From: Nitrospirota bacterium
Lineage (GTDB): Bacteria > Nitrospirota > Nitrospiria > Nitrospirales > Nitrospiraceae
Reading direction: 5' to 3'
Length of the DNA stretch: 64,000 bases
Assembly (NCBI GenBank): GCA_040757595.1
Contig: JBFLWP010000003.1
Location: 1 to 64,000 of the forward strand
Numbering within the stretch: the stretch's first letter is position 1; each line of letters opens with the position of its first letter. The notes beneath the pieces are model-generated. The model worked only from the letters and a program-made list of their open reading frames with translations. It was not told where the DNA came from and made no database searches. Position numbers and translations under genes: made by a program. This document shows positions 1 through 64,000 of this stretch, piece after piece.

Positions 1-76
1 CTGCGAGCTTCTGCTCAGCCGGCCACCGCCGCTTCCGCCCACGCCCATTCTGGACAGGTTTGATCGTCGCTTCCAT
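1..76 (-). CDS. Transposase-like protein, N-terminal 25 residues only
   Basis: An ATG at 76..74 is preceded on the minus strand by GGAGGGATA (77-85), a near-ideal ribosome binding site. The 25 visible residues (MEATIKPVQNGRG, then KRRWPAEQKLA) are basic and resemble the start of the helix-turn-helix OrfA of IS3-type transposases, where a phrase like RRWPAEQKL is common. The rest runs off the window. The call rests on a short resemblance; another DNA-binding protein is possible. Confidence 0.4.
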   Translation of the reverse strand, partial: MEATIKPVQNGRGRKRRWPAEQKLA

Positions 77-121
77 TATCCCTCCTGACCTATTCTACCT
101 GTCCAAACCTTAAGTGGGGCA
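1..121 (-). mobile_element. End of a probable insertion sequence, truncated by the window edge
   Basis: A minus-strand reading frame begins at 76 with a strong ribosome binding site, and its first residues resemble a transposase OrfA N-terminus. On the minus strand the element would begin near 121 with TGCCCCACTTAAGG, a TG-start terminus as in many IS3-type elements. The other end lies outside the window, so the terminal inverted repeat and the target duplication cannot be checked. Family and exact boundary are inference. Confidence 0.4.
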
Positions 122-180
122 CGACAGCGAGGGAAGTGCCACTGTGTCGCATAGAACCCTCCAGCGCAGTGACGGCCGCG

Positions 181-597
181 TTAGACAACCTCTTTGGGCA
201 ACATCCGATGAAGCCGGAGGCCGCGCACCTTGGCAATCGCGTCGAAGTCCCGATCGTTGTGGAACAGCTCCGCCCCGGCCTCCAGACAGACGGCCGCAAT
301 CAGACAGTCCACGGTGCTGCGGATCGTCAATCCCTTCTTGCGGCAGGCCCGGTAGATCGCCGAAGCTTCCTCGAACGTCTCAAGGCCGCTGACGCAGAGG
401 ATGGGAAAAGCCCGCAAGAGCTCACGAGTCCTTCGAAAGGTTGCGTCCGGCCCGATCCCCTGCAGCACTTCACAGTAGATCATGTCCGTGAGCCCAACAG
501 GCGCGCCCTCCTCAATGAGGCGCGTGAGATGGAGGTCCTGCGGCGTCGCCCTGGCCTCCAGGAAATCAATCCAGACTGTGGTGTCCGCGACGATCAT
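181..597 (-). CDS. vapC: PIN-domain ribonuclease toxin (VapC family)
   Basis: This 138-residue protein has the PIN fold signature. It starts MIVADTTVWIDF with the first metal-binding aspartate at residue 5, has a mid-protein glutamate in IYCEVLQG, then STVDCLIAA, and a late acidic cluster in HNDRDFDAIA. PIN toxins are Mg-dependent RNases that cut tRNA or rRNA when free of antitoxin. Its start overlaps the stop of the upstream small gene (594-794) by four bases (ATGA), the usual coupling of antitoxin and toxin. Length is normal for the family and all expected acidic residues seem present, so the toxin is probably intact. Confidence 0.88.
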   Translation of the reverse strand: MIVADTTVWIDFLEARATPQDLHLTRLIEEGAPVGLTDMIYCEVLQGIGPDATFRRTRELLRAFPILCVSGLETFEEASAIYRACRKKGLTIRSTVDCLIAAVCLEAGAELFHNDRDFDAIAKVRGLRLHRMLPKEVV

Positions 598-794
598 GAT
601 CGGCTACGGCGCAGCGCCGCCAGATCGCCTTCCCACTTAACTCGCCCGCGCAGGGTCAAGATCTCTTTCCGCTTGGCGTCCCTGAGGAGCTGTTTCAACG
701 CCAAATTCACCAGCTCCCGCTTCGATTTGCACTTGTAGAGTCGCAAGCCCTCCCGGACCAGGCGGCTGTCGAGATCAATGTTGGTTCTTGCCAC
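594..794 (-). CDS. vapB: VapB-type antitoxin
   Basis: A 66-residue protein starting at a GTG (794..792). I chose this start because GGAGGG lies at 801-806 with ideal spacing, while an ATG at 839 gives an N-terminus with no ribosome binding site. It begins ARTNIDLDSRLVREGL, the short beta strand and helix of VapB antitoxins that pair as a ribbon-helix-helix (RHH-type, as in VapB of the RTNIDLD class). The basic C-terminal part (KRKEILTLRGRVKWEGD) matches the toxin-wrapping tail of such proteins. It is translationally coupled to the PIN toxin gene downstream and should neutralise the toxin and repress the operon. Confidence 0.85.
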   Translation of the reverse strand: MARTNIDLDSRLVREGLRLYKCKSKRELVNLALKQLLRDAKRKEILTLRGRVKWEGDLAALRRSRS

Positions 795-820
795 GGTCTG
801 CCCTCCAGTTATGCTACGTG

Positions 821-852
821 GTGTATAATTCACGCTCATCTAGTGTATGAGC
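821..852 (-). promoter_or_regulatory. Likely promoter/operator region of the vapBC pair
   Basis: Just upstream of vapB there is an AT-rich segment (TATAAT on the plus strand at 824-829, reading TTATAC on the minus strand) next to an inverted repeat GCTCAT (834-839) / ATGAGC (847-852) with a 7-base spacer. VapBC complexes normally bind inverted repeats in their own promoter, so this is the best operator candidate. Binding is inferred. Confidence 0.45.
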
Positions 853-899
853 TGAATCATAGAGCCTTGCCCGAAGGAAGGCAAGCCGTTTTCCGTCCG

Positions 900-2201
900 T
901 TACTCCGGCACCAGGATCAGCATCCAGGGCGGCGCCTCCTCCTTCATGTCCGTGAACAGCCGCGCGGTGCGGCTGGCCGGCAGGCCCGCGAAGACGGCTC
1001 CGCGGCGAATCTCGACGTAACGGAAGCGGAAGGGCCGGCCCTTCGGACCGTCGAGCACGGAGGGCAAGGCCTGACGGAGCGGCGCCAGCTCGCCGAGCGA
1101 GACGGAGCCGCCGACCGGCAAGGCGGTCAGCCGTTCGTACACAACGCCGAAGACCTGCGGCAGGATTGCCTGGGTGAAGATCACGTCGCGCGGCCGCACC
1201 TGCTGGTCTTCCAGCAATTGCGCCAGCAGCTCCCAGAAGACCTCCGTGTCCACCGCCGAGAGGACGCCCAATGTCCCGCGCCGCGCGAGCACTTCGAGCA
1301 GGGCCAGGGGCCCGCGAATCTCGAACTTCCAGGGGGGAAACAGCAGAGCCCGTCCCCCGTGCAGGACCTCCAGCGCCTCTTCCCCCTCCACCCGGACCTT
1401 CCGGAACCGGCCTTTGGTGGCCCGGAGGTGGGCGTCAATGACGGAGGGGGCCAGTCTCGTCGGCTCGAAGGCGACGGTCGGCGTGGGGGGCGCATGGCAG
1501 GTCACGATCGTATAACGGGGGAGCAGCTTCTTGAGTCTCCCGAGGTCGAACAGGTCCTGGCCGTGCCAGAATTGGAACTGAGGGCCACGGGCTCCCTCGT
1601 GACGCAGCCGCGCCAGCCGGCCGGGATCGGCCTGGAGCACCCCGCCGAGCTTGGAGCCCGGTTGCAGCCGGTCAATTCCATGGACGGTCAGCGATCGGCC
1701 GGACTCGTGCAGCCGTGGGAGATACTGCCCGGTCAATTCCTCCACGAAGGAGAGGTCGCCGGCGCCCAGATCCAGGAGGGAGGGCTGTTCCGTCTCCAGC
1801 AAGAGGTCGAAGGGGTTGCGGTGGCTCCGCACGAAAGCTTCGACAAGGTCCGGTGCCAACGGAGGTTGCCCAGGGGCTGTCCGGTCCCCGGTCAGTCCGA
1901 ACAGGAGGCAGAGCGAGCGGATCGCCTTGGTCGGCGGAAGGCCGGTCATGAGCTTCAGCGCGTCGCCGGAGAGCGATTGAATGCGATCCGCCTGCCCCTG
2001 GCTGAGCCCTTGGAGGAGGGCGTCGCGCAGGGGAGCAGCCAGCGAAGAGGTCCGGACCGCTTCGGCCAGCCGCGTCAGCGTGGCCTGGACCATCGGCTGG
2101 CTGACCAACCGACGCGAGGCTTCCCAGGCAGCGGGATCGGCATCGCGGGCTTGGGCCAGCTTGGCTCTGAACTCGGCGAGGAGCTGCGGATCGAGCGTCA
2201 T
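900..2201 (-). CDS. Conserved-looking protein with a methyltransferase-like core
   Basis: A 433-residue cytosolic protein of unknown function. Its helical N-terminal region is followed near the middle by SLLDLGAGDLSFVEEL, which resembles the glycine-rich SAM-binding motif I (hhxhGxGxG) of class I methyltransferases. A later stretch (RYTIVTCHAPPTPTVAF) occupies the place where motif IV would lie but has no NPPY-type signature. The C-terminal third (FRFRYVEIRRGAVFAGLP) has no recognisable domain. I prefer the ATG at 2201; an in-frame TTG at 2240 would add 13 residues, and neither has a good ribosome binding site. It stands alone on the minus strand, divergent from the ChaN gene. Confidence 0.6.
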   Translation of the reverse strand: MTLDPQLLAEFRAKLAQARDADPAAWEASRRLVSQPMVQATLTRLAEAVRTSSLAAPLRDALLQGLSQGQADRIQSLSGDALKLMTGLPPTKAIRSLCLLFGLTGDRTAPGQPPLAPDLVEAFVRSHRNPFDLLLETEQPSLLDLGAGDLSFVEELTGQYLPRLHESGRSLTVHGIDRLQPGSKLGGVLQADPGRLARLRHEGARGPQFQFWHGQDLFDLGRLKKLLPRYTIVTCHAPPTPTVAFEPTRLAPSVIDAHLRATKGRFRKVRVEGEEALEVLHGGRALLFPPWKFEIRGPLALLEVLARRGTLGVLSAVDTEVFWELLAQLLEDQQVRPRDVIFTQAILPQVFGVVYERLTALPVGGSVSLGELAPLRQALPSVLDGPKGRPFRFRYVEIRRGAVFAGLPASRTARLFTDMKEEAPPWMLILVPE

Positions 2202-2314
2202 GGGAGCGGCAGGATAGTCTCGGTTTTCCAAACCAGTCAAGGTCGCGCTTGCCGCTCGCCCGCCCCTGTGTTAGGTAGAAACTGGTTCGCTTCCCAATGA
2301 TGGAAGGTCTTCTC

Positions 2315-3313
2315 ATGGTTCGCGCGCTCCGTCGTCGGGTATTCTCCGCCGCGTTCCTGCTCCTCTGGCTGCTGCTCACCCAGTCCCTTCTCCCGTGGGC
2401 GGCGGAACCGTCCTCCGAGTCGGGCGACTCGCTGCCGCTGTTTCGGGAATGGCAGGTCTGGGAGGTGAAGAGCGGCAAGCCGATTCCCTTCGAACAGCTC
2501 GCCCCGGATCTGGCGGCCGTGGACGTCATCTACCTGGGCGAAGAGCACCATAATCGGTGGCATATCGAAGCGGCGCTCCTCGTCCTCCGGAGCCTCCTGG
2601 ATCGGGGGCGCCGGCCGATCCTGGCGGTGGAGATGTTCGGCTGGGACGGGCAGGAGGCCCTGGACCGGTACCTGGCGGACCCGAGCGAGGCGCGGGATCG
2701 GTTCCTGCGGGAGTCTCTGTGGGAGCAGAACTGGGGCGGTGCCTTCGAGGACTATGAGCCGCTGGTCCGTCTGGCGCGGGAACAGCGGCTGGCCGTCCTG
2801 GCGCTCAATCCCCCCAAGTCCCTCGTCCGCAAGGTGGCGATGCAGGGCCTGTCCCGCGCCAAGGACGATCCGGAGATGGCGCGGTGGGGCATGAAGGAGG
2901 AGGTCCTAGTCGAGGAGCCGGCCTATCGGGAGATCATCGTCAACCAACTGCGGCTCTGCCACGGCGGGATGGCCGACGACGCCTACGAGCGGATGTACGA
3001 GGCCTCGGTCTTTCGCGATGAGGGCATGGCCAAGACCATCGCCGATCGGCTGAAGGCCGCTGGAGCTGCGCAACAGACGGAGCCGCTCGGCCCGATCGTC
3101 AGCTACACGGGCAGCGGCCACATCCAGTATCGCCTGCCGGTGCCCGACCGGGTCAGCCGGCGGGCCGAGTCGGTCCGACAGGTCACCATCTATTTGTCGT
3201 CGTACGATCCCTCCCGCGCCGAAGAGATCCGGTCGCTGCTCAAAGACTCGGTGGCGGATTACGTCTGGCTGACGCCGATGAGCCCCCACGGTCCGCCCCG
3301 CCGCTGCCGGTGA
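2315..3313 (+). CDS. ChaN-family (DUF399) exported protein, possible haem-binding lipoprotein relative
   Basis: A 332-residue protein with an N-terminal signal sequence (RALRRRVFSAAFLLLWLLL) and the ChaN/Tiki-type core. That core shows VIYLGEEHHNRWHIEAALLVL with its EHHN metal/haem-type motif, then LAVEMFGWDGQEALDRYL, and SYTGSGHIQYRLPVP near the C-terminus. Related ChaN proteins bind stacked haem and are linked to iron uptake; the TIKI relatives are metalloproteases, so activity is not certain. I chose ATG 2315 over ATG 2297 because GGAAGG (2302-2307) is ideally placed for it and the signal peptide then starts correctly. No lipobox cysteine follows the signal, so it is probably periplasmic rather than lipidated. 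Confidence 0.8.
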   Translation: MVRALRRRVFSAAFLLLWLLLTQSLLPWAAEPSSESGDSLPLFREWQVWEVKSGKPIPFEQLAPDLAAVDVIYLGEEHHNRWHIEAALLVLRSLLDRGRRPILAVEMFGWDGQEALDRYLADPSEARDRFLRESLWEQNWGGAFEDYEPLVRLAREQRLAVLALNPPKSLVRKVAMQGLSRAKDDPEMARWGMKEEVLVEEPAYREIIVNQLRLCHGGMADDAYERMYEASVFRDEGMAKTIADRLKAAGAAQQTEPLGPIVSYTGSGHIQYRLPVPDRVSRRAESVRQVTIYLSSYDPSRAEEIRSLLKDSVADYVWLTPMSPHGPPRRCR

Positions 3314-3363
3314 TTCACGCCTTTATTTCCCGGATTGTGTTCAAGTACAATGCCGCTACTGTC

Positions 3364-3443
3364 GGGGCGCGAGGCCCGAGGCGAAGGGGCACGTGGTGAG
3401 ATCCTGCAAGCCCACAACCGCGTGCCCCGTGCCTCGAAACCCC
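3364..3443. repeat. Imperfect intergenic inverted repeat, GAGGC/GGGGC word type
   Basis: The left arm (GGGGCGCGAGGCCCGAGG, then GGGGCACG) and the right arm (CGTGCCCCGTGCCTCG, then CCCC) pair imperfectly around about 30 bases. The arms are built from repeated short words (CGAGGC, GGGGCA). The element lies just upstream of the CDGSH gene. Similar word repeats recur at 29463, 39338 and, as a single arm, inside pepN near 15545-15595. Confidence 0.55.
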
Positions 3444-3466
3444 GCAGCCGTTTGCCGGAGGAAAAC

Positions 3467-3706
3467 ATGGCCGATCAGGTGGTGGTTGCCCAGCGGACGC
3501 CGTACGTGCTGGAGGTGGAGCCGGGCAAGTATTGGTGGTGCCGGTGCGGACGGTCGAAAACGCAGCCGTTTTGCGACGGGTCCCACACGGGCACGGAGTT
3601 CGCGCCGGTCGAAGTCGAGTTCAGGGAACGAAAGCGGGTCGCCTTCTGCGGATGCAAGCACACAAAAAAGCCGCCCTTCTGCGACGGCACGCATTCGAGG
3701 ATTTAG
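3467..3706 (+). CDS. CDGSH iron-sulfur domain protein with two CDGSH motifs
   Basis: A 79-residue protein with two copies of the CDGSH zinc-finger-type iron-sulfur motif: WWCRCGRSKTQPFCDGSH and FCGCKHTKKPPFCDGTH. Each keeps the three cysteines and one histidine that ligate a [2Fe-2S] cluster. Such tandem CDGSH proteins are small redox or cluster-transfer proteins; the partner is unknown here. The ATG at 3467 is chosen because GGAGGAAAAC precedes it. Upstream in-frame codons fall in a repeat region (3364-3443) and are not coding. It lies between ChaN and a DNA glycosylase with no clear operon link. Confidence 0.9.
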   Translation: MADQVVVAQRTPYVLEVEPGKYWWCRCGRSKTQPFCDGSHTGTEFAPVEVEFRERKRVAFCGCKHTKKPPFCDGTHSRI

Positions 3707-3710
3707 CTCG

Positions 3711-3801
3711 AAATGCTGGACGATGAACGCTGAATTGAAGATTCCCGCCGCCTTGCTTTCAACGCTCTGCATTTTGCGTTCAGCGTACAGCATTTAGCAT
3801 T
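3711..3801. repeat. Intergenic inverted repeat, CTGAACGCTGAA word type
   Basis: The left arm (AATGCTGGACGATGAACGCTGAA split around 3712-3734) is matched by a complementary right arm (TTCAGCGTACAGC, then ATTTAGCATT, ending at 3801) about 45 bases later. It fills the gap between the CDGSH gene and the glycosylase gene. The composition (AATGC, AACGCTGAA) differs from neighbouring coding sequence. It could fold as a long imperfect hairpin in RNA. Confidence 0.55.
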
Positions 3802-3807
3802 GAGACG

Positions 3808-4488
3808 ATGGCTCTCCTGCCCGCTTCCGACCGCCGCCTCACTGCGTCGAACGGATTCGATGAAGCCTGTCGCCGTCTGGCGCAAGCCGATCCGGTCATG
3901 CAGACCCTCATCGCCCGGGTCGGGCCCTGCACGTTGCGGCCGCGGCGTCACCACTTCGCGACCCTCTGTGATTCGATCGTCTCCCAGCAGCTCTCCATCG
4001 TCGTGGCCGAGGTGATCTACGACCGGTTCGTGACGCTCTATCCGAAGCGGCGTCCCACGCCGGAGACGGTCGCCGCGACGCCGCTTCGGCGCCTGAAGGC
4101 CGTGGGCCTGTCCGGTCAGAAGGCGAGCTATCTGAAGGACTTGGCGGCGGGCTTCCTGGACGGACGGGTTCAGCCCCGGCGGCTGGGGCGCCAGTCGAAC
4201 GAAGAGGTCATCGCGGCGCTCACCTCGGTCCACGGGATCGGCCGATGGACGGCGGAGATGTTCCTCATCTTCTCGCTCAACCGGCCGGACGTGCTGCCGG
4301 TGGACGACTTGGGGATCAGGAAGGCGATCCAGCGCTGGTACGGGTTCAAGACCCTGCCGGCCGCCAGGACCATCAAAAGGCTCGGGGAGCCCTGGCATCC
4401 CTACGAGAGCGTCGCCTCCTGGTACCTCTGGCGAAGCCTGCGGCTGCCTAGCGCTTCCGCTTCCCCGATGGGGGAGCGGCGAAGGTGA
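3808..4488 (+). CDS. DNA-3-methyladenine glycosylase II-like base-excision enzyme (HhH-GPD)
   Basis: A 226-residue AlkA/MAG-type glycosylase that removes alkylated purines in base-excision repair. The helix-hairpin-helix (SVHGIGRWTAEMFLIF) is followed by the catalytic loop VLPVDDLGIRKA, whose second aspartate should be the catalytic acid. The N-terminal helices include DSIVSQQLSIVVAEVIYDRF, the expected part of the HhH-GPD fold. It lacks the extra N-terminal beta domain of E. coli AlkA and is close in size to yeast MAG or the short bacterial forms. Its 3' end faces the mazF-type gene with 30 bases between them. Confidence 0.9.
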   Translation: MALLPASDRRLTASNGFDEACRRLAQADPVMQTLIARVGPCTLRPRRHHFATLCDSIVSQQLSIVVAEVIYDRFVTLYPKRRPTPETVAATPLRRLKAVGLSGQKASYLKDLAAGFLDGRVQPRRLGRQSNEEVIAALTSVHGIGRWTAEMFLIFSLNRPDVLPVDDLGIRKAIQRWYGFKTLPAARTIKRLGEPWHPYESVASWYLWRSLRLPSASASPMGERRR

Positions 4489-4518
4489 GGAAGAAGCGTT
4501 GTCACAACGTTTCGGGCT

Positions 4519-4857
4519 TTACAGATCGAACACCTCGCGCAGCCGTTGACGGACCTCTTGGAAATCGCTTTCAGAAGCCGACCCAAGTTTTCGATGGATC
4601 ATATCCTGTTTGATCGTCCTGACCACTCCGGTCACAACGGACGGGTGCAGGAGGCCGGATTGGCGCCAGTCGTTCAGCTTGAAATCCCCAAAGAGGATTC
4701 GACTGACATTGCTGGTGATCGCCGCCACGATGGTTTCGCGGCGCTTCTGATGGTAGCGGGGGACGCTCAGCACCAGAGCCGGCCGGCGCTTGACACCGCT
4801 TTCGTCGGAGAAGACGAAATTCACCAGCACGACATCGCCGTGATCACAGTCGATCAT
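4519..4857 (-). CDS. MazF/PemK-type endoribonuclease toxin
   Basis: A 112-residue protein of the MazF/PemK fold: HGDVVLVNFVFSDESGVKRRPALVLS gives the typical G-D-V-hhh-F...K-R-P-A-hhh signature (the stretch is at residues 6-31), and VAAITSNVSRI the T-S/N strand. MazF toxins cut mRNA at specific short sites. Its start overlaps the upstream ribbon-helix-helix gene by 14 bases, showing translational coupling. Length is normal and the conserved arginine and threonine-serine positions are present. The target sequence cannot be inferred. Confidence 0.85.
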   Translation of the reverse strand: MIDCDHGDVVLVNFVFSDESGVKRRPALVLSVPRYHQKRRETIVAAITSNVSRILFGDFKLNDWRQSGLLHPSVVTGVVRTIKQDMIHRKLGSASESDFQEVRQRLREVFDL

Positions 4858-5101
4858 AGGCGGCGTCTTTGTCGTTGTCCCACAGGGCAGCCAGCACGGG
4901 ATCGGCCTTCGACGTCAAGGCCAAGAGATGGTCCTGATCGGCCTCGTTGCCCAGGTCTTCCTTCAGGCGAGCCTCAACCGCTTCCAGGACATACTGGCTG
5001 ATGGGAAGGTCCCGCTTGGCCGCGGCGATGCGAATGCGCCGGCGGGCCTGGGGCGGCACATCAATGCTGAGTCGGGCCCGTTTCGACGGGAGAGAAGCCA
5101 T
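4844..5101 (-). CDS. Ribbon-helix-helix-type antitoxin paired with the MazF-like toxin
   Basis: An 85-residue protein starting at ATG 5101, chosen because GAGGG lies six bases upstream; an upstream start would add 16 residues without a ribosome binding site. The N-terminal part (ARLSIDVPPQARRRIRIAAA) is the strand-turn-helix of RHH/Arc-type antitoxins, followed by KRDLPISQYVLEAVEARLKE. The acidic C-terminal tail (KADPVLAALWDNDKDAAYDR) is typical of the toxin-binding segment. It should bind DNA upstream of itself and block the toxin encoded next. Confidence 0.82.
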   Translation of the reverse strand: MASLPSKRARLSIDVPPQARRRIRIAAAKRDLPISQYVLEAVEARLKEDLGNEADQDHLLALTSKADPVLAALWDNDKDAAYDRL

Positions 5102-5119
5102 ATCATCCCTCACTGGCGG

Positions 5120-5149
5120 ACCGTAGCAGAGGCGGAACTGCCGTGTCAA
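5120..5149 (-). promoter_or_regulatory. Promoter of the MazF-type toxin-antitoxin pair
   Basis: On the minus strand there is TTGACA (5149-5144) and TACGGT (5125-5120) with an 18-base spacer. The start codon of the antitoxin follows about 20 bases downstream. Beyond the -35 box there is a tandem repeat ATTGGCAC (5155-5162 and 5163-5170), an operator-like arrangement. Confidence 0.55.
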
Positions 5150-5237
5150 TCAGCATTGGCACATTGGCACAAAGGCAGAGCCCGAACCGCTTACGCCGTT
5201 TCGCGCATTGCTACGGTCAGTCGAGCTTGCTACTTTT

Positions 5238-5252
5238 TCGGCCAGTGGCCGA
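5238..5252. promoter_or_regulatory. Near-perfect palindrome TCGGCCA-G-TGGCCGA in an AT-rich flank
   Basis: Seven-base arms separated by one base are flanked by T-runs (CTTTTT and TTTTTG). One-base spacing makes a hairpin unlikely, so a dimeric protein-binding site is more plausible. It lies between the MazF-type promoter and the lipoprotein gene starting near 5318. Function unknown. Confidence 0.3.
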
Positions 5253-5351
5253 TGATTTTTGACCTGGAATTCTCCACCGTTTCGGCCATCCCTCCCCATA
5301 AGTCCATGGAGGTCTCCATGCTAAGGACAACGAGGTGCCGCCGGTAGGTTA

Positions 5352-6140
5352 GTGGCATCGTTGCTGGTGGTTTTTGCCTTTGGGTGCGCACCCGGCACAT
5401 ATAAGGCAAATCTATACGGAGTCACCTGGGAAGGTGAACGGGCCCGCCTGTACCAACAGGCTGTCACCGAGAAAGATTGGCCATCCGCCCTGTCCCTCCT
5501 GCGCGAAGAGATCACCGACCCTTCCCCGAAGACCAATTTCCTTAATGCTATGTTGCGGCTGAAAGGTCTTGAGAGCCTTCGTGAAATAGTCCGTAACGTT
5601 GGGGTACGCCCTGGAAATGACGAGGATGCCTTGCAGTTTTACAACGAAGCGCCGCGGTACCTGCAAAACGACGAATACAATCAAGCTATTCTGCACAATG
5701 TTCTAGCTCAATACTATTCAACATCGTATCGGAACGGATTGGCTTTACCGTACGTCAGGAAGTATACCGACTATTTTGAGCGGACAAAGAGGGATCAAGC
5801 ACTTCTTGCGAGGGGCTATTCCTTGCTTGCAGGAGCTTCCACTGATATGGGTGACCGGAAACTCGCCAAGCTTTACTGGGATAAATCACTTGACGTGTGG
5901 CAAGAACATCTTGAGCGATCGGGGAAGCGAGCAAGTCAACAGGACTGGCAGGGCTGGTACCGAGCTCTCACGGACTATGGGAACTTCGCATCCTCTAAGC
6001 CCGCCGCAGCGGGCCTAGCCCAGGAGGTTGAGAGAGTCTGGAAACTCATGGAGCCAGTCAGTAAAGACCCCCCAGCTTGCTGGGGGGCTTTACTCTCGTC
6101 GGCCGGTAGCGGCGGGCTTAGCCGTGAGCCGCATGACTAG
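5352..6140 (+). CDS. Unrecognised lipoprotein gene, probably frameshifted in the signal peptide
   Basis: The 262-codon frame opens at a GTG (5352) and reads ASLLVVFAFGCAPGTY, a hydrophobic stretch with a lipobox-like cysteine. A better start lies out of frame: ATG 5318 with GGAGGT upstream reads MLRTTRCRR and stops at 5345. Removing one base near 5345 would join both parts into a classical lipoprotein signal. The mature part is helical and TPR-like (WPSALSLLREEI, NQAILHNVLAQYY, DRKLAKLYWDKSLDVW). The C-terminus runs through a terminator hairpin into the antisense of dedA, so the end also looks wrong. Codon and base use are clearly AT-richer than neighbours, hinting at transfer. Either a decaying gene or sequencing errors. 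Confidence 0.55.
   Translation: MASLLVVFAFGCAPGTYKANLYGVTWEGERARLYQQAVTEKDWPSALSLLREEITDPSPKTNFLNAMLRLKGLESLREIVRNVGVRPGNDEDALQFYNEAPRYLQNDEYNQAILHNVLAQYYSTSYRNGLALPYVRKYTDYFERTKRDQALLARGYSLLAGASTDMGDRKLAKLYWDKSLDVWQEHLERSGKRASQQDWQGWYRALTDYGNFASSKPAAAGLAQEVERVWKLMEPVSKDPPACWGALLSSAGSGGLSREPHD
6063..6091. terminator. Bidirectional intrinsic terminator between the lipoprotein gene and dedA
   Basis: CCCCCCAGC and GCTGGGGGG form a perfect 9-bp stem with a TT loop (6068-6087), extended by AAAG/CTTT flanks. It ends at the dedA stop codon (6092..6090), so it can serve dedA on the minus strand; the T-run is short in both directions. The plus-strand lipoprotein frame reads through it, which supports a damaged 3' end there. 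Confidence 0.75.
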
Positions 6141-6734
6141 CACGTAGAGCACACAGAGCAGCAGCGCGCCGCCCCCCACCAGCCAGGAACGTTCACGCAG
6201 CACTTGCACCAGGCGGCCGGGGTTGGCGACCAAGTCCGGCTGATCCCCCAGCAGATTCCCGCCGTACCAGGCCAGGACCCAACACCAGAGACCCGCGCCC
6301 ACGATCGTCATCGCGCTGTAAAGCCCGAAGGGCATCCGCACGATTCCGGCCGGGATGCCGATCAGGTGCCGGACCACCGGCACCAGCCGGGCGAAGAAAA
6401 CCCCGCCGGCCTCGTAGCGGGCGAGCCACCGCTCGGCCCGGAGCAGCTTGTCTTCGGGACAGAAGACGTACTTCCCATAGCGGATCAGCAAAGGACGTCC
6501 AAGCCACCGGGCCGCCCAGTAGGTGACCGCCGCCCCGATGTAGCTTCCGACCGTGCCCGCCAGGACGACGCCGCCGAAGCTGTACCGGCCCTGCGCCGCC
6601 CAATAGGCGGCGGGCGGGATCACCACCTCGCTGGGAATCGGCACGATAGAGCTCTCCATCGCCATCAGGACCACGATCCCGGGATAGCCCCAATCGTGGA
6701 CCCACTGGAACCAGAGACTGATCCATCCATTCAT
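6090..6734 (-). CDS. DedA/SNARE-associated family membrane protein
   Basis: A 214-residue integral membrane protein of the DedA family (undecaprenyl-phosphate or phospholipid flippase-related). The family core is visible: GIVVLMAMESSIVPIPSEVV with the E...P.P.E re-entrant motif, then GSYIGAAVTYWAARWLGRP, and FFARLVPVVRHLIGIPAG with the F.R..P..R signature. The last two membrane spans end in the basic tail RLTAKPAATGRRE. DedA proteins help recycle lipid carriers and preserve membrane potential. It is single, ends in the terminator at 6063-6091, and is divergent from the small gene at 6939. Confidence 0.9.
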   Translation of the reverse strand: MNGWISLWFQWVHDWGYPGIVVLMAMESSIVPIPSEVVIPPAAYWAAQGRYSFGGVVLAGTVGSYIGAAVTYWAARWLGRPLLIRYGKYVFCPEDKLLRAERWLARYEAGGVFFARLVPVVRHLIGIPAGIVRMPFGLYSAMTIVGAGLWCWVLAWYGGNLLGDQPDLVANPGRLVQVLRERSWLVGGGALLLCVLYVLVMRLTAKPAATGRRE

Positions 6735-6856
6735 GCGCGGGAATCTCCGCTACGCCGGCACGGTCTGCGACGAAGGCGCGCGATTGTACCGCGCCGGATC
6801 GTGCCACGCCACAAAAACCTGAACGAGTCGGCTGTGCGGAGAGAGCGTCAACCCCC

Positions 6857-6885
6857 TTGCGCCGGGTCAGGCGTTTCGGTACAAT
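6857..6885 (+). promoter_or_regulatory. Promoter for the small membrane protein at 6939
   Basis: TTGCGC (6857-6862) and TACAAT (6880-6885) are separated by exactly 17 bases. The leader to the start codon is about 45 bases and holds an AGGAGG ribosome binding site. Direct reading; activity not shown. Confidence 0.5.
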
Positions 6886-6938
6886 CGCCCCCATTTTGCG
6901 GCCGGGGGTCCCGGCCTGAACCATAGGAGGTTGTTCCC

Positions 6939-7124
6939 ATGAGAAGAGTCGGTGTGCAGTTGTGGAGCGGTGCCTTGTCCGTGCTGATGGGGGCGTCCCT
7001 CGCGCTCGCCAACGAGCCGAAGGGTGGCGCGCCGGATTACAGCGGCATCTCGTACATGTACTATACGTTGATCGGCCTCATCCTGGCCTACGGCGTCTAC
7101 GACACCTTCTTGAAGAAGTCCTGA
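6939..7124 (+). CDS. Small exported or membrane protein, 61 residues, unknown
   Basis: The ATG at 6939 has a strong AGGAGG upstream (about 6926-6931) and a promoter at 6857-6885, so translation is credible. Residues 1-25 look like a signal peptide (RRVGVQLWSGALSVLMGASLALANE) with a cleavage-like ALA-N site. Residues 36-57 form a tyrosine-rich hydrophobic segment (SYMYYTLIGLILAYGVYDTF) ending in KKS. The product would be a tiny single-span protein anchored by its C-terminus. I do not recognise a family and there is no operon context. Confidence 0.65.
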   Translation: MRRVGVQLWSGALSVLMGASLALANEPKGGAPDYSGISYMYYTLIGLILAYGVYDTFLKKS

Positions 7125-7237
7125 TCCTCCTCAGGTCTTTACTCTTCCGCCAAACCGGAACCACAAGCTCGGATCACGGTCCGATTGTGCGTCGCCGGCT
7201 TGGTGTGTCCTCACGCAGCCGCATCGTTCACAGCGGC

Positions 7238-8011
7238 CTACCCCTTGCTGCGATCGGGCTTCTCCAGCATCGGCTCCAGGATCGGGAGCAGGTGGTCCAC
7301 GATCACCCGGTAGCCTTCGGCCGTCGGGTGGATGCCGTCCGCCTGGTTCAGTGAGGTCGAGGCGGCGACCCCCTCCAGAAAGAACGGCGGGGATGGGAGC
7401 CGGTACTTCCGCGCCAGCTCGGGATAGAGGGCCGCGAACCGGCCTGCGTACTCCGCCCCGTAGTTGGGCGGCAGCTTCATGCCGGCCAGCACGACCGTCA
7501 CGCCTGCGGCCTGCAGCCGCTCGATGATCCGCTCCAGGTTGGCTCGCGTCTGGTCCAGGTTCAGCCCTCGTAATCCGTCGTTCGCGCCCAGTTCCAGGAT
7601 GACCAGTTGCGGCTGGCTCGTGAGCACCCAGTCCACCCGCCGCACCCCGCCCGCGGTCGTGTCGCCGCTCACCCCCGCGTTGATCACCCGGTAGCGGTAG
7701 CCGGCCTGGTCGAGCCGACGTTGCAACTGCGAGGGATAGGAGTCCTCGGCGGCGACCCCGAGTCCGGCCGTCAGACTGTCCCCGAAGGCGACGATGCGCG
7801 GCCGGTCTTCACGGGCCTGGTCGCCGCCACGTCCGGGCTGGCTCGTAACGTCGGTCCCGATCCGTTGCCCGAACCCGTCGTGCGGCGAGCTGGCGACGGA
7901 AGAGGAGGGAGGGGGGACCGGCTCCTGGGCCCGGTCGCAGGCGGCCAGCCCGACTGCGGCCAAGAGGATGGCCGGCAGCCAGAGCGCGCGGTATGCCGAT
8001 CCGTTGATCAT
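7238..8011 (-). CDS. GDSL-type esterase/lysophospholipase lipoprotein (TesA-like)
   Basis: A 257-residue SGNH hydrolase. After a lipoprotein signal ending in the perfect lipobox LAAC and a low-complexity linker (residues 27-65), block I is IVAFGDSLTAGLG with the catalytic serine; block II glycine is in VINAGVSGDTTAGG; block III is ILELGANDGLRG; block V is DGIHPTAEGY with the catalytic Asp-His. TesA-like enzymes hydrolyse acyl thioesters and lysophospholipids. Here the enzyme is lipid-anchored rather than soluble periplasmic. I chose ATG 8011; a GTG at 8038 in frame would add nine residues upstream of the signal. It is divergent from an ABC exporter, as tesA is from ybbA-ybbP in E. coli. Confidence 0.9.
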   Translation of the reverse strand: MINGSAYRALWLPAILLAAVGLAACDRAQEPVPPPSSSVASSPHDGFGQRIGTDVTSQPGRGGDQAREDRPRIVAFGDSLTAGLGVAAEDSYPSQLQRRLDQAGYRYRVINAGVSGDTTAGGVRRVDWVLTSQPQLVILELGANDGLRGLNLDQTRANLERIIERLQAAGVTVVLAGMKLPPNYGAEYAGRFAALYPELARKYRLPSPPFFLEGVAASTSLNQADGIHPTAEGYRVIVDHLLPILEPMLEKPDRSKG

Positions 8012-8040
8012 GCGCAAAACAGTTGTGAAATCCTCCACAC

Positions 8041-8052
8041 AGTATAATATAG
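8041..8052 (+). promoter_or_regulatory. Shared -10 region of divergent GDSL and ABC-exporter genes
   Basis: TATAAT (8043-8048) lies in the 84-base space between the divergent genes, with no good -35 box at ideal spacing on the plus strand (TTGTGA is 14 bases upstream). On the minus strand the same bases read ATTATACT, which could serve the GDSL gene. Overlapping divergent promoters are inferred. Confidence 0.4.
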
Positions 8053-8095
8053 CCGCTGGTCGCCCCGTGCACGTGCATCTCTCGGAGGACGGAGA

Positions 8096-8763
<668 letters not shown>

Positions 8764-8767
<4 letters not shown>

Positions 8768-11502
8768 AGGGTAGTCCTTCTCTGAGGTCGTTCCCGTTTT
8801 CTCTTCGCATGGCTTGGCGGGAAACACGGGCGGCCTGGCGCCATTTCCTCTACTTCTTCGTCTGCATCGCGTTGGGAGTGGGGGCCCTCGTCGGCGTGGC
8901 CCTCTTCGCGGCTAAGGTGGAGCGGGCCGTCACGCGGGAGGCGCGGGGCCTCATGGCGGGCGACCTGGAAGTCCGCCTCTCCCACCCGCTGAGCGAAACA
9001 GGGCAGGAAGTCCTCCGTTCACTCGCCCCGCGCGGGATCGCGGTCGCGCACGTGAGTGAGCTGGCCGCCATGGCGGCGGTGGTCACGGATGACCCCACGG
9101 CGCAGCGGATTCCTTCGCAGATCGTGGAGCTCAAGGCGGTGGAGGAGGGCTATCCCTTCTACGGCGCGCTCGTGCTCGACTCGGACCAGACGTTGATGCG
9201 CTTGCTGGCTCCGCCGGAGGAAGTGTGTCGGCGGGGAGAGGGTGTGGGGGAAGGGAGAGCCTGTTACGGAGCTGTGGTGCAGGAGTCGCTGCTGATCCGC
9301 CTGGGCCTTTCGGTCGGCCAGCAGGTGAAGATCGGCGAGGCGGTCTTCACGATCACCGGCGTGCTCAAGAAGGAGCCGGACCGGGTGGCCGGGGCCTTCA
9401 GCCTGGGACCCCGCGTGATGGTCTCGCAAGAAGGGCTCGCCGCCGCTGCGCTCGTCAAGCCGGGAAGCCGCGTGCGGGAACGGTATCTTCTGAAGGTCCC
9501 GGCCGGCACCGCGATCGAGCCGCTGCTCTTTGAGCTGCGCGGCCGGCTTGCGCGGGAGTCGGCCCGCGTGATCCATTACCGGGACGCTCAGCCGCAGCTC
9601 AAGCGCTTCCTGGATCAGCTTACCCGCTACCTCGGCCTCATCGGCCTGACCGCCCTCTTCGTCGGAGGGATCGGCGTGGCCAGCTCGGTCCAGGCCTTCC
9701 TGCGGGAGAAGATGACGACGATCGCCGTCCTCAAGACCGTGGGCGCCAATTCGGGAACGGTCCTCCGCACCTATCTGATCCAGACCCTGCTGCTCGGGAC
9801 GGTCGGCAGCCTGGTCGGCATCGCCCTCGGCCTGGCCCTGCAAGCCGGGCTTCCCGGGCTGATGGCTACGCTCCTGCCGCTCGCCGCGATCGAGTTGACG
9901 GCGACATCCGCTTCAGCGGCCCTGCCGATCCTGAAGGGGATGGCCATGGGTATCCTGACCACGCTGCTCTTCACCCTCTGGCCGCTTTTGGGCGTCAGGG
10001 ACGTCCGGCCGGCGGTGATCTTCCGGCGGGACGTGCTTCCCGTCGCAGGCATGTGGCAGCCCCTGTTTCCCTTGGACTGGCGGAAGCTCCTCGCGTCGGT
10101 GGACCGGGTGCGCGTCGGGACGGCCCTGGGCATCGGGCTCGGCCTGGCTGGCTTGGCCATCTGGCAGGCCGGTTCCTGGCGGGTTGGGCTCCTCTTCATC
10201 GGGGCCCTGGCTGCGGCGGTGCTCGTGCTCTACGTGGCCACGCTGCTCCTGATCCGTGTCCTCCGGCTCGTGCCCGGTCCCCGCTCGCTGGCCCTGCGTC
10301 ATGCGATCGGGAACCTCCACCGGCCGGGCGGCCAGGCCGTGGGGGTGATGGTCTCGGTAGGCATCGGGGTCATGGTGATCGTGGGCGCCTCGCTGCTCGA
10401 ACGGTCGCTCGTCAACGAGCTGGGGGAGAACCGGCCGGTGAATTCGCCCACCTTTTTCTTCATTGACATCCAGCCGGACCAGCGGGAGGGCTTCATCCAT
10501 CTGTTGGGCAGCCTGCCGAACGTGCCCCGTCCCGAGCTGACGCCACTCGTCCGCTCGCGCCTGCATGCGCTCAACGGGAAGCCGGTGGAGCTGGAGGAGG
10601 AGGCCGGCGGGGAGGCGGCTGAGGGCGAGCGGAACCGGCCGGAGCGGCCAAGAGACCAACAGAAGGGTCGAGAGGATCGGAAATCCTGGTACGCCACCCG
10701 CGAGTACGTGCTGACGTTCCTGGACTCTCTGCCCAAGGACAACGTGATCCTCAAGGGCCGGTGGTGGCCGGCCGGGGAGCTCTCGCCCGGGCCGCTCGTG
10801 TCGGTGGAGGAAGAGGCGGCCAGGAACCTGGGTCTGGACCTCGGCTCCACGGTCGAGTTCGAGATCCAGGGGGCCACGGTGACCGCTGAGGTCTCCAGCA
10901 TCCGCAAGGTGGACTGGAGCACCTTCTCGACGAACTTCTACATGATCCTCTCGCCCGGCTCACTGACCGGGGCGCCGTTCACCTACGTCGCGACGGTCCG
11001 GGTGCCGCCCGAACAGGAAGTCCCGCTGCAGCAGGCGGTGGTCGCCGCCTTCCCGAACGTCACGGCCATCAACATCGGGGACGTGCTGGACAGTTTTTCG
11101 CGGATCGTCGAGCGCCTCTCCCTGGCCATCCGGGGCGTAGCCCTCTTCTGCGTGCTGACCGGCGGCATCGTCATGGCCGCCGCCCTGGCCGCCACCCGCT
11201 ACCGGCGGCTCTACGAATCCGTGATCCTCAAGGCATTGGGCGCCACGAGAACGTTGGTCGCACAGGCCTTCGCCGCCGAATATGCGATGCTGGGAGCCGT
11301 GGCGGGCCTGCTCGGCATCCTGCTGGCGAGCGTCCTCTCCTGGACGCTCCTCTATTTCGTCTTCGAGTTGAGCTGGTCGTTCCATCCGAAGATCCTCGTC
11401 GTCAGCCTCCTGCTGACGGTCCTCCTGACCCTGGCGGTCGGCTTCCTCAGCACGTTCCGCCTCCTTGGGGAGAGGCCGCTCGCCATCCTCCGGCACGAGT
11501 AA
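8764..11502 (+). CDS. ABC exporter permease, YbbP-like (two FtsX units)
   Basis: A 912-residue inner-membrane protein. It starts at ATG 8764, overlapping the ATPase stop; codons upstream are antisense to nothing real and lie in the ATPase frame-shifted. Order: N-terminal span (YFFVCIALGVGALVGVALF), MacB-like periplasmic domain, three-span FtsX unit (GLIGLTALFVGGIGVASSV), two extra spans near residues 455-500, a second periplasmic domain, and a C-terminal FtsX unit ending in LLGERPLAILRHE. E. coli YbbP is about 804 residues; part of the excess is two charged low-complexity inserts (near residues 156-166 and 609-642). The substrate is unknown; lipid or lipoprotein-like cargo is usual for this class. 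Confidence 0.88.
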
Positions 11503-11656
11503 GGCTGCTGAAAAAAGCCGCCAGCTTCGTTCAATCACCCATTGCACGAAGCTAAGCAATGGGTACCCGGCGTCTCCCTGCGACGTACCTCCCCAAAAGT
11601 ACGCCTCAGTCGCCGCGCTTCCTGCGGCCTTGCTGGCAGCGTTTTTGAGCAGCCTT
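11501..11656. repeat. MITE-like element with imperfect terminal inverted repeats
   Basis: The left end AAGGCTGCTGAAAAAAGCCG is matched, inverted and with a few mismatches, by the right end (GCGTTTTTGAGCAGCCTT). Inside lie two interleaved perfect inverted repeats: AGCTTCGT (11523-11530)/ACGAAGCT (11546-11553) and ACCCATTGC (11537-11545)/GCAATGGGT (11556-11564). The element is about 156 bp, non-coding, and begins on the stop codon of the permease gene. A second left end occurs at 47601-47619. Confidence 0.6.
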
Positions 11657-11727
11657 CAGGAAGGAAAGCGGGCTGGTTGCCTCCTGCCGCTTGCCTCCTG
11701 TGCCCGGTTCGTGCAGGATCGGCTCCC

Positions 11728-13107
11728 ATGGGGATCACTCTGCGATTCGAGGACCAGGAGCTGGCCCGGTCGCTCACGGCCATCTGCGAGACCGTGCGCG
11801 CGGCGGGAGGCCGTGCCCTCTTGGTGGGCGGTTGCGTCCGTGACGCGGCCCTCGGCCTTCCAGCCAAGGACCTGGACCTCGAAATCTACGGGATTGCGCC
11901 GGAGGGATTGCGCGACCTGCTGGCGCCGCACTTCCCTCTCGAGCTCGTCGGCCAGTCCTTCCGGATCTTCAAGGTCCGGGGCCTGCCGATAGATCTGTCC
12001 CTGCCCTGCCGTAAGTCCGTCGCGGTGCCCGCGGCGGCCTCCTACGATCCGACCATGACGGTCGGGGAGGCCGCCTCGCGGCGGGACTTCACGATCAATG
12101 CGATCGCGCTCGATCCGCTCACCAGCGAAGTGCTCGATCCGCACGGGGGCCTCCGCGACCTTGAGGCCCGTGTCCTTCGGCACACGTCGGAGAAATTCGG
12201 CGAAGACCCGCTGCGCGTCCTCCGCGCCGTGCAGCTTGCGTCCCGGTTCGACCTGACCGTGGCGCCGGAGACCGTCTCGCTCTGCCGGACCCTGAGCCAC
12301 GAGGGGTTGGCCAGGGAGCGGGTGTTCGAGGAGTGGCGCAAGCTGCTCCTCAAGGGAGTTAGACCTTCCCGCGGCCTGAGCTTTCTCAAGGACTGCGGCT
12401 GGGTGAACGGTTATCCGGAGCTGGTCCCGCTCAGCGGCTGCCCGCAGGGGCCGGACTATCATCCGGAGGGGGACGTGTGGACCCACACGCTCCACTGTCT
12501 GGACGCCTTCGCGGGGGAGCGAATCGGCGACGACTGGGAAGATTTAATCGTGGGCTTCGCCGTCCTCTGCCACGACCTCGGCAAGCCGGCCGCGACCAGG
12601 ACGGAACGGGGGCGCATCCATTCGCGCGGGCACGAGACGATCAGCGAGGAGCTCACCGTGACGTTTCTCCGCCGACTCACGAACCAGGAGGCCCTCGTCG
12701 AGGCGGTGGCGCCGCTCGTGCGCGCGCACCTGCGGCCGCAGGCCCTGTACGAGGCCAAGGCCGGGGACAGCGCGGTCCGCCGCCTGGCCCGGGAGGTGGG
12801 CCGGATCGATCGGCTGGTGCGGGTGGCCCGCTTCGACCAGATGGGAAGGCCGCCGAGACCCTTCGACGGCTTTCCCGCAGGAACCTGGCTGCTGGAGAAG
12901 AGCCGGACCTTGGGGGTGGAGCGGGAGAAGCCCAAGCCGCTCGTCCTGGGCCGGCACCTGCTGGAGCTGGGGCTCGCGCCAGGCCAGCAGGTCGGCCGGA
13001 TCCTCGCCGCCTGCTACGAGGCCCAGCTCGACGGCACCTTCACGACGCTGGACGAGGGCATCGAATACGCAAAACGGGAGCTGACCCGGCGCAGAATTCT
13101 GAGTTAG
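11728..13107 (+). CDS. cca: tRNA nucleotidyltransferase / poly(A) polymerase family enzyme with HD domain
   Basis: A 459-residue class II nucleotidyltransferase that most likely adds CCA to tRNA 3' ends. The head has LLVGGCVRDAALG and the metal-binding KDLDLEIYG (DxD). The following RRDFTINAIALDPLT and GEDPLRVLRAVQLASRF are the family's nucleotide-selecting neck motifs. An HD phosphohydrolase domain follows (FAVLCHDLGKPAATRTE). The ATG at 11728 is chosen because upstream in-frame sequence is the repeat at 11501-11656 and the motif start is then normal. A poly(A) polymerase is the alternative. The 3' end converges on mgtE with seven bases between. Confidence 0.85.
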   Translation: MGITLRFEDQELARSLTAICETVRAAGGRALLVGGCVRDAALGLPAKDLDLEIYGIAPEGLRDLLAPHFPLELVGQSFRIFKVRGLPIDLSLPCRKSVAVPAAASYDPTMTVGEAASRRDFTINAIALDPLTSEVLDPHGGLRDLEARVLRHTSEKFGEDPLRVLRAVQLASRFDLTVAPETVSLCRTLSHEGLARERVFEEWRKLLLKGVRPSRGLSFLKDCGWVNGYPELVPLSGCPQGPDYHPEGDVWTHTLHCLDAFAGERIGDDWEDLIVGFAVLCHDLGKPAATRTERGRIHSRGHETISEELTVTFLRRLTNQEALVEAVAPLVRAHLRPQALYEAKAGDSAVRRLAREVGRIDRLVRVARFDQMGRPPRPFDGFPAGTWLLEKSRTLGVEREKPKPLVLGRHLLELGLAPGQQVGRILAACYEAQLDGTFTTLDEGIEYAKRELTRRRILS

Positions 13108-13114
13108 GGGACCG

Positions 13115-14362
13115 TCACAGGACCAGCATGGTGGCCAGCCAGAGGAACAGCCCCATGCTGGCCACGTCCGTCGCGGTGGTGACGAAGATGCTCGAGGCGG
13201 TGGCCGGGTCCGCGCCGAACTTTTTGAGCGCAATCGGCACCAGCGCGCCGAAGACCCCGCTGACGATGCAGCTCCCGGTCATCGCCAGCAGCACGACCGC
13301 CGCCAACATCGGGGCGTGCGGATGGCCGTGCAGGCTGGCGTAGCCGTACATCGCCAGCGCCGCCACCACTCCCACGAGCGCGCCGTTCAGCAGGCCGAGC
13401 AAGGCTTCCTTGCTGAACTGTTGTTTCTCCTTGCCGCGGCGCAGCTCCCCCAGTGCGAGCCCGCGCAGGGTCACGGCCAGGGCCTGGCAGCCGGTGTTCC
13501 CCGACTGGCCGGCCAGGACCGGCAGGAAGACCGCCAGGGCCACGACTTGGCCGATGGTTTCTTCAAATACTCCGACCACTCCCGCGGCCAAAAACGCCGT
13601 GAGCAGATTGATCTGCAGCCAGGGGTGACGGAACTTGAAGCTGCGCCACCAGTGCGTGGCCAACCGCTCTTCCTCCTCGACGCCGACCATGCGGCCGGCC
13701 TGGGCGCTGATCCTGGTGTTCTGCTCTTCGAACAGCACGTAGCCGCGGACCAGGCCGACGATCCGGCCCTGTTCGTCGCACACCGGATAGACCGGATAAT
13801 GCCGGTGCCACACGGCGCGGACGGCATCGGGCACCCCCATGCGCGGGGTGAGGAAGAAGGGGTCCCGCAGCATGATGTCGGCCACGCGCTGCGTCGGCTC
13901 CGCGAGCACCAGCTCCCGCATCACGAGCACGCCCAAGAGCTTCTTCTGCGCGTCCGTCACGTAGCCGTAGGTGATGAAGGCTTCCTTCACCATCGTTCGC
14001 AACTGCTCGATCGCCTCCCGCACGGTCAGGTCCGGGCTGAACAGTCCGATGGGCCGCTCCATCAGCCGGCCGACGGAGTTCACCGGAAAGGTCAGGTTCA
14101 CGGCCCATTGCTCGCTCTGCGGCGACGGCAACAGGGAGAGGACGGCTCTCTTCCGGTCCTTCTTGAACCGCGACAGGATTTTCAGGGCGAGCGAGTGATT
14201 GAGGGCCAGCAGGACCTTGCCGATCACCTGATCCGGCTCCTGCATGAGCTGCTCCGCGGCCCCTTTCGGCGTGCTCTGCTCGACGTCCGCGGTCAGCTTC
14301 TTGACGTGCTGCTCGTGGCCGGCGTCGGGAGCGGCGGTTGAGGATTGCGGCGTCGGTTCCAT
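13115..14362 (-). CDS. mgtE: Magnesium transporter, MgtE/SLC41 family
   Basis: A 415-residue protein with an MgtE_N-like helical region, a CBS pair (LTVREAIEQLRTMVKE, then LGVLVMREL, and PVYPVCDEQGRIVGLVRG), and the transmembrane MgtE domain. The last has HPWLQINLLTAFLAAGVV and FLPVLAGQSGNTGCQALAV, the most conserved pore-side segments. MgtE is a Mg2+ channel gated by Mg2+ bound to the CBS and N domains. ATG 14362 is chosen for the AAGGGG six bases before it; a TTG two codons upstream is the alternative. The N domain is shorter than in Thermus MgtE. It follows pepN on the same strand after a 38-base gap and may be co-transcribed. Confidence 0.92.
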   Translation of the reverse strand: MEPTPQSSTAAPDAGHEQHVKKLTADVEQSTPKGAAEQLMQEPDQVIGKVLLALNHSLALKILSRFKKDRKRAVLSLLPSPQSEQWAVNLTFPVNSVGRLMERPIGLFSPDLTVREAIEQLRTMVKEAFITYGYVTDAQKKLLGVLVMRELVLAEPTQRVADIMLRDPFFLTPRMGVPDAVRAVWHRHYPVYPVCDEQGRIVGLVRGYVLFEEQNTRISAQAGRMVGVEEEERLATHWWRSFKFRHPWLQINLLTAFLAAGVVGVFEETIGQVVALAVFLPVLAGQSGNTGCQALAVTLRGLALGELRRGKEKQQFSKEALLGLLNGALVGVVAALAMYGYASLHGHPHAPMLAAVVLLAMTGSCIVSGVFGALVPIALKKFGADPATASSIFVTTATDVASMGLFLWLATMLVL

Positions 14363-14400
14363 CGTCAACCCCTTCGTGTCGGTTGTCGGTGAGGGAAAGA

Positions 14401-17025
14401 TCAGGTCGCGGGGTGCGGCTGCCCGGTGAACGGCTTGAGATACCGGACGAGGCCGTCGCCGGCCGTCCTCTTGAGCCTGACGAAGACGTGCAGTTGCTCG
14501 AGATACTGGTCGAGGATCTTCCCGCCCAGGTCAATCTTACGGTCGGCCAGGAACCGGTGCACGTCCCGTTCCAGCTCGGGCGTGGCCAGCCCGGCGAAGC
14601 CGTCGCACATCCGCCGGAGTCCCTGCTTGGGATAGAGCCGGTCCATCGTGTCCCAGTTGGCCTTGACGAATTCCCAGGCCAGCTCCCGCCCGGAGGGGCT
14701 CATGAGCAGCAGCCGGACCATGAACGGCGCGTCCTGCGTGCGGAAGTCTCCGTTGATCGTGCAGCCCAAGGTCCGCTTCAGCAAGTCGGGCGGCTGGAAA
14801 GAAGCGAGCGAGAAGAGATAGCGCCGCTCCTCCTGAGGCGTGGCCGCGGTCCGGAACCGCTCGAAAAATTCCTCGTATCGCGCCGAATCGCCCGTGTGGG
14901 CCAGGACGGCGATCAACGCCGGCAGCACGTTGGCGTCCACCGCGGCGGGATTTCTCTGCTGCTCGACATAGGCTTCGGCCGCGCGGGCCTGGACGGCCGG
15001 GTCGTTGCCGATCGTCCCGAGCGCCCGGATCAGGTCGCCGCGGAGCTGGCGGGCCAGCTCGTCCTCGGCCGGCCTCGGCGTCCAGCCGAGGGAAGCCGCC
15101 GCCCGGTGCAGACGGTCGCGGACGAGGGCCTCCAGCCCGGCCCGGTCTGCCGGCTCGACGAGCCGGTAGAGGGTGTGGAAGGAATCGATGAGGACCGTCC
15201 AGACGTTCTTGTCCTGCTCCGTGCGGAACCGTGCCGTGAGGTCGAGGTACTCGGTTACGGGCAGGAGGCCGGCGACCGTGACGGCCCAGGCGTCGTTGAC
15301 CAGGTTGAATCGCTCGATGGGGGCCAGGTGCTCCGGTGTCCGTAAGAGCCGTTCCAACAAGGCCGGCTCGTAGCGCACTCGATAGAAGCCGTGACCCTGC
15401 TCGTTCACCAGCACCGATTCGAAGCCAGGCGGCAGATCGAAGCTGGTCCCCTTCTTGGTCAAAAGGAGCCGATGGCTGGCGGCGGCGCCTCGGACGGTCA
15501 CGCGGAGCTGCAGGGGCACCTGCCAAGTCACATCGGCCGGCTCGCCCGCCGCGGGCGCGGGGCGCGAGGCACGAGGCGAGGGGGAAGGGAGATAGGTGAA
15601 GCGTTGTTGGGTCAAGCGCAACTGCGAGCCTTGCAGCCTCACCGTGATGAGCGGATAGCCGGGCCGGAAGATCCAGCCGTCCATCAGGGCCGGCACCGGC
15701 TGCCCGGCCGCCTCGCCCAGGGCGGTCCAGAGGTCGCCCGTGTCCGCGTTTCCGTAGGCGTGGCGGCGCAGGTATCCGCGGATGCCGGAACGGAACACCT
15801 CCGGCCCCAGGTGCTGCTCCAGCATGCGGAGCACGGAGGCGCCCTTCTCGTAGGTCAGCACGTCGAACATCGCGTCCGCATCCTTCGGGGCCCGCACCGG
15901 GTATTCGATGGGCCGGGAGCTGTGCAGCCCGTCCACCGCTAGGGCCGCGGCGCGCGACACCCCGAAGGCGGTCCAGCGCCGCCACTCCGGCTTCCAGGCG
16001 TCCACCGCCAGCATCTCCATGAACGAGGCGAAGGCCTCGTTGAGCCAGAGCCCGTTCCACCAGCTCATCGTCACGAGGTCGCCGAACCACATGTGCGCGT
16101 TCTCGTGGGCGACCACGTCGGCGATCCGTTCGAGCTCGGCGTGGGTGGCGGCCTGCTCGTCCACGAGCAAGGCGGACTCCCGGAAGGTGATGGCGCCCAG
16201 GTTCTCCATCGCGCCGGAGGCGAAGTCGGGAATGGCCAGCAGGTCCAGCTTGTCGCCCGGGTAGGGCAGGCCATAGTAGTCCTCGAAGAAGCGGAGCGAG
16301 AAGGCGCCGATCTCCCGGCCGAACCGGGCCAGCCGGCGCTTGCCGCGCACGCACCAGACGCGCAGTTGGGTCCGGCCGACGGCCACCGGGTCGCTGGCCT
16401 CCAGCTCGCCCACGACGAAGGCGACCAGATAGGTGGACATGCGGATCGTGTCCTTGAACCGCACGACTTTTTTGCTTCCCTCGATCCGCTCGTCGAGGAT
16501 CTCGGTGTTGGACAGGGCGGTCAAGATCGGATCGATCGCGAGGGTCACGGAGAAGACAGCCTTGAAGGCCGGCTCGTCCCAGCAGGGGAAGGCCCGGCGG
16601 GCGTCGGTCGCCTCGAACTGGGTGGCGGCCAGCGTGCGGATCCGGCCGGCCTCGTCCTTGTAGGTGCTCCGGTAGAAGCCCCGTAGCTTGTCGTTCAGGA
16701 GGCCCTTGAACGAGAGGCGCAACAGCCAGGAACCGGGGGCCAGCGGCTCGGGGAAGGAGAGCCGGCACCGTTCCTCCGGTTCCTGGAGCTCCACCGCCGC
16801 CTGGAGCCTCCGCCTGGCCTCTCCGTCCCGTTCGATCGTCGCCTCGGTCACGGTCAGCTCGGCGGCGTTGAGGAGGATCTCGCTCGTGGGCTCGGCGACG
16901 GTCACCGAGATGGTCGCGAGGCCGGAAAAGGTGCAGGTCGCCAGGTCCGGCTCGAGCCGCAGCTCGTACCGGCTGGGGATCACGGTGGTGGGAAGCCGGT
17001 AGGGATCCACTGGCCCGTCCTTCAC
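14401..17025 (-). CDS. pepN: M1 family aminopeptidase (aminopeptidase N type)
   Basis: An 874-residue zinc metallopeptidase that trims N-terminal residues from peptides. The exopeptidase motif is GAMENLGAITF. The zinc site is HENAHMWFGD with the third ligand in LNEAFASFMEM, all three ligands present. The C-terminal ERAP1-like helical domain is complete. No signal peptide, so cytosolic. The GTG start at 17025 overlaps the rpiA stop (GTGA). Around residues 477-492 a proline/serine/arginine-rich insert (LPSPSPRASRPAPAAGEPAD) is encoded by a repeat-like word tract that also occurs between genes here. Confidence 0.93.
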   Translation of the reverse strand: MKDGPVDPYRLPTTVIPSRYELRLEPDLATCTFSGLATISVTVAEPTSEILLNAAELTVTEATIERDGEARRRLQAAVELQEPEERCRLSFPEPLAPGSWLLRLSFKGLLNDKLRGFYRSTYKDEAGRIRTLAATQFEATDARRAFPCWDEPAFKAVFSVTLAIDPILTALSNTEILDERIEGSKKVVRFKDTIRMSTYLVAFVVGELEASDPVAVGRTQLRVWCVRGKRRLARFGREIGAFSLRFFEDYYGLPYPGDKLDLLAIPDFASGAMENLGAITFRESALLVDEQAATHAELERIADVVAHENAHMWFGDLVTMSWWNGLWLNEAFASFMEMLAVDAWKPEWRRWTAFGVSRAAALAVDGLHSSRPIEYPVRAPKDADAMFDVLTYEKGASVLRMLEQHLGPEVFRSGIRGYLRRHAYGNADTGDLWTALGEAAGQPVPALMDGWIFRPGYPLITVRLQGSQLRLTQQRFTYLPSPSPRASRPAPAAGEPADVTWQVPLQLRVTVRGAAASHRLLLTKKGTSFDLPPGFESVLVNEQGHGFYRVRYEPALLERLLRTPEHLAPIERFNLVNDAWAVTVAGLLPVTEYLDLTARFRTEQDKNVWTVLIDSFHTLYRLVEPADRAGLEALVRDRLHRAAASLGWTPRPAEDELARQLRGDLIRALGTIGNDPAVQARAAEAYVEQQRNPAAVDANVLPALIAVLAHTGDSARYEEFFERFRTAATPQEERRYLFSLASFQPPDLLKRTLGCTINGDFRTQDAPFMVRLLLMSPSGRELAWEFVKANWDTMDRLYPKQGLRRMCDGFAGLATPELERDVHRFLADRKIDLGGKILDQYLEQLHVFVRLKRTAGDGLVRYLKPFTGQPHPAT
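15545..15600. repeat. Repeat-like GCGAGGC/CGAGGCG tract inside pepN
   Basis: The tract around 15553-15593 (GCGCGAGGCACGAGGCGAGG and following G-rich words) looks like one arm of the intergenic word repeats at 3364, 29463 and 39338. Within pepN it stays in frame and encodes a flexible linker in the region joining the catalytic part to the next domain. Confidence 0.45.
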
Positions 17026-17738
17026 CGTCCGGCGCGCCGGGACGCCTGCCTGGTCTCCACTCCGCGGGAGGTGCCCACGATCAGGAGGGCCGTGCGGCCG
17101 ACGAAGAGGCCGGTTTCCACCACGCCGGGAATCAGGTTGAGCCGGGCTTCCAGGGCGGCCGGCTCGGCGATCCGGTCGAGGTGCAGGTCCAGGATGTAGT
17201 GGCCGGCTTCGGTCCGGAACGGCTCGCCGTTCTTCTCGCGCCGCTGGGCCTTGGCGCCCGCTCCCGCCGCCTGCTCAACCTGCTGCGCCGTGCTCCGCCA
17301 GCCGAAGGTGGCCACTTCGATCGGGAGCGGGAAGGTGTTGCCCAGGACCGGGACCAGCTTCGATTCGTCCACGACGACGATGAGCCGCCGGGACGCGGCG
17401 GCCACGATCTTCTCGCGGAGCAGCGCGCCCCCGCCTCCCTTGATGAGGTTGAGCTGCGGGTCCACCTGGTCCGCCCCGTCGATGGCGACGTCGATCTGCC
17501 AGGCCCCGTCCAGCTCCAGGAGCGGGATGCCCGCCTGGGCGGCCAACTCGGCCGTTTCCCGCGAGGTCGGCACGCCCTTGATCGCGAGACCCTTCCGGAC
17601 CCGCTCGCCGAGGGCCTTGATCATGTGGCGGGCGGTCGAGCCGGTGCCCAGCCCCACGATCTGCCCGTCGCGGACGTGTTGGACCGAGGCCTCAGCGGCC
17701 ATTCGTTTCAGGTCGTCTGCTGAAGTGTTCATGCTCAT
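17022..17738 (-). CDS. rpiA: Ribose-5-phosphate isomerase A
   Basis: A 238-residue RpiA that interconverts ribose-5-phosphate and ribulose-5-phosphate in the pentose phosphate or Calvin route. Signature segments: VGLGTGSTARHMIKAL (phosphate loop), DVAIDGADQVDPQLNLIKGGGGALLREKI with catalytic Asp and the GGGGA loop (across residues 82-110), and VDESKLVPVLG. Its start overlaps the glk stop by four bases, and its stop overlaps the pepN start, so it is translationally coupled on both sides. A short basic tail (RGVETRQASRRAGR) extends beyond the usual end. Confidence 0.96.
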   Translation of the reverse strand: MSMNTSADDLKRMAAEASVQHVRDGQIVGLGTGSTARHMIKALGERVRKGLAIKGVPTSRETAELAAQAGIPLLELDGAWQIDVAIDGADQVDPQLNLIKGGGGALLREKIVAAASRRLIVVVDESKLVPVLGNTFPLPIEVATFGWRSTAQQVEQAAGAGAKAQRREKNGEPFRTEAGHYILDLHLDRIAEPAALEARLNLIPGVVETGLFVGRTALLIVGTSRGVETRQASRRAGR

Positions 17739-18838
17739 GACGCTGATTCGGCTCTCATCCGGGCGGCGACCGAGGCCGCGCCCAGCAAGGCGGTTTTCTG
17801 GTTCGTGATGACGCGGACCGGGATCGCGCCCAGAAGCTGCTTGTAGCGGCCCTTGGCTGTGAAGGCCTTCATGAAGGTTCCGTCCTTCAGCTTGGGCAGG
17901 ATCTTGGGCGCGATGCCGCCGCCCACGTAGACCCCGCTCAGCGCCAGGGCCTTCAACGCCAAGTTGCCGGCCTCGGCCCCGTAGATCGAAGCGAACAGGT
18001 CGAGCGCCTGGACGCAGATGTCCGCCTGCCGGTTGAGCCCGACCTCGGCGATGACGGCGGCCGGGTCCCCGACCTTCAGCTTCTCCGCTACCCAGGTGGG
18101 CTCGTTGCGCTTCGTGTCCCGGAGGAACTCATAGATGGCGTGTAGGCCCGCCCCGGACAGGACCCGCTCGTAGCTCACGTGGAGGTACTGGGTCCGCAGG
18201 CGCCGGAGCAGGTCAATCTCCAGGTCGCTGGTCGGGGCGAAGGAGACGTGGCCGCCCTCCGAGGGCATGGGCCGGTACTGGGTGCCGTCCCAGAACAGGA
18301 TGGCCTCCCCCAGCCCCGTGCCTGCGGCGATCAGAGCCATCGGGCCTTTCGAAGGCGGCGGCGTGCCGGCATTCAGCGTGGCGGTTTCATCCGGGTTCAG
18401 AACCAGGAGCCCATAAGCCGTGGCCTCCAGGTCGTTCAGGAGCCGAACCGGGCCGATCTTCAGGTCCTTGGCCAGCTCGTGACCGTCCACCATCCACGGG
18501 AGGTTCGTCGTCCGGCAGCGGTTGTCAATCACCGGCCCCGCGATCCCGAAACAGGCCGCTTCGACCGTGGGCGGCTCCTCGGCCACTGGCTTGGCGGTCT
18601 CCGCGGTCGTCTCCTCCGAGTCTTGCTCCTTCGATGCTCCTTCGTCCTTTCCCCTCCCTTCCTCCTCCGGTTCCTCCTCGGGAGCCGGCGGGGTGAGAAA
18701 CTCCGTCAGCACCTCTTCGAAGGACTTGTAGTCCCCGCTCGCGAAGGTCTGCTCCCGAACCGGCTCCACCCGCTCGGTGCGCCAGTCGAAGAGGGCCAGG
18801 ATGGTTTTGGTGCCGCCGATATCGCCTGCGAGAATCAT
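17735..18838 (-). CDS. glk: Glucokinase (ROK-independent, Glk family) with an acidic insert
   Basis: A 367-residue glucokinase that phosphorylates glucose with ATP. MILAGDIGGTKTILALFDW is the phosphate-1 loop, LLNDLEATAYGL carries the sugar-binding Asn-Asp, LIAAGTGLGEAIL is the phosphate-2 loop and SEGGHVSFAP the usual E-G-G-H segment; GVYVGGGIAPKIL is the adenosine loop. Residues about 50-90 form an extra acidic, low-complexity segment (PEEEPEEEGRGKDEG and on) not seen in typical Glk of about 320 residues. ATG 18838 is used, with GAGGGA about ten bases upstream. It sits between pgl and rpiA with coupled translation downstream. Confidence 0.92.
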   Translation of the reverse strand: MILAGDIGGTKTILALFDWRTERVEPVREQTFASGDYKSFEEVLTEFLTPPAPEEEPEEEGRGKDEGASKEQDSEETTAETAKPVAEEPPTVEAACFGIAGPVIDNRCRTTNLPWMVDGHELAKDLKIGPVRLLNDLEATAYGLLVLNPDETATLNAGTPPPSKGPMALIAAGTGLGEAILFWDGTQYRPMPSEGGHVSFAPTSDLEIDLLRRLRTQYLHVSYERVLSGAGLHAIYEFLRDTKRNEPTWVAEKLKVGDPAAVIAEVGLNRQADICVQALDLFASIYGAEAGNLALKALALSGVYVGGGIAPKILPKLKDGTFMKAFTAKGRYKQLLGAIPVRVITNQKTALLGAASVAARMRAESAS

Positions 18839-18855
18839 TTCTGCATATCCCTCAA

Positions 18856-19635
18856 TTACTCCTCGTGCGAAACCATCCCTTGCTTGGCGATCGTGAGGCC
18901 GGCCGCGGCCACGCGATCCAGGAACCAGATCAGCCGTCCCTGCGCCGGCCGGATCATGGTGGCCGGCAGGCTCCGGTCCTCGCCCTTGGTTCCCTCCAGC
19001 ACCGAACGGACGATCGCCTCCTTCCCGGCGCCGCTGACGAGGAAGACGACCGTCCGGGCCCGGTTGATGGCCGGCACGGTGAGGGTCAGTCTGGCTTTCA
19101 CCCCTTTCGGCGACTGGCTGCTCACGACCAGCCGATCCTTCTCGTCCAGCGCCGGCGTGCCGGGAAAGAGGGAGGCGGTGTGCCCGTCCTCGCCCAATCC
19201 CAGCAGGACGAGGTCGAAGCAGGGCCAGGCCGGCGCCGGCGTTTCGAACTGTGTACGGATCATGGTTTCGTACTGGCGGGCCGCTCTCTCCGGATCTGGA
19301 GCCTCCCCGGGCATGCGGAAAATCTGCTGCTGGCCGATCCTCAACGGCTGGAACAGGGTCTCCTGGGCCATGCGGAAGTTGCTCTCCGGATGGTCCGGTG
19401 GCACGCACCGTTCGTCGCCGAAGAAGAACTCCGCCTTGCTCCAGTCCATCCGGCGCGACGAGTTCAAGCCGGCCAGGGTGCCGTACAGGGTCCGCGGCGT
19501 CGTCCCGCCGGAGAGCGCGACCCGGAAGCGCCCGTTTGCGGCGATGGCCTCCCCGCCGAGCCAGACGACCAGGTCGGCTGCCTCGCGGGCCAGCTCCGTC
19601 CCGTCGTCCATGATCCGGAGCTCGGGCGCAGTCAT
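18856..19635 (-). CDS. pgl: 6-phosphogluconolactonase
   Basis: A 259-residue Pgl/DevB-type lactonase of the oxidative pentose phosphate pathway. Characteristic segments are FRVALSGGTTPRTLYGTL, EFFFGDERCVPPDHPESN and LVLLGLGEDGHTASLFPGT, the last carrying the active-site His. It ends 18 bases before the glk start. Glucose-6-phosphate dehydrogenase (zwf) is not in the window, so the reaction partner must be encoded elsewhere. Confidence 0.95.
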   Translation of the reverse strand: MTAPELRIMDDGTELAREAADLVVWLGGEAIAANGRFRVALSGGTTPRTLYGTLAGLNSSRRMDWSKAEFFFGDERCVPPDHPESNFRMAQETLFQPLRIGQQQIFRMPGEAPDPERAARQYETMIRTQFETPAPAWPCFDLVLLGLGEDGHTASLFPGTPALDEKDRLVVSSQSPKGVKARLTLTVPAINRARTVVFLVSGAGKEAIVRSVLEGTKGEDRSLPATMIRPAQGRLIWFLDRVAAAGLTIAKQGMVSHEE

Positions 19636-19710
19636 CTCCGGCGTCCTCTCCCGCAGACTCGTGGCTTGCCCGCCTGTAGACGTACCATAATCCGGCTTCC
19701 GTCTGCTCGG

Positions 19711-21372
19711 TCAGCCCCGCGTGCGGCGCGAAGCCTTCCAGGCTTGGCGCGCGGCGCGCGCCAGCGCCTTGATCTTCGCCAGCGGCTGCCGTCCCAGGTG
19801 CACGGAGACGACCGGGCGCTGGTGGGCTTGCAGCGACTGGAAGTCACCGACCGCCTGGGCCTGGGCCAGGGTGCCGAACGAATACGGGGCGCCGGGAATC
19901 GGCACGTCGGGAGCCATGGGCTCGAGGAGCTGGAGGAACAGCCCGCTGTTCGGCCCGCCCTTGTGCAATTGCCCGGTCGAGTGGAGGTAGCGCGGTCCGT
20001 AGCCGGCGGTGGTGGCGACGCAGTAGGTCGTGAGCAGGGTCTTGCGGAGCGTCCGGACCGCTGCGTCCGTCTTGGCGGAGAACCGGGCATAGTTCAGCAC
20101 CGCGAGGTACTTGCCGGGCGCGGCCTTGGCCAGCAGGTCCGACAGGGAGTCGCTCGCCGGCGGCGTCGGCAGGCGTCCCTGGCTCTTGACCTCTTCGAGC
20201 ACCCGCCCCGTGTTGTCCTTGCTCTCCTGCACGTTCGGCTGGTCGAACGGGTGGATGCCGAGCAGCCGCCCCGCCACCGCCGTGGCGAACTCCCAGCGGA
20301 AGAACTCCGCCGCCAGGTCGTACCGGTCGCGGAGCGTCAGACGCACCACCGGCTGCCCGGCTTTCTCCAGCGCCTTCACGTGCCGGTCCGTCGGCGTGTT
20401 GGCGTCGCCGTTGAGGCGGAGGTAGACGAAGAGCCGGTCGTCCCCGTAGGAAGCCGGCGGCGCGAGCGGCTCCTCCGCGACCGGGATCAGGCCGGTCCCC
20501 TCTTTGCCGGTGCTCTCGGCCAGCAACTGTTCCGCCCACAGGCCGAAGCTCCGGATCTTCGGGGAGGTCACCAGCGTCACCTTGTCGCGGCCGGCCCGGC
20601 CGAGCGTGCCCATGATCGCGCCCAGCATCGCGCCGGGATTCTGCCGGACCGGCACGTCCCGGCCGCAGGCCCGCCCCATCTCGACCCCTCGCCCCAGCAG
20701 CACGGTCAGATCAAGGCCCAGGAGGGCGGCCGGGACCAGCCCGAAATAGGAGAGGACGGAGTAGCGTCCGCCGATGTCCGCGGGGTTGAGGAACGTGTCC
20801 CGGAATCCACGCTCCTGGGCCAGGGTCGCCAGGCCCGTGCCGGGATCGGTGATCGCGATGAACTGGGCCCCGCCGCGGTTGCCGCGCGTACGGCCGACCA
20901 GCTCCCGGAAGTGGGCGAAGAGGGACATGACCTCGATCGTTCCGCCGGACTTGCTCGCGAGGATGAAGAGCGTCTTGGCCGGCTTGATGGCCCTGGTGAC
21001 CTCCCGCACGAGGCCGGGGACGGTGGAATCCAGCACCCAGAGGCGCGGAAAGCCGCGGGCCGAGCCGAAGGTGCAGCGGAGCACCTCGGGCCCCAGGCTG
21101 CTCCCGCCCATGCCGAGCAGCACGACGTGGCCGATGCCCTCGGTCCGCACCGAGTCGGCGAAGCTCTTCAGCCTGGCGACCTGCTCCTGCATCTGCTCGG
21201 CCACGGTCAGCCAGCCGAGGCGGTTGGCGATCTCGGTCGGCGTCGGCTTCCAGAGCGTGTGATCCTTGGCCCAGAGGCGGGCCGTGACCCGCTCGGTTTC
21301 CATGTCGCGCAGCGCAGTTTCGACCCCCGTCTGCCAGGAGCCCACTTTGACGCTCATTCCGATGTCCGGCAT
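19711..21372 (-). CDS. pgi: Glucose-6-phosphate isomerase
   Basis: A 553-residue Pgi interconverting glucose-6- and fructose-6-phosphate. SIS-type sugar-binding segments appear: HVVLLGMGGSSLGPEVL, TLFILASKSGGTIEVMSL and a C-terminal sugar-isomerase part with YLHSTGQLHKGGPNSGLFLQ (the last lysine/histidine region). It resembles the longer Pgi found fused or paired with transaldolase in some bacteria, but no transaldolase domain is here. ATG 21372 is chosen with GAGGCGAAC upstream; codons before it are intergenic. It is the first gene of the pgi-pgl-glk-rpiA-pepN run. Confidence 0.94.
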   Translation of the reverse strand: MPDIGMSVKVGSWQTGVETALRDMETERVTARLWAKDHTLWKPTPTEIANRLGWLTVAEQMQEQVARLKSFADSVRTEGIGHVVLLGMGGSSLGPEVLRCTFGSARGFPRLWVLDSTVPGLVREVTRAIKPAKTLFILASKSGGTIEVMSLFAHFRELVGRTRGNRGGAQFIAITDPGTGLATLAQERGFRDTFLNPADIGGRYSVLSYFGLVPAALLGLDLTVLLGRGVEMGRACGRDVPVRQNPGAMLGAIMGTLGRAGRDKVTLVTSPKIRSFGLWAEQLLAESTGKEGTGLIPVAEEPLAPPASYGDDRLFVYLRLNGDANTPTDRHVKALEKAGQPVVRLTLRDRYDLAAEFFRWEFATAVAGRLLGIHPFDQPNVQESKDNTGRVLEEVKSQGRLPTPPASDSLSDLLAKAAPGKYLAVLNYARFSAKTDAAVRTLRKTLLTTYCVATTAGYGPRYLHSTGQLHKGGPNSGLFLQLLEPMAPDVPIPGAPYSFGTLAQAQAVGDFQSLQAHQRPVVSVHLGRQPLAKIKALARAARQAWKASRRTRG

Positions 21373-21478
21373 CGTTCGCCTCGCCTCATGGGAGTATCGG
21401 CTGACCGGCTGAGAAGCTCGAGAGCTGGGAAGGTTGCGCCCGCATCTTAGGCCGGCGGGCCGCAAAAGGCAACGGCGC

Positions 21479-22159
21479 TCAGGGGAGAGGGACGGTCGTC
21501 CGCCCGATCAGCAGCGGCATGCCGTCGGTCACGGACCAAGCCAGCGAGCGGGCCGCTTCGGCCGAGAGGGTGAGGCGCAGGAGTGGCGCCGACCGGTCCT
21601 GCGCGGGGACGAAGCCGAGCCAGGAAGCGAGGCGGGTCCGCCATTCGCGCCAGCGGCTCCTGCCCCACAGCCAGGGCTGTTCGCGCGCGGGAGGGCCGAC
21701 GAAGATGGCGAGGGGGGGATCGAAGCCCAGGTCATATTCGCCCGGCATGTCGTCCAGGGCGACGGGTTCCAGGGTCGGATCCTTGCCCGGCTCCAGCTTG
21801 GGGCGGTCCACCTGAGGCCTGGCCCTCAGCCGGAAGAGGCCGCGCACCGGCCCCTCTCCCGCCCGACGCGACAGCCTCCAGCCGTGGATGGGCAGCCGGT
21901 GCAGCTCGACCCCACGCCCTTTGATGAGCAGCACCCGCTCGGTGAGGTCGAGGATCAGATAGATCTGCGGGCGGGACGCGAGCTTGATCTCTCCTTCGAG
22001 CGTCTCGGTCGCCTCGCGGACGGCTTCGACCTCTCCAGCTTCCGCGGGGCGAGGCGTCCACAGGGCGAGGCTCGAAGCGGTCGCCAGAAGCAGCGGCAAG
22101 ATGAGCCAGAGCGGAGCGGGAAGCGGAATCCGATGCGGGGCGGAGTGGGCGTCCAGCAC
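21479..22159 (-). CDS. Exported protein with a YkuD-like beginning but no catalytic motif
   Basis: A 226-residue protein with a signal peptide (PLWLILPLLLATASSLALW) and then QIYLILDLTERVLLIKGRG, which resembles the first strands of L,D-transpeptidase YkuD domains. The His-Gly and S/T-H-G-C-hydrophobic-R catalytic motifs are missing. Instead come a conserved-looking GEYDLGFDPPLAIFVGPP and a C-terminal domain with LGFVPAQDRSAPLLRL. It lies 11 bases after an intact YkuD gene in the same operon, so it may be a non-catalytic paralogue or regulator of cross-linking. No family was recognised with certainty. Confidence 0.6.
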   Translation of the reverse strand: MLDAHSAPHRIPLPAPLWLILPLLLATASSLALWTPRPAEAGEVEAVREATETLEGEIKLASRPQIYLILDLTERVLLIKGRGVELHRLPIHGWRLSRRAGEGPVRGLFRLRARPQVDRPKLEPGKDPTLEPVALDDMPGEYDLGFDPPLAIFVGPPAREQPWLWGRSRWREWRTRLASWLGFVPAQDRSAPLLRLTLSAEAARSLAWSVTDGMPLLIGRTTVPLP

Positions 22160-22170
22160 GCGCTCTCCGG

Positions 22171-22827
22171 TCAGAAGATCATGAGCGGGGTGCCGATCCT
22201 GGCCAGTTGATAGACGGCCCGCAGGTCTTCGTCGTTCAGGCGAATGCAGCCGTGGGTCACGTTCTTGCCCAGCAGCCTGGTGTAGAGGGTACCGTGGATG
22301 AAGTAGCCCTTGCCGAATCCCAGGGCGTACTCGCCGAGGATGCCTGGCTCCAGCCGTTGCGCGGGATCCGTCGGCACGTCCAGGCCCTCCTCGAGGAAGG
22401 CCCAGTCGGGCTTCACCCAGACCGGGTTGGTCAGCTTCGATTGGACCTTGAACTCGCCGCGCGGCGTGTCGAACACCCAGCGGGTGCCGGGCCGGTCGGG
22501 ATTGTCCAGGATGGTTCCGGAGCCGGTGGAGGCCAGGGCGGAGAGGAGCACCTGGTCCCGCCGTTTGACGAGCAGCAGGTTCCGCGCCGTGTCCACGACG
22601 ATGTAAGGCCCGTCGGGCACCAGTTGCGCCAACTGTCTGGCGAGGGCCGTGTGGCGCGCCTTGAGGGCGTCGAGGGACGGCGTCGGCTTGGCCTGCGGCT
22701 GACTCGCCGGTTTGTCCGCGCTCGTGCCCAACGCGTCCGGCCGGTCTCCGGAGACGGCTGCGGCGGCCAGGAGCAGCGCGGCGGCCCCTGCGATGGCCGT
22801 CATCCTGATGTGGAACAGCAGGCTCAC
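22171..22827 (-). CDS. L,D-transpeptidase (YkuD domain), exported
   Basis: A 218-residue exported YkuD enzyme that makes 3-3 peptidoglycan cross-links or anchors proteins. The catalytic region is complete: YFIHGTLYTRLLGKNVTHGC followed by IRLN, giving the first His-Gly and the T-H-G-C-I-R nucleophile site. YIVVDTARNLLLVKR is the first strand pair. The GTG at 22827 is used because it gives a full signal peptide (SLLFHIRMTAIAGAAALLLA) with GAGAG upstream; ATG 22803 is the alternative. It starts 11 bases after the upstream transpeptidase gene ends. Confidence 0.9.
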   Translation of the reverse strand: MSLLFHIRMTAIAGAAALLLAAAAVSGDRPDALGTSADKPASQPQAKPTPSLDALKARHTALARQLAQLVPDGPYIVVDTARNLLLVKRRDQVLLSALASTGSGTILDNPDRPGTRWVFDTPRGEFKVQSKLTNPVWVKPDWAFLEEGLDVPTDPAQRLEPGILGEYALGFGKGYFIHGTLYTRLLGKNVTHGCIRLNDEDLRAVYQLARIGTPLMIF

Positions 22828-22837
22828 GTCGTTTCTC

Positions 22838-24025
22838 TCAGCTCTCGACCGACTGCGCCAGCTCGGCGAGGGCCGTGGAGACGGCGTTGGCGACTTCCGT
22901 GGCCCCCACGATCGTGACCGGCGTGCCCACCTCGACGGCCTCGAAGAGACGGTCGATCTGGCGGTTCTCCAGCATGACGCAGCCCAGGGTCTGGACGAGG
23001 CTCTCGTCGTCCCCGCCGTGGATTTCGATCTGCCCACCGATGAAGGACGAGGTCGGAATCGAGCCGGCCACCCGGGCCCGCGTGAAGCGCCGCCGGTCTT
23101 CCGCGTTGGGATAGTCCAGCAGCAGCGCCCGGTAGAACTTGGTCTGGCCGCGGTCCCGCTTCCGGATGATCCGGTACTGTCCCTCCGGCGTCGCGCCGTC
23201 GCCCTGGTAACGCTTCTCCAAGATGCCGTTATAGCCGAGCCCGATGGAATAGGACACCACCGGCCGGCCGTTCCGGTAGAGGGTCAGGCGGCGGTCGGCC
23301 TTGCTGATGACGATCGCGGGGGCGTGGTGCGCCCGCGACCAGTCCACCGTGTGACGGACCATGCGCCGCCAGCCCACCACTCGCCGCGCGTCGGCATAGC
23401 GGCCGAGCTCGGCGCTCAAGCGGGCGATCTGATCGTCCAGCAGATCGGAAGCCTGCTCCGCCGTTCGCAGGGAACGGGAGTAGAAGCCCTGCTCGAAGAA
23501 CGACCGGGCCTGCCTGGCGAGGAGCTCCGTCTCGACGGGCCGCTGTCCCAGGACGACCCGGCCGCCCATCCCGTCGAGGCTGCTGGTGAACAGCTTGAGC
23601 CGGTCTTCCAGCGCGGTCAACCGCCCTTCCGCCTTGACCCGTTCGGCTTCTCTCCGTTGCGAGGCCGCGGAGGCGGCGCGCAGTCCCTCCTCATGCACCT
23701 TGTGCAGATCGGCCAGCAGCGGGTTCGTCTCCCAGGGCCAGTGAATGAGGTCTTCGTCCACCGACAGCCGCCCCTTGAACGAAGCCCAATGTTCGACGAA
23801 CCGGGCGTATTCCTCCGGCGCGAATTCCGCTCCCTGGATCGCCGTCAGCTCGCGATCCAGCGTCTCCACCGCTTCGAGCAACTCGGGCGGCATCTTCTGC
23901 ACGCAGGCGACCAGGCTCAACCCCAGGCCCAGACAGACGACGGCCAGCCGCAGGCCCCCCGAGGCCACACGACGGCTGGCCGAATCGGCATGGGATCGTC
24001 TGATCGAAAAAGCGGGACCCGGCAT
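22838..24025 (-). CDS. Lipoprotein L,D-transpeptidase with long helical N-terminal domain
   Basis: A 395-residue protein: signal with lipobox LVAC (near residue 41), a helical region of about 190 residues rich in Ala/Glu/Arg that is probably coiled coil, then a YkuD domain. The domain starts AIVISKADRRLTLYRNGRP and carries IEIHGGDDESLVQTLGCVML, that is HGG and T-L-G-C-V, where the residue before Gly-Cys is Leu instead of the usual His. The catalytic cysteine is kept. The lipid anchor and helical spacer could let the enzyme reach peptidoglycan from the membrane. It follows the coiled-coil lipoprotein gene by three bases. Confidence 0.87.
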   Translation of the reverse strand: MPGPAFSIRRSHADSASRRVASGGLRLAVVCLGLGLSLVACVQKMPPELLEAVETLDRELTAIQGAEFAPEEYARFVEHWASFKGRLSVDEDLIHWPWETNPLLADLHKVHEEGLRAASAASQRREAERVKAEGRLTALEDRLKLFTSSLDGMGGRVVLGQRPVETELLARQARSFFEQGFYSRSLRTAEQASDLLDDQIARLSAELGRYADARRVVGWRRMVRHTVDWSRAHHAPAIVISKADRRLTLYRNGRPVVSYSIGLGYNGILEKRYQGDGATPEGQYRIIRKRDRGQTKFYRALLLDYPNAEDRRRFTRARVAGSIPTSSFIGGQIEIHGGDDESLVQTLGCVMLENRQIDRLFEAVEVGTPVTIVGATEVANAVSTALAELAQSVES

Positions 24026-24028
24026 CGG

Positions 24029-24634
24029 CTACTTCTTCTTCCCCTTGGCCGCGGACACCTTGGCGAGCGCCTTCTCGACCTCGGCCGAGACCGCCTGGCT
24101 CTTTTCCTGGATGGCTTTGGCCTTGGCTTGGGCCGCCAGGTAATCCTCCGCGTCAATCGCCTTCTGCACCTCGGCCAGCGAGGCGGCCAGCCCCGCCGCA
24201 TCCGCCTTGATCGCTTCCAGCGCGGCCCGATCCTTGCCGGCCGGCGCCTTGGCGACCAGTTCCTGGGTCTTCTTCACCGATTCCTGCGCCGCCTGCTGGG
24301 CCTGGGCGGCCGCCGCCTTGGCCTCCTCCTTCTTCTTCCCGGCCTCGGTCGTCACCCGCCCCGCGTCCGTCTGGACCGAGGCCAGCAACTCCTCTGCTTT
24401 ACCATAATCGCGGACAAGAGCAAACTTGGCATCCTGATCCGCAATTTCCTTCTTGGCGCTGTTCAGCGCTCCCTCCAGTTTAGCAAAATCTTCCGCCAGG
24501 TAGGCGGGGGCGCCGGCGGTGCGGGCCTCGTTCACCGCTTTTTCGGCGGCCGCGAGCTTCTCGGTCGGGGCCTGCGCGCATCCGACCGCCAGGACGAACA
24601 GGGGCGCCAGCGCGCCTGCGAACCATCGCTTCAT
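24029..24634 (-). CDS. Alanine/lysine-rich coiled-coil lipoprotein
   Basis: A 201-residue lipoprotein with lipobox LAVGC (cysteine at residue 19), then an uninterrupted helical, Ala/Lys/Glu-rich chain (EKLAAAEKAVNEARTAGAP, KKKEEAKAAAAQAQQAAQES) and a basic end GKKK. It resembles DUF4398-type or Lpp/Pal-associated helical lipoproteins but no family is certain. AAGGAGG precedes the ATG, making it the first gene of the transpeptidase operon. A lipid-anchored helical rod may space or attach peptidoglycan together with the YkuD enzymes encoded next; this is inference. Confidence 0.75.
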   Translation of the reverse strand: MKRWFAGALAPLFVLAVGCAQAPTEKLAAAEKAVNEARTAGAPAYLAEDFAKLEGALNSAKKEIADQDAKFALVRDYGKAEELLASVQTDAGRVTTEAGKKKEEAKAAAAQAQQAAQESVKKTQELVAKAPAGKDRAALEAIKADAAGLAASLAEVQKAIDAEDYLAAQAKAKAIQEKSQAVSAEVEKALAKVSAAKGKKK

Positions 24635-24755
24635 TGAGCAATCCTCCTTATCTGCTTGAACCTTTTCCCTTGCGTCGCCGTGCCGTCATCGCTTGGGGAA
24701 TTCGCCAAGGGCCCCGAGACCGTGGGTGAGATGGTGACTCGGACGGGAAACTGGT

Positions 24756-24792
24756 GGTCCCTCCGGCCAAGCGGAACTTGGCCGGAGGGACC
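24756..24792 (-). terminator. Intrinsic terminator-like hairpin with perfect 16-bp stem
   Basis: GGTCCCTCCGGCCAAG (24756-24771) and CTTGGCCGGAGGGACC (24777-24792) pair perfectly around a 5-base loop. It lies 20 bases past the stop of the lysine-rich peptide gene (24813) on the minus strand. The following T-run is weak (AGTTTCCC), so it may also act as an mRNA stabiliser. Confidence 0.7.
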
Positions 24793-24812
24793 AACCCTTC
24801 CGCCAAGCCGTG

Positions 24813-25037
24813 TTACTTCTTGGGCATCTCTTCCTTCTTGGCCTCGCCCTTCTTCTTCCCCTTCATCTTACCGGCCTTCTTGCCCTCTTCCTTCTTGGGC
24901 TCTTCCTTCTTCTCAGCCGGAGCCGCGGGCGCAGCAGGCGCGGCAGGAGCCGCCGCCTTCTCGTCAGCCTGCACGAAGGTGGTCGCGCTGAAGCTTAGCC
25001 CGATGACCAGGGCCAACATGGACAGGAACAGCTTCAT
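24813..25037 (-). CDS. Small exported Lys/Glu/Ala-rich protein
   Basis: A 74-residue product. Residues 1-24 are a signal peptide (KLFLSMLALVIGLSFSATTF, then VQA) and the mature part is low complexity: an alanine-proline run (AAAPAAPAAPAAPAE) followed by KKEE/KKEG repeats with many lysines. The ATG at 25037 has a perfect AGGAGGTGA upstream, so high translation is expected. Function unknown; a cell-envelope or metal/polyanion-binding role is possible. It has its own hairpin terminator. Confidence 0.75.
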   Translation of the reverse strand: MKLFLSMLALVIGLSFSATTFVQADEKAAAPAAPAAPAAPAEKKEEPKKEEGKKAGKMKGKKKGEAKKEEMPKK

Positions 25038-25402
25038 AGAATCGTCACCTCCTTTCTTCCATAGTCTCGCCTCGCGTGAGGCGGATACAGGGCTCTTAGA
25101 ACAGGGATCCCCACCGAGCAGAAAGGATCGAGCAAAATTGACGCCAAAAGGCGGACGCGGCTCGGAGCCGATAAAATGTCTCGAAGTTCCCGCATCCTGT
25201 GCGAACCCCAAAACTCTCTGATGCTCCGTTTCCGTGGCGGAATGGTCAAGATTCGACAAAACCGCCTCAGGGCGGGAAAGCCAGGAGAGAAGAGAGGCAG
25301 ACGCCGGCAATTCCAACGGGGGCATGGAATTGACAGGCTCTCGCAAGGCCCCCTATAATGCCCACCTTTGTCCATTCCGAACGGGCGGGAAGGAGCCAGG
25401 TC
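25038..25402. other. Intergenic region upstream of rpmH and the small exported gene (365 bp)
   Basis: Two divergent units start here. A strong promoter for rpmH is at 25330-25359. I saw no DnaA-box cluster, no RNA gene and no credible ORF in the remaining sequence. In many bacteria dnaA and the origin flank rpmH, but dnaA is not present on this side. Confidence 0.6.
25330..25359 (+). promoter_or_regulatory. Consensus sigma-70 promoter of rpmH
   Basis: TTGACA (25330-25335) and TATAAT (25354-25359), both perfect, are 18 bases apart. The rpmH start codon is 44 bases past the -10 box. This is the best promoter match noticed in the window. Confidence 0.8.
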
Positions 25403-25540
25403 ATGTCGTTCACGTTCAGGCAACCCTCGAATTTAAAAAGAAAAAGAGAGCACGGATTCCGGAAGCGGATGAGCACCAAAAACGGCCGCAAGGTCCTCGC
25501 CCGCCGGCGAGCCAAGGGTCGGGCTCGGCTCGCGGTTTGA
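25403..25540 (+). CDS. rpmH: Ribosomal protein bL34
   Basis: A 45-residue basic protein of the large ribosomal subunit. [21 protein letters not shown] and [17 protein letters not shown] are the family signature; the usual MKRT start is here [16 protein letters not shown] precedes the ATG by seven bases. It leads the rpmH-rnpA-yidD-yidC-mnmE-mnmG run, with rnpA 13 bases after its stop. Confidence 0.95.
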
Positions 25541-25553
25541 ATCCAGGCGTGGG

Positions 25554-25958
25554 ATGCCCCGCCCGTCCGGAGACCGCCGATTCTTTCTCCGCGCCAGCAG
25601 GGAGATTGAGCGGGCCAAGCGGGAGGGTCGTCGGCTTCAGACACCGGTCTTCAACCTCGTCTCCTGTCCTAGGCTGCCTTCCGAATCAGGCCAGGCGTCC
25701 TCGCGGGTCGGCATCGTGGTCGGGAAACGTCTGGGCGCTGCGGTCACGAGGAACCGCGCCAAGCGAATTTTTCGCGAGCTCGCCCGGCAGATCAGGGGGC
25801 AGTTGGCGGGGGGCCACGATCTGCTGGTCTTTCCGAGACGGGAGGCGCTTGAGATCAGCCACGCGCAGCTTCGGAGCGCCTGGGTGTCCGCGCTCAGCCG
25901 GGCCGGCCTGTTGACCGCCGAATCATCCGAGCCATGCGGCAACTCTGCCTCAGAATGA
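25554..25958 (+). CDS. rnpA: Ribonuclease P protein component
   Basis: A 134-residue RnpA, the protein part of the tRNA 5'-maturation ribozyme. The RNR motif is clear in GAAVTRNRAKRIFREL, and the fold starts as usual with DRRFFLRASREIERAKREG. VGIVVGKRLGAAV is the hydrophobic core strand. Its 3' end overlaps the yidD start by 25 bases, normal for this cluster. The C-terminal tail is slightly longer than average. Confidence 0.95.
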   Translation: MPRPSGDRRFFLRASREIERAKREGRRLQTPVFNLVSCPRLPSESGQASSRVGIVVGKRLGAAVTRNRAKRIFRELARQIRGQLAGGHDLLVFPRREALEISHAQLRSAWVSALSRAGLLTAESSEPCGNSASE

Positions 25959-26143
25959 TCGGCCTGTACCGACGGTGGGTCTCGCCCCTGCTGCCCCCCG
26001 CCTGCCGATTCGAGCCCACCTGCTCGCAGTATGCGTGGGAAGCGGTCAGACGGTATGGGGTGCTGCGCGGACTCGGCCTGGCGTCGTGGCGGCTGCTGAA
26101 GTGCCATCCGTTCCATCCAGGCGGGTACGATCCGGTGAAATGA
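25934..26143 (+). CDS. yidD: Membrane protein insertion efficiency factor YidD
   Basis: A 69-residue YidD, a small membrane-associated basic protein next to YidC. It shows RWVSPLLPPACRFEPTCSQY and GVLRGLGLASWRLLKCHPFH, the family's three-cysteine signature. It overlaps rnpA and precedes yidC by 111 bases, in which I saw no further gene. Confidence 0.95.
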   Translation: MRQLCLRMIGLYRRWVSPLLPPACRFEPTCSQYAWEAVRRYGVLRGLGLASWRLLKCHPFHPGGYDPVK

Positions 26144-26254
26144 GCGGCCTCCGTCGGCAGCCCGCTTGGCCGAGGTCCTGAATCGGGAGCCGCACGGGCC
26201 CAGATTTTCTACGAGAGGCCGGTCGCTGATCGGCTACGTCATACACGTCATACA

Positions 26255-28042
26255 ATGGAAAAGCGCGTCGTCATCTTTCTTGTCCTCTCGCTGGCCATTA
26301 TCCTGAGCTACGACTACCTCCTCAAGGAGTTCGGGCTCGCTCCCAAGCCGTCCCCGCAGCCCAAGCCGGCGTCGCAAGCGGCTCCACCTCCTGCGGCTTC
26401 TCAAAGCCGGACCGGGTCTCCGGAATCCTCCGGCGAGCCGGTCCAAAGCCCGCCGCCGTCCGGCCGGCAAGCTGCGGCGAACGGGGCGCCGGCCGTTCCT
26501 GCGACCGGTGAGCAGACGGTGGAAGTCGTCACCCCGCTCTATCGCGCGGAGTTCACCAACCGCGGAGCCGAGATCAAGGGATGGGAATTGGCTCGTTACC
26601 GGACTGCAGACCGGGAGCAGCCCAAGCCGGTTCAACTGCTGACCCAGCACGACCCGGCCACGGGGCCGCTGGCGATCCACACGGTAGACCCGAAAATCAC
26701 CAAGCGGCTGCGCGAGGGGCTCTACGGCGCTGAGCGGGACTTCTCGACGCTGGACGCCGAGCATCCGACCGGTCACGTGACGTTCACCTACCGGGAGCCG
26801 GAATCCGGCGCGAGGGTGACCAAGCGCCTGACCTTTCACCACGACAGCTACCTGGTGGACGTCTCGGTGCAGGCGGAGGGGCTCCCCGGCCCGCTGGACG
26901 TCGGGCTGGGCGCGAATTTCGGCATCGTCGAATGGGGCGAGGGGTTCATCGGGCTGATCGGGCCGGCTTCGCTGGTGGACGATCAGGTCGAGAAGTCGCT
27001 CCCCGAGGCCGAGCTGGAGCGGAAGGGGGCGGTCCGGTGGGTGGCCCTCCAGGACAAGTATTTCCTGAGCGTGTTGATTCCGACCGAGGCCAGCGCGGCG
27101 GTCGTCCGGAAGGAAGGGGACAAGCTCGCGACCGCGCGGGTCCGGTTCTCCCCGGCTGCAGGCACGGCCGCCGGGACGGCCAACCTCTCGCTGAAGCTCT
27201 ACGCCGGGCCCAAGGAGTACGACGGGCTCCGGGCCCTGAACGTCGGGCTCGAAGAGACGATCGACTTCGGCTGGTTCATCTACGGGAGCTGGGACATCGT
27301 GCGGGCCGTCGCCAAGCCGCTGTTCTACGTTCTGCGCTTCCTCTACGACTTCACGCACAACTACGGGGTCTCGATCGTCCTCCTCACCGTCGGGATCAAG
27401 CTGCTCTTCGTGCCGCTCCAGTACAAGAGTTACAAGTCCATGAAGGAGATGCAGTTCATCCAGCCGAAGGTGGTCGCGCTGCAGAACAAGTACAAGGACG
27501 ACCGGGAGCGGCTGAACCGGGAGCTGATCAAGCTCTACCGCGACCACAAGGTGAATCCGGTGGGGGGCTGCCTCCCGATGCTGCTCCAGATGCCGGTCTT
27601 CGTGGCGCTGTTCAACATCCTCTACATGACGATCGATCTGCGGCAGGCCCCGTTCCTCCTCTGGATCACCGACCTGTCGGTGCAGGATCCCTACTACGTG
27701 CTGCCGATTCTGATGGGCGTCTCGATGGTCGTGCAGCAGAAGATCATGCCGAGCACGATGGACCCGGCGCAGGCGAAGATCATGCTGCTGCTGCCGGTGT
27801 TCATGACCTTCCTCTTCCTCACGTTCCCGGCCGGCCTCGTGCTCTACTGGCTGACGAACAACGTGCTGACCATTACCCAGCAATTCGTGACGGACCGCTA
27901 CGTCTACAAACAGCCGACCTTCGCGTCGGCCCCGGAATCGGGCGGAGCGGAGGCCCAGCCCGACGGCCAGAAGCAGGGGGGCAAGCGCAGGAAAGACCGG
28001 GGCGCGGAGAAGGTCGAAGCGGACAGCCGGGTCGAAACGTGA
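26255..28042 (+). CDS. yidC: Membrane protein insertase YidC
   Basis: A 595-residue YidC (Oxa1 family) that inserts proteins into the inner membrane alone or with SecYEG. The N-terminal span (VVIFLVLSLAIILSYDYLL) is followed by a proline-rich linker, a periplasmic beta-rich domain, and the insertase core: NYGVSIVLLTVGIKLLFVPL, IKLYRDHKVNPVGGCLPML and LFLTFPAGLVLYWLTNNVLT. The basic tail (KQGGKRRKDRG) suits ribosome contact. No ribosome binding site is visible before ATG 26255. No jag gene lies between it and mnmE, which starts 13 bases on. Confidence 0.96.
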   Translation: MEKRVVIFLVLSLAIILSYDYLLKEFGLAPKPSPQPKPASQAAPPPAASQSRTGSPESSGEPVQSPPPSGRQAAANGAPAVPATGEQTVEVVTPLYRAEFTNRGAEIKGWELARYRTADREQPKPVQLLTQHDPATGPLAIHTVDPKITKRLREGLYGAERDFSTLDAEHPTGHVTFTYREPESGARVTKRLTFHHDSYLVDVSVQAEGLPGPLDVGLGANFGIVEWGEGFIGLIGPASLVDDQVEKSLPEAELERKGAVRWVALQDKYFLSVLIPTEASAAVVRKEGDKLATARVRFSPAAGTAAGTANLSLKLYAGPKEYDGLRALNVGLEETIDFGWFIYGSWDIVRAVAKPLFYVLRFLYDFTHNYGVSIVLLTVGIKLLFVPLQYKSYKSMKEMQFIQPKVVALQNKYKDDRERLNRELIKLYRDHKVNPVGGCLPMLLQMPVFVALFNILYMTIDLRQAPFLLWITDLSVQDPYYVLPILMGVSMVVQQKIMPSTMDPAQAKIMLLLPVFMTFLFLTFPAGLVLYWLTNNVLTITQQFVTDRYVYKQPTFASAPESGGAEAQPDGQKQGGKRRKDRGAEKVEADSRVET

Positions 28043-28054
28043 AGGGGGCGGACC

Positions 28055-29461
28055 GTGGAGGGACCCTCCCGACAGGCCGACGATACGATCTGCGCCATCG
28101 CGACGCCGCAGGGGGAAGGCGGCATCGGCGTCCTCCGCATCAGTGGTGAGAAGGCCGTCGAGATCGCGGCCGGCCTCGTCCGTCTCCGCTCAGGCAAGAA
28201 GCTCGCGTCCATCCGCAGCCACACCCTCTCTCACGCCGACATCCTCGATCTGAGCCAGACAGGGGGCCGCAGCCCCGGCGTCGTGGACGAGGCGCTGGTC
28301 GCGGTCATGCGCGCGCCCCGCTCCTACACGGGCGAGGACGTCGTCGAGATCCACTGTCACGGCGGGGCGCTGGTGCTCCAGACCGTTTGCGACGCCCTGC
28401 TCCGGCTGGGCGCCAGGCTGGCCGAGCCGGGCGAGTTCACCAAGCGGGCCTTCTTGAACGGGCGGCTGGACCTGACCCAGGCGGAGGCCGTCCTCGACAC
28501 GATCCGATCCAGGACCGCCGGCAGCCTCCGGCTGGCGCAGGCCCAGTTGCGGGGCAGCCTGTCGGACGAGATCAACCGGCTGCGCGAGGCCCTCGTCCCT
28601 CTCCTCGCGCAGGTGGAGGCGGCGATCGACTTTACCGAGGAAGACATTGCCTTCATCCAGCCGCAGGAACTGGCCGACGGTCTCCGGCAGGCCGGCGAAG
28701 CCGTCACCCGCCTGATCGAGAGCAGCAAGGAGGGGTTGGTGCTGCGGGAGGGCGTGGCGGCGGCCATCGTTGGCCAGCCCAACGTCGGCAAGTCCTCCCT
28801 GCTGAACGCGCTGCTGCAGACGGATCGCGCCATCGTGACGCCGATCCCTGGAACCACGCGCGACGTGCTGGAAGAAACGGTGAACATCCGGGGCGTGCCG
28901 GTCCGGCTGCTGGACACGGCGGGCGTGCGGTCCACGGACGATCCGGTGGAGCAGGAGGGAGTGAAGCGGAGCCAGGCGGCGATGGAGCAGGCCGACCTGC
29001 TGGTGATCGTGCTGGACGGGTCCTCTCCGCTCACCGAGGCGGACCGGCAACTGCTGGTCCGATCGCGAGAGAAGAAGCGGCTCGTGGCCGTCAACAAGAG
29101 CGACCTGCCTGCGCGGGTGAGCGAGGCCGAGATCGAGGCGGCCACTTCCCCCGTGTGGATCTCGGCTAGGACCGGGGCCGGCCTGGACGACCTGCGGGAT
29201 GCGATCCGGGCGCTGGTGCTGCGTGCGGACTTCGAGCCGGGCGAGTCCCCCGTCGTCACGAAGGTCCGGCATAGGGCTTCGCTGATCAAGGCCGGAGACG
29301 CGCTGGCCAACGCCCTGCGCTCGACGGAAGCGCGGCTCTCGGGCGAGTTCGTGGCCGTGGACCTGCGGGCCGCGGTCGAGGCCCTGGGCGAGATCACCGG
29401 AGCGGTCACGACCGAGGAGATCCTGGACCGGATCTTCAGGGAGTTCTGCATCGGGAAATAA
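28055..29461 (+). CDS. mnmE: tRNA uridine-5-carboxymethylaminomethyl modification GTPase MnmE
   Basis: A 468-residue MnmE that, with MnmG, modifies the wobble uridine of certain tRNAs. The folate-binding start is DTICAIATPQGEGGIGVLRI. The G domain has GQPNVGKSSLLNAL, PGTTRD (in IPGTTRDVLEETV), LLDTAGVRS and VNKSDLP. The C-terminus CIGK carries the essential cysteine. GTG start with GGGGG upstream. It lies in the same run as mnmG, from which it is separated by a repeat. Confidence 0.96.
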   Translation: MEGPSRQADDTICAIATPQGEGGIGVLRISGEKAVEIAAGLVRLRSGKKLASIRSHTLSHADILDLSQTGGRSPGVVDEALVAVMRAPRSYTGEDVVEIHCHGGALVLQTVCDALLRLGARLAEPGEFTKRAFLNGRLDLTQAEAVLDTIRSRTAGSLRLAQAQLRGSLSDEINRLREALVPLLAQVEAAIDFTEEDIAFIQPQELADGLRQAGEAVTRLIESSKEGLVLREGVAAAIVGQPNVGKSSLLNALLQTDRAIVTPIPGTTRDVLEETVNIRGVPVRLLDTAGVRSTDDPVEQEGVKRSQAAMEQADLLVIVLDGSSPLTEADRQLLVRSREKKRLVAVNKSDLPARVSEAEIEAATSPVWISARTGAGLDDLRDAIRALVLRADFEPGESPVVTKVRHRASLIKAGDALANALRSTEARLSGEFVAVDLRAAVEALGEITGAVTTEEILDRIFREFCIGK

Positions 29462-29462
29462 A

Positions 29463-29552
29463 CAGGCGAGAGGCGCGGGGCAAGCGGCTAGAGGGAATGG
29501 CGAAGATGCGAAGGCTCCTTTGCCCCTAGCCCCGCGCCCCTGGCCTCTTGCC
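29463..29552. repeat. Intergenic inverted repeat, GAGGC/GGGGCAAG word type
   Basis: The left words (AGGCGAGAGGCGCGGGGCAA and GGCTAGAGG) face complementary words on the right (CCCCTAGCCCCGCGCCCCTG, GCCTCTTGCC). It fills the mnmE-mnmG gap. The word set is the same as at 39338-39403, so these are members of one family. Confidence 0.55.
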
Positions 29553-29562
29553 AGAGACTCCT

Positions 29563-31452
29563 ATGGCTCTTGAATTCGACGTCATAGTAGTCGGCGGCGG
29601 GCACGCCGGCTGCGAAGCGGCGCTGGCCGCGGCGCGGATGGGGGCCCGCACCCTGCTGCTCACGATGGACGAGGGGACGATCGCCCAGATGTCCTGCAAT
29701 CCCGCGGTCGGCGGCATCGCCAAGGGGCACCTGGTCAAGGAGATCGACGCGCTGGGCGGCGAAATGGGCCGCAACACCGACCGGGCCGGCATCCAGTTCC
29801 GCCTGCTCAACACGAGCAAGGGGCCGGCCGTGCGGGCGCTGCGCGTCCAGTGCGACAAGGCCCTTTACCGGCGGGCCATGCAGCAGACCCTGCGGGAGCA
29901 GGCCGGCTTGGAGGTCGCCCGCGGCACGGCGGACCGGATCCTCACGCGGGGCGGGGCCGTGACCGGCCTCGTGACCGATTCGGGCGGGTTCCTCACTGCA
30001 CGGGCGGTGATCCTGACATCGGGTACATTCCTTAAGGGTTTAATCCACGTCGGGCTGAGCCATTTTCCGGCCGGCCGGGGCGGTGAGCGCGCGGCCGAGC
30101 ACCTTTCGGACTGCATGAAGGACCTGGGGTTCGAGGTCGGCCGGTTCAAGACGGGCACGCCGCCCCGCCTGGATCGCGACACGATCGACTTCGGCGTCAT
30201 GACCGTGCAGCCGGGCGACGAGCCCCCGCCGCCCTTCTCGGCGCGGACGGAACGGATCACGACGCCGCAGGTTCCCTGCCACCTGACCCACACCAACGAA
30301 GAGACGCACGCGGTCATCCGCGGCAACCTGGACCGGTCGCCGATGTACAGCGGCGTGATCGAGGGCATCGGGCCCCGCTACTGTCCTTCGATCGAGGACA
30401 AGGTGGTCCGCTTCGCCGACAAGCCGCGGCATCAAGTGTTCATCGAGCCGGAGGGGCTCGAGACGAACTCCTACTATCCGAACGGCATCTCGACGAGCCT
30501 CCCCGTGGACGTGCAGGCCGCGATGCTCAAGACGATCCCCGGGCTGGAGCGGGCCAGGATGCTCAAGCCGGGCTATGCGATCGAATACGATTACTTCCCG
30601 CCGCGGCAGTTGCACCCGACGCTGGAGAGCAAGCTCGTGGAGGGTCTCTACCATGCGGGGCAGATCAACGGGACCTCCGGCTACGAGGAGGCCGCGGCTC
30701 AGGGCATCATGGCGGGGATCAACGCGGTGCTGAAGCTCAGAGGCGAGCCCCCGCTCGTCCTGGACCGGTCCCAGGCTTACATCGGGGTGCTGGTTGACGA
30801 CCTCATCACCAAGGACGCGCACGAGCCTTACCGGATGTTTACCTCGCGCGCCGAATACCGGCTCCTGCTCCGGCAGGATAACGCGGACCTGCGGCTGACG
30901 GAGCTCGGCTATCGGCTCGGTCTGGTCTCTGAATCCCTGTATGCGAAATTTTGCTCCAAGCGGGAGCGAATCGAGCGGGAGGTCGCCCGGTTGAAGGAGA
31001 CCAGGCTCCAATGGACGCCCGCGCTGAGGGAGAAGCTCGGCGCATGCCAGATCGAGCCGGGCTCGTCCGGCCTGACGCTGGCGCAACTGCTTCGCAGGCA
31101 GGACCTCACCTATGACGGGCTGCTGGAGCTGACCGGCGAGGTCGGGCCGGAGGATGGGGAAACCAGGGAAGCCGTCGAGGTTGCGGTGAAGTACGAAGGC
31201 TACATCAAGCGTCAGTTACAGCAGGTCGCTTCATTCAAGAAGCTGGAAGAGCGCCGGATCCCGCGGCACTTCAACTATGACGGCGTCGTCGGGTTCTCCC
31301 GGGAGGTTCTGGAAAAGTTCAAGAAGGTCCAGCCGGCCTCCATCGGACAGGCCTCGCGGATCTCCGGGGTGACGCCGGCCGCCATCGCCCTCCTGCTCGT
31401 TGCCCTCGAACGGGACCGACGGCGAGAGTCTTCACCCCCTTTCAAGACATGA
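29563..31452 (+). CDS. mnmG: tRNA uridine-5-carboxymethylaminomethyl modification enzyme MnmG (GidA)
   Basis: A 629-residue FAD enzyme, MnmE's partner. [20 protein letters not shown] is the FAD-binding motif; [20 protein letters not shown] and [20 protein letters not shown] are highly specific GidA segments. The C-terminal helical domain ends in [22 protein letters not shown] 29563 is used since the Rossmann strand then begins at the usual distance; a TTG at 29548 would add five residues. Confidence 0.97.
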
Positions 31453-31525
31453 TTAAAAACATTTTTATTATCAAATGGTTATAATATAAATCCGGTGAAA
31501 AATACCCCTTGACGCCGGAGCCGGA
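31453..31525. other. AT-rich spacer between mnmG and rsmG
   Basis: About 45 bases here (31453-31495) are strongly AT-rich (runs such as AAAAACATTTTTATTATC, then TATAAT at 31480-31485), sharply unlike the GC-rich surroundings. No DnaA boxes of TTATNCACA form were seen. It may hold the rsmG-parAB promoter or a DNA-unwinding segment. Confidence 0.5.
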
Positions 31526-32200
31526 TTGTCGTACATGTTCCACGTGGAACAGGACAGGGTTCTGTCCGAAGTCTTGCGACAAGGGGCTCGAGATTTTGGC
31601 CTCTCGCTCACCGGCGAAGCACTCGCTTCGTTTCTCCTCTACCTTCATGACCTTTTGGTTTGGAACGACAAGTTGAACTTGACGGCGATCCGCAAGGAGC
31701 GAGAGATCGTCGTGAAGCATTTCCTGGATTCCCTGGCCTGCCTTCAGGTCCTCCCGAAAACTGCGGAGCACGTGCTGGACATCGGAACCGGCGCCGGCTT
31801 CCCCGGCATTCCAGTGAAGATCCTCTGCCCGGAGGTCGAGCTGACCCTGTTGGAGCCGAGTCTCAAGAAGACGGCTTTCCTCCATCACGTGATCGGCACG
31901 CTGGGATTGAAGAAGGCGACGGTCGTCTCCAGGCGAGTCGAGGTGGTGGCTGCCGATCCGGAGCATCGAGCCCGGTATGGAACCGTGCTCAGCAGAGCAC
32001 TTGAGATCATGGACGTGCTCCCCTTCCTCCGCCCGCTTCTTCGTCCTGACGGCCGGGCTATCCTCTGGCGGGCCAGGCCTTTGGATAAGAACATGGCGCT
32101 ACCCGGTCTCAAGCTGGTCCAGGAGTTGACCTATACGCTGCCGGAAGGGCATGGTATGAGACTCCTTGCGGTGCTGGAGCCAATCACGAACCAGGCCTGA
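31526..32200 (+). CDS. rsmG: 16S rRNA (guanine-527-N7)-methyltransferase RsmG
   Basis: A 224-residue RsmG (GidB) that methylates 16S rRNA near the decoding site. Core motifs are LVWNDKLNLTAIRKEREIVV, HVLDIGTGAGFPGIPVKIL (SAM site) and VLSRALEIMDVLPFLRPLL. TTG 31526 is chosen because GGAG lies five bases upstream; the ATG at 31535 (MFHVEQ) is the alternative. Either way its first codons contain a parS palindrome (31536-31551), as in many RsmG genes next to parAB. Its stop is 11 bases before the second parS. Confidence 0.93.
   Translation: MSYMFHVEQDRVLSEVLRQGARDFGLSLTGEALASFLLYLHDLLVWNDKLNLTAIRKEREIVVKHFLDSLACLQVLPKTAEHVLDIGTGAGFPGIPVKILCPEVELTLLEPSLKKTAFLHHVIGTLGLKKATVVSRRVEVVAADPEHRARYGTVLSRALEIMDVLPFLRPLLRPDGRAILWRARPLDKNMALPGLKLVQELTYTLPEGHGMRLLAVLEPITNQA
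31536..31551. promoter_or_regulatory. parS: parS centromere site 1 (inside the start of rsmG)
   Basis: TGTTCCACGTGGAACA is a perfect 16-bp palindrome, differing from the classical TGTTTCACGTGAAACA at two symmetric positions. ParB is encoded 1.5 kb downstream. The site overlaps codons for MFHVEQ. Confidence 0.9.
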
Positions 32201-32211
32201 GCTGCTGGCAA

Positions 32212-32227
32212 TGTTCCACGTGGAACA
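32212..32227. promoter_or_regulatory. parS: parS centromere site 2 (between rsmG and parA)
   Basis: The same perfect palindrome TGTTCCACGTGGAACA as at 31536-31551. It lies 57 bases before the parA start, so ParB bound here could also affect parAB transcription. Confidence 0.9.
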
Positions 32228-32283
32228 TTGCCTAAGCCACGCAAGATAAGCCGGCGAGATAAGTCGGATAGACGAGGGAACCA

Positions 32284-33060
32284 TTGGGCAGGATCATCGC
32301 GATTGCGAATCAAAAAGGAGGAGTTGGAAAAACAACGACTTCCATCAATCTTGCCGCCTCGCTGGCAGTCAGCCAGCGATCCGTTTTGCTGGTGGACCTT
32401 GATCCCCAAGGAAATGCCACAAGTGGCCTGGGCGTAGAGCTCGAGGCCGATGATCCGACGATCTACGATTGCCTCATGGGTGGAAGGCCGGCGACGGAGG
32501 TCGTTCGGCAGACGGCTGTGGCCGGGCTTAGCCTGCTTCCCGCCAATGCCCACCTGGCCGGAGCCGAGGTAGAACTGGTCGCCGTGCCGGATCGGGAAAC
32601 GGTGCTGAAGGCGGCGCTCCAGGGGATTGACTCCACCTACGAGTTCATCATCATGGATTGCCCGCCGGCCCTGGGGCTCTTGACGATCAATGGCTTGACT
32701 GCCGCCACCTCGGTCCTTGTGCCCGTTCAGTGCGAATACTATGCGATGGAGGGGCTAGGCCGCTTGATGAGCAACGTCCGGCGAGTCCAGGACTCCCTCA
32801 ACCCGGCCCTGGAGGTGGAAGGTATTCTCCTCACGATGTTCGACTCCCGCAACACCCTGGCCAAGCAGGTGGTCGAAGAGATCCGCTCCCATTTCAAAGA
32901 CAAGGTGTTCACCACCGTCGTTCCACGCAACGTCACGCTGGCCGAGGCGCCTAGCTACGGTCGCCCGGTCCTGCTCTACAACGCCGCGTCCACTGGCTGC
33001 CAGGCTTACCTGGAGCTGGCCAAGGAGTTTCTCAACCATGGAAAAACGAGCGCTCGGTAA
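32284..33060 (+). CDS. parA: Chromosome partitioning ATPase ParA (Soj)
   Basis: A 258-residue Walker-type partition ATPase. The deviant Walker A is QKGGVGKTTTSINLAASLA; VLLVDLDPQGNATSGLG, FIIMDCPPALGLLTINGL and the C-terminal VPRNVTLAEAPSYGRPVLLY are Soj hallmarks. It uses nucleoid-bound ATP dimers to move ParB-parS complexes. The start is TTG with GAGGG five bases before. It overlaps parB by 23 bases. Confidence 0.96.
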   Translation: MGRIIAIANQKGGVGKTTTSINLAASLAVSQRSVLLVDLDPQGNATSGLGVELEADDPTIYDCLMGGRPATEVVRQTAVAGLSLLPANAHLAGAEVELVAVPDRETVLKAALQGIDSTYEFIIMDCPPALGLLTINGLTAATSVLVPVQCEYYAMEGLGRLMSNVRRVQDSLNPALEVEGILLTMFDSRNTLAKQVVEEIRSHFKDKVFTTVVPRNVTLAEAPSYGRPVLLYNAASTGCQAYLELAKEFLNHGKTSAR

Positions 33061-33883
33061 AGGACTCGAAGCCCTCCTCCCCACCGTGGTCAGGCCGGCT
33101 GCGCCGGATCGGGACGTGCAGCAGGTTTCCGTCGAGCAGATCCATCCGAACCGCTATCAGCCGCGGACCGACTTTTCCGAGACGGAACTGGCGCAATTGG
33201 CCGACTCGATCAAGCAAAACGGGCTGCTTCAACCGGTCTTGGTGCGGCGGAAGGGAGACGGGCAGTTCGAGCTCATCGCCGGTGAGCGTCGCTGGCGAGC
33301 GGCTAAGCTGGCTGGATTACAGCAGATTTCGGCGATCGTGCGGAATACGAGCGATGAGCAGGCCTTGGTGCTCGCGCTGCTGGAAAACCTCCAGCGCGAG
33401 GATTTGAACCCGATGGAAGCGGCCCGGGCCTACCATCGCATGGTCGCGGAATTCGGTTTTACCCAGGATGCTCTGGCCCAACGGATCGGTAAGGACCGCT
33501 CTTCCGTAGCCAATATCGTCAGGCTTGTTAATTTGCCAAATGAAATCCAGCAGTTAGTAGAGAGTGGCCATCTGTCGTCCGGTCATGCGAAGGTGCTGCT
33601 GGGACTTCCCAAAGGAGAGGCTCAGATCAACCTGGCGCGACAGATCGTCAAGGATCAGCTCTCCGTGCGCCAAGCCGAGCATCTAGCCGAAAGCCGCGTG
33701 AAAGGGCGGAAAGCTCGGCGGTCGGCTCCCCGGCAGAAGGCCTACCCTGATTTGGAAGAGCGGCTCCAGCGGCGGCTGGGGACGAAGGTTAGCATCGTCA
33801 AGGGTCGGAGCGGCGGGAAGATCGTCCTGGATTATTTTTCCACGGCTGAGCTCGACCGTCTCGTGGAGTTGCTCTTGGGCTGA
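33038..33883 (+). CDS. parB: Chromosome partitioning protein ParB (Spo0J)
   Basis: A 281-residue parS-binding CTPase. It begins MEKRALGKGLEALLP, the ParA-stimulating N-terminus with its basic residues. The CTP-binding motifs are NRYQPRTDF and ELIAGERRWRAAKLAGL; ALLENLQREDLNPMEAARAY is the following conserved segment. FTQDALAQRIGKDRSSVANI is the helix-turn-helix for parS. The C-terminal dimer domain ends in AELDRLVELLLG. The two parS sites upstream fit this protein. Confidence 0.96.
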   Translation: MEKRALGKGLEALLPTVVRPAAPDRDVQQVSVEQIHPNRYQPRTDFSETELAQLADSIKQNGLLQPVLVRRKGDGQFELIAGERRWRAAKLAGLQQISAIVRNTSDEQALVLALLENLQREDLNPMEAARAYHRMVAEFGFTQDALAQRIGKDRSSVANIVRLVNLPNEIQQLVESGHLSSGHAKVLLGLPKGEAQINLARQIVKDQLSVRQAEHLAESRVKGRKARRSAPRQKAYPDLEERLQRRLGTKVSIVKGRSGGKIVLDYFSTAELDRLVELLLG

Positions 33884-34023
33884 GCCGCCCGCGCCGGTCG
33901 GGCGAGAAAAACGGAATTCCTTGCCTTCCTTCCTACCTTCCAGTATCCTCTGACTTCTTCTTACACTTAGCTGGTTGATCGCGGCGAACCGCACCGTCTT
34001 CATGCTTGGGAGGAGGGACCCTT

Positions 34024-34542
34024 ATGTGGAAATGGGACAAGGAAAAGGAAGCGAAACCATCGAGCGCGCCAACCGGTATTTCTCAAGAGGAGGGGGGAGA
34101 GATGGCGAATCAGGAAGCAGCAGCCGCCGGGGCCGAAGGGGGAGAGAACGTCATCGCGTTCGTCGGAAAGGGGGTTGAATTCAAGGGCGTCATCACCTAC
34201 GACGGCACGGTCCGGATCGACGGGCAGCTCGACGGGGAGATCCACACGGAAGGCATCTTGGTTGTGGGCGAGGAAGCGGTGATCACGGCCAAGGTCAGTG
34301 CCGGCACGATCATCAGCCGGGGGAAGATCACCGGCGACATCGTGGCCAAGGAAAAAATCAAGCTCATGTCCCCGGCGGTCCTGAACGGGTCCGTGAAGAC
34401 GCCCATGCTCTCGATGGAAGAGGGGGTCCTCTTCAACGGCAACATCGAAATGGCGCGGGCGGAAGTGCACGAGCTGCCGCGCGAGGCGGTCATGCGCGCG
34501 GTCAACGCTCCGCTGTCCAGCATCAAGCGGGTCACGGGATAA
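34024..34542 (+). CDS. Bactofilin (first of two)
   Basis: A 172-residue bactofilin, a polymer-forming cytoskeletal protein with a right-handed beta-helix core. After a charged N-terminal tail (WKWDKEKEAKPSSAP), the core reads VIAFVGKGVEFKGVITYDG, TVRIDGQLDGEIHTEG and so on with regular glycine spacing. ATG 34024 is chosen for GGGAGGAGGG upstream. A second bactofilin follows 120 bases later and parAB precedes, so a role in chromosome-pole organisation (as in Myxococcus BacNOP-ParAB) is a reasonable inference. Confidence 0.9.
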   Translation: MWKWDKEKEAKPSSAPTGISQEEGGEMANQEAAAAGAEGGENVIAFVGKGVEFKGVITYDGTVRIDGQLDGEIHTEGILVVGEEAVITAKVSAGTIISRGKITGDIVAKEKIKLMSPAVLNGSVKTPMLSMEEGVLFNGNIEMARAEVHELPREAVMRAVNAPLSSIKRVTG

Positions 34543-34662
34543 CGTGCTTGACGGGGCGATCGGTCCCGGCCCGGTTCGGGACTCCGCCCGGTGCGGCAGG
34601 CGGTTCGCTGCGGTTCACCGGAACGCTCTGGCCCCGCAGCGGCCAACCCGAGGAGACACCTT

Positions 34663-35115
34663 ATGTGGGGACTCAACGGTCAAAAGAAATCCTCCCTCGT
34701 GGAAGACGAAAACTTCACCTTCCTGGGCAAGGGGGTGGACTTCAAAGGGGTCGTCAATTTCGACGGGACGGTCCGGATCGACGGCCGCCTGGAAGGCGAG
34801 GTGCACACGAAGGGTACGCTCATCATCGGCGAGCATGCGGTCATCAAGGGGGTCGTCACCGCCGGCACCCTGATCTGCGGCGGGAAGATACAGGCCAACA
34901 TCACGGCGATTGAGAAGGTCCAGCTCCTCAAGACGGCGATCCTGATCGGCGACGTCCGCTCGCCTTCGTTCTCGATGGAGGAAGGCGCCCATTTCCAGGG
35001 CATGTGCGACATGGGCGTGGACAAGTGGGCGGATCAGGAGCGGGCGGCCGAGCGCGAAAACGTGCACGACCTGGTCGCCCACCGGGGCAAGGTTCGTCTA
35101 CAGGAAACTTCCTAG
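34663..35115 (+). CDS. Bactofilin (second of two)
   Basis: A 150-residue bactofilin resembling its neighbour: NFTFLGKGVDFKGVVNFDG, TVRIDGRLEGEVHTKGTLII and CGGKIQANITAIEKVQLL form the beta-helix rungs. It has a shorter N-terminal tail and a different, charged C-terminus (RGKVRLQETS). AGGAG precedes ATG 34663. The two copies probably arose by duplication and may co-polymerise. It ends 20 bases before mnmA. Confidence 0.9.
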   Translation: MWGLNGQKKSSLVEDENFTFLGKGVDFKGVVNFDGTVRIDGRLEGEVHTKGTLIIGEHAVIKGVVTAGTLICGGKIQANITAIEKVQLLKTAILIGDVRSPSFSMEEGAHFQGMCDMGVDKWADQERAAERENVHDLVAHRGKVRLQETS

Positions 35116-35135
35116 GTAACACGCCTCTTCATCTC

Positions 35136-36233
35136 ATGAGCAAGCCCACCGTCATGCTCGGGATGAGCGGCGGGGTGGACAGTTCCGTCGCCGCCGCGAT
35201 CCTCGTCGAGCGGGGCTACGACGTCCGCGGCGTCACGCTGCAGGTCTGGGAGCCCGAGGACGAGTCCGCCGCCGTCTCCAAGCGCTGGCAGGAGCGCGGC
35301 TGCTGCAAGATCGGCATCGCCCGGCACGTGGCCGCTCGGCTGGGGATCCCGTACGAAGTCGTGGACACGCGGAGCGCGTTCCGGACCGGCGTGATCGACG
35401 ACTTCCTGGCCGGCTACCTGGCCGGCAGCACGCCGAACCCCTGCGTGCGGTGCAATGAGCGCGTCAAGCTCCGGATGCTGCTGCAGCTCGCCGCGGAGCG
35501 TCACGTGGAATATGTTGCGACCGGCCACTACGCCCGAATCCTCCGGAGCGGAGGATTTCGCAGTCTCCGTCGCGCCTGCGACTCGCGCAAGGACCAGACC
35601 TATTTCCTCTATCGGCTCAGCCCGGCCTGGCTGCCGAGGCTGCTGTTTCCGGTGGGGGACATGCAGAAGTCGGAGGTCTGGACCAGGGCGGAGGCCCTGG
35701 GCCTGCCGGCCGACGAGCTGAAGGAGAGCCAAGAGATCTGCTTCGTCTCCCAGGGCAACTACCGAGCTTTCATCGAGGCTGAGGCGCCCGAAGCCAGGCG
35801 GCCGGGAAATTTTGTCGATCAAGAGGGCCGGGCCCTCGGGGAACACGAGGGGATCGCCTTCTACACGCCGGGCCAGCGGCGCGGGCTGGGCGTCGCCGCA
35901 GGCCGGCGCCTGTACGTTCAGCGGGTGGAGGCGGCGACCAACACGGTGGTCCTGGGTCCCGAGCAGAGCCTCCTCCAGTCCGCGTGCACGGTTGCGGACC
36001 TCAACCTGTTCGACGACGCCCTCCGCACGGGGCCGGTTCGGGCCGGGGTCAAGGTCCGCTACGCCACGCCGGCCGCGCCCGCGACGATCCAGCCAGGCGG
36101 AGACGGGACCGTCACCGTCCAGTTCGACGCTCCGCAGCGGGCCCTCAGCCCCGGCCAGTCGGCCGTGTTTTACGACGGCGACCGGGTTCTGGGCGGCGGC
36201 ATCATCCTGTACCTTTCTTCGCCTCCGCGATAA
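35136..36233 (+). CDS. mnmA: tRNA-specific 2-thiouridylase MnmA
   Basis: A 365-residue ATP-dependent thiolase that makes 2-thiouridine at the tRNA wobble base. The PP-loop is MLGMSGGVDSSVAAAIL; the catalytic cysteines sit in TPNPCVRCNERVKL and ESQEICFVSQGNYRAF. The C-terminal beta domain (YTPGQRRGLGVAAGRRLYV, DRVLGGGIILY) is complete. ATG 35136 is used; upstream codons belong to the bactofilin gene in another frame. With MnmE and MnmG in this region, the whole mnm5s2U wobble modification is nearly covered. Confidence 0.96.
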   Translation: MSKPTVMLGMSGGVDSSVAAAILVERGYDVRGVTLQVWEPEDESAAVSKRWQERGCCKIGIARHVAARLGIPYEVVDTRSAFRTGVIDDFLAGYLAGSTPNPCVRCNERVKLRMLLQLAAERHVEYVATGHYARILRSGGFRSLRRACDSRKDQTYFLYRLSPAWLPRLLFPVGDMQKSEVWTRAEALGLPADELKESQEICFVSQGNYRAFIEAEAPEARRPGNFVDQEGRALGEHEGIAFYTPGQRRGLGVAAGRRLYVQRVEAATNTVVLGPEQSLLQSACTVADLNLFDDALRTGPVRAGVKVRYATPAAPATIQPGGDGTVTVQFDAPQRALSPGQSAVFYDGDRVLGGGIILYLSSPPR

Positions 36234-36256
36234 CCTCCTTCCCCATATTCTCCGGC

Positions 36257-36286
36257 TTGACACGCGCCGCAGCCGGATGCTAGGCT
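36257..36286 (+). promoter_or_regulatory. Promoter for the atp operon, overlapping a terminator
   Basis: TTGACA (36257-36262) and TAGGCT (36281-36286) are 18 bases apart, identical boxes and spacing to those at 43513-43542 before the histidine kinase gene. The -10 box lies inside the terminator hairpin at 36262-36300. The atpH start is about 70 bases downstream. Confidence 0.5.
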
Positions 36287-36300
36287 GGCGCGTTTTTTTT
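36262..36300 (+). terminator. Intrinsic terminator after mnmA
   Basis: ACGCGCC (36262-36268) pairs with GGCGCGT (36287-36293), and AGCC with GGCT inside, followed by eight T residues (36293-36300). It should end transcription from the bactofilin-mnmA unit before the atp genes. Confidence 0.8.
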
Positions 36301-36356
36301 CGTGCCCACCCGCACGAGAATTTCCCTGTCCATCGCGGACTTCGCCGGTACAGACC

Positions 36357-36896
36357 GTGATCAAAAGTTCTGTCGCACGCCGGTACGCTAAAGCTCTGTT
36401 CGACTTGCTCGATCCCGCGGGCATTGGGTCCGCCCGGAGCGGCCTGACCGGACTGAGCGAGGCGCTCGAGGTGTCGCCCCAGTTGAAGCACGTCCTGGCC
36501 TCGCCGGCTTTCGGAGCCGAGGACAAGCAGGCCGTGCTCGCAGCGCTCGCGCGCAAGCTCAGCTGCCCGCCCGTGACCGAGCAGTTCCTCGCCCAACTGG
36601 TGAAGAAGAACCGCACCGGCCTGCTGCCGGAGATCGCCGACGCCTTCGCCGACTTGGCGGACCGGGCCAAGGGCACCGCCCGGGTGTCGGTCGCCTCGGC
36701 CAAGGCTCTGAGCGAGGCCGAGCGGACGCAGCTCCGCCAGCGCCTCAAGGAGCTGCTCAAGCGGGAAGTGGACCTGGAGTTCCACGCCGAGCCGGGCCTG
36801 CTGGCGGGCCTGCAGATCCGCATCGGGAGCACCGTCTACGACAGCACGGTGCGGAGCCGGCTCACGGCGATGCAGACCGTTCTGACCAAGGAGTAA
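36357..36896 (+). CDS. atpH: ATP synthase F1 subunit delta
   Basis: A 179-residue delta subunit linking F1 to the stalk (OSCP type). VARRYAKALFDLLDPAG is the typical start and KREVDLEFHAEPGLLAGLQIR the typical C-terminal segment (GLxGGhxhRhG in the family). GTG start. It is followed three bases later by atpA. No atpB, atpE or atpF precedes it: the upstream genes are mnmA and bactofilins. Confidence 0.93.
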   Translation: MIKSSVARRYAKALFDLLDPAGIGSARSGLTGLSEALEVSPQLKHVLASPAFGAEDKQAVLAALARKLSCPPVTEQFLAQLVKKNRTGLLPEIADAFADLADRAKGTARVSVASAKALSEAERTQLRQRLKELLKREVDLEFHAEPGLLAGLQIRIGSTVYDSTVRSRLTAMQTVLTKE

Positions 36897-36899
36897 GGC

Positions 36900-38417
36900 A
36901 TGCAGATCAAGGCGGAAGAGATCAGCTCGATCATCAAGGAAAAGATCAAGGGCTTCGACAAGCAGGTCGACGTCAATGAGATGGGCTCCGTCATCCAGGT
37001 CGGGGACGGCATCGCCAAGATCTACGGCCTGGAAGGGGCCATGGCGGGCGAGATGCTGGAGTTCCCCGGCAACGTGTATGGCATCACGCTCAACCTGGAG
37101 GAGGACAGCGTCGGCGCCGTGCTCATGGGCGAGGACACGGGCATCAAGGAAGGCGATCCGGTCAAGCGGACCGGCCGCATCGCCGAGGTGCCGGTCGGCG
37201 AGGCCATGGTCGGCCGCGTCGTCAACGCGATCGGCCAGCCGCTCGACGGCAAGGGCCCGATCAAGGCCACCGCGACGCGCCGGATCGAGGTGCGCGCCCC
37301 CGGCGTGGTGGACCGCCAGTCCGTGCGCGAGCCGCTCCAGACCGGCCTCAAGGCCATCGACGCGATGATCCCGATCGGCCGCGGCCAGCGCGAGTTGATC
37401 ATCGGCGACCGCCAGACCGGCAAGACCGCGATCGCCGTGGACACGATCATCAACCAGCGCGGGCAGGGCGTCTACTGCATCTACGTCGCGATCGGCCAGA
37501 AGCGCTCCACCGTGGCGCGGGTCATCAAGACCCTCGAAGAGAACCACGCGATGGACTACAGCATCGTGGTCTCGGCCACGGCGAGCGACGCCGCCTCGCT
37601 CCAGTACCTGGCCCCCTACGCGGGCGTCGCGATCGGCGAATACTTCCGCGACAACGGCAAGCACGCGCTGATCATCTACGACGACCTCTCCAAGCACGCC
37701 ACCGCCTACCGGCAGCTCTCGCTCCTGCTCCGCCGGCCGCCGGGCCGCGAGGCGTATCCGGGCGACGTCTTCTACCTGCACTCCCGGCTGCTGGAGCGCG
37801 CGGCCAAGCTCAGCGACCAGAAGGGCGGCGGGAGCCTCACGGCGCTCCCGGTCATCGAGACCCAGGCGGGCGACGTGTCGGCCTACATCCCGACGAACGT
37901 GATCTCGATCACCGACGGGCAGATCTACCTGGCGAGCGACCTCTTCTATTCGGGCATCCGGCCGGCGATCAACGTGGGCCTCTCCGTGTCGCGCGTCGGC
38001 GGGTCGGCCCAGATCAAGACCATGAAGCAGGTCGCGGGCACGCTGCGGCTGGACCTCGCCCAGTACCGCGAAATGGCCGCCTTCGCCCAGTTCGGGAGCG
38101 AGCTCGACAAGGCCACCCAGGCCCAGCTCAACCGGGGCGTCCGCATGGTGGAGCTCCTCAAGCAGGGACAGTACAGGCCGATGCCGGTGGCCGACCAGGT
38201 CATCTCGATTTTCGCCGGCACCCAGGGCTTCCTGGACGACGTGCCCGTGGACAAGGTCCGGCAGTTCGAGGAGGACCTGCTCCACTACGTGGCGCAGCAC
38301 CATCCGCAGCTCAAGGACGACGTCGTGAAGAAATCGAAGATCGACGAGGCGTTCGGCGGAGAGCTCAAGCGGGTCATCACCGAGTTCAAGCAGAAGATGG
38401 GGTACGGCGCCAAGTAG
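36900..38417 (+). CDS. atpA: ATP synthase F1 subunit alpha
   Basis: A 505-residue alpha subunit. It has the nucleotide-binding P-loop [15 protein letters not shown], the segment [19 protein letters not shown], and [20 protein letters not shown]. The start [19 protein letters not shown] is the usual amphipathic N-terminus. Length is normal. It is the second gene of atpHAGDC. Confidence 0.97.
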
Positions 38418-38429
38418 CGGCCAAGAGCG

Positions 38430-38456
38430 TATGGCTAATGGCTGATGGCTGAAGCG
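38430..38456. repeat. Short word repeat ATGGCTAATGGCTGATGGCT between atpA and atpG
   Basis: The words ATGGCT/GGCTGA are repeated three times head to tail. It looks like a single arm of the intergenic word elements without its complementary partner. Confidence 0.45.
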
Positions 38457-38470
38457 CAGAGAATTTAGGA

Positions 38471-39337
38471 ATGCCGAGCCTGCAATCGCTGCGGCGCAAG
38501 GTCGCCGCGGTCAAGAACACCCAGAAGATCACCAAGGCCATGAAGATGGTGGCCGCGGCCAAGCTCAAGCGGGCCCAGGACCGGATTCTGGCCGCGCGGC
38601 CCTACGGGCACAAGATGCGCGAGGTGATCGCGAACCTGAGCCAGCGGGTGAACCGCGCCGCGCACCCGCTGCTCCAGAAGCGGAAGCCGAAGATCGTGGA
38701 GGTGCTGGTCGTGACCAGCGACCGGGGGCTCTGCGGGGCCTTCAACGCGAACATCGTCCGCAAGGCCCTCGAGTTCATCCGCGAGACGGAGGCAGCCGGC
38801 CACAAGGTGAGCGTGAGCCTCGTGGGCCGGAAAGGGCGGGATTTCTTCCGCCGCCGCCCGTGGCCGGTCCGGCAGGAATGGACGGGCATTTTCGACCGGC
38901 TGACCTACGAGCACGGGCTCGACATCGGCCAGGACCTGATCGACCAGTTCACGAAGGCCACGTTCGACGAGCTCTACGTGATCTACAACGAGTTCAAGTC
39001 GGCCATCCAGCAGCGCGTCATCGTGGAGAAGCTCTTCCCGATCGACGTGCCGGAGGGCGCCGAAGCCGCTGCCTCCGGCGGGAGCTACGAGTACGAGCCG
39101 GACGAGGACGAGCTGCTCGCCGCCCTGCTGCCCAAGCATTTCGAGACCCAGGCGTTCCGCATCCTGCTGGAATCCTCCGCCGCCGAGCACGGGGCGCGGA
39201 TGGCCGCCATGGACGGGGCGACCCGCAACGCCGGCGAGCTGATCAAGAAGCTGACGCTCTATTACAACAAGACGCGCCAGGCCGCGATCACCAAGGAGCT
39301 GATGGACATCGTGGGCGGCGCGGAAGCGCTGAAATAG
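38471..39337 (+). CDS. atpG: ATP synthase F1 subunit gamma
   Basis: A 288-residue central rotor subunit. It begins PSLQSLRRKVAAVKNTQKIT and AMKMVAAAKLKRAQ, and has VVTSDRGLCGAFNANIV in the middle; the C-terminal helix reads NAGELIKKLTLYYNKTRQAA and ITKELMDIVGGAEAL. All match the family. It is spaced from atpA by 53 bases that contain the word repeat. Confidence 0.97.
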   Translation: MPSLQSLRRKVAAVKNTQKITKAMKMVAAAKLKRAQDRILAARPYGHKMREVIANLSQRVNRAAHPLLQKRKPKIVEVLVVTSDRGLCGAFNANIVRKALEFIRETEAAGHKVSVSLVGRKGRDFFRRRPWPVRQEWTGIFDRLTYEHGLDIGQDLIDQFTKATFDELYVIYNEFKSAIQQRVIVEKLFPIDVPEGAEAAASGGSYEYEPDEDELLAALLPKHFETQAFRILLESSAAEHGARMAAMDGATRNAGELIKKLTLYYNKTRQAAITKELMDIVGGAEALK

Positions 39338-39403
39338 GCAAGGGGCTAGAGGCGAGAGGCCAGAGGTAAGAAGTTCTGCCCCTTACCCCTTGCCCCTCGC
39401 CTT
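39338..39403. repeat. Intergenic inverted repeat between atpG and atpD, GAGGCGAG/GGGGCAAG words
   Basis: GCAAGGGGCTAGAGGCGAGA on the left faces TTACCCCTTGCCCCTCGCCTT (39383-39403) on the right as an imperfect stem of about 30 bp. Same word family as 29463-29552. Being inside the atp operon, it could affect processing or the relative yield of atpD. Confidence 0.6.
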
Positions 39404-39413
39404 GAGCGAGTGA

Positions 39414-40868
<1,455 letters not shown>

Positions 40869-40871
<3 letters not shown>

Positions 40872-40950
40872 CAGGTGACGCGTGACAGGTGACGGGTAAG
40901 AGGCACCGGCTCTTTTCAATTCGTCACGCATCACGAGTCACACGTCACGA
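40869..40950. repeat. Intergenic inverted repeat between atpD and atpC, GTGACAGGTGACG words
   Basis: The left arm is made of GTGACAGGTGACGCGTGACA and similar words, and the right arm of TCGTCACGCATCACGAGTCA and CACGTCACG. They are complementary in register over about 28 bases. The element is related in word style to 46817-46911. Confidence 0.6.
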
Positions 40951-40955
40951 AAACG

Positions 40956-41372
40956 ATGGCTGGCAAACTCCTCTTAGAAGTCGTCACGCCCGACAAGCTC
41001 CTGCTGAGCAAGCAGGTGGATGAGGTCATCGCCCCCGGCACCGAGGGCGAGTTCGGCGTCCTGCCCGGTCACTGCCATTTCCTGTCCACGCTGAAGATCG
41101 GCGAGCTGCGCTACCGGGTGGGCGACGCGACCGAGTACATGTCGGTCCTCTGGGGCTTCGCCGAGGTGACGCCGAAAAAGGTCACGATCCTGGCCGAGGT
41201 GGCCGAGAAGGCCGAGGACATTGACGTGGAGCGGGCCGCCGCCAAGGTCGCGGAGGCGGAGAAGCGTCTGGAGATGGGCGGCCTGCCGTCCGAGCTCAAA
41301 GAAGCCCAGATCAGCCTCGAAAAGGCCCGCCTCCGCCAGAAGCTCGCCGAACGCGCCCGCCGTCGTAAGTAA
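40956..41372 (+). CDS. atpC: ATP synthase F1 subunit epsilon
   Basis: A 138-residue epsilon subunit. LLEVVTPDKLLLSKQVDEVI and GTEGEFGVLPGHCHFLSTL form the N-terminal beta sandwich; the C-terminal helical hairpin holds ERAAAKVAEAEKRLE and ISLEKARLRQKLAERARRRK. It ends the atpHAGDC run. AtpC couples rotation and can inhibit ATP hydrolysis. Confidence 0.96.
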   Translation: MAGKLLLEVVTPDKLLLSKQVDEVIAPGTEGEFGVLPGHCHFLSTLKIGELRYRVGDATEYMSVLWGFAEVTPKKVTILAEVAEKAEDIDVERAAAKVAEAEKRLEMGGLPSELKEAQISLEKARLRQKLAERARRRK

Positions 41373-41391
41373 CGTTGCTCCCTCGCCTCTT

Positions 41392-41414
41392 GGGAGAGGG
41401 CCGGGGTGAGGGTG
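41392..41414 (+). repeat. Dispersed repeat GGGAGAGGG-CC-GGGGTGAGGGTG, copy A
   Basis: A 23-base word shared with 42970-42992 except for two bases. Similar sequences (GGGAGAGGGTTGGGGTGAGGG) are common intergenic repeats in many bacterial genomes. Confidence 0.6.
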
Positions 41415-41527
41415 CTCCTGAACCCAAAGCCGCTCTTGACGGGTCTCCAGCACGCGAGTACGATCGTAGCGTGCATCGGAGGCAGCGCGAGAACCTTGCG
41501 CGGTATGCTTGCGATGTCAGCAAGATC

Positions 41528-41674
41528 ATGGTGGCGGTCCCTGTACTCGGCAATGCTCTATCGGCCGGGTTTCCCATTCTGGCATTTTGGCTTGGCATGA
41601 CAGCCGCACTCGTTTTTCTTGTGCTGGGGCTGTTCCTGGACCGGGAGTCGGAGGCGACCCATGAGCAACCTTGA
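41528..41674 (+). CDS. Micro membrane protein, 48 residues, unknown
   Basis: The frame starting at ATG 41528 encodes a single hydrophobic span (FPILAFWLGMTAALVFLVLG), then LFLDRESEATHEQP. It overlaps the next micro-gene by 14 bases, and both have acidic or basic tails past one span. The ribosome binding site is weak (CAAGATC). It follows atpC after 155 bases containing a repeat. No family recognised; it could form a pair with the next gene. Confidence 0.45.
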   Translation: MVAVPVLGNALSAGFPILAFWLGMTAALVFLVLGLFLDRESEATHEQP

Positions 41675-41768
41675 AGTGTTCTTCCTGCTCATGATCGTGA
41701 TCGGCCTTATCGGGATCGGGCTGATTCTCCGCCACGACGCCAAGAAGTCTTCAGACAAGCGCGTCTGA
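41661..41768 (+). CDS. Micro membrane protein, 35 residues, unknown
   Basis: ATG 41661 is preceded by GGAGGC at good spacing. The product MSNLEVFFLLMIVIGLIGIG, then LILRHDAKKSSDKRV, is one hydrophobic span with a basic tail, an N-out/C-in topology by the positive-inside rule. It resembles in style the small accessory subunits of membrane oxidases but no such gene is near. Overlap with the preceding micro-gene suggests translational coupling. Confidence 0.5.
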   Translation: MSNLEVFFLLMIVIGLIGIGLILRHDAKKSSDKRV

Positions 41769-42286
41769 TCCTCCACTCCAGAGCGTAGCCCTCCGCTCCC
41801 ATAACTCTCGTCGCGACCATCCTTGAGATGATGCCTCGGCTGACCGGGCGAACACTCCGGAAGCCGCCACGATGCGGCTCTTGCTCTTCTGCCATTCACA
41901 CCGGTCATAGTTTCGCAGCGCTCAGGAAGACCAACGGAACCGCGCTGCTCTGCTCCCTTGGCTCTTGATTGACTCTTTCCCCGCAGAGGCGGCTCGCCTC
42001 CATGTTCATCCCGTCCAGCCCAGCCAAAGAGAGTATGGAAAGGCCGATCCGCTCCAAGACCCGGCCGCCTCACCATCTCGGCGGCGCGCACAAACGTGGC
42101 GCTCTTTATTCATCGCGCCGTGCGCCCCATCCGTTCCAGCCGAAAAAGAAAGAGTGGCGGGACAGGTCGCTGTGAAACCTGTCCCGCTGAGTTGCAGCGT
42201 CTGACCTCTTGACTCCCCACTCTCCTTCGAGTACCGTTTTCAAGGATTCCAATTCGGAACCATTTTGGTTGCTCCATGGAGGCAAC
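41769..42286. other. Non-coding, repeat-rich region before the second vapBC pair (518 bp)
   Basis: I see no credible gene. The region holds the word GATGCCTCGGCTGAC (41830-41844), the words GGCTGGACGGGATGAACATGG read on the minus strand near 42000, and a hairpin at 42157-42187. The same words occur in the same order at 42970-43282. They look like remains of a diverged repeated element. Confidence 0.6.
42136..42187. repeat. Repeat with hairpin GCGGGACAGGT/ACCTGTCCCGC, copy A
   Basis: CCAGCCGA is followed by A-rich sequence, then GCGGGACAGGT (42157-42167) and ACCTGTCCCGC (42177-42187), a perfect 11-bp stem with a 9-base loop. Copy B is at 43226-43282. Confidence 0.65.
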
Positions 42287-42529
42287 ATGGCGACGCTCAC
42301 CATCAAAAACATTTCCGATCGAGTGGTTAAACGTCTGAAGGCTCGTGCAGTGCAACATCATCGGAGCTTGAATTATGAGGTGATCGCCTGTCTGGAGGCG
42401 GCGGCTCAGGCGACGCCAATCGATCCTGACGCATTTCTAGCCCGCGTCCGGTCGATCCGACGGACACCGGCGAACTTCAAGTTGACCGACAAGACCCTGG
42501 CCCAACTCAAGACTGCGGGTCGCCCATGA
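42287..42529 (+). CDS. vapB: FitA/VapB-type ribbon-helix-helix antitoxin
   Basis: An 80-residue antitoxin. TLTIKNISDRVVKRLKARA and VQHHRSLNYEVIACLEAA are the strand and helices of FitA-type RHH proteins. ATG 42287 is chosen for GGAGG six bases upstream. Its stop overlaps the toxin start by four bases. It differs in type from the VapB at 594-794, so the two pairs are unlikely to cross-talk. Confidence 0.85.
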   Translation: MATLTIKNISDRVVKRLKARAVQHHRSLNYEVIACLEAAAQATPIDPDAFLARVRSIRRTPANFKLTDKTLAQLKTAGRP

Positions 42530-42927
42530 TCGTGGCCGACACCAACTTGTTGGTATACCTCTACGTCGAGGGACAACGAACCAGCCAGGCGGAGATCGCA
42601 TTGGCGAAAGACCCCCTGTGGGTGGCACCGCTCTTGTGGCGATCCGAGTTTCGAAATACGGTCACGGGGCTGGTGCGAAAGAAGGCCCTGGCTTTGGAAG
42701 ATGCGTTACGGATCGTGGATGACGCGGAGCGGGCCATGGCCGGGCGTGAGTACAGCGTTCTGTCCCACGACGTGCTCCAGCTTGCCGCCCGGTCCGGTTG
42801 CTCGGCCTATGATTGCGAATTCGTCGCGCTGGCTCAGGACTTGGGCATCCCGTTCGTGACGTCCGATCGGCAAGTGCTGGCGGCGTTTCCCACCACGACA
42901 GTATCCCTCGACCGGTTCACTGTCTAA
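42526..42927 (+). CDS. vapC: PIN-domain ribonuclease toxin (VapC family), second copy
   Basis: A 133-residue PIN toxin. MIVADTNLLVYLYVEG has the first aspartate at residue 5, PLLWRSEFRNTV the glutamate, and YDCEFVALAQ and VTSDRQVLAAFP the remaining acidic residues. It is only distantly like the first VapC (181-597). It is coupled to the FitA-like antitoxin and flanked on both sides by copies of a composite repeat. Confidence 0.88.
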   Translation: MIVADTNLLVYLYVEGQRTSQAEIALAKDPLWVAPLLWRSEFRNTVTGLVRKKALALEDALRIVDDAERAMAGREYSVLSHDVLQLAARSGCSAYDCEFVALAQDLGIPFVTSDRQVLAAFPTTTVSLDRFTV

Positions 42928-42969
42928 CGCGCCCGCCGCAAGTGATGCTGTCTCACCATCGCCCTTGAC

Positions 42970-42992
42970 GGGAGAGGGTTGGGGTGAGGGTG
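42970..42992 (+). repeat. Dispersed repeat GGGAGAGGG-TT-GGGGTGAGGGTG, copy B
   Basis: Matches copy A at 41392-41414 except for two central bases. Downstream words also match the copy A region. Confidence 0.6.
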
Positions 42993-43225
42993 CCTGTGCA
43001 GCTTGGCTCTCCGCTCCTGCCCTTCCGAACGATTCTCCCAAGATGCCTCGGCTGACGAAGGGCGGACGCCTCCGGCGTCAGCATGATGCGTTGCAGTCTC
43101 CTGGCTGGTCGGCACCGTACTGTTGGCCGGTCGCCTCAACGGAATAGAAGAACGGCGACCGGCACTGGGTTCCGCCTCCCACTGCCTCATTCCCGCCATG
43201 TTGAACGCCTCCGTGTCTATCCCTT

Positions 43226-43282
43226 CCAGCCGAGGCAAAGGCAAAAATGGTAGCGGGACAGGTCGCTATCAAACCTGTCCCG
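43226..43282. repeat. Repeat with hairpin CGGGACAGGT/ACCTGTCCCG, copy B
   Basis: CCAGCCGA with following A-rich bases, then CGGGACAGGT (43254-43263) and ACCTGTCCCG (43273-43282). The loop (CGCTATCAA) differs from copy A (CGCTGTGAA) by two bases. This is clear homology with 42136-42187. Confidence 0.65.
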
Positions 43283-43512
43283 TCTATTGCTACAGACGGA
43301 ACAGGACGAAATTTGAATGCGCATTGGATTCCAAGTAGACTTGCTTTCCAGTAGAGGGCTTAGGTCCCAAGATGCGCTGCACGGGTAGTCTGCGGCAGAT
43401 TTTCGTTAGACCGCGGTGGCGTGAGGGCCGCCCGGGAGGCTCGTAGCGGGTGAGATGACAAATCCGTTAGGGCGGAGGACGTTGCTGAGGCTGGCTGGGG
43501 CGGGGTCATCGC

Positions 43513-43542
43513 TTGACAGAACCGGCGGCGCCGCACTAGGCT
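43513..43542 (+). promoter_or_regulatory. Promoter of the PAS histidine kinase gene
   Basis: TTGACA (43513-43518) and TAGGCT (43537-43542) with an 18-base spacer, the same boxes as at 36257-36286. The kinase start codon is 17 bases after the -10 box, giving a very short leader. Confidence 0.55.
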
Positions 43543-43558
43543 CGCCCCTCCGCCGAGG

Positions 43559-45277
43559 ATGACCGCGATCAGCTCCATACTGGACGCCATCTGGAAACCG
43601 GGCGGCAGGCGATTCCGTCTGTACGAGACGATCGCCAATTTCCACCAGTTTTCCATCCTGCACACCCTCGTTGCCATTACCCTGTGCTATCACCTCGTCT
43701 TCAGTCCCGAGGCGGGGCTGAGCCCCGAGGCGCGGAACCTCCTGATCCTGCTGCTCCTCGTCACGACGGCCGCGATCTGGCGGGTTCCGCCGCGCCTGTT
43801 CGGGGCCGGCTGGTTCGTGGGCGGCTGGGTCCTGGGCGACACCCTCCTCACCGTCGCCGTGATCTTCCTGTCCGGGCACACCGGCTCTGCGCTCTACGTG
43901 GCCTTTTTCCTGATCATCCTGCTGGCAGCCTTCGCCCAGAGCTTGAAGCAGACGCTCCTGCTCTCCACCGTCCTGTGCGTCGGGTACGGAGCGGTGCTGT
44001 ACGTCGAAGGGACCATCGGAAGCTTCTCACTCCAGGAGGATCGCCTGCTGCAGATTCCTCTGCTCCTGGTCGTCGCGACCTTTTACGGGCACGCCGTGGA
44101 GCTGCTCCGCCGGGAGCGGGTGCGGCAGTGGACCCTGGCCAACCAGCGACAGAAGGCCCAGGACGCGCTGCACGAGAGCGAGGAACGCTACCGGGCCGTC
44201 ATCGAAGCGGCCACGGACGCCATCATCGTGGCGGACCACGGGGGGCGCATGGTGTCGTGGAACACGGGCGCCCAGCGGATCTTTTCGTACTCGGAGGAGG
44301 AGGTGCTGGGCAAGCCGCTGACGTTCCTGTTTCCGGCGCACCAGCGGCCGGAGCTGGAGCGGTTGGACGCGACCGGGGCATCCACGGCGGTCGGACGGAC
44401 CGTCGAGTGCGCCGGCCTGCGGAGGGACGGGAGCGAGTTCCCGTTGGAGCTGTCCGTGAGCACGTGGCAGACCGTCCAGGGACGGTTTTACGGTTGCATC
44501 ATCCGCGACATCACCGGGCGCCGGCGCATCGAGCACGTCAAGGAGGAGCTGGAAGCGCAGAAGCAGGAGGCGCTCCGGCGCATGGCGGGCGGCATGGCCC
44601 ACGACTTCAACAACCTGATGACCGTGATCGTGGGATACAGCGGGATGGCCCTGTCGAGCCTCTCCGCCGGGCACTCCGCCTATAGTTACGTGGAGCAGAT
44701 CAAAGAGGCCGGGACCAGGGCAGTGGAGCTGGCCCGACACCTCCTGGTCTTCAGCCGCCGCCACGTGCTCGAGCCCAGGGTGCTGGACCTCAACGAGACG
44801 CTGGCCAACCTGGAAGAGACGCTGCGGCAATTGCTGGGCGAACGCATCGAGCTGGTGATGACGTTGGACCCGGCTCTGGGCCGCGTCAAGGCCGACCCTG
44901 CTCACCTGGCCCAGGCCGTTTTGAACCTCGCCGACAACGCGAGGGACGCCATGCCCGAGGGGGGCCGTCTGACCGTGGAGACCGCCAACGCCCAGCTTGC
45001 GGACATGCTCCCTCCGCAAGACACGGGCATGGGGCCCGGTCCCTACGTGAAGCTGACGATCGGCGACACGGGCCTGGGGATGGACGCGGAAACGCGGACC
45101 CGCGTGTTCGATCCCTTCTTCACGACGAAAGCGTTGGGGAAGCGGACCGGCCTCGGCCTGTCCACCGTCTACGGGATCGTCAAGCAGAGCGGCGGCCACA
45201 TATGGGTCCGGAGCGAGCCAGGGCAGGGGACCACCTTCACGATCTGTCTGCCGCGGGTCGAAGACGTGGGCGAATAG
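43559..45277 (+). CDS. Membrane PAS-domain sensor histidine kinase
   Basis: A 572-residue sensor. Residues 1-185 hold about six membrane spans (LHTLVAITLCYHLVF, ALYVAFFLIILLAAF and others). A PAS domain follows (YRAVIEAATDAIIVADHGG to FYGCIIRDITGRR). The phosphoacceptor H-box is GMAHDFNNLMTVIVGYSG, a HisKA type; the ATPase has LNLADNARDAMPEGG (N-box), IGDTGLGMDAETRTRVFDPF and GLGLSTVYGIVKQSGG. No response regulator gene is adjacent, so it is an orphan. The signal is unknown. Confidence 0.92.
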   Translation: MTAISSILDAIWKPGGRRFRLYETIANFHQFSILHTLVAITLCYHLVFSPEAGLSPEARNLLILLLLVTTAAIWRVPPRLFGAGWFVGGWVLGDTLLTVAVIFLSGHTGSALYVAFFLIILLAAFAQSLKQTLLLSTVLCVGYGAVLYVEGTIGSFSLQEDRLLQIPLLLVVATFYGHAVELLRRERVRQWTLANQRQKAQDALHESEERYRAVIEAATDAIIVADHGGRMVSWNTGAQRIFSYSEEEVLGKPLTFLFPAHQRPELERLDATGASTAVGRTVECAGLRRDGSEFPLELSVSTWQTVQGRFYGCIIRDITGRRRIEHVKEELEAQKQEALRRMAGGMAHDFNNLMTVIVGYSGMALSSLSAGHSAYSYVEQIKEAGTRAVELARHLLVFSRRHVLEPRVLDLNETLANLEETLRQLLGERIELVMTLDPALGRVKADPAHLAQAVLNLADNARDAMPEGGRLTVETANAQLADMLPPQDTGMGPGPYVKLTIGDTGLGMDAETRTRVFDPFFTTKALGKRTGLGLSTVYGIVKQSGGHIWVRSEPGQGTTFTICLPRVEDVGE

Positions 45278-45332
45278 GTCTCCGCGAAGCATCCCGGGTC
45301 CCGCCTGGACGTCGTGAACGAGAGAGAGGCTC

Positions 45333-46292
45333 TTGAACGGTCGCGCTGAGATCATCGTCACCGCCGGCGAGCAGCCGAAGCGGCTGGACCTGTTCCTGGC
45401 GAGCCGCGATCCGGCCCTCTCCCGTTCGGCCCTGCAGCGCCTGATCGAAGAGGGGCGGGTCACGGTCAACGGCCAGCCCGTCAAGCCCAGCTACAAGATC
45501 CGGCCGGGCGACCGGATCGCGCTGGACATTCCCCGTCCGGAGCCGCTGGAGCTCAAGCCGGAGCCGATCCCGCTGGACATCCTGTTTGAGGATGAGGCGC
45601 TCGTGGTGCTGAACAAGCCGGCCGGGCTCGTCGTCCATCCGGCGCCGGGGCACTGGACCGGCACGCTGGTCAACGCCCTGCTCCACCACTTCGGCCGGCC
45701 GGGCGGAGCGCTCTCCACGATCGGGGGCAAGGAGCGGCCCGGCCTCGTGCACCGGCTGGACAAGGAGACCTCCGGCGTCATGGTCGTGGCCAAGACCGAC
45801 GAGGCCCACCGGTCCCTCGCCGGCCAGTTCAAGCACCACACGATCACGCGGGTCTACGAGGCGCTGGCCTGGGGTGCGATCAAGAAGGCCGAAGGGCTGA
45901 TCGAGCTCGCGATCGGCCGGGACGTGAAGGAACGGAAAAAGTTCTCCGCGCGCACCGCGAAGCCCAAGGAGTCGGCCACGGTGTACAAGGTCCGTCAGCG
46001 ACTCGGGAAGGCGGCGACGCTGGTGGAGCTCCACCCCCGTACCGGCCGCACGCACCAGATCCGGGTCCACCTGGCGGCCCTCGGCCACCCGGTCCTGGGA
46101 GATCCGACCTACGGAGGCCGCAAGGTCGGGGACGTGGGCGGGCTGGACATTCCCCGCGTGATGCTCCACGCCCGCACGCTCGGCTTCACCCATCCGGTGA
46201 CCGGCCGGCGCGTGGAATTCTCCGCTCCCCTGCCCCTGGACATGCAGGCGGTCCTGGACGCCATCGCGGAGGGCCTCCCGGCCGGGCGCTGA
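45333..46292 (+). CDS. rluD: Pseudouridine synthase, RluD family
   Basis: A 319-residue synthase that makes pseudouridines in 23S rRNA. The N-terminal S4 domain (KRLDLFLASRDPALSRSALQ) is followed by the catalytic RLDKETSGVMVVAK with its essential aspartate, and then RTGRTHQIRVHLAALGHPVL. TTG start at 45333 with GAGAGAGG upstream. It is convergently placed with nothing; it lies 55 bases after the kinase gene. Confidence 0.93.
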   Translation: MNGRAEIIVTAGEQPKRLDLFLASRDPALSRSALQRLIEEGRVTVNGQPVKPSYKIRPGDRIALDIPRPEPLELKPEPIPLDILFEDEALVVLNKPAGLVVHPAPGHWTGTLVNALLHHFGRPGGALSTIGGKERPGLVHRLDKETSGVMVVAKTDEAHRSLAGQFKHHTITRVYEALAWGAIKKAEGLIELAIGRDVKERKKFSARTAKPKESATVYKVRQRLGKAATLVELHPRTGRTHQIRVHLAALGHPVLGDPTYGGRKVGDVGGLDIPRVMLHARTLGFTHPVTGRRVEFSAPLPLDMQAVLDAIAEGLPAGR

Positions 46293-46298
46293 GCGCTC

Positions 46299-46327
46299 TT
46301 GACAGGCCGGACCGGGCAGAGTATGTG
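46299..46327 (+). promoter_or_regulatory. Promoter for the unknown gene at 46388
   Basis: TTGACA (46299-46304) and TATGTG (46322-46327) with a 17-base spacer. A start codon at 46325 would overlap the -10 box, which supports the later GTG at 46388 as the real start. Confidence 0.45.
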
Positions 46328-46387
46328 TCAGCCGATCCGGCTGCAGCCGGCAGTCGGTTATCTGCGTTCAGCCGAGAAGCACAGAGC

Positions 46388-46819
46388 GTGACCACCGGAG
46401 AAGCCCTCGACCTGATCGGCGGCCTGATCGCCTCCGTCAAGACGTTCAGCGCCAAGCTGCCGGCCGTCGTACATCTGTCAGTGGTGCCGGGCGGGATGAA
46501 GCCGACGCCGGAGGCCGTGGCGTCTTACGAGCAGACCCTCTCCCGCTTCCGCTCCCAGGTCGGCGCGACGCCCTACCGCAAGCTCACCGATCTGCTGCTC
46601 GAATCGCTGGAGGCTTTCGAAGCGGGCAAGGTGTTGGGCGCCGTGCAGCCGCTGCTGGCGATCCTGGACCAGTTGGAGCAGATGCGGGGGGACAAGGAGA
46701 TCGCGGTGACCCAGAAGGACGAGAAGCAGATGCAGGAATACCGAGCCGCCCTGCACAGGATTCTGCCGGGGAACAAGCCGGAGCTGGAAGAAGAAGCGAA
46801 ACGGCTCAAGAAGCCGTGA
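46388..46819 (+). CDS. Unknown helical cytosolic protein
   Basis: A 143-residue protein (GTG 46388; a GTG at 46325 would add 21 residues but overlaps a promoter). It is predicted largely helical with no signal peptide: EALDLIGGLIASVKTFSAKL, FEAGKVLGAVQPLLAILDQL, and a charged end ELEEEAKRLKKP. Nothing resembles a catalytic motif. It is followed by a long inverted repeat (46817-46911). Confidence 0.55.
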   Translation: MTTGEALDLIGGLIASVKTFSAKLPAVVHLSVVPGGMKPTPEAVASYEQTLSRFRSQVGATPYRKLTDLLLESLEAFEAGKVLGAVQPLLAILDQLEQMRGDKEIAVTQKDEKQMQEYRAALHRILPGNKPELEEEAKRLKKP

Positions 46820-46911
46820 TGGGTGACGGGTGACGGGTGATGGGTCGGATCGAGGAGGGATGAGGGCCAGCTTGGGTGGCTACTCGTCACCCATCACCTA
46901 TCACCGATCAC
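46817..46911. repeat. Intergenic inverted repeat, GTGACGGGTGATGGG words
   Basis: The left arm TGATGGGTGACGGGTGACGG and following words face GTCACCCATCACCTATCACC and following words on the right, with about 30 bases of complementary register. It lies in the gap between two convergent genes. Word style resembles 40869-40950. Confidence 0.6.
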
Positions 46912-46917
46912 TATCGT

Positions 46918-47097
46918 TCAGTGGCCCATCTTGGGGCCGGCGGCGTTCGCCCCTTTGGTCACCAGCTTGAACCGGACAATCTGATGACAGTGGGGGCAGG
47001 TGGTGCGGATCGTGTTTTCGTCGAGGTACTCGACGGCCTCTTCCTTCACCCACATCAGCTTGCTGCAGCGGGGGCAGGCATTGACCAGTTGTCCCAT
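46918..47097 (-). CDS. Small zinc-ribbon protein
   Basis: A 59-residue protein with two CxxC knuckles: NACPRCSKLMWVKEE and RTTCPHCHQIVRFKLV. ATG 47097 is chosen because AAGGTGA lies about nine bases before; a TTG at 47115 is the other option. Such proteins are small zinc-ribbon domains that often contact nucleic acid or RNA polymerase; function here is unknown. It converges on the 46817-46911 repeat. Confidence 0.7.
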   Translation of the reverse strand: MGQLVNACPRCSKLMWVKEEAVEYLDENTIRTTCPHCHQIVRFKLVTKGANAAGPKMGH

Positions 47098-47186
47098 AGG
47101 TCCCGTCACCTTCAATCGGATCCCCGGCCGGACCGGCTCGGGTCGGGCTGTACTCTAATACAGGGGGGGTGCGTCTCTCAAGACCG

Positions 47187-47600
47187 ATGGTGACCTTCTC
47201 CGAACGAAAGGATTTCGACCCGGCCCTCCTAGTCCGGCTCTACGAACAGGCGCCGTGGGCGCTCGGCCGAACCGAGGCGGACGTGCGCCAGATGCTGGCC
47301 CAAACGGATCTGGCTGTCTCGGTCTGGGACGGGGATCGGCTGGTGGGGTTCGGGCGGGTCCTGACCGACTATGTCTATCGGGCTTCGATTTGGGACGTGA
47401 TCGTGGACAAGGAGTATCAGGGGCAGGACATCGGCACCCAGATCATGCAGCACATCCTGCGCCATCCCTCGCTCAAGCGGGTGGAGCTGTTCTGGCTCTG
47501 CACCAGAGACAAGCAGGCCTTCTACGAGAAGCTGGGCTTCAGCTCCAAGGAGCAGACCGGCATGGTCTGGGTCAGGGCCAAGCACGCCCGCCTGGAGTAG
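47187..47600 (+). CDS. GNAT-family N-acetyltransferase
   Basis: A 137-residue acetyltransferase. The fold is visible in LAVSVWDGDRLVGFGRVLTD, IWDVIVDKEYQGQDIGTQIM (motif A, with Q-G-Q-D-I-G close to the acetyl-CoA loop R/Q-x-x-G-x-G/A) and FWLCTRDKQAFYEKLGF at the end. The substrate cannot be told. ATG 47187 was chosen over an in-frame GTG at 47169, which has no well-spaced ribosome binding site. It is divergent from the zinc-ribbon gene. Confidence 0.88.
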   Translation: MVTFSERKDFDPALLVRLYEQAPWALGRTEADVRQMLAQTDLAVSVWDGDRLVGFGRVLTDYVYRASIWDVIVDKEYQGQDIGTQIMQHILRHPSLKRVELFWLCTRDKQAFYEKLGFSSKEQTGMVWVRAKHARLE

Positions 47601-47619
47601 CAGGCTGCTGAAAACGGCC
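47601..47619 (+). repeat. Half copy of the MITE-like end CAGGCTGCTGAAAACGGCC
   Basis: Resembles the left end of the element at 11501 (AAGGCTGCTGAAAAAAGCCG). No matching right end was seen within the following few hundred bases. Confidence 0.45.
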
Positions 47620-47629
47620 ACCAACGGTA

Positions 47630-48409
47630 TTATTGGAAGCCTTCGAGGAGCTTCGACGCCGCCTTCCCGGCTTCCTCCCCGGCCTTCTCCACCGATTCGC
47701 GGAGAGATTCGGCGGCTTTGCCCAGCGGCCGGGCCGCTTCCGCGATCGCGCGCGTGACGGCATGGTGGACCGCCGTGGTGATCGCGGCGGACAGCTCTTC
47801 CGGCCTGGCCCCGTTCGTCTCCTTGCCGATGTCTCTGAGGTGCACGTCGGGGAGCCCGATCGCAGCCCGTTGCTCGCCCAGCGCGCCGCCGCTCACCCAG
47901 AGGCTCACGCGCCCGTTCGTGAGCCTGAACTCCTTGACGAGGATTCTCCTGCTTCCCGCGGCGTCGGCGGCCTGCGCCGCAGCCGCCTTGGCCCGCTTCC
48001 CCGTTGCGGCGTAGGCCTGGACGTTGTCGCGAATCCTGTTGAGGTTGCTGTTGCCGGAGAAGACTCCCTCCACGGTGACGTCCGGGCTCTCCACGGAGAC
48101 CTCGGTGACGACCAGCGGGTTGAGGAAGAGCGAGAGGGGGGCCACGCAGGCCCGCACCGTCTCGACGCTGAACGAGCTCGGCGCGTGGAATCCGGAAGGA
48201 TTGCCGATGACCAGCCCCTTGATGGTCGCGCATCCGGTGAGCAGCGACAGGTTCACGGCCTGCAGGCGGATGGTCGTCTTCGTCATCGGCGGGACGAGCC
48301 GCTCGATGTTGGTCTTGATCACCGACCCGAGCCAGAGGGAGAGCGTGACGAGGACGGCGAGCCCGACCAGGCCCAGGACGAGCAGCACGACCAGCCACTT
48401 CCGCTTCAT
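47630..48409 (-). CDS. AsmA-like/DUF748-type inner-membrane protein
   Basis: A 259-residue protein with one N-terminal span (WLVVLLVLGLVGLAVLVTL) and a mostly beta periplasmic part: TTIRLQAVNLSLLTGCATIK and GLVIGNPSGFHAPSSFSVET resemble the repeated strands of AsmA-like proteins linked to lipid transport. The C-terminal region is helical and Ala/Glu-rich (AIAEAARPLGKAAESLRESV), unlike full AsmA. It is much shorter than AsmA/TamB (600+), so a fragment-like or distinct subfamily. No operon partner. Confidence 0.65.
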   Translation of the reverse strand: MKRKWLVVLLVLGLVGLAVLVTLSLWLGSVIKTNIERLVPPMTKTTIRLQAVNLSLLTGCATIKGLVIGNPSGFHAPSSFSVETVRACVAPLSLFLNPLVVTEVSVESPDVTVEGVFSGNSNLNRIRDNVQAYAATGKRAKAAAAQAADAAGSRRILVKEFRLTNGRVSLWVSGGALGEQRAAIGLPDVHLRDIGKETNGARPEELSAAITTAVHHAVTRAIAEAARPLGKAAESLRESVEKAGEEAGKAASKLLEGFQ

Positions 48410-48455
48410 GGCCCCAAAAGGATAGCGAAAATAATCGGATTTGTCGCGGATCGGC

Positions 48456-48461
48456 TATAAT
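48456..48461 (+). promoter_or_regulatory. -10 box candidate upstream of the FMN dehydrogenase gene
   Basis: TATAAT at 48456-48461 lies 61 bases before the GTG start. No convincing -35 box at 16-18 bases was found. Confidence 0.3.
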
Positions 48462-48522
48462 GCCCGCCGCGTAGACGATCCGTCTCACGACATCGGCACG
48501 ATCAGCCGGATCGGATTCCATT

Positions 48523-49608
48523 GTGGCCCGGAAGCTGGACACCCTGTTGAACCTGCGCGAGTTCGAGGAGCGGGCCGGGGCCAAGCTCCCGAGGGCGGCC
48601 TTCGCCTACTTTGCGGGCGGCGCCTGCGACGAATGCACGTTGCGCGACAACCTCGAGGCCTTCCAGCGGCTCCGGCTCAAGCCGAAGGTCCTCGTGGACG
48701 TGAGTCACCGCGACCTGGCGACGAGCGTGCTGGGTCAGAAGGTCGCAATGCCGATCCTCATCGCCCCCACCGCCCTCCACCGGCTGGCCCATCCAGAGGG
48801 CGAGCTGGCCACCGCGCGGGCGGCTGGCGCAGCCGGCACGGTCATGGTCCTGAGCACCCTCGCCACCTGCTCGCTGGAGGAGGCGGCCAAGGCCGCCGCC
48901 GGTCCCCTCTGGTTCCAGTTGTACGTCTACAAGGATCGGGGCTTGACCAAGGAGTTGGTGCAGCGGGCGGAAGCGGCCGGTTACCAGGCCCTGGTCCTCA
49001 CGGTGGACGCGCCGCTCCTCGGGCGCCGCGAGGCAGACCTGCGCCGTCAATTCCGGCTGCCCGCCGGCACGGAGCTGGCCAACCTGCGCCAAGCGGGATT
49101 GAAACGGTTGCCGGCCGCCAAGGGCGAGTCGAAGCTCGCCGCCTACTTCGCGTCGCTGCTGGACCCGTCCCTGACCTGGCGGGATGTCGAATGGCTGCGA
49201 TCCCTCACCCGTCTGCCGGTGCTCGTAAAGGGAGTCCTCCGCGCGGACGACGCGGTCCGTTCCGTGGAGGCCGGCGCGGCCGGCGTGATCGTATCCAACC
49301 ACGGGGGCCGGCAGCTCGACACGGTCCCGGCCACGATCACGGTGCTGCCCGAGATCGCGGCGGCGGTCGCGGGGCGAGCCGAAGTCCTGCTGGACGGAGG
49401 CATCAGGCGGGGCACTGACGTCCTCAAGGCCTTGGCCCTCGGCGCGAAGGCGGTGCTGGTCGGCCGGCCGGTCCTCTGGGGCCTGGCCGTCGGCGGGCAG
49501 GCCGGCGTGTCGCGCGTGCTGGGGCTCCTGCGCGGCGAGCTGGACCTGGCGATGGCCCTCTGCGGCTGTCCCTCAGTCCAGGCGATCACCGCGGACCTGA
49601 TCGCCTGA
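48523..49608 (+). CDS. FMN-dependent alpha-hydroxy acid dehydrogenase/oxidase
   Basis: A 361-residue protein of the glycolate oxidase / L-lactate dehydrogenase family. PTALHRLAHPEGELATARAA and STLATCSLEEAAKAA are FMN-site segments; the catalytic histidine and Arg are in IVSNHGGRQLDTVPATI, and LLDGGIRRGTDVLKALALGA binds the FMN phosphate. No signal peptide. The substrate could be glycolate, lactate or mandelate; nothing nearby decides. GTG start. Confidence 0.9.
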   Translation: MARKLDTLLNLREFEERAGAKLPRAAFAYFAGGACDECTLRDNLEAFQRLRLKPKVLVDVSHRDLATSVLGQKVAMPILIAPTALHRLAHPEGELATARAAGAAGTVMVLSTLATCSLEEAAKAAAGPLWFQLYVYKDRGLTKELVQRAEAAGYQALVLTVDAPLLGRREADLRRQFRLPAGTELANLRQAGLKRLPAAKGESKLAAYFASLLDPSLTWRDVEWLRSLTRLPVLVKGVLRADDAVRSVEAGAAGVIVSNHGGRQLDTVPATITVLPEIAAAVAGRAEVLLDGGIRRGTDVLKALALGAKAVLVGRPVLWGLAVGGQAGVSRVLGLLRGELDLAMALCGCPSVQAITADLIA

Positions 49609-49620
49609 CGAATCTGACCG

Positions 49621-52600
49621 TCACGCCGCCCGATCCTTGCGGAGGCAGACGCGTGCATAGAGCGTCGGAATCACGAGGAGGGTGAGGGCGGTGGACGTGA
49701 TCAGCCCGCCGATCACGACCGTGGCAAGGGGACGCTGAACCTCTGCGCCCATGCTGGTGGCCAAGGCCATCGGCAGGAAGCCCAGGCTCGCGACCAGCGC
49801 GGTCATCAGCACCGGCCGCAGCCGATTGACCGCTCCCTGCATGACGGCCTGCTCAGCCGGAAGCCCTTGGGCTTCCAGTTGTCGGATATGGCTCACCAAC
49901 ACCACGCCGTTGAGGACGGCGATGCCGAACAGGGCGATAAAGCCGATGATGGCGGAGAGGCTGAGTGGCAACCCGCGTAGCCAAAGCGCCAAGACGCCGC
50001 CCGACAGAGCCAGCGGCACGTTGAGATAAATCAACAGCGCCGGTCGCATGGCACCGAAGATGACCGAGAGCACGCTGAGGATCAGCAGCAAGGTGAGGGG
50101 CACCACCACAGCCATGCGGCGCGCCGCTTCTTGGAGATGCTCGAACTGTCCGCCCCATTTGACCTCATAGCCCGGCGGCAGCGACACAGCCTCCGTGACC
50201 GCCCGTTGCGCCTCCGCCACAAACCCGCCGAGATCCCGCCCCCGGATGTTGCACTCCACGACGATGCGCCGTTGCACCTGCTCCCGGCTGATCTGGGCCG
50301 GGCCCGCGTCCACGCGAACCGCCGCGACGCGGGAGAGCGGCACGAGCTCTCCGTGGACGGTGGGAAGGAGCAACGTCCCTAACGCCGCCGGATCGGCCGA
50401 CGCGCCTTCGGTGAAGCGGACGACCAACTCGAAGCGCCGCGGGCCTTGCACCACGGTGCCGACCACGCGACCGACCCGCATCGCTTGGACCAGCGTGAGC
50501 ACCTCCTCTGCGGTGAGGCCATAGCGGGCGATCTGGGTCCGATCCACGATGACCCGAACCAGCGGGAGGCCGGCCACCTGTTCCACTTTGACATCCCCCG
50601 CGCCCCGGACCCGCTCAAGCGCGCGGGCGACGGCCTCGGCATTCTGCTTGAGCACGTCGAGGTCCGGTCCGAAGATCTTGACCGCCAGGTCCGAGCGAGT
50701 GCCCGCGATCAGCTCGTTGAACCGCATCTCGATCGGTTGGGTAAAGCTGAGTCCCACACCGGGCACGGCTTCCAGGACGGCCGGCTTCATCTTCGCGATC
50801 AGTTCGTCGCGAGTCCGGGCCGTGGTCCACTCCCGCTGCGGGATGAGCGTGACGAAGACATCGGACAGCTCGATGCCCATCACATCGGTCGCCACTTCTG
50901 GACTCCCCGTTCTCGTGACGACCTGCGTGACTTCCGGAAATCGGCGGAGCGCACGTTCCACTTCCAACGCGGTGGCGACCGACTCCGTGAGCGACACACT
51001 GGGCAATCGCCAGACCTGGATCGCCAGATCGCCTTCGTCCAGCCGCGGGACGAATTCCACGCCGAGCCGCGCGCCGATTCCGACGCTGACGACGAAGAGC
51101 CCAACCGAAAGGGCGACTACCAGGGTCGGGCGCCTCATGGCCCAGGCGAGCGCCGGCTCGTAGAGACGGCGACCCAGCCGAACCGCACGGGTGTCTTCAT
51201 GGGACCGCGCCGCGCGGGCAAACCAAAAGGCCAGGACCGGCGTGACGGTCACGGCCAGCACGAGCGATCCGGCCAGGGCCAGGATCACCGTCAGCGCCAT
51301 CGGGCGGAACATCTTTCCCTCAATGCCCGTGAGCGCCAGAATGGGCACGTACACCAGGATGATGATGCCGACCGCGAAGGTCATGGGGTGCAGGACCTCC
51401 CGACCGGCTGCATGGACTTCCGCCAGGCGCCGGTCGGGACTCATCGTGCCCTTGGCGGCGAGCCGCCGCAGGATGTTGTCGATCATCACCACCGACCCGT
51501 CCACGAGAAGGCCGAAATCAACGGCGCCGAGGCTCATCAGGTTGCCGGAGAGTCCGGCTTGCATCATGCCGGTGAACGCGATCAGCATCGAGAGCGGGAT
51601 CGCGGCGGCCACGATCAACCCCGCGCGGAGGTCCCCGAGAAACAGGAACAGGACCGCGATGACGAGCAGACCGCCTTCGAGGAGATTGTCGCGCACGGTC
51701 CGGATCACGTTCGAGACGAAGAGGGCCCGGTCGTAGTACGGCTCGATCGTGACGCCTGACGGAAGGGTCGCCTGAATTTCCTGTACCCGCGCCTTGACCC
51801 GTCCGACCACCTCCTGGGCGTTCTCGCCGGCCAGCATCTGCACCATGCCGATGACGGTCTCGCCTTCCCCCATCGCCGTGGCGGCCCCAATCCGAAGGGC
51901 CGACGCCTCTCGGACCTCGGCGATGTCAGAAACATAAATCGGCACCCCGCCCGGTCCGTGCGCGACCACGATCTGGCGGAGATCGGCGACCTGCGTCGCC
52001 AGGGCCTCGCCTCGGATGAGCAACTGCTCGCGTTGGCGCTCGATGTACCCGCCGCCGGCGATCGCATTGTTCCGTTCGAGCGCTTCAAAGACCTGGCGAA
52101 GCGACACGTGGTAGGCAAGGAGTTTGGCTGGGTCCGCCACGATCTGGAACTGTTGCGGCTCTCCTCCCCAGATGTTCACTTCCACGACGCCGGGCACGGC
52201 TCGCAAACGCATCCCGATGTCCCATTCGAGGATCGTCCGCAGGGCCATGGCGCTGTACCCGCTCCCCCTCAACGTGAACTGATAGACTTCCCCCAGTCCC
52301 GTGGTCAGCGGTCCCACGACGGGGCGACCGTACTCGGCCGGGATGCGCTCCATGGCCCGGGCGAGGCGCTCGCTGACCAATTGCCGGGCTCGGTAGATGT
52401 CCGTGCGGTCTTCAAAGATGGCCGTGACGGCGGAGAGCCCATAGCGCGAGACGGATCGCAGTTCCCGGAGCGCAGGCAATCCGCTCAGGGAGGCTTCGAT
52501 CGGAAACGTCACGAATTGTTCCACTTCCACGGGTCCGAGGGTCGGGGCGCGTGTGAGGACCTGGACCTGGACCGGGGTGAGGTCCGGCACGGCGTCGATG

Positions 52601-52701
52601 CTGAGGTGAATGAACGACCAGAGGCCGGCCGCCATCACCAGCACGAGCGCCACGAGCGTGAAGAAACGGTAGCGGAGCGAGAGGGTGAGCAGCCGGTCCA
52701 T
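49621..52701 (-). CDS. Heavy-metal RND efflux pump, inner-membrane protein (CusA/CzcA family)
   Basis: A 1026-residue HME-RND transporter with the expected 12 spans and two large periplasmic loops. TM4 carries GAVDFGLLVDGSVVMIDN; the CzcA/CusA family shows DFGxxxDGAVxxxEN here, so the last acidic residue is Asp instead of Glu. The N-terminal LTLSLRYRFFTLVALVLVMA and VPDLTPVQVQV segments, and the C-terminal SLGFLPMALATSMGAEVQRP, are typical. It drives metal or cation export with the proton gradient. Its start is one base from the adaptor stop. Metal identity (Cu/Ag or Co/Zn/Cd) cannot be assigned. Confidence 0.92.
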   Translation of the reverse strand: MDRLLTLSLRYRFFTLVALVLVMAAGLWSFIHLSIDAVPDLTPVQVQVLTRAPTLGPVEVEQFVTFPIEASLSGLPALRELRSVSRYGLSAVTAIFEDRTDIYRARQLVSERLARAMERIPAEYGRPVVGPLTTGLGEVYQFTLRGSGYSAMALRTILEWDIGMRLRAVPGVVEVNIWGGEPQQFQIVADPAKLLAYHVSLRQVFEALERNNAIAGGGYIERQREQLLIRGEALATQVADLRQIVVAHGPGGVPIYVSDIAEVREASALRIGAATAMGEGETVIGMVQMLAGENAQEVVGRVKARVQEIQATLPSGVTIEPYYDRALFVSNVIRTVRDNLLEGGLLVIAVLFLFLGDLRAGLIVAAAIPLSMLIAFTGMMQAGLSGNLMSLGAVDFGLLVDGSVVMIDNILRRLAAKGTMSPDRRLAEVHAAGREVLHPMTFAVGIIILVYVPILALTGIEGKMFRPMALTVILALAGSLVLAVTVTPVLAFWFARAARSHEDTRAVRLGRRLYEPALAWAMRRPTLVVALSVGLFVVSVGIGARLGVEFVPRLDEGDLAIQVWRLPSVSLTESVATALEVERALRRFPEVTQVVTRTGSPEVATDVMGIELSDVFVTLIPQREWTTARTRDELIAKMKPAVLEAVPGVGLSFTQPIEMRFNELIAGTRSDLAVKIFGPDLDVLKQNAEAVARALERVRGAGDVKVEQVAGLPLVRVIVDRTQIARYGLTAEEVLTLVQAMRVGRVVGTVVQGPRRFELVVRFTEGASADPAALGTLLLPTVHGELVPLSRVAAVRVDAGPAQISREQVQRRIVVECNIRGRDLGGFVAEAQRAVTEAVSLPPGYEVKWGGQFEHLQEAARRMAVVVPLTLLLILSVLSVIFGAMRPALLIYLNVPLALSGGVLALWLRGLPLSLSAIIGFIALFGIAVLNGVVLVSHIRQLEAQGLPAEQAVMQGAVNRLRPVLMTALVASLGFLPMALATSMGAEVQRPLATVVIGGLITSTALTLLVIPTLYARVCLRKDRAA

Positions 52702-52702
52702 G

Positions 52703-53887
52703 TCAGTCTCTTTCGCCGGACTCGATGTGTTCCTTCAAGAGGACGTTCTTCAAGTCGAAGACGCCGGCGATCGCCACGCGCTCGCCCGCTGCCAATCCCT
52801 TCCGCACCTCGATCCAGCCCTCGCCTTCTCGTCCGGCTTCAACGGGCACGAAGGCGTACCCTGTTTCTCGCTGGACGAACACACCCCGGAGGTTGTCCAC
52901 CATCGTCATGGCCGACACGGGCACGGCCAGCGTCGGGGAGCCGGGAAGGGCCAAGGTCACGTCAACGTATTCTCGTGGCCTCAGGAGACCGTGGGGGTTG
53001 GCGACCTCGAATCGCACCCTGATCGTCCTGGTGGTTTCATCGGCCACGGGCGCGATATACGTGAGCGGCGCCGTGACGGGCTCGCCTCCCTTGGGGGCGA
53101 TCGTGCCCGCGTCGCCTGGTTTGAATCTGCGGGCCTGCTCGATCGGGAGGTTGGCAAAGACCCAGACGCGACTCGTATCCACGACCTCGAACAATTCGCT
53201 TCCCGGAGCGACACCCTGCCCTCGGACGACGTTCTGCGCGATGACGACTCCTGCGATGGGCGATTTCAGGGTATAGCGATGGCTCTCTTCGTGACGGCCG
53301 CGCTCGAGCTCGGTGAGTTCCGCCACGGTCAAGCCCATGTTCAGGAGCTTTTCCCGGACGTGTTGGTAGCGGGCCTTGGTCTCGAGGTAGCGGCCCCGCT
53401 CTTCGATGAACCGCCGCTCCGTCACGATGTCCTCGGCCTTCAGCTTTTCCGTCCGCCGGAAGCCGTTCTCGGCCACATCCGCTTGGGCCTTGGCCACGAG
53501 ATACTCCTGCACGAGTTCGTCGAGATGGAGGCTGCCAATGGCCGCCAAGGGCTGTCCGCGCGTCACGCGATCGCCCAGTTGCACGTGAACCTGTTCAACC
53601 TGGCCTTCTATACGGGAGGTGATCTTGGCCACCTGCTTCAGATCGAGGGCAACCTCGCCCGGCGCCCTGACGATCTCGGGGACGACGTGCGACGCCACGA
53701 CATCGGTACGCACCCGGTCGCGGAGAGCCGGGGGGATCTGTACGACGCGGAAGTTGGGTGCAGGGACCTTCCGCCCCGCCTGCGCGCTCTGCGCGGGCGG
53801 TTGAGCGTCCCGATCCCCGCAGCTCACCAGCAGCAGGCCCATCAGAACCGCTATCGGTCCAATCTCTGTTGCACGGCCACCGTTCAT
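52703..53887 (-). CDS. RND periplasmic adaptor lipoprotein (CusB/CzcB family)
   Basis: A 394-residue adaptor. Lipobox LVSC follows a short signal (IAVLMGLLLVSC). The lipoyl/barrel-sandwich halves are GQVEQVHVQLGDRVTRGQPL and KSPIAGVVIAQNVVRGQGVA, separated by an alpha-hairpin with EEYLVAKAQADVAENGFRRT-type helices. The C-terminal beta-barrel has GLLRPREYVDVTLALP. It bridges the pump and the TolC-like channel. No His-rich or Met-rich N-terminus is visible that would indicate the metal. Confidence 0.92.
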   Translation of the reverse strand: MNGGRATEIGPIAVLMGLLLVSCGDRDAQPPAQSAQAGRKVPAPNFRVVQIPPALRDRVRTDVVASHVVPEIVRAPGEVALDLKQVAKITSRIEGQVEQVHVQLGDRVTRGQPLAAIGSLHLDELVQEYLVAKAQADVAENGFRRTEKLKAEDIVTERRFIEERGRYLETKARYQHVREKLLNMGLTVAELTELERGRHEESHRYTLKSPIAGVVIAQNVVRGQGVAPGSELFEVVDTSRVWVFANLPIEQARRFKPGDAGTIAPKGGEPVTAPLTYIAPVADETTRTIRVRFEVANPHGLLRPREYVDVTLALPGSPTLAVPVSAMTMVDNLRGVFVQRETGYAFVPVEAGREGEGWIEVRKGLAAGERVAIAGVFDLKNVLLKEHIESGERD

Positions 53888-53940
53888 GATCGCGCTCCTG
53901 TCACGTAGTCAGGGATGCGGTTTCTGCCGGGCTAGCAACG

Positions 53941-55203
53941 TCACAGCTTGCCTCCGACCGCACGTTCGAGCCGTGACAATGCGATGGAAAGCTCGGCGCG
54001 CGCCTGGGCATACTCCAGCAGAGTCTGTCGGAAGACTCGCTGCGAATCGAGCAGATCCAACAGACTGGCTGTCCCCTGCCGGAAGCTGGATTTGGCAATC
54101 TCCAACGTCCGCTCCGCTTGCTTCAGGAGCCCGGTTTCAAAGACTTGAATCTGCTCGTTGGCCGTGCGAACTTCCTGCACGTGTTGCGTAATGGCCTGTT
54201 CCAGCTCGTTACGGGCGCGCAACCGTTCGGCCTCCGCCCGATGCTTGGCACCGAGGGCGGTTTCGATCTCTCCCTGCCGTCGGTACCACAGCGGAAGGGG
54301 AACGCTCAGCCCCGCCGTCATCGACTCATCGCCGGCCTCACGATGGTACTGCGCTTGCACGGTGACGGTGGGAATGCGCGACTCACGTTCGAACATCAGA
54401 TGGAGGTCGGCCTGCTCCGCAAGTTTCGAGAATCGCCGAAGGGTGGGATGCTGCTCGATGGCCCTGGCGACCAGACCCTCAAGATCCAATGGCTGCCGAA
54501 GCGATTCGAAGGCGCCTTGGACGGAGAACTGTTTCCCCAATCCCCCCGCGGTCTGCATATTGAGATGCGTTCTCGCCACCTGCAACGCGTTCTGGGCGCG
54601 AGCGACTTCTTTCTTGGCCTTTTGGACTTCGACGGTCGCCTTCATGGTTTCAAAAGAGGTGGCCTCGCCCGCGATCGCGCGAGCTTTGACCGTGCGCAAG
54701 ACTTCCTCCACCGTCGTCAGATTCTGCGCGGTCAGATCGGCGTCCCGCTGGGCGAGCAGGAGCTGGTAAAACGCGGCCTTGACGTCGGCGATGAGGGCGA
54801 GACGGGTTTCTTCCAACCCGGCGGTGGCTCCAGCCAGCGCCGCTTCAGCCGCCTGCAGGCGGGCCCGGCGCTTGCCCTGCCACTCGACCGGCTGTTCGAC
54901 CGTCACGGTCCGCTCGATAATCGAAACCCCCGTGCTCGGGTCTCGAATTGCGCCTCGGCCAGCCGTCCCTGAGATCAAGGGGTTGGGATAGGACCCCGCC
55001 GCCAGCAGTTGGCCTCGACTCTGCCGTATGAGCCCCTCTGCTCCTGCGACAGCCGGATTTCTCTCGAGCGCAAGCTCCAGCACCGCATTTAACGTGTAGG
55101 CTGCAGAAACGGATTCGCCGGTGGCGGTGGCCGTGCCCAGGCCCAGGAGCACGAAGCCCAATGCCGCGGGCGGGCCCAGCCACACGATGAGTCGGGAAGT
55201 CAT
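53941..55203 (-). CDS. TolC-type outer-membrane efflux channel (CusC/CzcC family)
   Basis: A 420-residue protein. After a signal peptide (LIVWLGPPAALGFVLLGLGT), helical OEP repeats read TLNAVLELALERNPAVAGAE and TLEIAKSSFRQGTASLLDLL, the classic 'FRxGxxSxLDLLDSQR' region. ATG 55203 is selected because AAGGAG lies seven bases upstream; earlier in-frame codons are leader sequence. It is the first gene of the channel-adaptor-pump unit, with 53 bases to the adaptor gene. Confidence 0.92.
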   Translation of the reverse strand: MTSRLIVWLGPPAALGFVLLGLGTATATGESVSAAYTLNAVLELALERNPAVAGAEGLIRQSRGQLLAAGSYPNPLISGTAGRGAIRDPSTGVSIIERTVTVEQPVEWQGKRRARLQAAEAALAGATAGLEETRLALIADVKAAFYQLLLAQRDADLTAQNLTTVEEVLRTVKARAIAGEATSFETMKATVEVQKAKKEVARAQNALQVARTHLNMQTAGGLGKQFSVQGAFESLRQPLDLEGLVARAIEQHPTLRRFSKLAEQADLHLMFERESRIPTVTVQAQYHREAGDESMTAGLSVPLPLWYRRQGEIETALGAKHRAEAERLRARNELEQAITQHVQEVRTANEQIQVFETGLLKQAERTLEIAKSSFRQGTASLLDLLDSQRVFRQTLLEYAQARAELSIALSRLERAVGGKL

Positions 55204-55349
55204 TGGCGTTCTCCTTTCCATCGCACGCCTGAGGATCGAACCATTCACTGCGAGCCGAAGCACTCGCAGGAGCAGCGATCGAGTCCACCGAGAGACGTGC
55301 TGCCAGCGAGAAGGAAGGGGTCGCCCTCACCCCGCACTGGCCGTCAGGT

Positions 55350-55365
55350 ACCCACCCGGGTGGGT
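55350..55365. promoter_or_regulatory. Perfect 16-bp palindrome ACCCACCCGGGTGGGT upstream of the metal-efflux operon
   Basis: The sequence is self-complementary over all 16 bases, 147 bases before the channel gene start and 22 bases beyond the end of the His-rich gene. G-tract/C-tract palindromes resemble CsoR/RcnR-type metal repressor operators. No T-run follows, so it is not a terminator. No csoR-like gene was seen nearby. Confidence 0.5.
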
Positions 55366-55387
55366 CATGAGTGAACGCGAAAGAGGA

Positions 55388-55867
55388 TCAGAGAGAGAAG
55401 AAGGGGGGAGCCCGAAGAGCAAGGCCGGTTGAGAGGAACGCAGCGATAGGTGTGGTGGCCGGTGGCGGTGATGCGATGGAGATGCTTCCGTGCAGAGGCG
55501 AACGTTCGGGTTCCGGTGGGGCAGGCACTGCGTGCACCGGCTTGTCCACTGAGCGATCGAGAGGCTCGTTCAGCAGGGTGAATGCGATCTCCGGGTGATT
55601 CAGAACATGGCCCGGTTGAGCATGGCCTTGTAAGTGCGGATGACCGGTCTCCGAAGGGGCCGGATGGTGGACGTGGGCCGCGTACTCGCATTCGAGGTCA
55701 GGGGAGAAAACCGTATGGAGCGTGCCGCCGTGGGTATGCCCGGCGATCCCGTGATGGTGGTCCGTCTCGGGGTGAACATGGACGAGCGGGACCGCCACCA
55801 TCCACAGGGCCAACCAGCCGAGGATGAGCATATGGGGCCGCTTTAGATGGCCGGCGGAGGGAATCAC
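55388..55867 (-). CDS. Histidine-rich exported protein, probable metal-binding partner of the efflux operon
   Basis: A 159-residue protein. A hydrophobic span ([20 protein letters not shown]) serves as signal or anchor, followed by dense histidines ([37 protein letters not shown]). The C-terminal third is proline-rich with a second hydrophobic patch ([18 protein letters not shown]). GTG 55867 is preferred for GGGAG upstream; ATG 55831 is the alternative. It precedes the channel-adaptor-pump genes on the same strand, so metal scavenging in the periplasm is likely. Not a recognised family. Confidence 0.6.
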
Positions 55868-55986
55868 GGAGTCGGCTCCCGATATGTCGTGCAAGCTACC
55901 ACAGAGGGCGGGAGGGATCAATCGTTTGGTGCAGTCGCAATCCTGTTTCCGGCCGACATCGGCCGCCGGCAAGGGCTATCCCAAAC

Positions 55987-57252
55987 TCATTGGGGCACGA
56001 CCGGCTCCGGAGGCAGGAGCCCCTGCTCCCGCACGTGGTGCCGGATCGCCGGCAAGGCTCGCCAGAAGAGGCCCGCTCCGATCAAGATGGTCAGCCCGCC
56101 CGCCGCGACGGTGAGCGGAGCGCCCAGGTAGCTCCCGCCGAGTCCCGCCAGCAGGCTCCCGAAGACCGTGAAACCCAGGGAGCCGATGGTATAGAGGCTC
56201 ACGACACGCCCCCGCAGGGCCTCCGGCGCCAGCGACTGGAGCAGGGTGTTGACGCCGGCGAGGCTGCTCACCATGCCGAACCCGATCAACAGGAGTGCGA
56301 CGATCGAGAGCCACAGGTCGGTGCTGGCCGCCAGAGCGAGCAGGCCGAGCCCGAAGAGCCCGGTCGCCGCGGCGATGGCGGCGCCCAGCCCGTGGACCGT
56401 CCTGCGCCGGGCCAGGCGCAGGGCCGCGCCGAGCGCGCCGATCCCCGTCGCCGCCATGAGCAGGCCCAGCCCGTCCGGCCCGCGATGCAGCACATCGCGC
56501 GCGAAGACCGGCAGGAGCGTGGCATAGGGCATGCCCGCGACGCTGATGACCAGAACCAACGCGAGGGCGGCCCGAACGTGGGGCGTCCCCTTGGCGTAGT
56601 GCAATCCCTCCCGAAGCTGCGCCCAGACGTCGGCCTGATGGGTCTGGGGGGCTGGCTGGACCCGGATGGCGGCCAGGCACCCCAGCACGATGAGGAAGCT
56701 CAGGGAATTGATGAGGAAGCAGGAGCCCTCTCCCATGCTGCTGGCCACCAGCCCGGCCAGCGACGGGCCGACGATTCGGGCCGTGTTGAAGACCGAGGAG
56801 TTGAGCCCGATCGCCGAGGCGATGTCTGGGCGCGGCACCAGGTCGGTCAGGAAGGCCTGACGCACCGGCACCTCGACGGAGCCGATGAGGCCCATGAACA
56901 GGGCCAGGGCCAGGATCCATTCCACCGTCACGAGGCCGCTGAGCGTGAGGGCCGCGAGCAGCCCGGCCTGGACCAGCAGGAGCCCCTGGACCACGAACAT
57001 GATCCGGTGGCGGGGCCAGCGGTCCGCGAGCAATCCGCCGACCAGCCCGAAGGCGAGGATCGGGGCGCGGGAGAGGAACTCCGCCAGTCCCAGGAGGAAC
57101 GGGGAGCCGGTCAACCGGTAAAGCAGCCAGGCCTGCGCCATGCTCTGCATCCAGGTGCCGCAGAGCGAGAGCCCGTGGCCGGTCAGGAAGAGGGAGAAGT
57201 TGCGGTGGGTCAGGGCGCGCCAGGGCGAGCCGTGCAGGGACGACGCGCTCAC
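55987..57252 (-). CDS. MFS exporter, enterobactin-exporter-like (MFS_3/EntS type)
   Basis: A 421-residue 12-span transporter. [20 protein letters not shown] begins like EntS-type MFS proteins, then [20 protein letters not shown] is the A-motif loop, [20 protein letters not shown] and [20 protein letters not shown] the conserved span-4/5 segments. The substrate is unknown; a siderophore or drug is typical for the group, not shown here. It is divergent from malic enzyme. Confidence 0.88.
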
Positions 57253-57389
57253 CGCGCGTCCCCGCCGGCGGTCGTCTCTCTGTCGTACATCGCCGTCGTC
57301 ACCGTATTGCGTTCAATGGCCGAGCGGACCAAGCCAGCCCGTATGATGTATCACAAATCGCGATGGAAGAAAGCCCGGTGGGCGCCAAC

Positions 57390-57419
57390 TTGTCAACCGC
57401 CCCCGGCCGTTGCTAAGAT
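57390..57419 (+). promoter_or_regulatory. Promoter of the malic enzyme gene, with a very short leader
   Basis: TTGTCA (57390-57395) and TAAGAT (57414-57419), 18 bases apart. The start codon is 10 bases past the -10 box, so the transcript would be leaderless or nearly so. Confidence 0.5.
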
Positions 57420-57429
57420 CGCGCCGCCC

Positions 57430-59145
57430 ATGATCGACTTCACCATCAAGCGGGACAGCGGAACCGGCGAGGAAACCTGGGAGGTGCCGCTGTCCGGCCA
57501 CTGGCTCCTCGACCAACCCCTGTTCAACAAGGGCACGGCGTTCACGGAGCAGGAGCGGCGCGACCTGGGCCTGCTGGGGCTCCTGCCGCCCCACGTGGAC
57601 ACGGTCGAAGAGCAGCTCGCGCGCGCCTACGACGCCTACCGCCGCAAGGATTCCGACCTGGAGCGGCACATTTTCCTGCGCGCCCTGCAGGACGAGAACG
57701 AGACGCTCTTCTACCGGCTGACGCTGGAGCACATCGAGGAGATGATGCCGATCATCTACACGCCGGTTGTCGGGGAGGCCTGCCAGCACTTCAGCCGCAT
57801 CTACCGACACCCGCGGGGGCTCTTCATCGCCTATCCCGAGCGCGACGCCATGGATCAGATCCTGGCCAACGTGATCGCCCGGCGGGTGGAGGTGATCGTC
57901 GTCACCGACGGCGAGCGCATCCTGGGGCTCGGCGACCAGGGGGCGGGAGGCATGGGCATCCCGATCGGCAAGTTGTCGCTGTACACGCTCTGCGGGGGCA
58001 TCCACCCGGCCACGACGCTCCCCATCCTCCTGGACGTCGGGACCAACAATCAGGAAGCGCTGCGCGCGCCCCTGTACCTCGGCTGGCGCCACGAGCGGGT
58101 GCGCGGGAACGAGTACGACGAGTTCATCGAGCTGTTCGTTCGGGGAGTGGTCCGGCGGTTTCCGAACGTGCTGCTCCAGTGGGAGGACTTCGCCCAGGCC
58201 AACGCGGGCCGGCTGCTCGACCGGTACCGGGACCGGCTCTGCACCTTCAACGACGACATCCAGGGGACGGCCTCGGTGACGACCGGCACGATGCTCGCGG
58301 CCGTCAAGGTGACCAGCTCGAAGCTCCGGGACCAGCGGGTGGTCACGGTCGGGGCGGGCTCGGCCGGCTGCGGCATCAGCGAGCAGCTCTGCGCGGCGAT
58401 GGTCCGCGAAGGGCTGTCAGAGCGGGAAGCCCGCTCCCGCTTCTGGCTGATCGACCGGCAGGGCCTGCTCCGCGAGGGCTTGACCCTGCTCCCCTTCCAG
58501 GAGAAATTCGTGCAGCCGCGGGCGGCCCTGGCCGGCTGGAAGCTGGCTCGGCCGGACCGGGTCGAACTGGCGGACGTGGTCGCGAACGTGCGCCCCACGA
58601 TCCTGATCGGGGCCTCCGGCGTGCCCGGCGTCTTCACGGAGCCGGTCGTCCGCGAGATGGCCCGCCACGTCGGCCGGCCGATCATCTTTCCCCTCTCCAA
58701 CCCGACCGAGCGGGCCGAGGCGAAGCCGGCGGATCTCCTGGCATGGACGGATGGAAACGCGCTCGTCGCGACGGGCAGCCCGTTCGAGCCGGTCTCGTTC
58801 CGCGGCAGGACCGTCCCGATCGCCCAGTGCAACAACAGCTACATCTTTCCCGGGTTGGGGCTCGGCGTCCTGGCCGTCGGGGCGAAGCGGGTCACGGACG
58901 GGATGTTCATGGCCGCCTCGCTGGCGCTCGCCGAGTGCGCCCCGGCGCTGCAGAGCCGGGAGGCGCCGCTGCTGCCTCCGCTGACCGAGATTCGCTCCGT
59001 GTCCCGGCGGATCGCCCTGGCGGTGGCCGCCGAGGCGCAACGGGCCGGCCTCGCCGCGCCCACCTCCCGGGACGAGCTGGAACGGCTCGTGGAGGGGAAG
59101 ATGTGGGCGCCCCGCTACCCCCGCTTCACGCGGAAGGCCGGCTGA
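57430..59145 (+). CDS. maeA: NAD(P)-dependent malic enzyme (malate dehydrogenase, oxaloacetate-decarboxylating)
   Basis: A 571-residue malic enzyme of the long SfcA/MaeA and eukaryotic type that turns malate into pyruvate and CO2. Key segments: [60 protein letters not shown] with the metal-binding Asp pair, and a Rossmann site [20 protein letters not shown]. The C-terminal FSN..ERAEA-type [20 protein letters not shown] is complete. ATG 57430 has almost no leader. It is 58 bases upstream of the NDH-2 gene. Confidence 0.93.
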
Positions 59146-59203
59146 AGGAGGCGGTGCCGGAGGCCAGGGGCTCCTGGCCGGGCGACCGGCGGCGGAGGGA
59201 GTC

Positions 59204-60478
59204 ATGCCCGTTCAGGATCGGCCGCACGTGGTGGTTGTCGGGGCGGGCTTCGGGGGCCTCTACGCCGTCCGGGCTCTCAGGCACGCGGAGGTCCGGATCA
59301 CGGTCGTTGACCGGCACAACTACCATCTGTTCCAGCCGTTGCTCTACCAGGTCGCGACGGCCGGTCTGTCTCCGGGAGACATCGCCCATCCCATCCGCAG
59401 CGTGCTGCGCCGCCAGAAGAACGCCTGCGTGCTGCTGGCGGAGGCGGTCAAGATCGACGTCCACGCCCGCACGGTTTCGTTGGCCGACGGCGAAGTCGGT
59501 TACGATTACCTGATCCTGGCGGCGGGTGTGCGGCACTCGTACTTCGGGCACCGGGAGTGGGAGGCCCTGGCTCCCGGTCTCAAGAGCGTCGAGGACGCGC
59601 TGGAGATCAGGCGCCGCATCCTGCTCGCCTTCGAGAAAGCCGAGCGGGAACCGGACGAGGCCAAGCGCCAGGCGCTGTTGACGTTCGTGATCGTGGGGGC
59701 CGGGCCGACCGGGGTCGAGCTGGCCGGCGCCATCGCCGAGATCGCCCACCAGGTGATGGTGCAGGATTTCCGCGCCATCGATCCGCGGGAGGCGCGCATC
59801 GTGCTGATCGAAGCGGGCCCGCGCGTGCTGCCCTCCTTTCCGGAGGAGCTTTCGCGTGAGGCCGAGGCCGCCTTGGCACGACTGCACGTGGACGTGAAGA
59901 AGCGGACTCCGGTCACCGAGATCAGGCCGGACCGGGTCCTGTGCGGGACCCAGGCTGTCCCCGCCGCCACGGTCTTGTGGGCGGCCGGCGTCACGGCCTC
60001 GCCCCTGGCGGCCTCGCTCGATGTTCCGCTCGATCGCGCCGGCCGCGTGCTGGTGGAGCCGGACTTGAGCATCCCTGGCCATCCGGAGGTCTTCGTGATC
60101 GGCGACTTGGCCGCATTCACGCACCAGATCGGAGAGCCGCTGCCCGGCCTGGCTCCCGTCGCGATCCAACAGGGCCGGCATGCGGCCAACACCATCCTAC
60201 GCCTGTGCCAAGGGCTGCCGAGCGAGCCGTTCCGCTACAGGGACCGGGGGACCCTGGCCACGATCGGGCGGGCATCGGCTGTGGCCGATTTCGGCAGGAT
60301 CAGACTGTCGGGCTTCTTCGCCTGGATCGTCTGGACTTTCGTCCACATCTTCTTTCTGATCGGCTTTCGGAACCGGGTCGCGGTGCTCCTCGAGTGGGCC
60401 TGGGCCTACCTGGCCCTCCAACGCTCGGCCCGCCTGATCACCGGGGAAAGCGGGAACCGGGGAACGATCTCCCCATGA
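59204..60478 (+). CDS. ndh: Type II NADH dehydrogenase (NDH-2)
   Basis: A 424-residue non-proton-pumping NADH:quinone oxidoreductase. The FAD site is VVVVGAGFGGLYAVRAL and the NADH site FVIVGAGPTGVELAGAIAEI; the quinone-side LAPVAIQQGRHAANTIL is also conserved. The C-terminal FFAWIVWTFVHIFFLIGFRN is the membrane-anchoring helix. It would pass NADH electrons to quinone without pumping, allowing fast NAD+ regeneration. It precedes the acetolactate synthase gene by 13 bases, apparently in one operon. Confidence 0.92.
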   Translation: MPVQDRPHVVVVGAGFGGLYAVRALRHAEVRITVVDRHNYHLFQPLLYQVATAGLSPGDIAHPIRSVLRRQKNACVLLAEAVKIDVHARTVSLADGEVGYDYLILAAGVRHSYFGHREWEALAPGLKSVEDALEIRRRILLAFEKAEREPDEAKRQALLTFVIVGAGPTGVELAGAIAEIAHQVMVQDFRAIDPREARIVLIEAGPRVLPSFPEELSREAEAALARLHVDVKKRTPVTEIRPDRVLCGTQAVPAATVLWAAGVTASPLAASLDVPLDRAGRVLVEPDLSIPGHPEVFVIGDLAAFTHQIGEPLPGLAPVAIQQGRHAANTILRLCQGLPSEPFRYRDRGTLATIGRASAVADFGRIRLSGFFAWIVWTFVHIFFLIGFRNRVAVLLEWAWAYLALQRSARLITGESGNRGTISP

Positions 60479-60491
60479 AGAAGGAGGTTCC

Positions 60492-62156
60492 ATGCCTGAG
60501 GCCAAGCTGCCGACAACCGGAGCGGAATTGCTCGTACGATCCCTGGAGGCCCAGGGGGTGGAATATATCTTCGGCGTGCCGGGCGGCGCGGTCCTGCCGA
60601 TCGTGGACGTGCTGGCTCGGCACGGCCCCAAGTTCGTGCTCTGCCGGGACGAGACCGGCGCTTCGTTCATGGCCCAGGCCTGGGGCCGGATCACCGGCAA
60701 GCCGGGCGTCGTCCTGACCACCTCCGGTCCGGGGCTCATCAACGCGGTCTGCGGCGTGGCGACGGCCACTGAGGACCGGGACCCGCTGGTCGTCATCACC
60801 GGCCAGGTCCCGCGCGCCGCTCGGTGCAAGCAGAGCCACATGAACCTGGATTCGGTCAGCCTCTTCGCGCCGATCACCAAGTGGAGCGTCGAGGCGGAGG
60901 AGCCGAACAGCCTGCCGGAGATCCTCGTCAACGCCTTCCGCATCGCCGCCCGTCCGAGGCCGGGAGCCGTGCACGTGTCGGTGCCGGTGGACGTGGCCAA
61001 GGCGGCCGTCTCCGCCGCGGCGATCCCGGCCCCCGAGCCGGTGCAGCAAGGAGCCGCGCCGGCCGACATCTTGAGCCGGGCCGCCGCCCTGCTGAACGGA
61101 GCGAAGGCCCCGGTCGTCCTGCTGGGGGTGAGTGCGAGCCTGCCCGCCGCTTCGGCCGCCGCCCGCCGCTTCGTCCGGCAGCATCCGCTGCCGGTTGCCA
61201 TGACCTTCGAGGCGGCCGGGGCCCTCTCGCGTGATTTGCTCGACCGGTTCGTGGGCCGGGTCGGCTATGTCCGCAACCAGCCTGGTGACCTCGTGCTCCA
61301 GCAGGCCGACCTGGTCCTCGCGATCGGCTACGATACGGTCGAGTATGACCCAGCCGCCTGGAACACCTCGCCCAAGCTTTCAATCGTCCACTTGGATGAG
61401 CTGCCGGCGACCGTGGACCGGGCCTACCGGCCTTCCGTCGAGGTCGTCGGCGACATCGCCCGGAACCTGGACGCCCTCTCCCCGCTCGTTCGCCTGACCG
61501 CGCCAGCCGAGCGGCCCGAGGTGGTCCAGGCGAGGAAAGCCCTGCGCGACGACGAGCATCGGGGCGCGACCCTGGCCGGCTCGCCGGTGCACCCGCTGCG
61601 CTTCATCCACGACCTCCGGCAGACCATCGGGGACGACGTGACCGTCACCTGTGACGTGGGGGCGCACGAGATCTGGATGGCCCGGCATTTCTTCTGCTTC
61701 GAGCCGCGGCACCTGCTGTTCAGCATGGGCCACCAGACGATGGGCGTGGCCCTGCCCTGGGCTATCGCCGCGGCCCTGGCCAGGCCGGGCCGCAAGGCCG
61801 TCTCGGTCTCGGGCGACGGGTCGTTCCTGATGACCTGCATGGAGCTGGAGACGGCGGTCCGGCTCAGGCTCCCGACCGTGCACGTCGTCTGGAAGGACGG
61901 GAGCTACAACCTCATCAAGTCCCTCCAGACGCGGGACTACGGCCGATGTTTCGGGGCGGAGTTCGGCAACCCGGATTTCGTCAAGCTCGGGGAGGCCTTT
62001 GGGGCTGCGGCCTTCCGGATCGCGGAGGCGGAGGAGATCGTGCCCACCTTGAAGAAGGCCCTGGCCGCCGAGGGGCCGGCGCTGATCGAGGTGGCGATTG
62101 ACTATCGGGACAACCAGGAGCTGGTCAAGGCGATCGAGGGCTCGGCCCAACATTGA
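60492..62156 (+). CDS. alsS: Acetolactate synthase, catabolic (AlsS-like) type
   Basis: A 554-residue thiamine-diphosphate enzyme that condenses two pyruvates. EYIFGVPGGAVLPIVDVL begins the Pyr domain; the catalytic glutamate is in LCRDETGASFMAQAWGR. QSHMNLDSVSLFAPITKWSV resembles AlsS rather than anabolic IlvB. The TPP site VSGDGSFLMTCMELETAVRL ends in GSYN, and GRCFGAEFGNPDFVKLGEAF matches the AlsS C-terminal segment. No small regulatory subunit (ilvN) lies nearby, fitting the catabolic type. The next gene is acetolactate decarboxylase, which strongly supports the acetoin route. Confidence 0.9.
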   Translation: MPEAKLPTTGAELLVRSLEAQGVEYIFGVPGGAVLPIVDVLARHGPKFVLCRDETGASFMAQAWGRITGKPGVVLTTSGPGLINAVCGVATATEDRDPLVVITGQVPRAARCKQSHMNLDSVSLFAPITKWSVEAEEPNSLPEILVNAFRIAARPRPGAVHVSVPVDVAKAAVSAAAIPAPEPVQQGAAPADILSRAAALLNGAKAPVVLLGVSASLPAASAAARRFVRQHPLPVAMTFEAAGALSRDLLDRFVGRVGYVRNQPGDLVLQQADLVLAIGYDTVEYDPAAWNTSPKLSIVHLDELPATVDRAYRPSVEVVGDIARNLDALSPLVRLTAPAERPEVVQARKALRDDEHRGATLAGSPVHPLRFIHDLRQTIGDDVTVTCDVGAHEIWMARHFFCFEPRHLLFSMGHQTMGVALPWAIAAALARPGRKAVSVSGDGSFLMTCMELETAVRLRLPTVHVVWKDGSYNLIKSLQTRDYGRCFGAEFGNPDFVKLGEAFGAAAFRIAEAEEIVPTLKKALAAEGPALIEVAIDYRDNQELVKAIEGSAQH

Positions 62157-62160
62157 GCGT

Positions 62161-63120
62161 ATGATGAGCGGTCCGTTCGAGCAGAAGCTGACACGCCGTG
62201 GTTTGCTGAAAGGACTGGGAGTGGGCCTTGCGGCTCTGGTCGTTGCCGGCCCCTGCGGTTTGCTCGAACGGGCGGCCAAGGCGCAAGGCACCGGCCCGGC
62301 CCGGACGATGCGGAACGAGGAGGACCGAGGAATGGCGATTGACGATGTCTTCATCAGGGCCTTCCAGGCCCACCGGCAGAAGGGGGATCTGTTCCACCAC
62401 GATTCGCACAAGGCCCACGAGCTGTTCCAGGCCTCGACGATCGGCGCCTTGATGGAGGGCGTCTACGACGGAGAGACGACCTACGCGGAGCTGGCCAAGC
62501 ACGGGGATTTCGGGCTCGGCACCTTCAACGCCCTGGACGGAGAGATGATCGCGTTCGGCGGCCGGTTCTACCAGATCAAGTCCGACGGGAAGGCCTATCC
62601 GGTGGAGCCCTCACAGAAAACGCCCTTCGCGGTCGTCATGCGCTTCGACCCGACCGTGAAGGTCATCTACGAGGAGCTGGTGGACTGGACGCACTTCCAG
62701 CAGGCGGTGGACAAGGCGGTGCCGAGCAAGAACGTCTTCTACGCCCTTCTGGCCACGGGTGCGTTCGATTACGTCAAGGTCCGGGCCGTGCCCCGGCAGA
62801 CGAAACCCTATCCACCGCTGGCCGAGGTGGCCAAGCGGCAACCGGTCTACGTCCACGAGGGACTCAAGGGCACGTTGGTGGGCTACCGGTTTCCCGACTA
62901 TACCCAGGGCATCAACGTGCCGGGCTATCACGTGCACTTCCTGTCCGAAGACCGGACCAGGGGCGGCCACGTGCTGGACTTCCGCCTGAAAGACGCGACG
63001 GTGGAGATTGACGTGACCTCGGACCTGCACATGGAAGTGCCGGCCTCCGGGGCGTTCCTCGACACGGATCTGAGCAAGGACCAGCGCGAGGCGATCGAGA
63101 AGGCCGAACGGGACCGGTGA
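62161..63120 (+). CDS. alsD: Alpha-acetolactate decarboxylase with an N-terminal export signal
   Basis: A 319-residue enzyme that turns acetolactate into acetoin. ASTIGALMEGVYDGETTYAE and LAKHGDFGLGTFNALDGEM are family hallmarks; the zinc ligands appear in GYHVHFLSEDRTRGGHVLDF (His, His, His). The family is usually about 240-260 residues, so about 65 residues are extra at the N-terminus: KLTRRGLLKGLGVGLAALVV has a twin-arginine (RRGLLK) and hydrophobic stretch, an export signal of Tat type. ATG 62161 follows the alsS stop by four bases. An alternative start downstream would drop the signal, but the motif looks genuine. Confidence 0.88.
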   Translation: MMSGPFEQKLTRRGLLKGLGVGLAALVVAGPCGLLERAAKAQGTGPARTMRNEEDRGMAIDDVFIRAFQAHRQKGDLFHHDSHKAHELFQASTIGALMEGVYDGETTYAELAKHGDFGLGTFNALDGEMIAFGGRFYQIKSDGKAYPVEPSQKTPFAVVMRFDPTVKVIYEELVDWTHFQQAVDKAVPSKNVFYALLATGAFDYVKVRAVPRQTKPYPPLAEVAKRQPVYVHEGLKGTLVGYRFPDYTQGINVPGYHVHFLSEDRTRGGHVLDFRLKDATVEIDVTSDLHMEVPASGAFLDTDLSKDQREAIEKAERDR

Positions 63121-63168
63121 AGGGCTCACCGACACCCGGCGTTGAATCAGCCACACGGAAGAGGAGAC

Positions 63169-64000
63169 ATGGCTACGAACGACAAGCAGATCATCTTTTC
63201 GCTCATCGGCGTCGGCAAGGTCTATCCGCCGAAGAAGCAGGTGCTCAAGGACATCTACCTCTCGTTCTATTACGGGGCCAAGATCGGCGTGCTCGGGCTC
63301 AACGGGTCCGGCAAGAGCACGCTGCTCCGGATCATCGCCGGGGCGGAGCAGGATTACCTGGGCGAGATCACGATGTCCAAGGGCTACACGGTCGGGCTGC
63401 TGGAACAGGAGCCGCAGCTCGACAAGGCCAAGACCGTCAAGGAAGTGGTCGAGGAGGGGCGGCGGGGCGTCGTCAACCTCCTCCGGGAGTACGAAGCGAT
63501 CAGCAACAAGTTGGGCGACTGCTCGCCGGACGAGATGGAAAAATTGCTGGAGAAGCAGAGCGGGCTCCAGGAGAAGATCGAGGCGGTCAACGGCTGGGAG
63601 TTGGAGAACCAGCTCGAGGTGGCGATGGACGCGCTCCGCTGCCCGCCGCCGGACGCGAAGGTGGGGGTCCTCTCCGGCGGGGAGCGGCGGCGGGTCGCCC
63701 TCTGCCGCCTCTTGATCCAGGAGCCGGACATCCTCCTGCTGGACGAGCCGACCAACCACCTGGACGCCGAGTCGGTCCAATGGCTGGAGCAGCACCTCCA
63801 GCAGTACGAGGGCACGGTCATCGCCGTGACCCACGACCGCTACTTCCTCGACAACGTGGCTCGCTGGATCCTGGAGCTGGACCGGGGGCAGGGGATTCCC
63901 TTCGAGGGCAACTATTCCTCCTGGCTGGAGCAGAAGCAGGCGCGGCTGGAGAGGGAGGAGAAGGCCGAATCCAAGCGGCGGAAGACGCTGGAGCGGGAAT
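63169..64000 (+). CDS. ettA: ABC-F ATPase, EttA-like, truncated by the window end
   Basis: 277 codons of an ABC-F translation factor. The first domain has Walker [20 protein letters not shown], signature [20 protein letters not shown] and Walker [18 protein letters not shown], then [39 protein letters not shown] is the EttA-type start, and the stretch [20 protein letters not shown] leads to the inter-domain linker. EttA gates the ribosome according to energy state. GAGGAG precedes ATG 63169. The second ATPase domain lies beyond the window. Confidence 0.9.

Follow-up and report, generated by a model that had tools for sequence, protein, structure and literature searches.

Introduction

In the alsSD and budAB operons of Bacillus and Klebsiella, a catabolic acetolactate synthase (AlsS) and an acetolactate decarboxylase (ALDC) take pyruvate to acetoin, and a Methylococcus cluster in which a malic enzyme gene precedes the same pair has previously been described as possibly fermenting malate to acetoin (PMC8527097). 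In an acidophilic ammonia oxidiser, ALDC has been proposed to consume protons (PMC4836417). Our literature search returned no report of acetoin in Nitrospira or of a malate-to-acetoin route in nitrite oxidisers.

The locus considered here lies in a stretch of 64,000 nucleotides (the window) at the start of contig JBFLWP010000003.1 of a Nitrospirota assembly (GCA_040757595.1). A preliminary description of the window had suspected this lineage from the letters alone, and rightly so: the nearest relatives of the AlsD protein are encoded in MAGs named Nitrospira sp., placing the host in the Nitrospiraceae. Like the alsSD and budAB operons, the locus joins a catabolic AlsS to an ALDC for the conversion of pyruvate to acetoin, but it differs from them in its linked malic enzyme gene, in a twin-arginine (Tat)-type leader in the frame of AlsD, and in that no 2,3-butanediol dehydrogenase scoring above the family cut-off was found in the genome. 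With the Methylococcus cluster it shares all three genes, their order and their strand, the proteins being 69-74% identical, whereas that cluster has neither an NDH-2 gene nor an AlsD leader and leaves a gap of 13-20 nt between alsS and alsD. The features of the locus are as follows.

55990..57252, minus strand: divergent MFS transporter gene (PF05977), an upstream neighbour kept in three Nitrospiraceae relatives
57430..59145, plus strand: malic enzyme (malate to pyruvate and CO2), first gene of the module; NF010052, 829.9 bits; start MIDFTIKR
59204..60478, plus strand: NDH-2, a type II NADH dehydrogenase-like flavoprotein (PF07992, PF22366 NDH2_C), between malic enzyme and alsS
60492..62156, plus strand: alsS, catabolic acetolactate synthase, 554 aa; above cut-off for the AlsS models NF006378 and TIGR02418
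62161..62331, plus strand: Tat-type leader by its anatomy, 57 codons in frame with alsD, absent in all relatives
62317..62323, plus strand: Shine-Dalgarno (SD) sequence GAGGAGG, 8 nt 5' of the native alsD start; -10.1 kcal/mol against the anti-SD
62332..63120, plus strand: alsD proper, acetolactate decarboxylase, 262 aa from Met58 (MAIDDVFI...), a start common to 7/7 close relatives
63169..64000, plus strand: ettA-like ABC-F ATPase gene (TIGR03719), running past the window end; a downstream neighbour kept by synteny in the Nitrospiraceae, and outside the acetoin pathway

Results

A probable malate-to-acetoin module in the Nitrospiraceae

The adjacency of alsS and alsD, already pointed out in the preliminary description, is close: alsS ends at 62156 and the alsD frame opens at 62161. 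AlsS scores 721 bits against NF006378 (cut-off 510) and 646 bits against TIGR02418, and copies that are 75-76% identical to it occur in four other genomes (G018, G019, G030 and G198). We assign it to the catabolic type on the grounds that it exceeds the cut-off of the AlsS equivalog model and that the genome has a separate biosynthetic AHAS, the IlvN-type small subunit for amino-acid synthesis being encoded elsewhere, apart from alsS. The protein has no signal peptide, as had been claimed for it, and its first domain (TPP_enzyme_N) begins at residue 9. The longest ATG-started alsD frame (62161-63120) encodes 319 aa and covers the PF03306 and TIGR01252 profiles end to end, with 290.5 and 287.5 bits (TIGR01252 cut-off 180.65); solved ALDC structures align to residues 83-319. 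The HxH...H metal site and the catalytic Glu and Arg, as known for the Brevibacillus brevis enzyme, are conserved: H257, H259, H270, E128 and R208 are invariant across 33 sequences.

Four Nitrospiraceae relatives have malic enzyme - alsS - (cydB-cydA, on the opposite strand) - alsD - ettA, with the divergent MFS gene in three of them, and Methylococcus has malic enzyme - alsS - alsD, so that the order of the three genes is kept in two phyla. The neighbouring malic enzymes of the Nitrospiraceae relatives and Methylococcus are 70-80% identical to that of the window, and in the synteny comparison no relative had NDH-2 between malic enzyme and alsS. The bd oxidase genes cydB-cydA, which stand between alsS and alsD in L152, L153, L154 and L155, lie at an unrelated site in the genome of the window (G000 C4:172420-174850, equivalent to L178:6421-8850). 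In two Ruegeria loci (L054 and L070), a malic enzyme gene (59% identical) is found about 930 bp downstream of the start of a leaderless alsD, with no alsS nearby, which adds another link between malic enzyme and ALDC.

The acetoin route is present in 6/175 Nitrospiraceae genomes. It had been described as an unexpected overflow route in this lineage; that it is uncommon stands, but 'overflow' is too vague a term for a specific module, leading from malate through pyruvate and acetolactate to acetoin, that is common to the Methylococcaceae. Acetoin is the likely end product, since the genome provides an IlvN-type subunit for making amino acids and yielded no butanediol dehydrogenase above cut-off. 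The cluster points to a malate-to-acetoin route in the Nitrospiraceae, one in common with aerobic methanotrophs, and the module may serve in acid or overflow control.

A Tat-type leader in frame with alsD

The alsD frame begins MMSGPFEQKLTRRGLLKGLGVGLAALVVAGPCGLLERAAKAQGTGPARTMRNEEDRG. Its N-terminus has a basic n-region with RR at residues 12-13 (62194-62199) and the motif TRRGLLKG, a hydrophobic run of 18 uncharged residues (62212-62265; best 13-residue mean hydrophobicity 2.24) and a predicted cleavage site between AKA and Q, after 62283. The twin-arginine-like motif and hydrophobic stretch reported in the preliminary description are therefore present, and the cleavage site, which it did not mention, can be added to them. 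The N-terminal extension it put at about 65 residues is also real, but its length has to be corrected to 57 residues before Met58 or 86 before the ALDC domain, which starts at about residue 87-88 of the 319-aa protein (PF03306 from 88). With two tatC genes in the host genome, an RR motif, a hydrophobic region, an AxA site and a translocase are all in place.

In simulated sequence, a loose Tat pattern with AxA arose at 8/34,046 starts and a strict pattern at 0/257,519; within the window, the strict pattern occurs only at the alsD leader, at its two start codons. The simulation rules out a chance open frame, and on this basis we take the leader for a genuine Tat-type signal. The frame is open through all 57 codons, with no visible decay, and is the best scoring of the six.

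That the junction of leader and alsD is an assembly or sequence artefact is very improbable. It is seen in one genome only, of 3.37 Mb and assembled in 36 contigs, but the window's contig (C3) is 288 kb long, the genome is estimated to be 100% complete and 0.89% contaminated, the sequence on either side agrees with the syntenic module of the relatives and the leader segment is single-copy in the genome; moreover, a complete Tat signal falling in frame 4 nt after a stop codon would be improbable by chance.

The start used by close relatives

Close relatives of AlsD, drawn from named genomes and from 175 Nitrospiraceae genomes, are 69-82% identical to it, and all seven (the Nitrospiraceae L005, L006, L007 and L153 and the Methylococcaceae L008, L009 and L010) are leaderless and start at MAIDD, which corresponds to Met58 (62332). 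Upstream of MAIDD they have an in-frame stop, non-coding or non-leader sequence, or the end of alsS. A comparison with homologues had been proposed in the preliminary description as a check on export, and its outcome is that the leader is absent from every close relative and that the homologues start downstream of it.

The SD energies also distinguish the two starts. At Met58 the value is -10.1 kcal/mol, as compared with -11.2 for alsS and -6.1 to -7.2 for alsD of the relatives, most of which have a weaker SD at the same position. At the leader ATGs (62161/62164) the values are -2.5 and -3.2, the background median being -3.8; the leader starts have no SD. SD energy is, in general, a weak predictor of relative initiation where genes are coupled, and reinitiation at the leader after alsS, whose stop codon is 4 nt away, is possible. 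In the predicted structure of AlsD, pLDDT stays below 50 over residues 10-58, a helix spans 60-73 and the ALDC fold begins near residue 85; this is consistent with a protein that starts at Met58. Most AlsD is probably made without the signal.

Two clades of ALDC

A tree of 79 ALDCs separates a clade of 37 from a clade of 42, and 77 other ALDCs were scored by one rule for leaders and for gene neighbours. Leaders are present in 36/37 members of the first clade and 0/40 of the second, whereas an AlsS relative adjoins alsD in 0/37 and 18/40, respectively, adjacency counts that are lower bounds as some flanks are shortened by contig ends. AlsD of the window falls in the second clade, in a set of eight otherwise leaderless rows (99% SH-aLRT) with Nitrospiraceae and Methylococcaceae, and is the only one of that clade to bear a leader. 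The 37 loci of the first clade (L013-L082) are phylogenetically mixed, with Sec or lipoprotein leaders and flanks without a relative of the window's AlsS.

The ALDC of B. brevis is reportedly secreted. The statement in the preliminary description that some Gram-negatives export ALDC agrees with our sample, with the reservation that these enzymes fall in a clade other than that of the window and have no adjoining alsS. Those of Syntrophobacteraceae, Desulfobacterales, Omnitrophota and Bacteroidota resemble the window's protein in having an export signal ahead of the ALDC domain, but none of the signals is convincingly Tat-type. They also differ in where the leader sits: it abuts the domain in the leader-bearing clade, but in the window an entire cytosolic N-terminus (MAIDD...) lies between leader and domain. 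The split between leader-bearing, alsS-free ALDCs and leaderless, alsS-linked ones is a simple rule that is open to testing by others.

These comparisons bear on the model of the preliminary description, in which AlsD is made only with its leader and exported by Tat, so that acetolactate would have to leave the cytosol and undergo decarboxylation in the periplasm. Parts of that picture hold, namely the Tat-type leader, the signal-free AlsS and the presence of tatC; in addition, ALDC as a folded metalloenzyme would suit Tat as a passenger, and a whole ALDC clade does carry Sec or lipoprotein leaders. The division of the pathway across the membrane fares less well, given that relatives start at Met58 and that AlsD belongs to a leaderless, alsS-linked clade, with a strong SD at the native start used by all relatives and none at the leader. 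Moreover, with alsS adjacent in 0/37 of the leader-bearing clade, the sample offers no earlier example of an exported AlsD encoded in an alsS-alsD operon, the leader sits before an intact cytosolic N-terminus, unlike in natural exported ALDCs, and no acetolactate exporter was identified; the literature search on Tat-exported ALDC found nothing relevant. An obligatory split-compartment pathway is unlikely, and we would assign the model as a whole a low probability.

Origin of the leader

AlsD falls in a leaderless clade, and its leader stands in front of an entire cytosolic N-terminus; most likely, therefore, a cytosolic enzyme acquired the leader within this lineage. No further leader-bearing AlsD relative was found among 236 genomes of the order. 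The codon log-odds of the leader are -0.12 per codon, as compared with 0.47 +/- 0.18 for genes and -0.67 +/- 0.51 for open non-coding frames, an intermediate score that fits either recent arrival or weak use.

Several sources were considered. A recent copy of another gene in the genome is ruled out, as the leader DNA has no match elsewhere. The closest leaders are those of Tat-exported aldo/keto reductases from many Nitrospiraceae genomes, at 42-49% identity over 36-42 residues, but their passenger is different and the likeness may reflect no more than the shared composition of Tat signals. One such reductase leader, 4.4 kb from the relocated cydAB, was rejected as the donor: it is 42% identical over 36 residues, with only weak DNA similarity. 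Decay of an ancestral leader in the relatives was likewise rejected, in that the bases upstream of their alsD align unconvincingly and, in L152, the one relative to be scored, look non-coding.

The leader might instead be a relic, a fragment of a Tat signal that rearrangement brought between alsS and alsD, in frame by accident and not usefully translated, with all AlsD cytosolic from Met58. The lack of an SD, a codon score that ranks at percentile 0.5 among gene segments, a GC3 of 0.74 where most other genes have 0.79-0.96 at their N-termini, and confinement to one genome would all agree with this, as would a junction that seems prone to rearrangement, occupied by bd oxidase genes in four relatives but not in the window's genome. 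Against it, the reading frame is intact, the signal is complete to its cleavage site and starts 4 nt after the alsS stop, and neither flanking repeats nor a remaining donor gene was found in the genome, where DNA similarity is weak only. We consider a relic somewhat unlikely.

Discussion

The reading we favour, to which we give about an even chance, is that the malate-to-acetoin route is mainly cytosolic and that a lineage-specific Tat leader yields, at most, a second, exported isoform. Beyond gene order, leader anatomy, the absence of the leader in relatives and SD strengths, which are direct observations, we infer a main product from Met58, a minor exported form and a physiological role. Malic enzyme would supply pyruvate, CO2 and NADH, with NADH reoxidised by NDH-2 without proton pumping; AlsS would condense two pyruvates to acetolactate, and AlsD would decarboxylate this to neutral acetoin. 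Because the Met58 start with its strong SD would give a cytosolic-type enzyme of 262 aa, the pathway would be finished inside the cell. Ribosomes finishing alsS might also reinitiate 4 nt on, at 62161/62164, and make a minor precursor for export by Tat. The cell could in this way shed surplus malate or pyruvate as a neutral compound while consuming protons.

The exported form could make up more than a small share, since the leader is too good for chance, its frame scores best and it starts 4 nt after the alsS stop, a spacing ideal for coupling. A decarboxylase with two locations would arise from two in-frame starts, the cytosolic ALDC being made from its own ribosome-binding site and the Tat-exported ALDC through reinitiation following a recent graft of the leader, a proposal that we put forward tentatively and regard as rather less than probable; our literature search on bacterial dual localisation by alternative starts found no direct precedent. 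If the leader works, we would be seeing a cytosolic metabolic enzyme that has recently gained an export signal and still keeps its ancestral start, a natural setting in which to test how a change of compartment begins.

Additional features of the window and genome

Elsewhere in the genome, two fragments (G000 C29:581-985 and C13:119004-119408) resemble the N-terminus of large type II DMSO-reductase-like (NxrA-like) proteins and are apparently broken at contig ends, which suggests a nitrite oxidiser with duplicated nxrA. The window itself encodes two short proteins starting MIVADT (181-597, minus strand, and 42526-42927, plus strand) that, judged by their sequence, look like PIN-domain (VapC-type) toxins.
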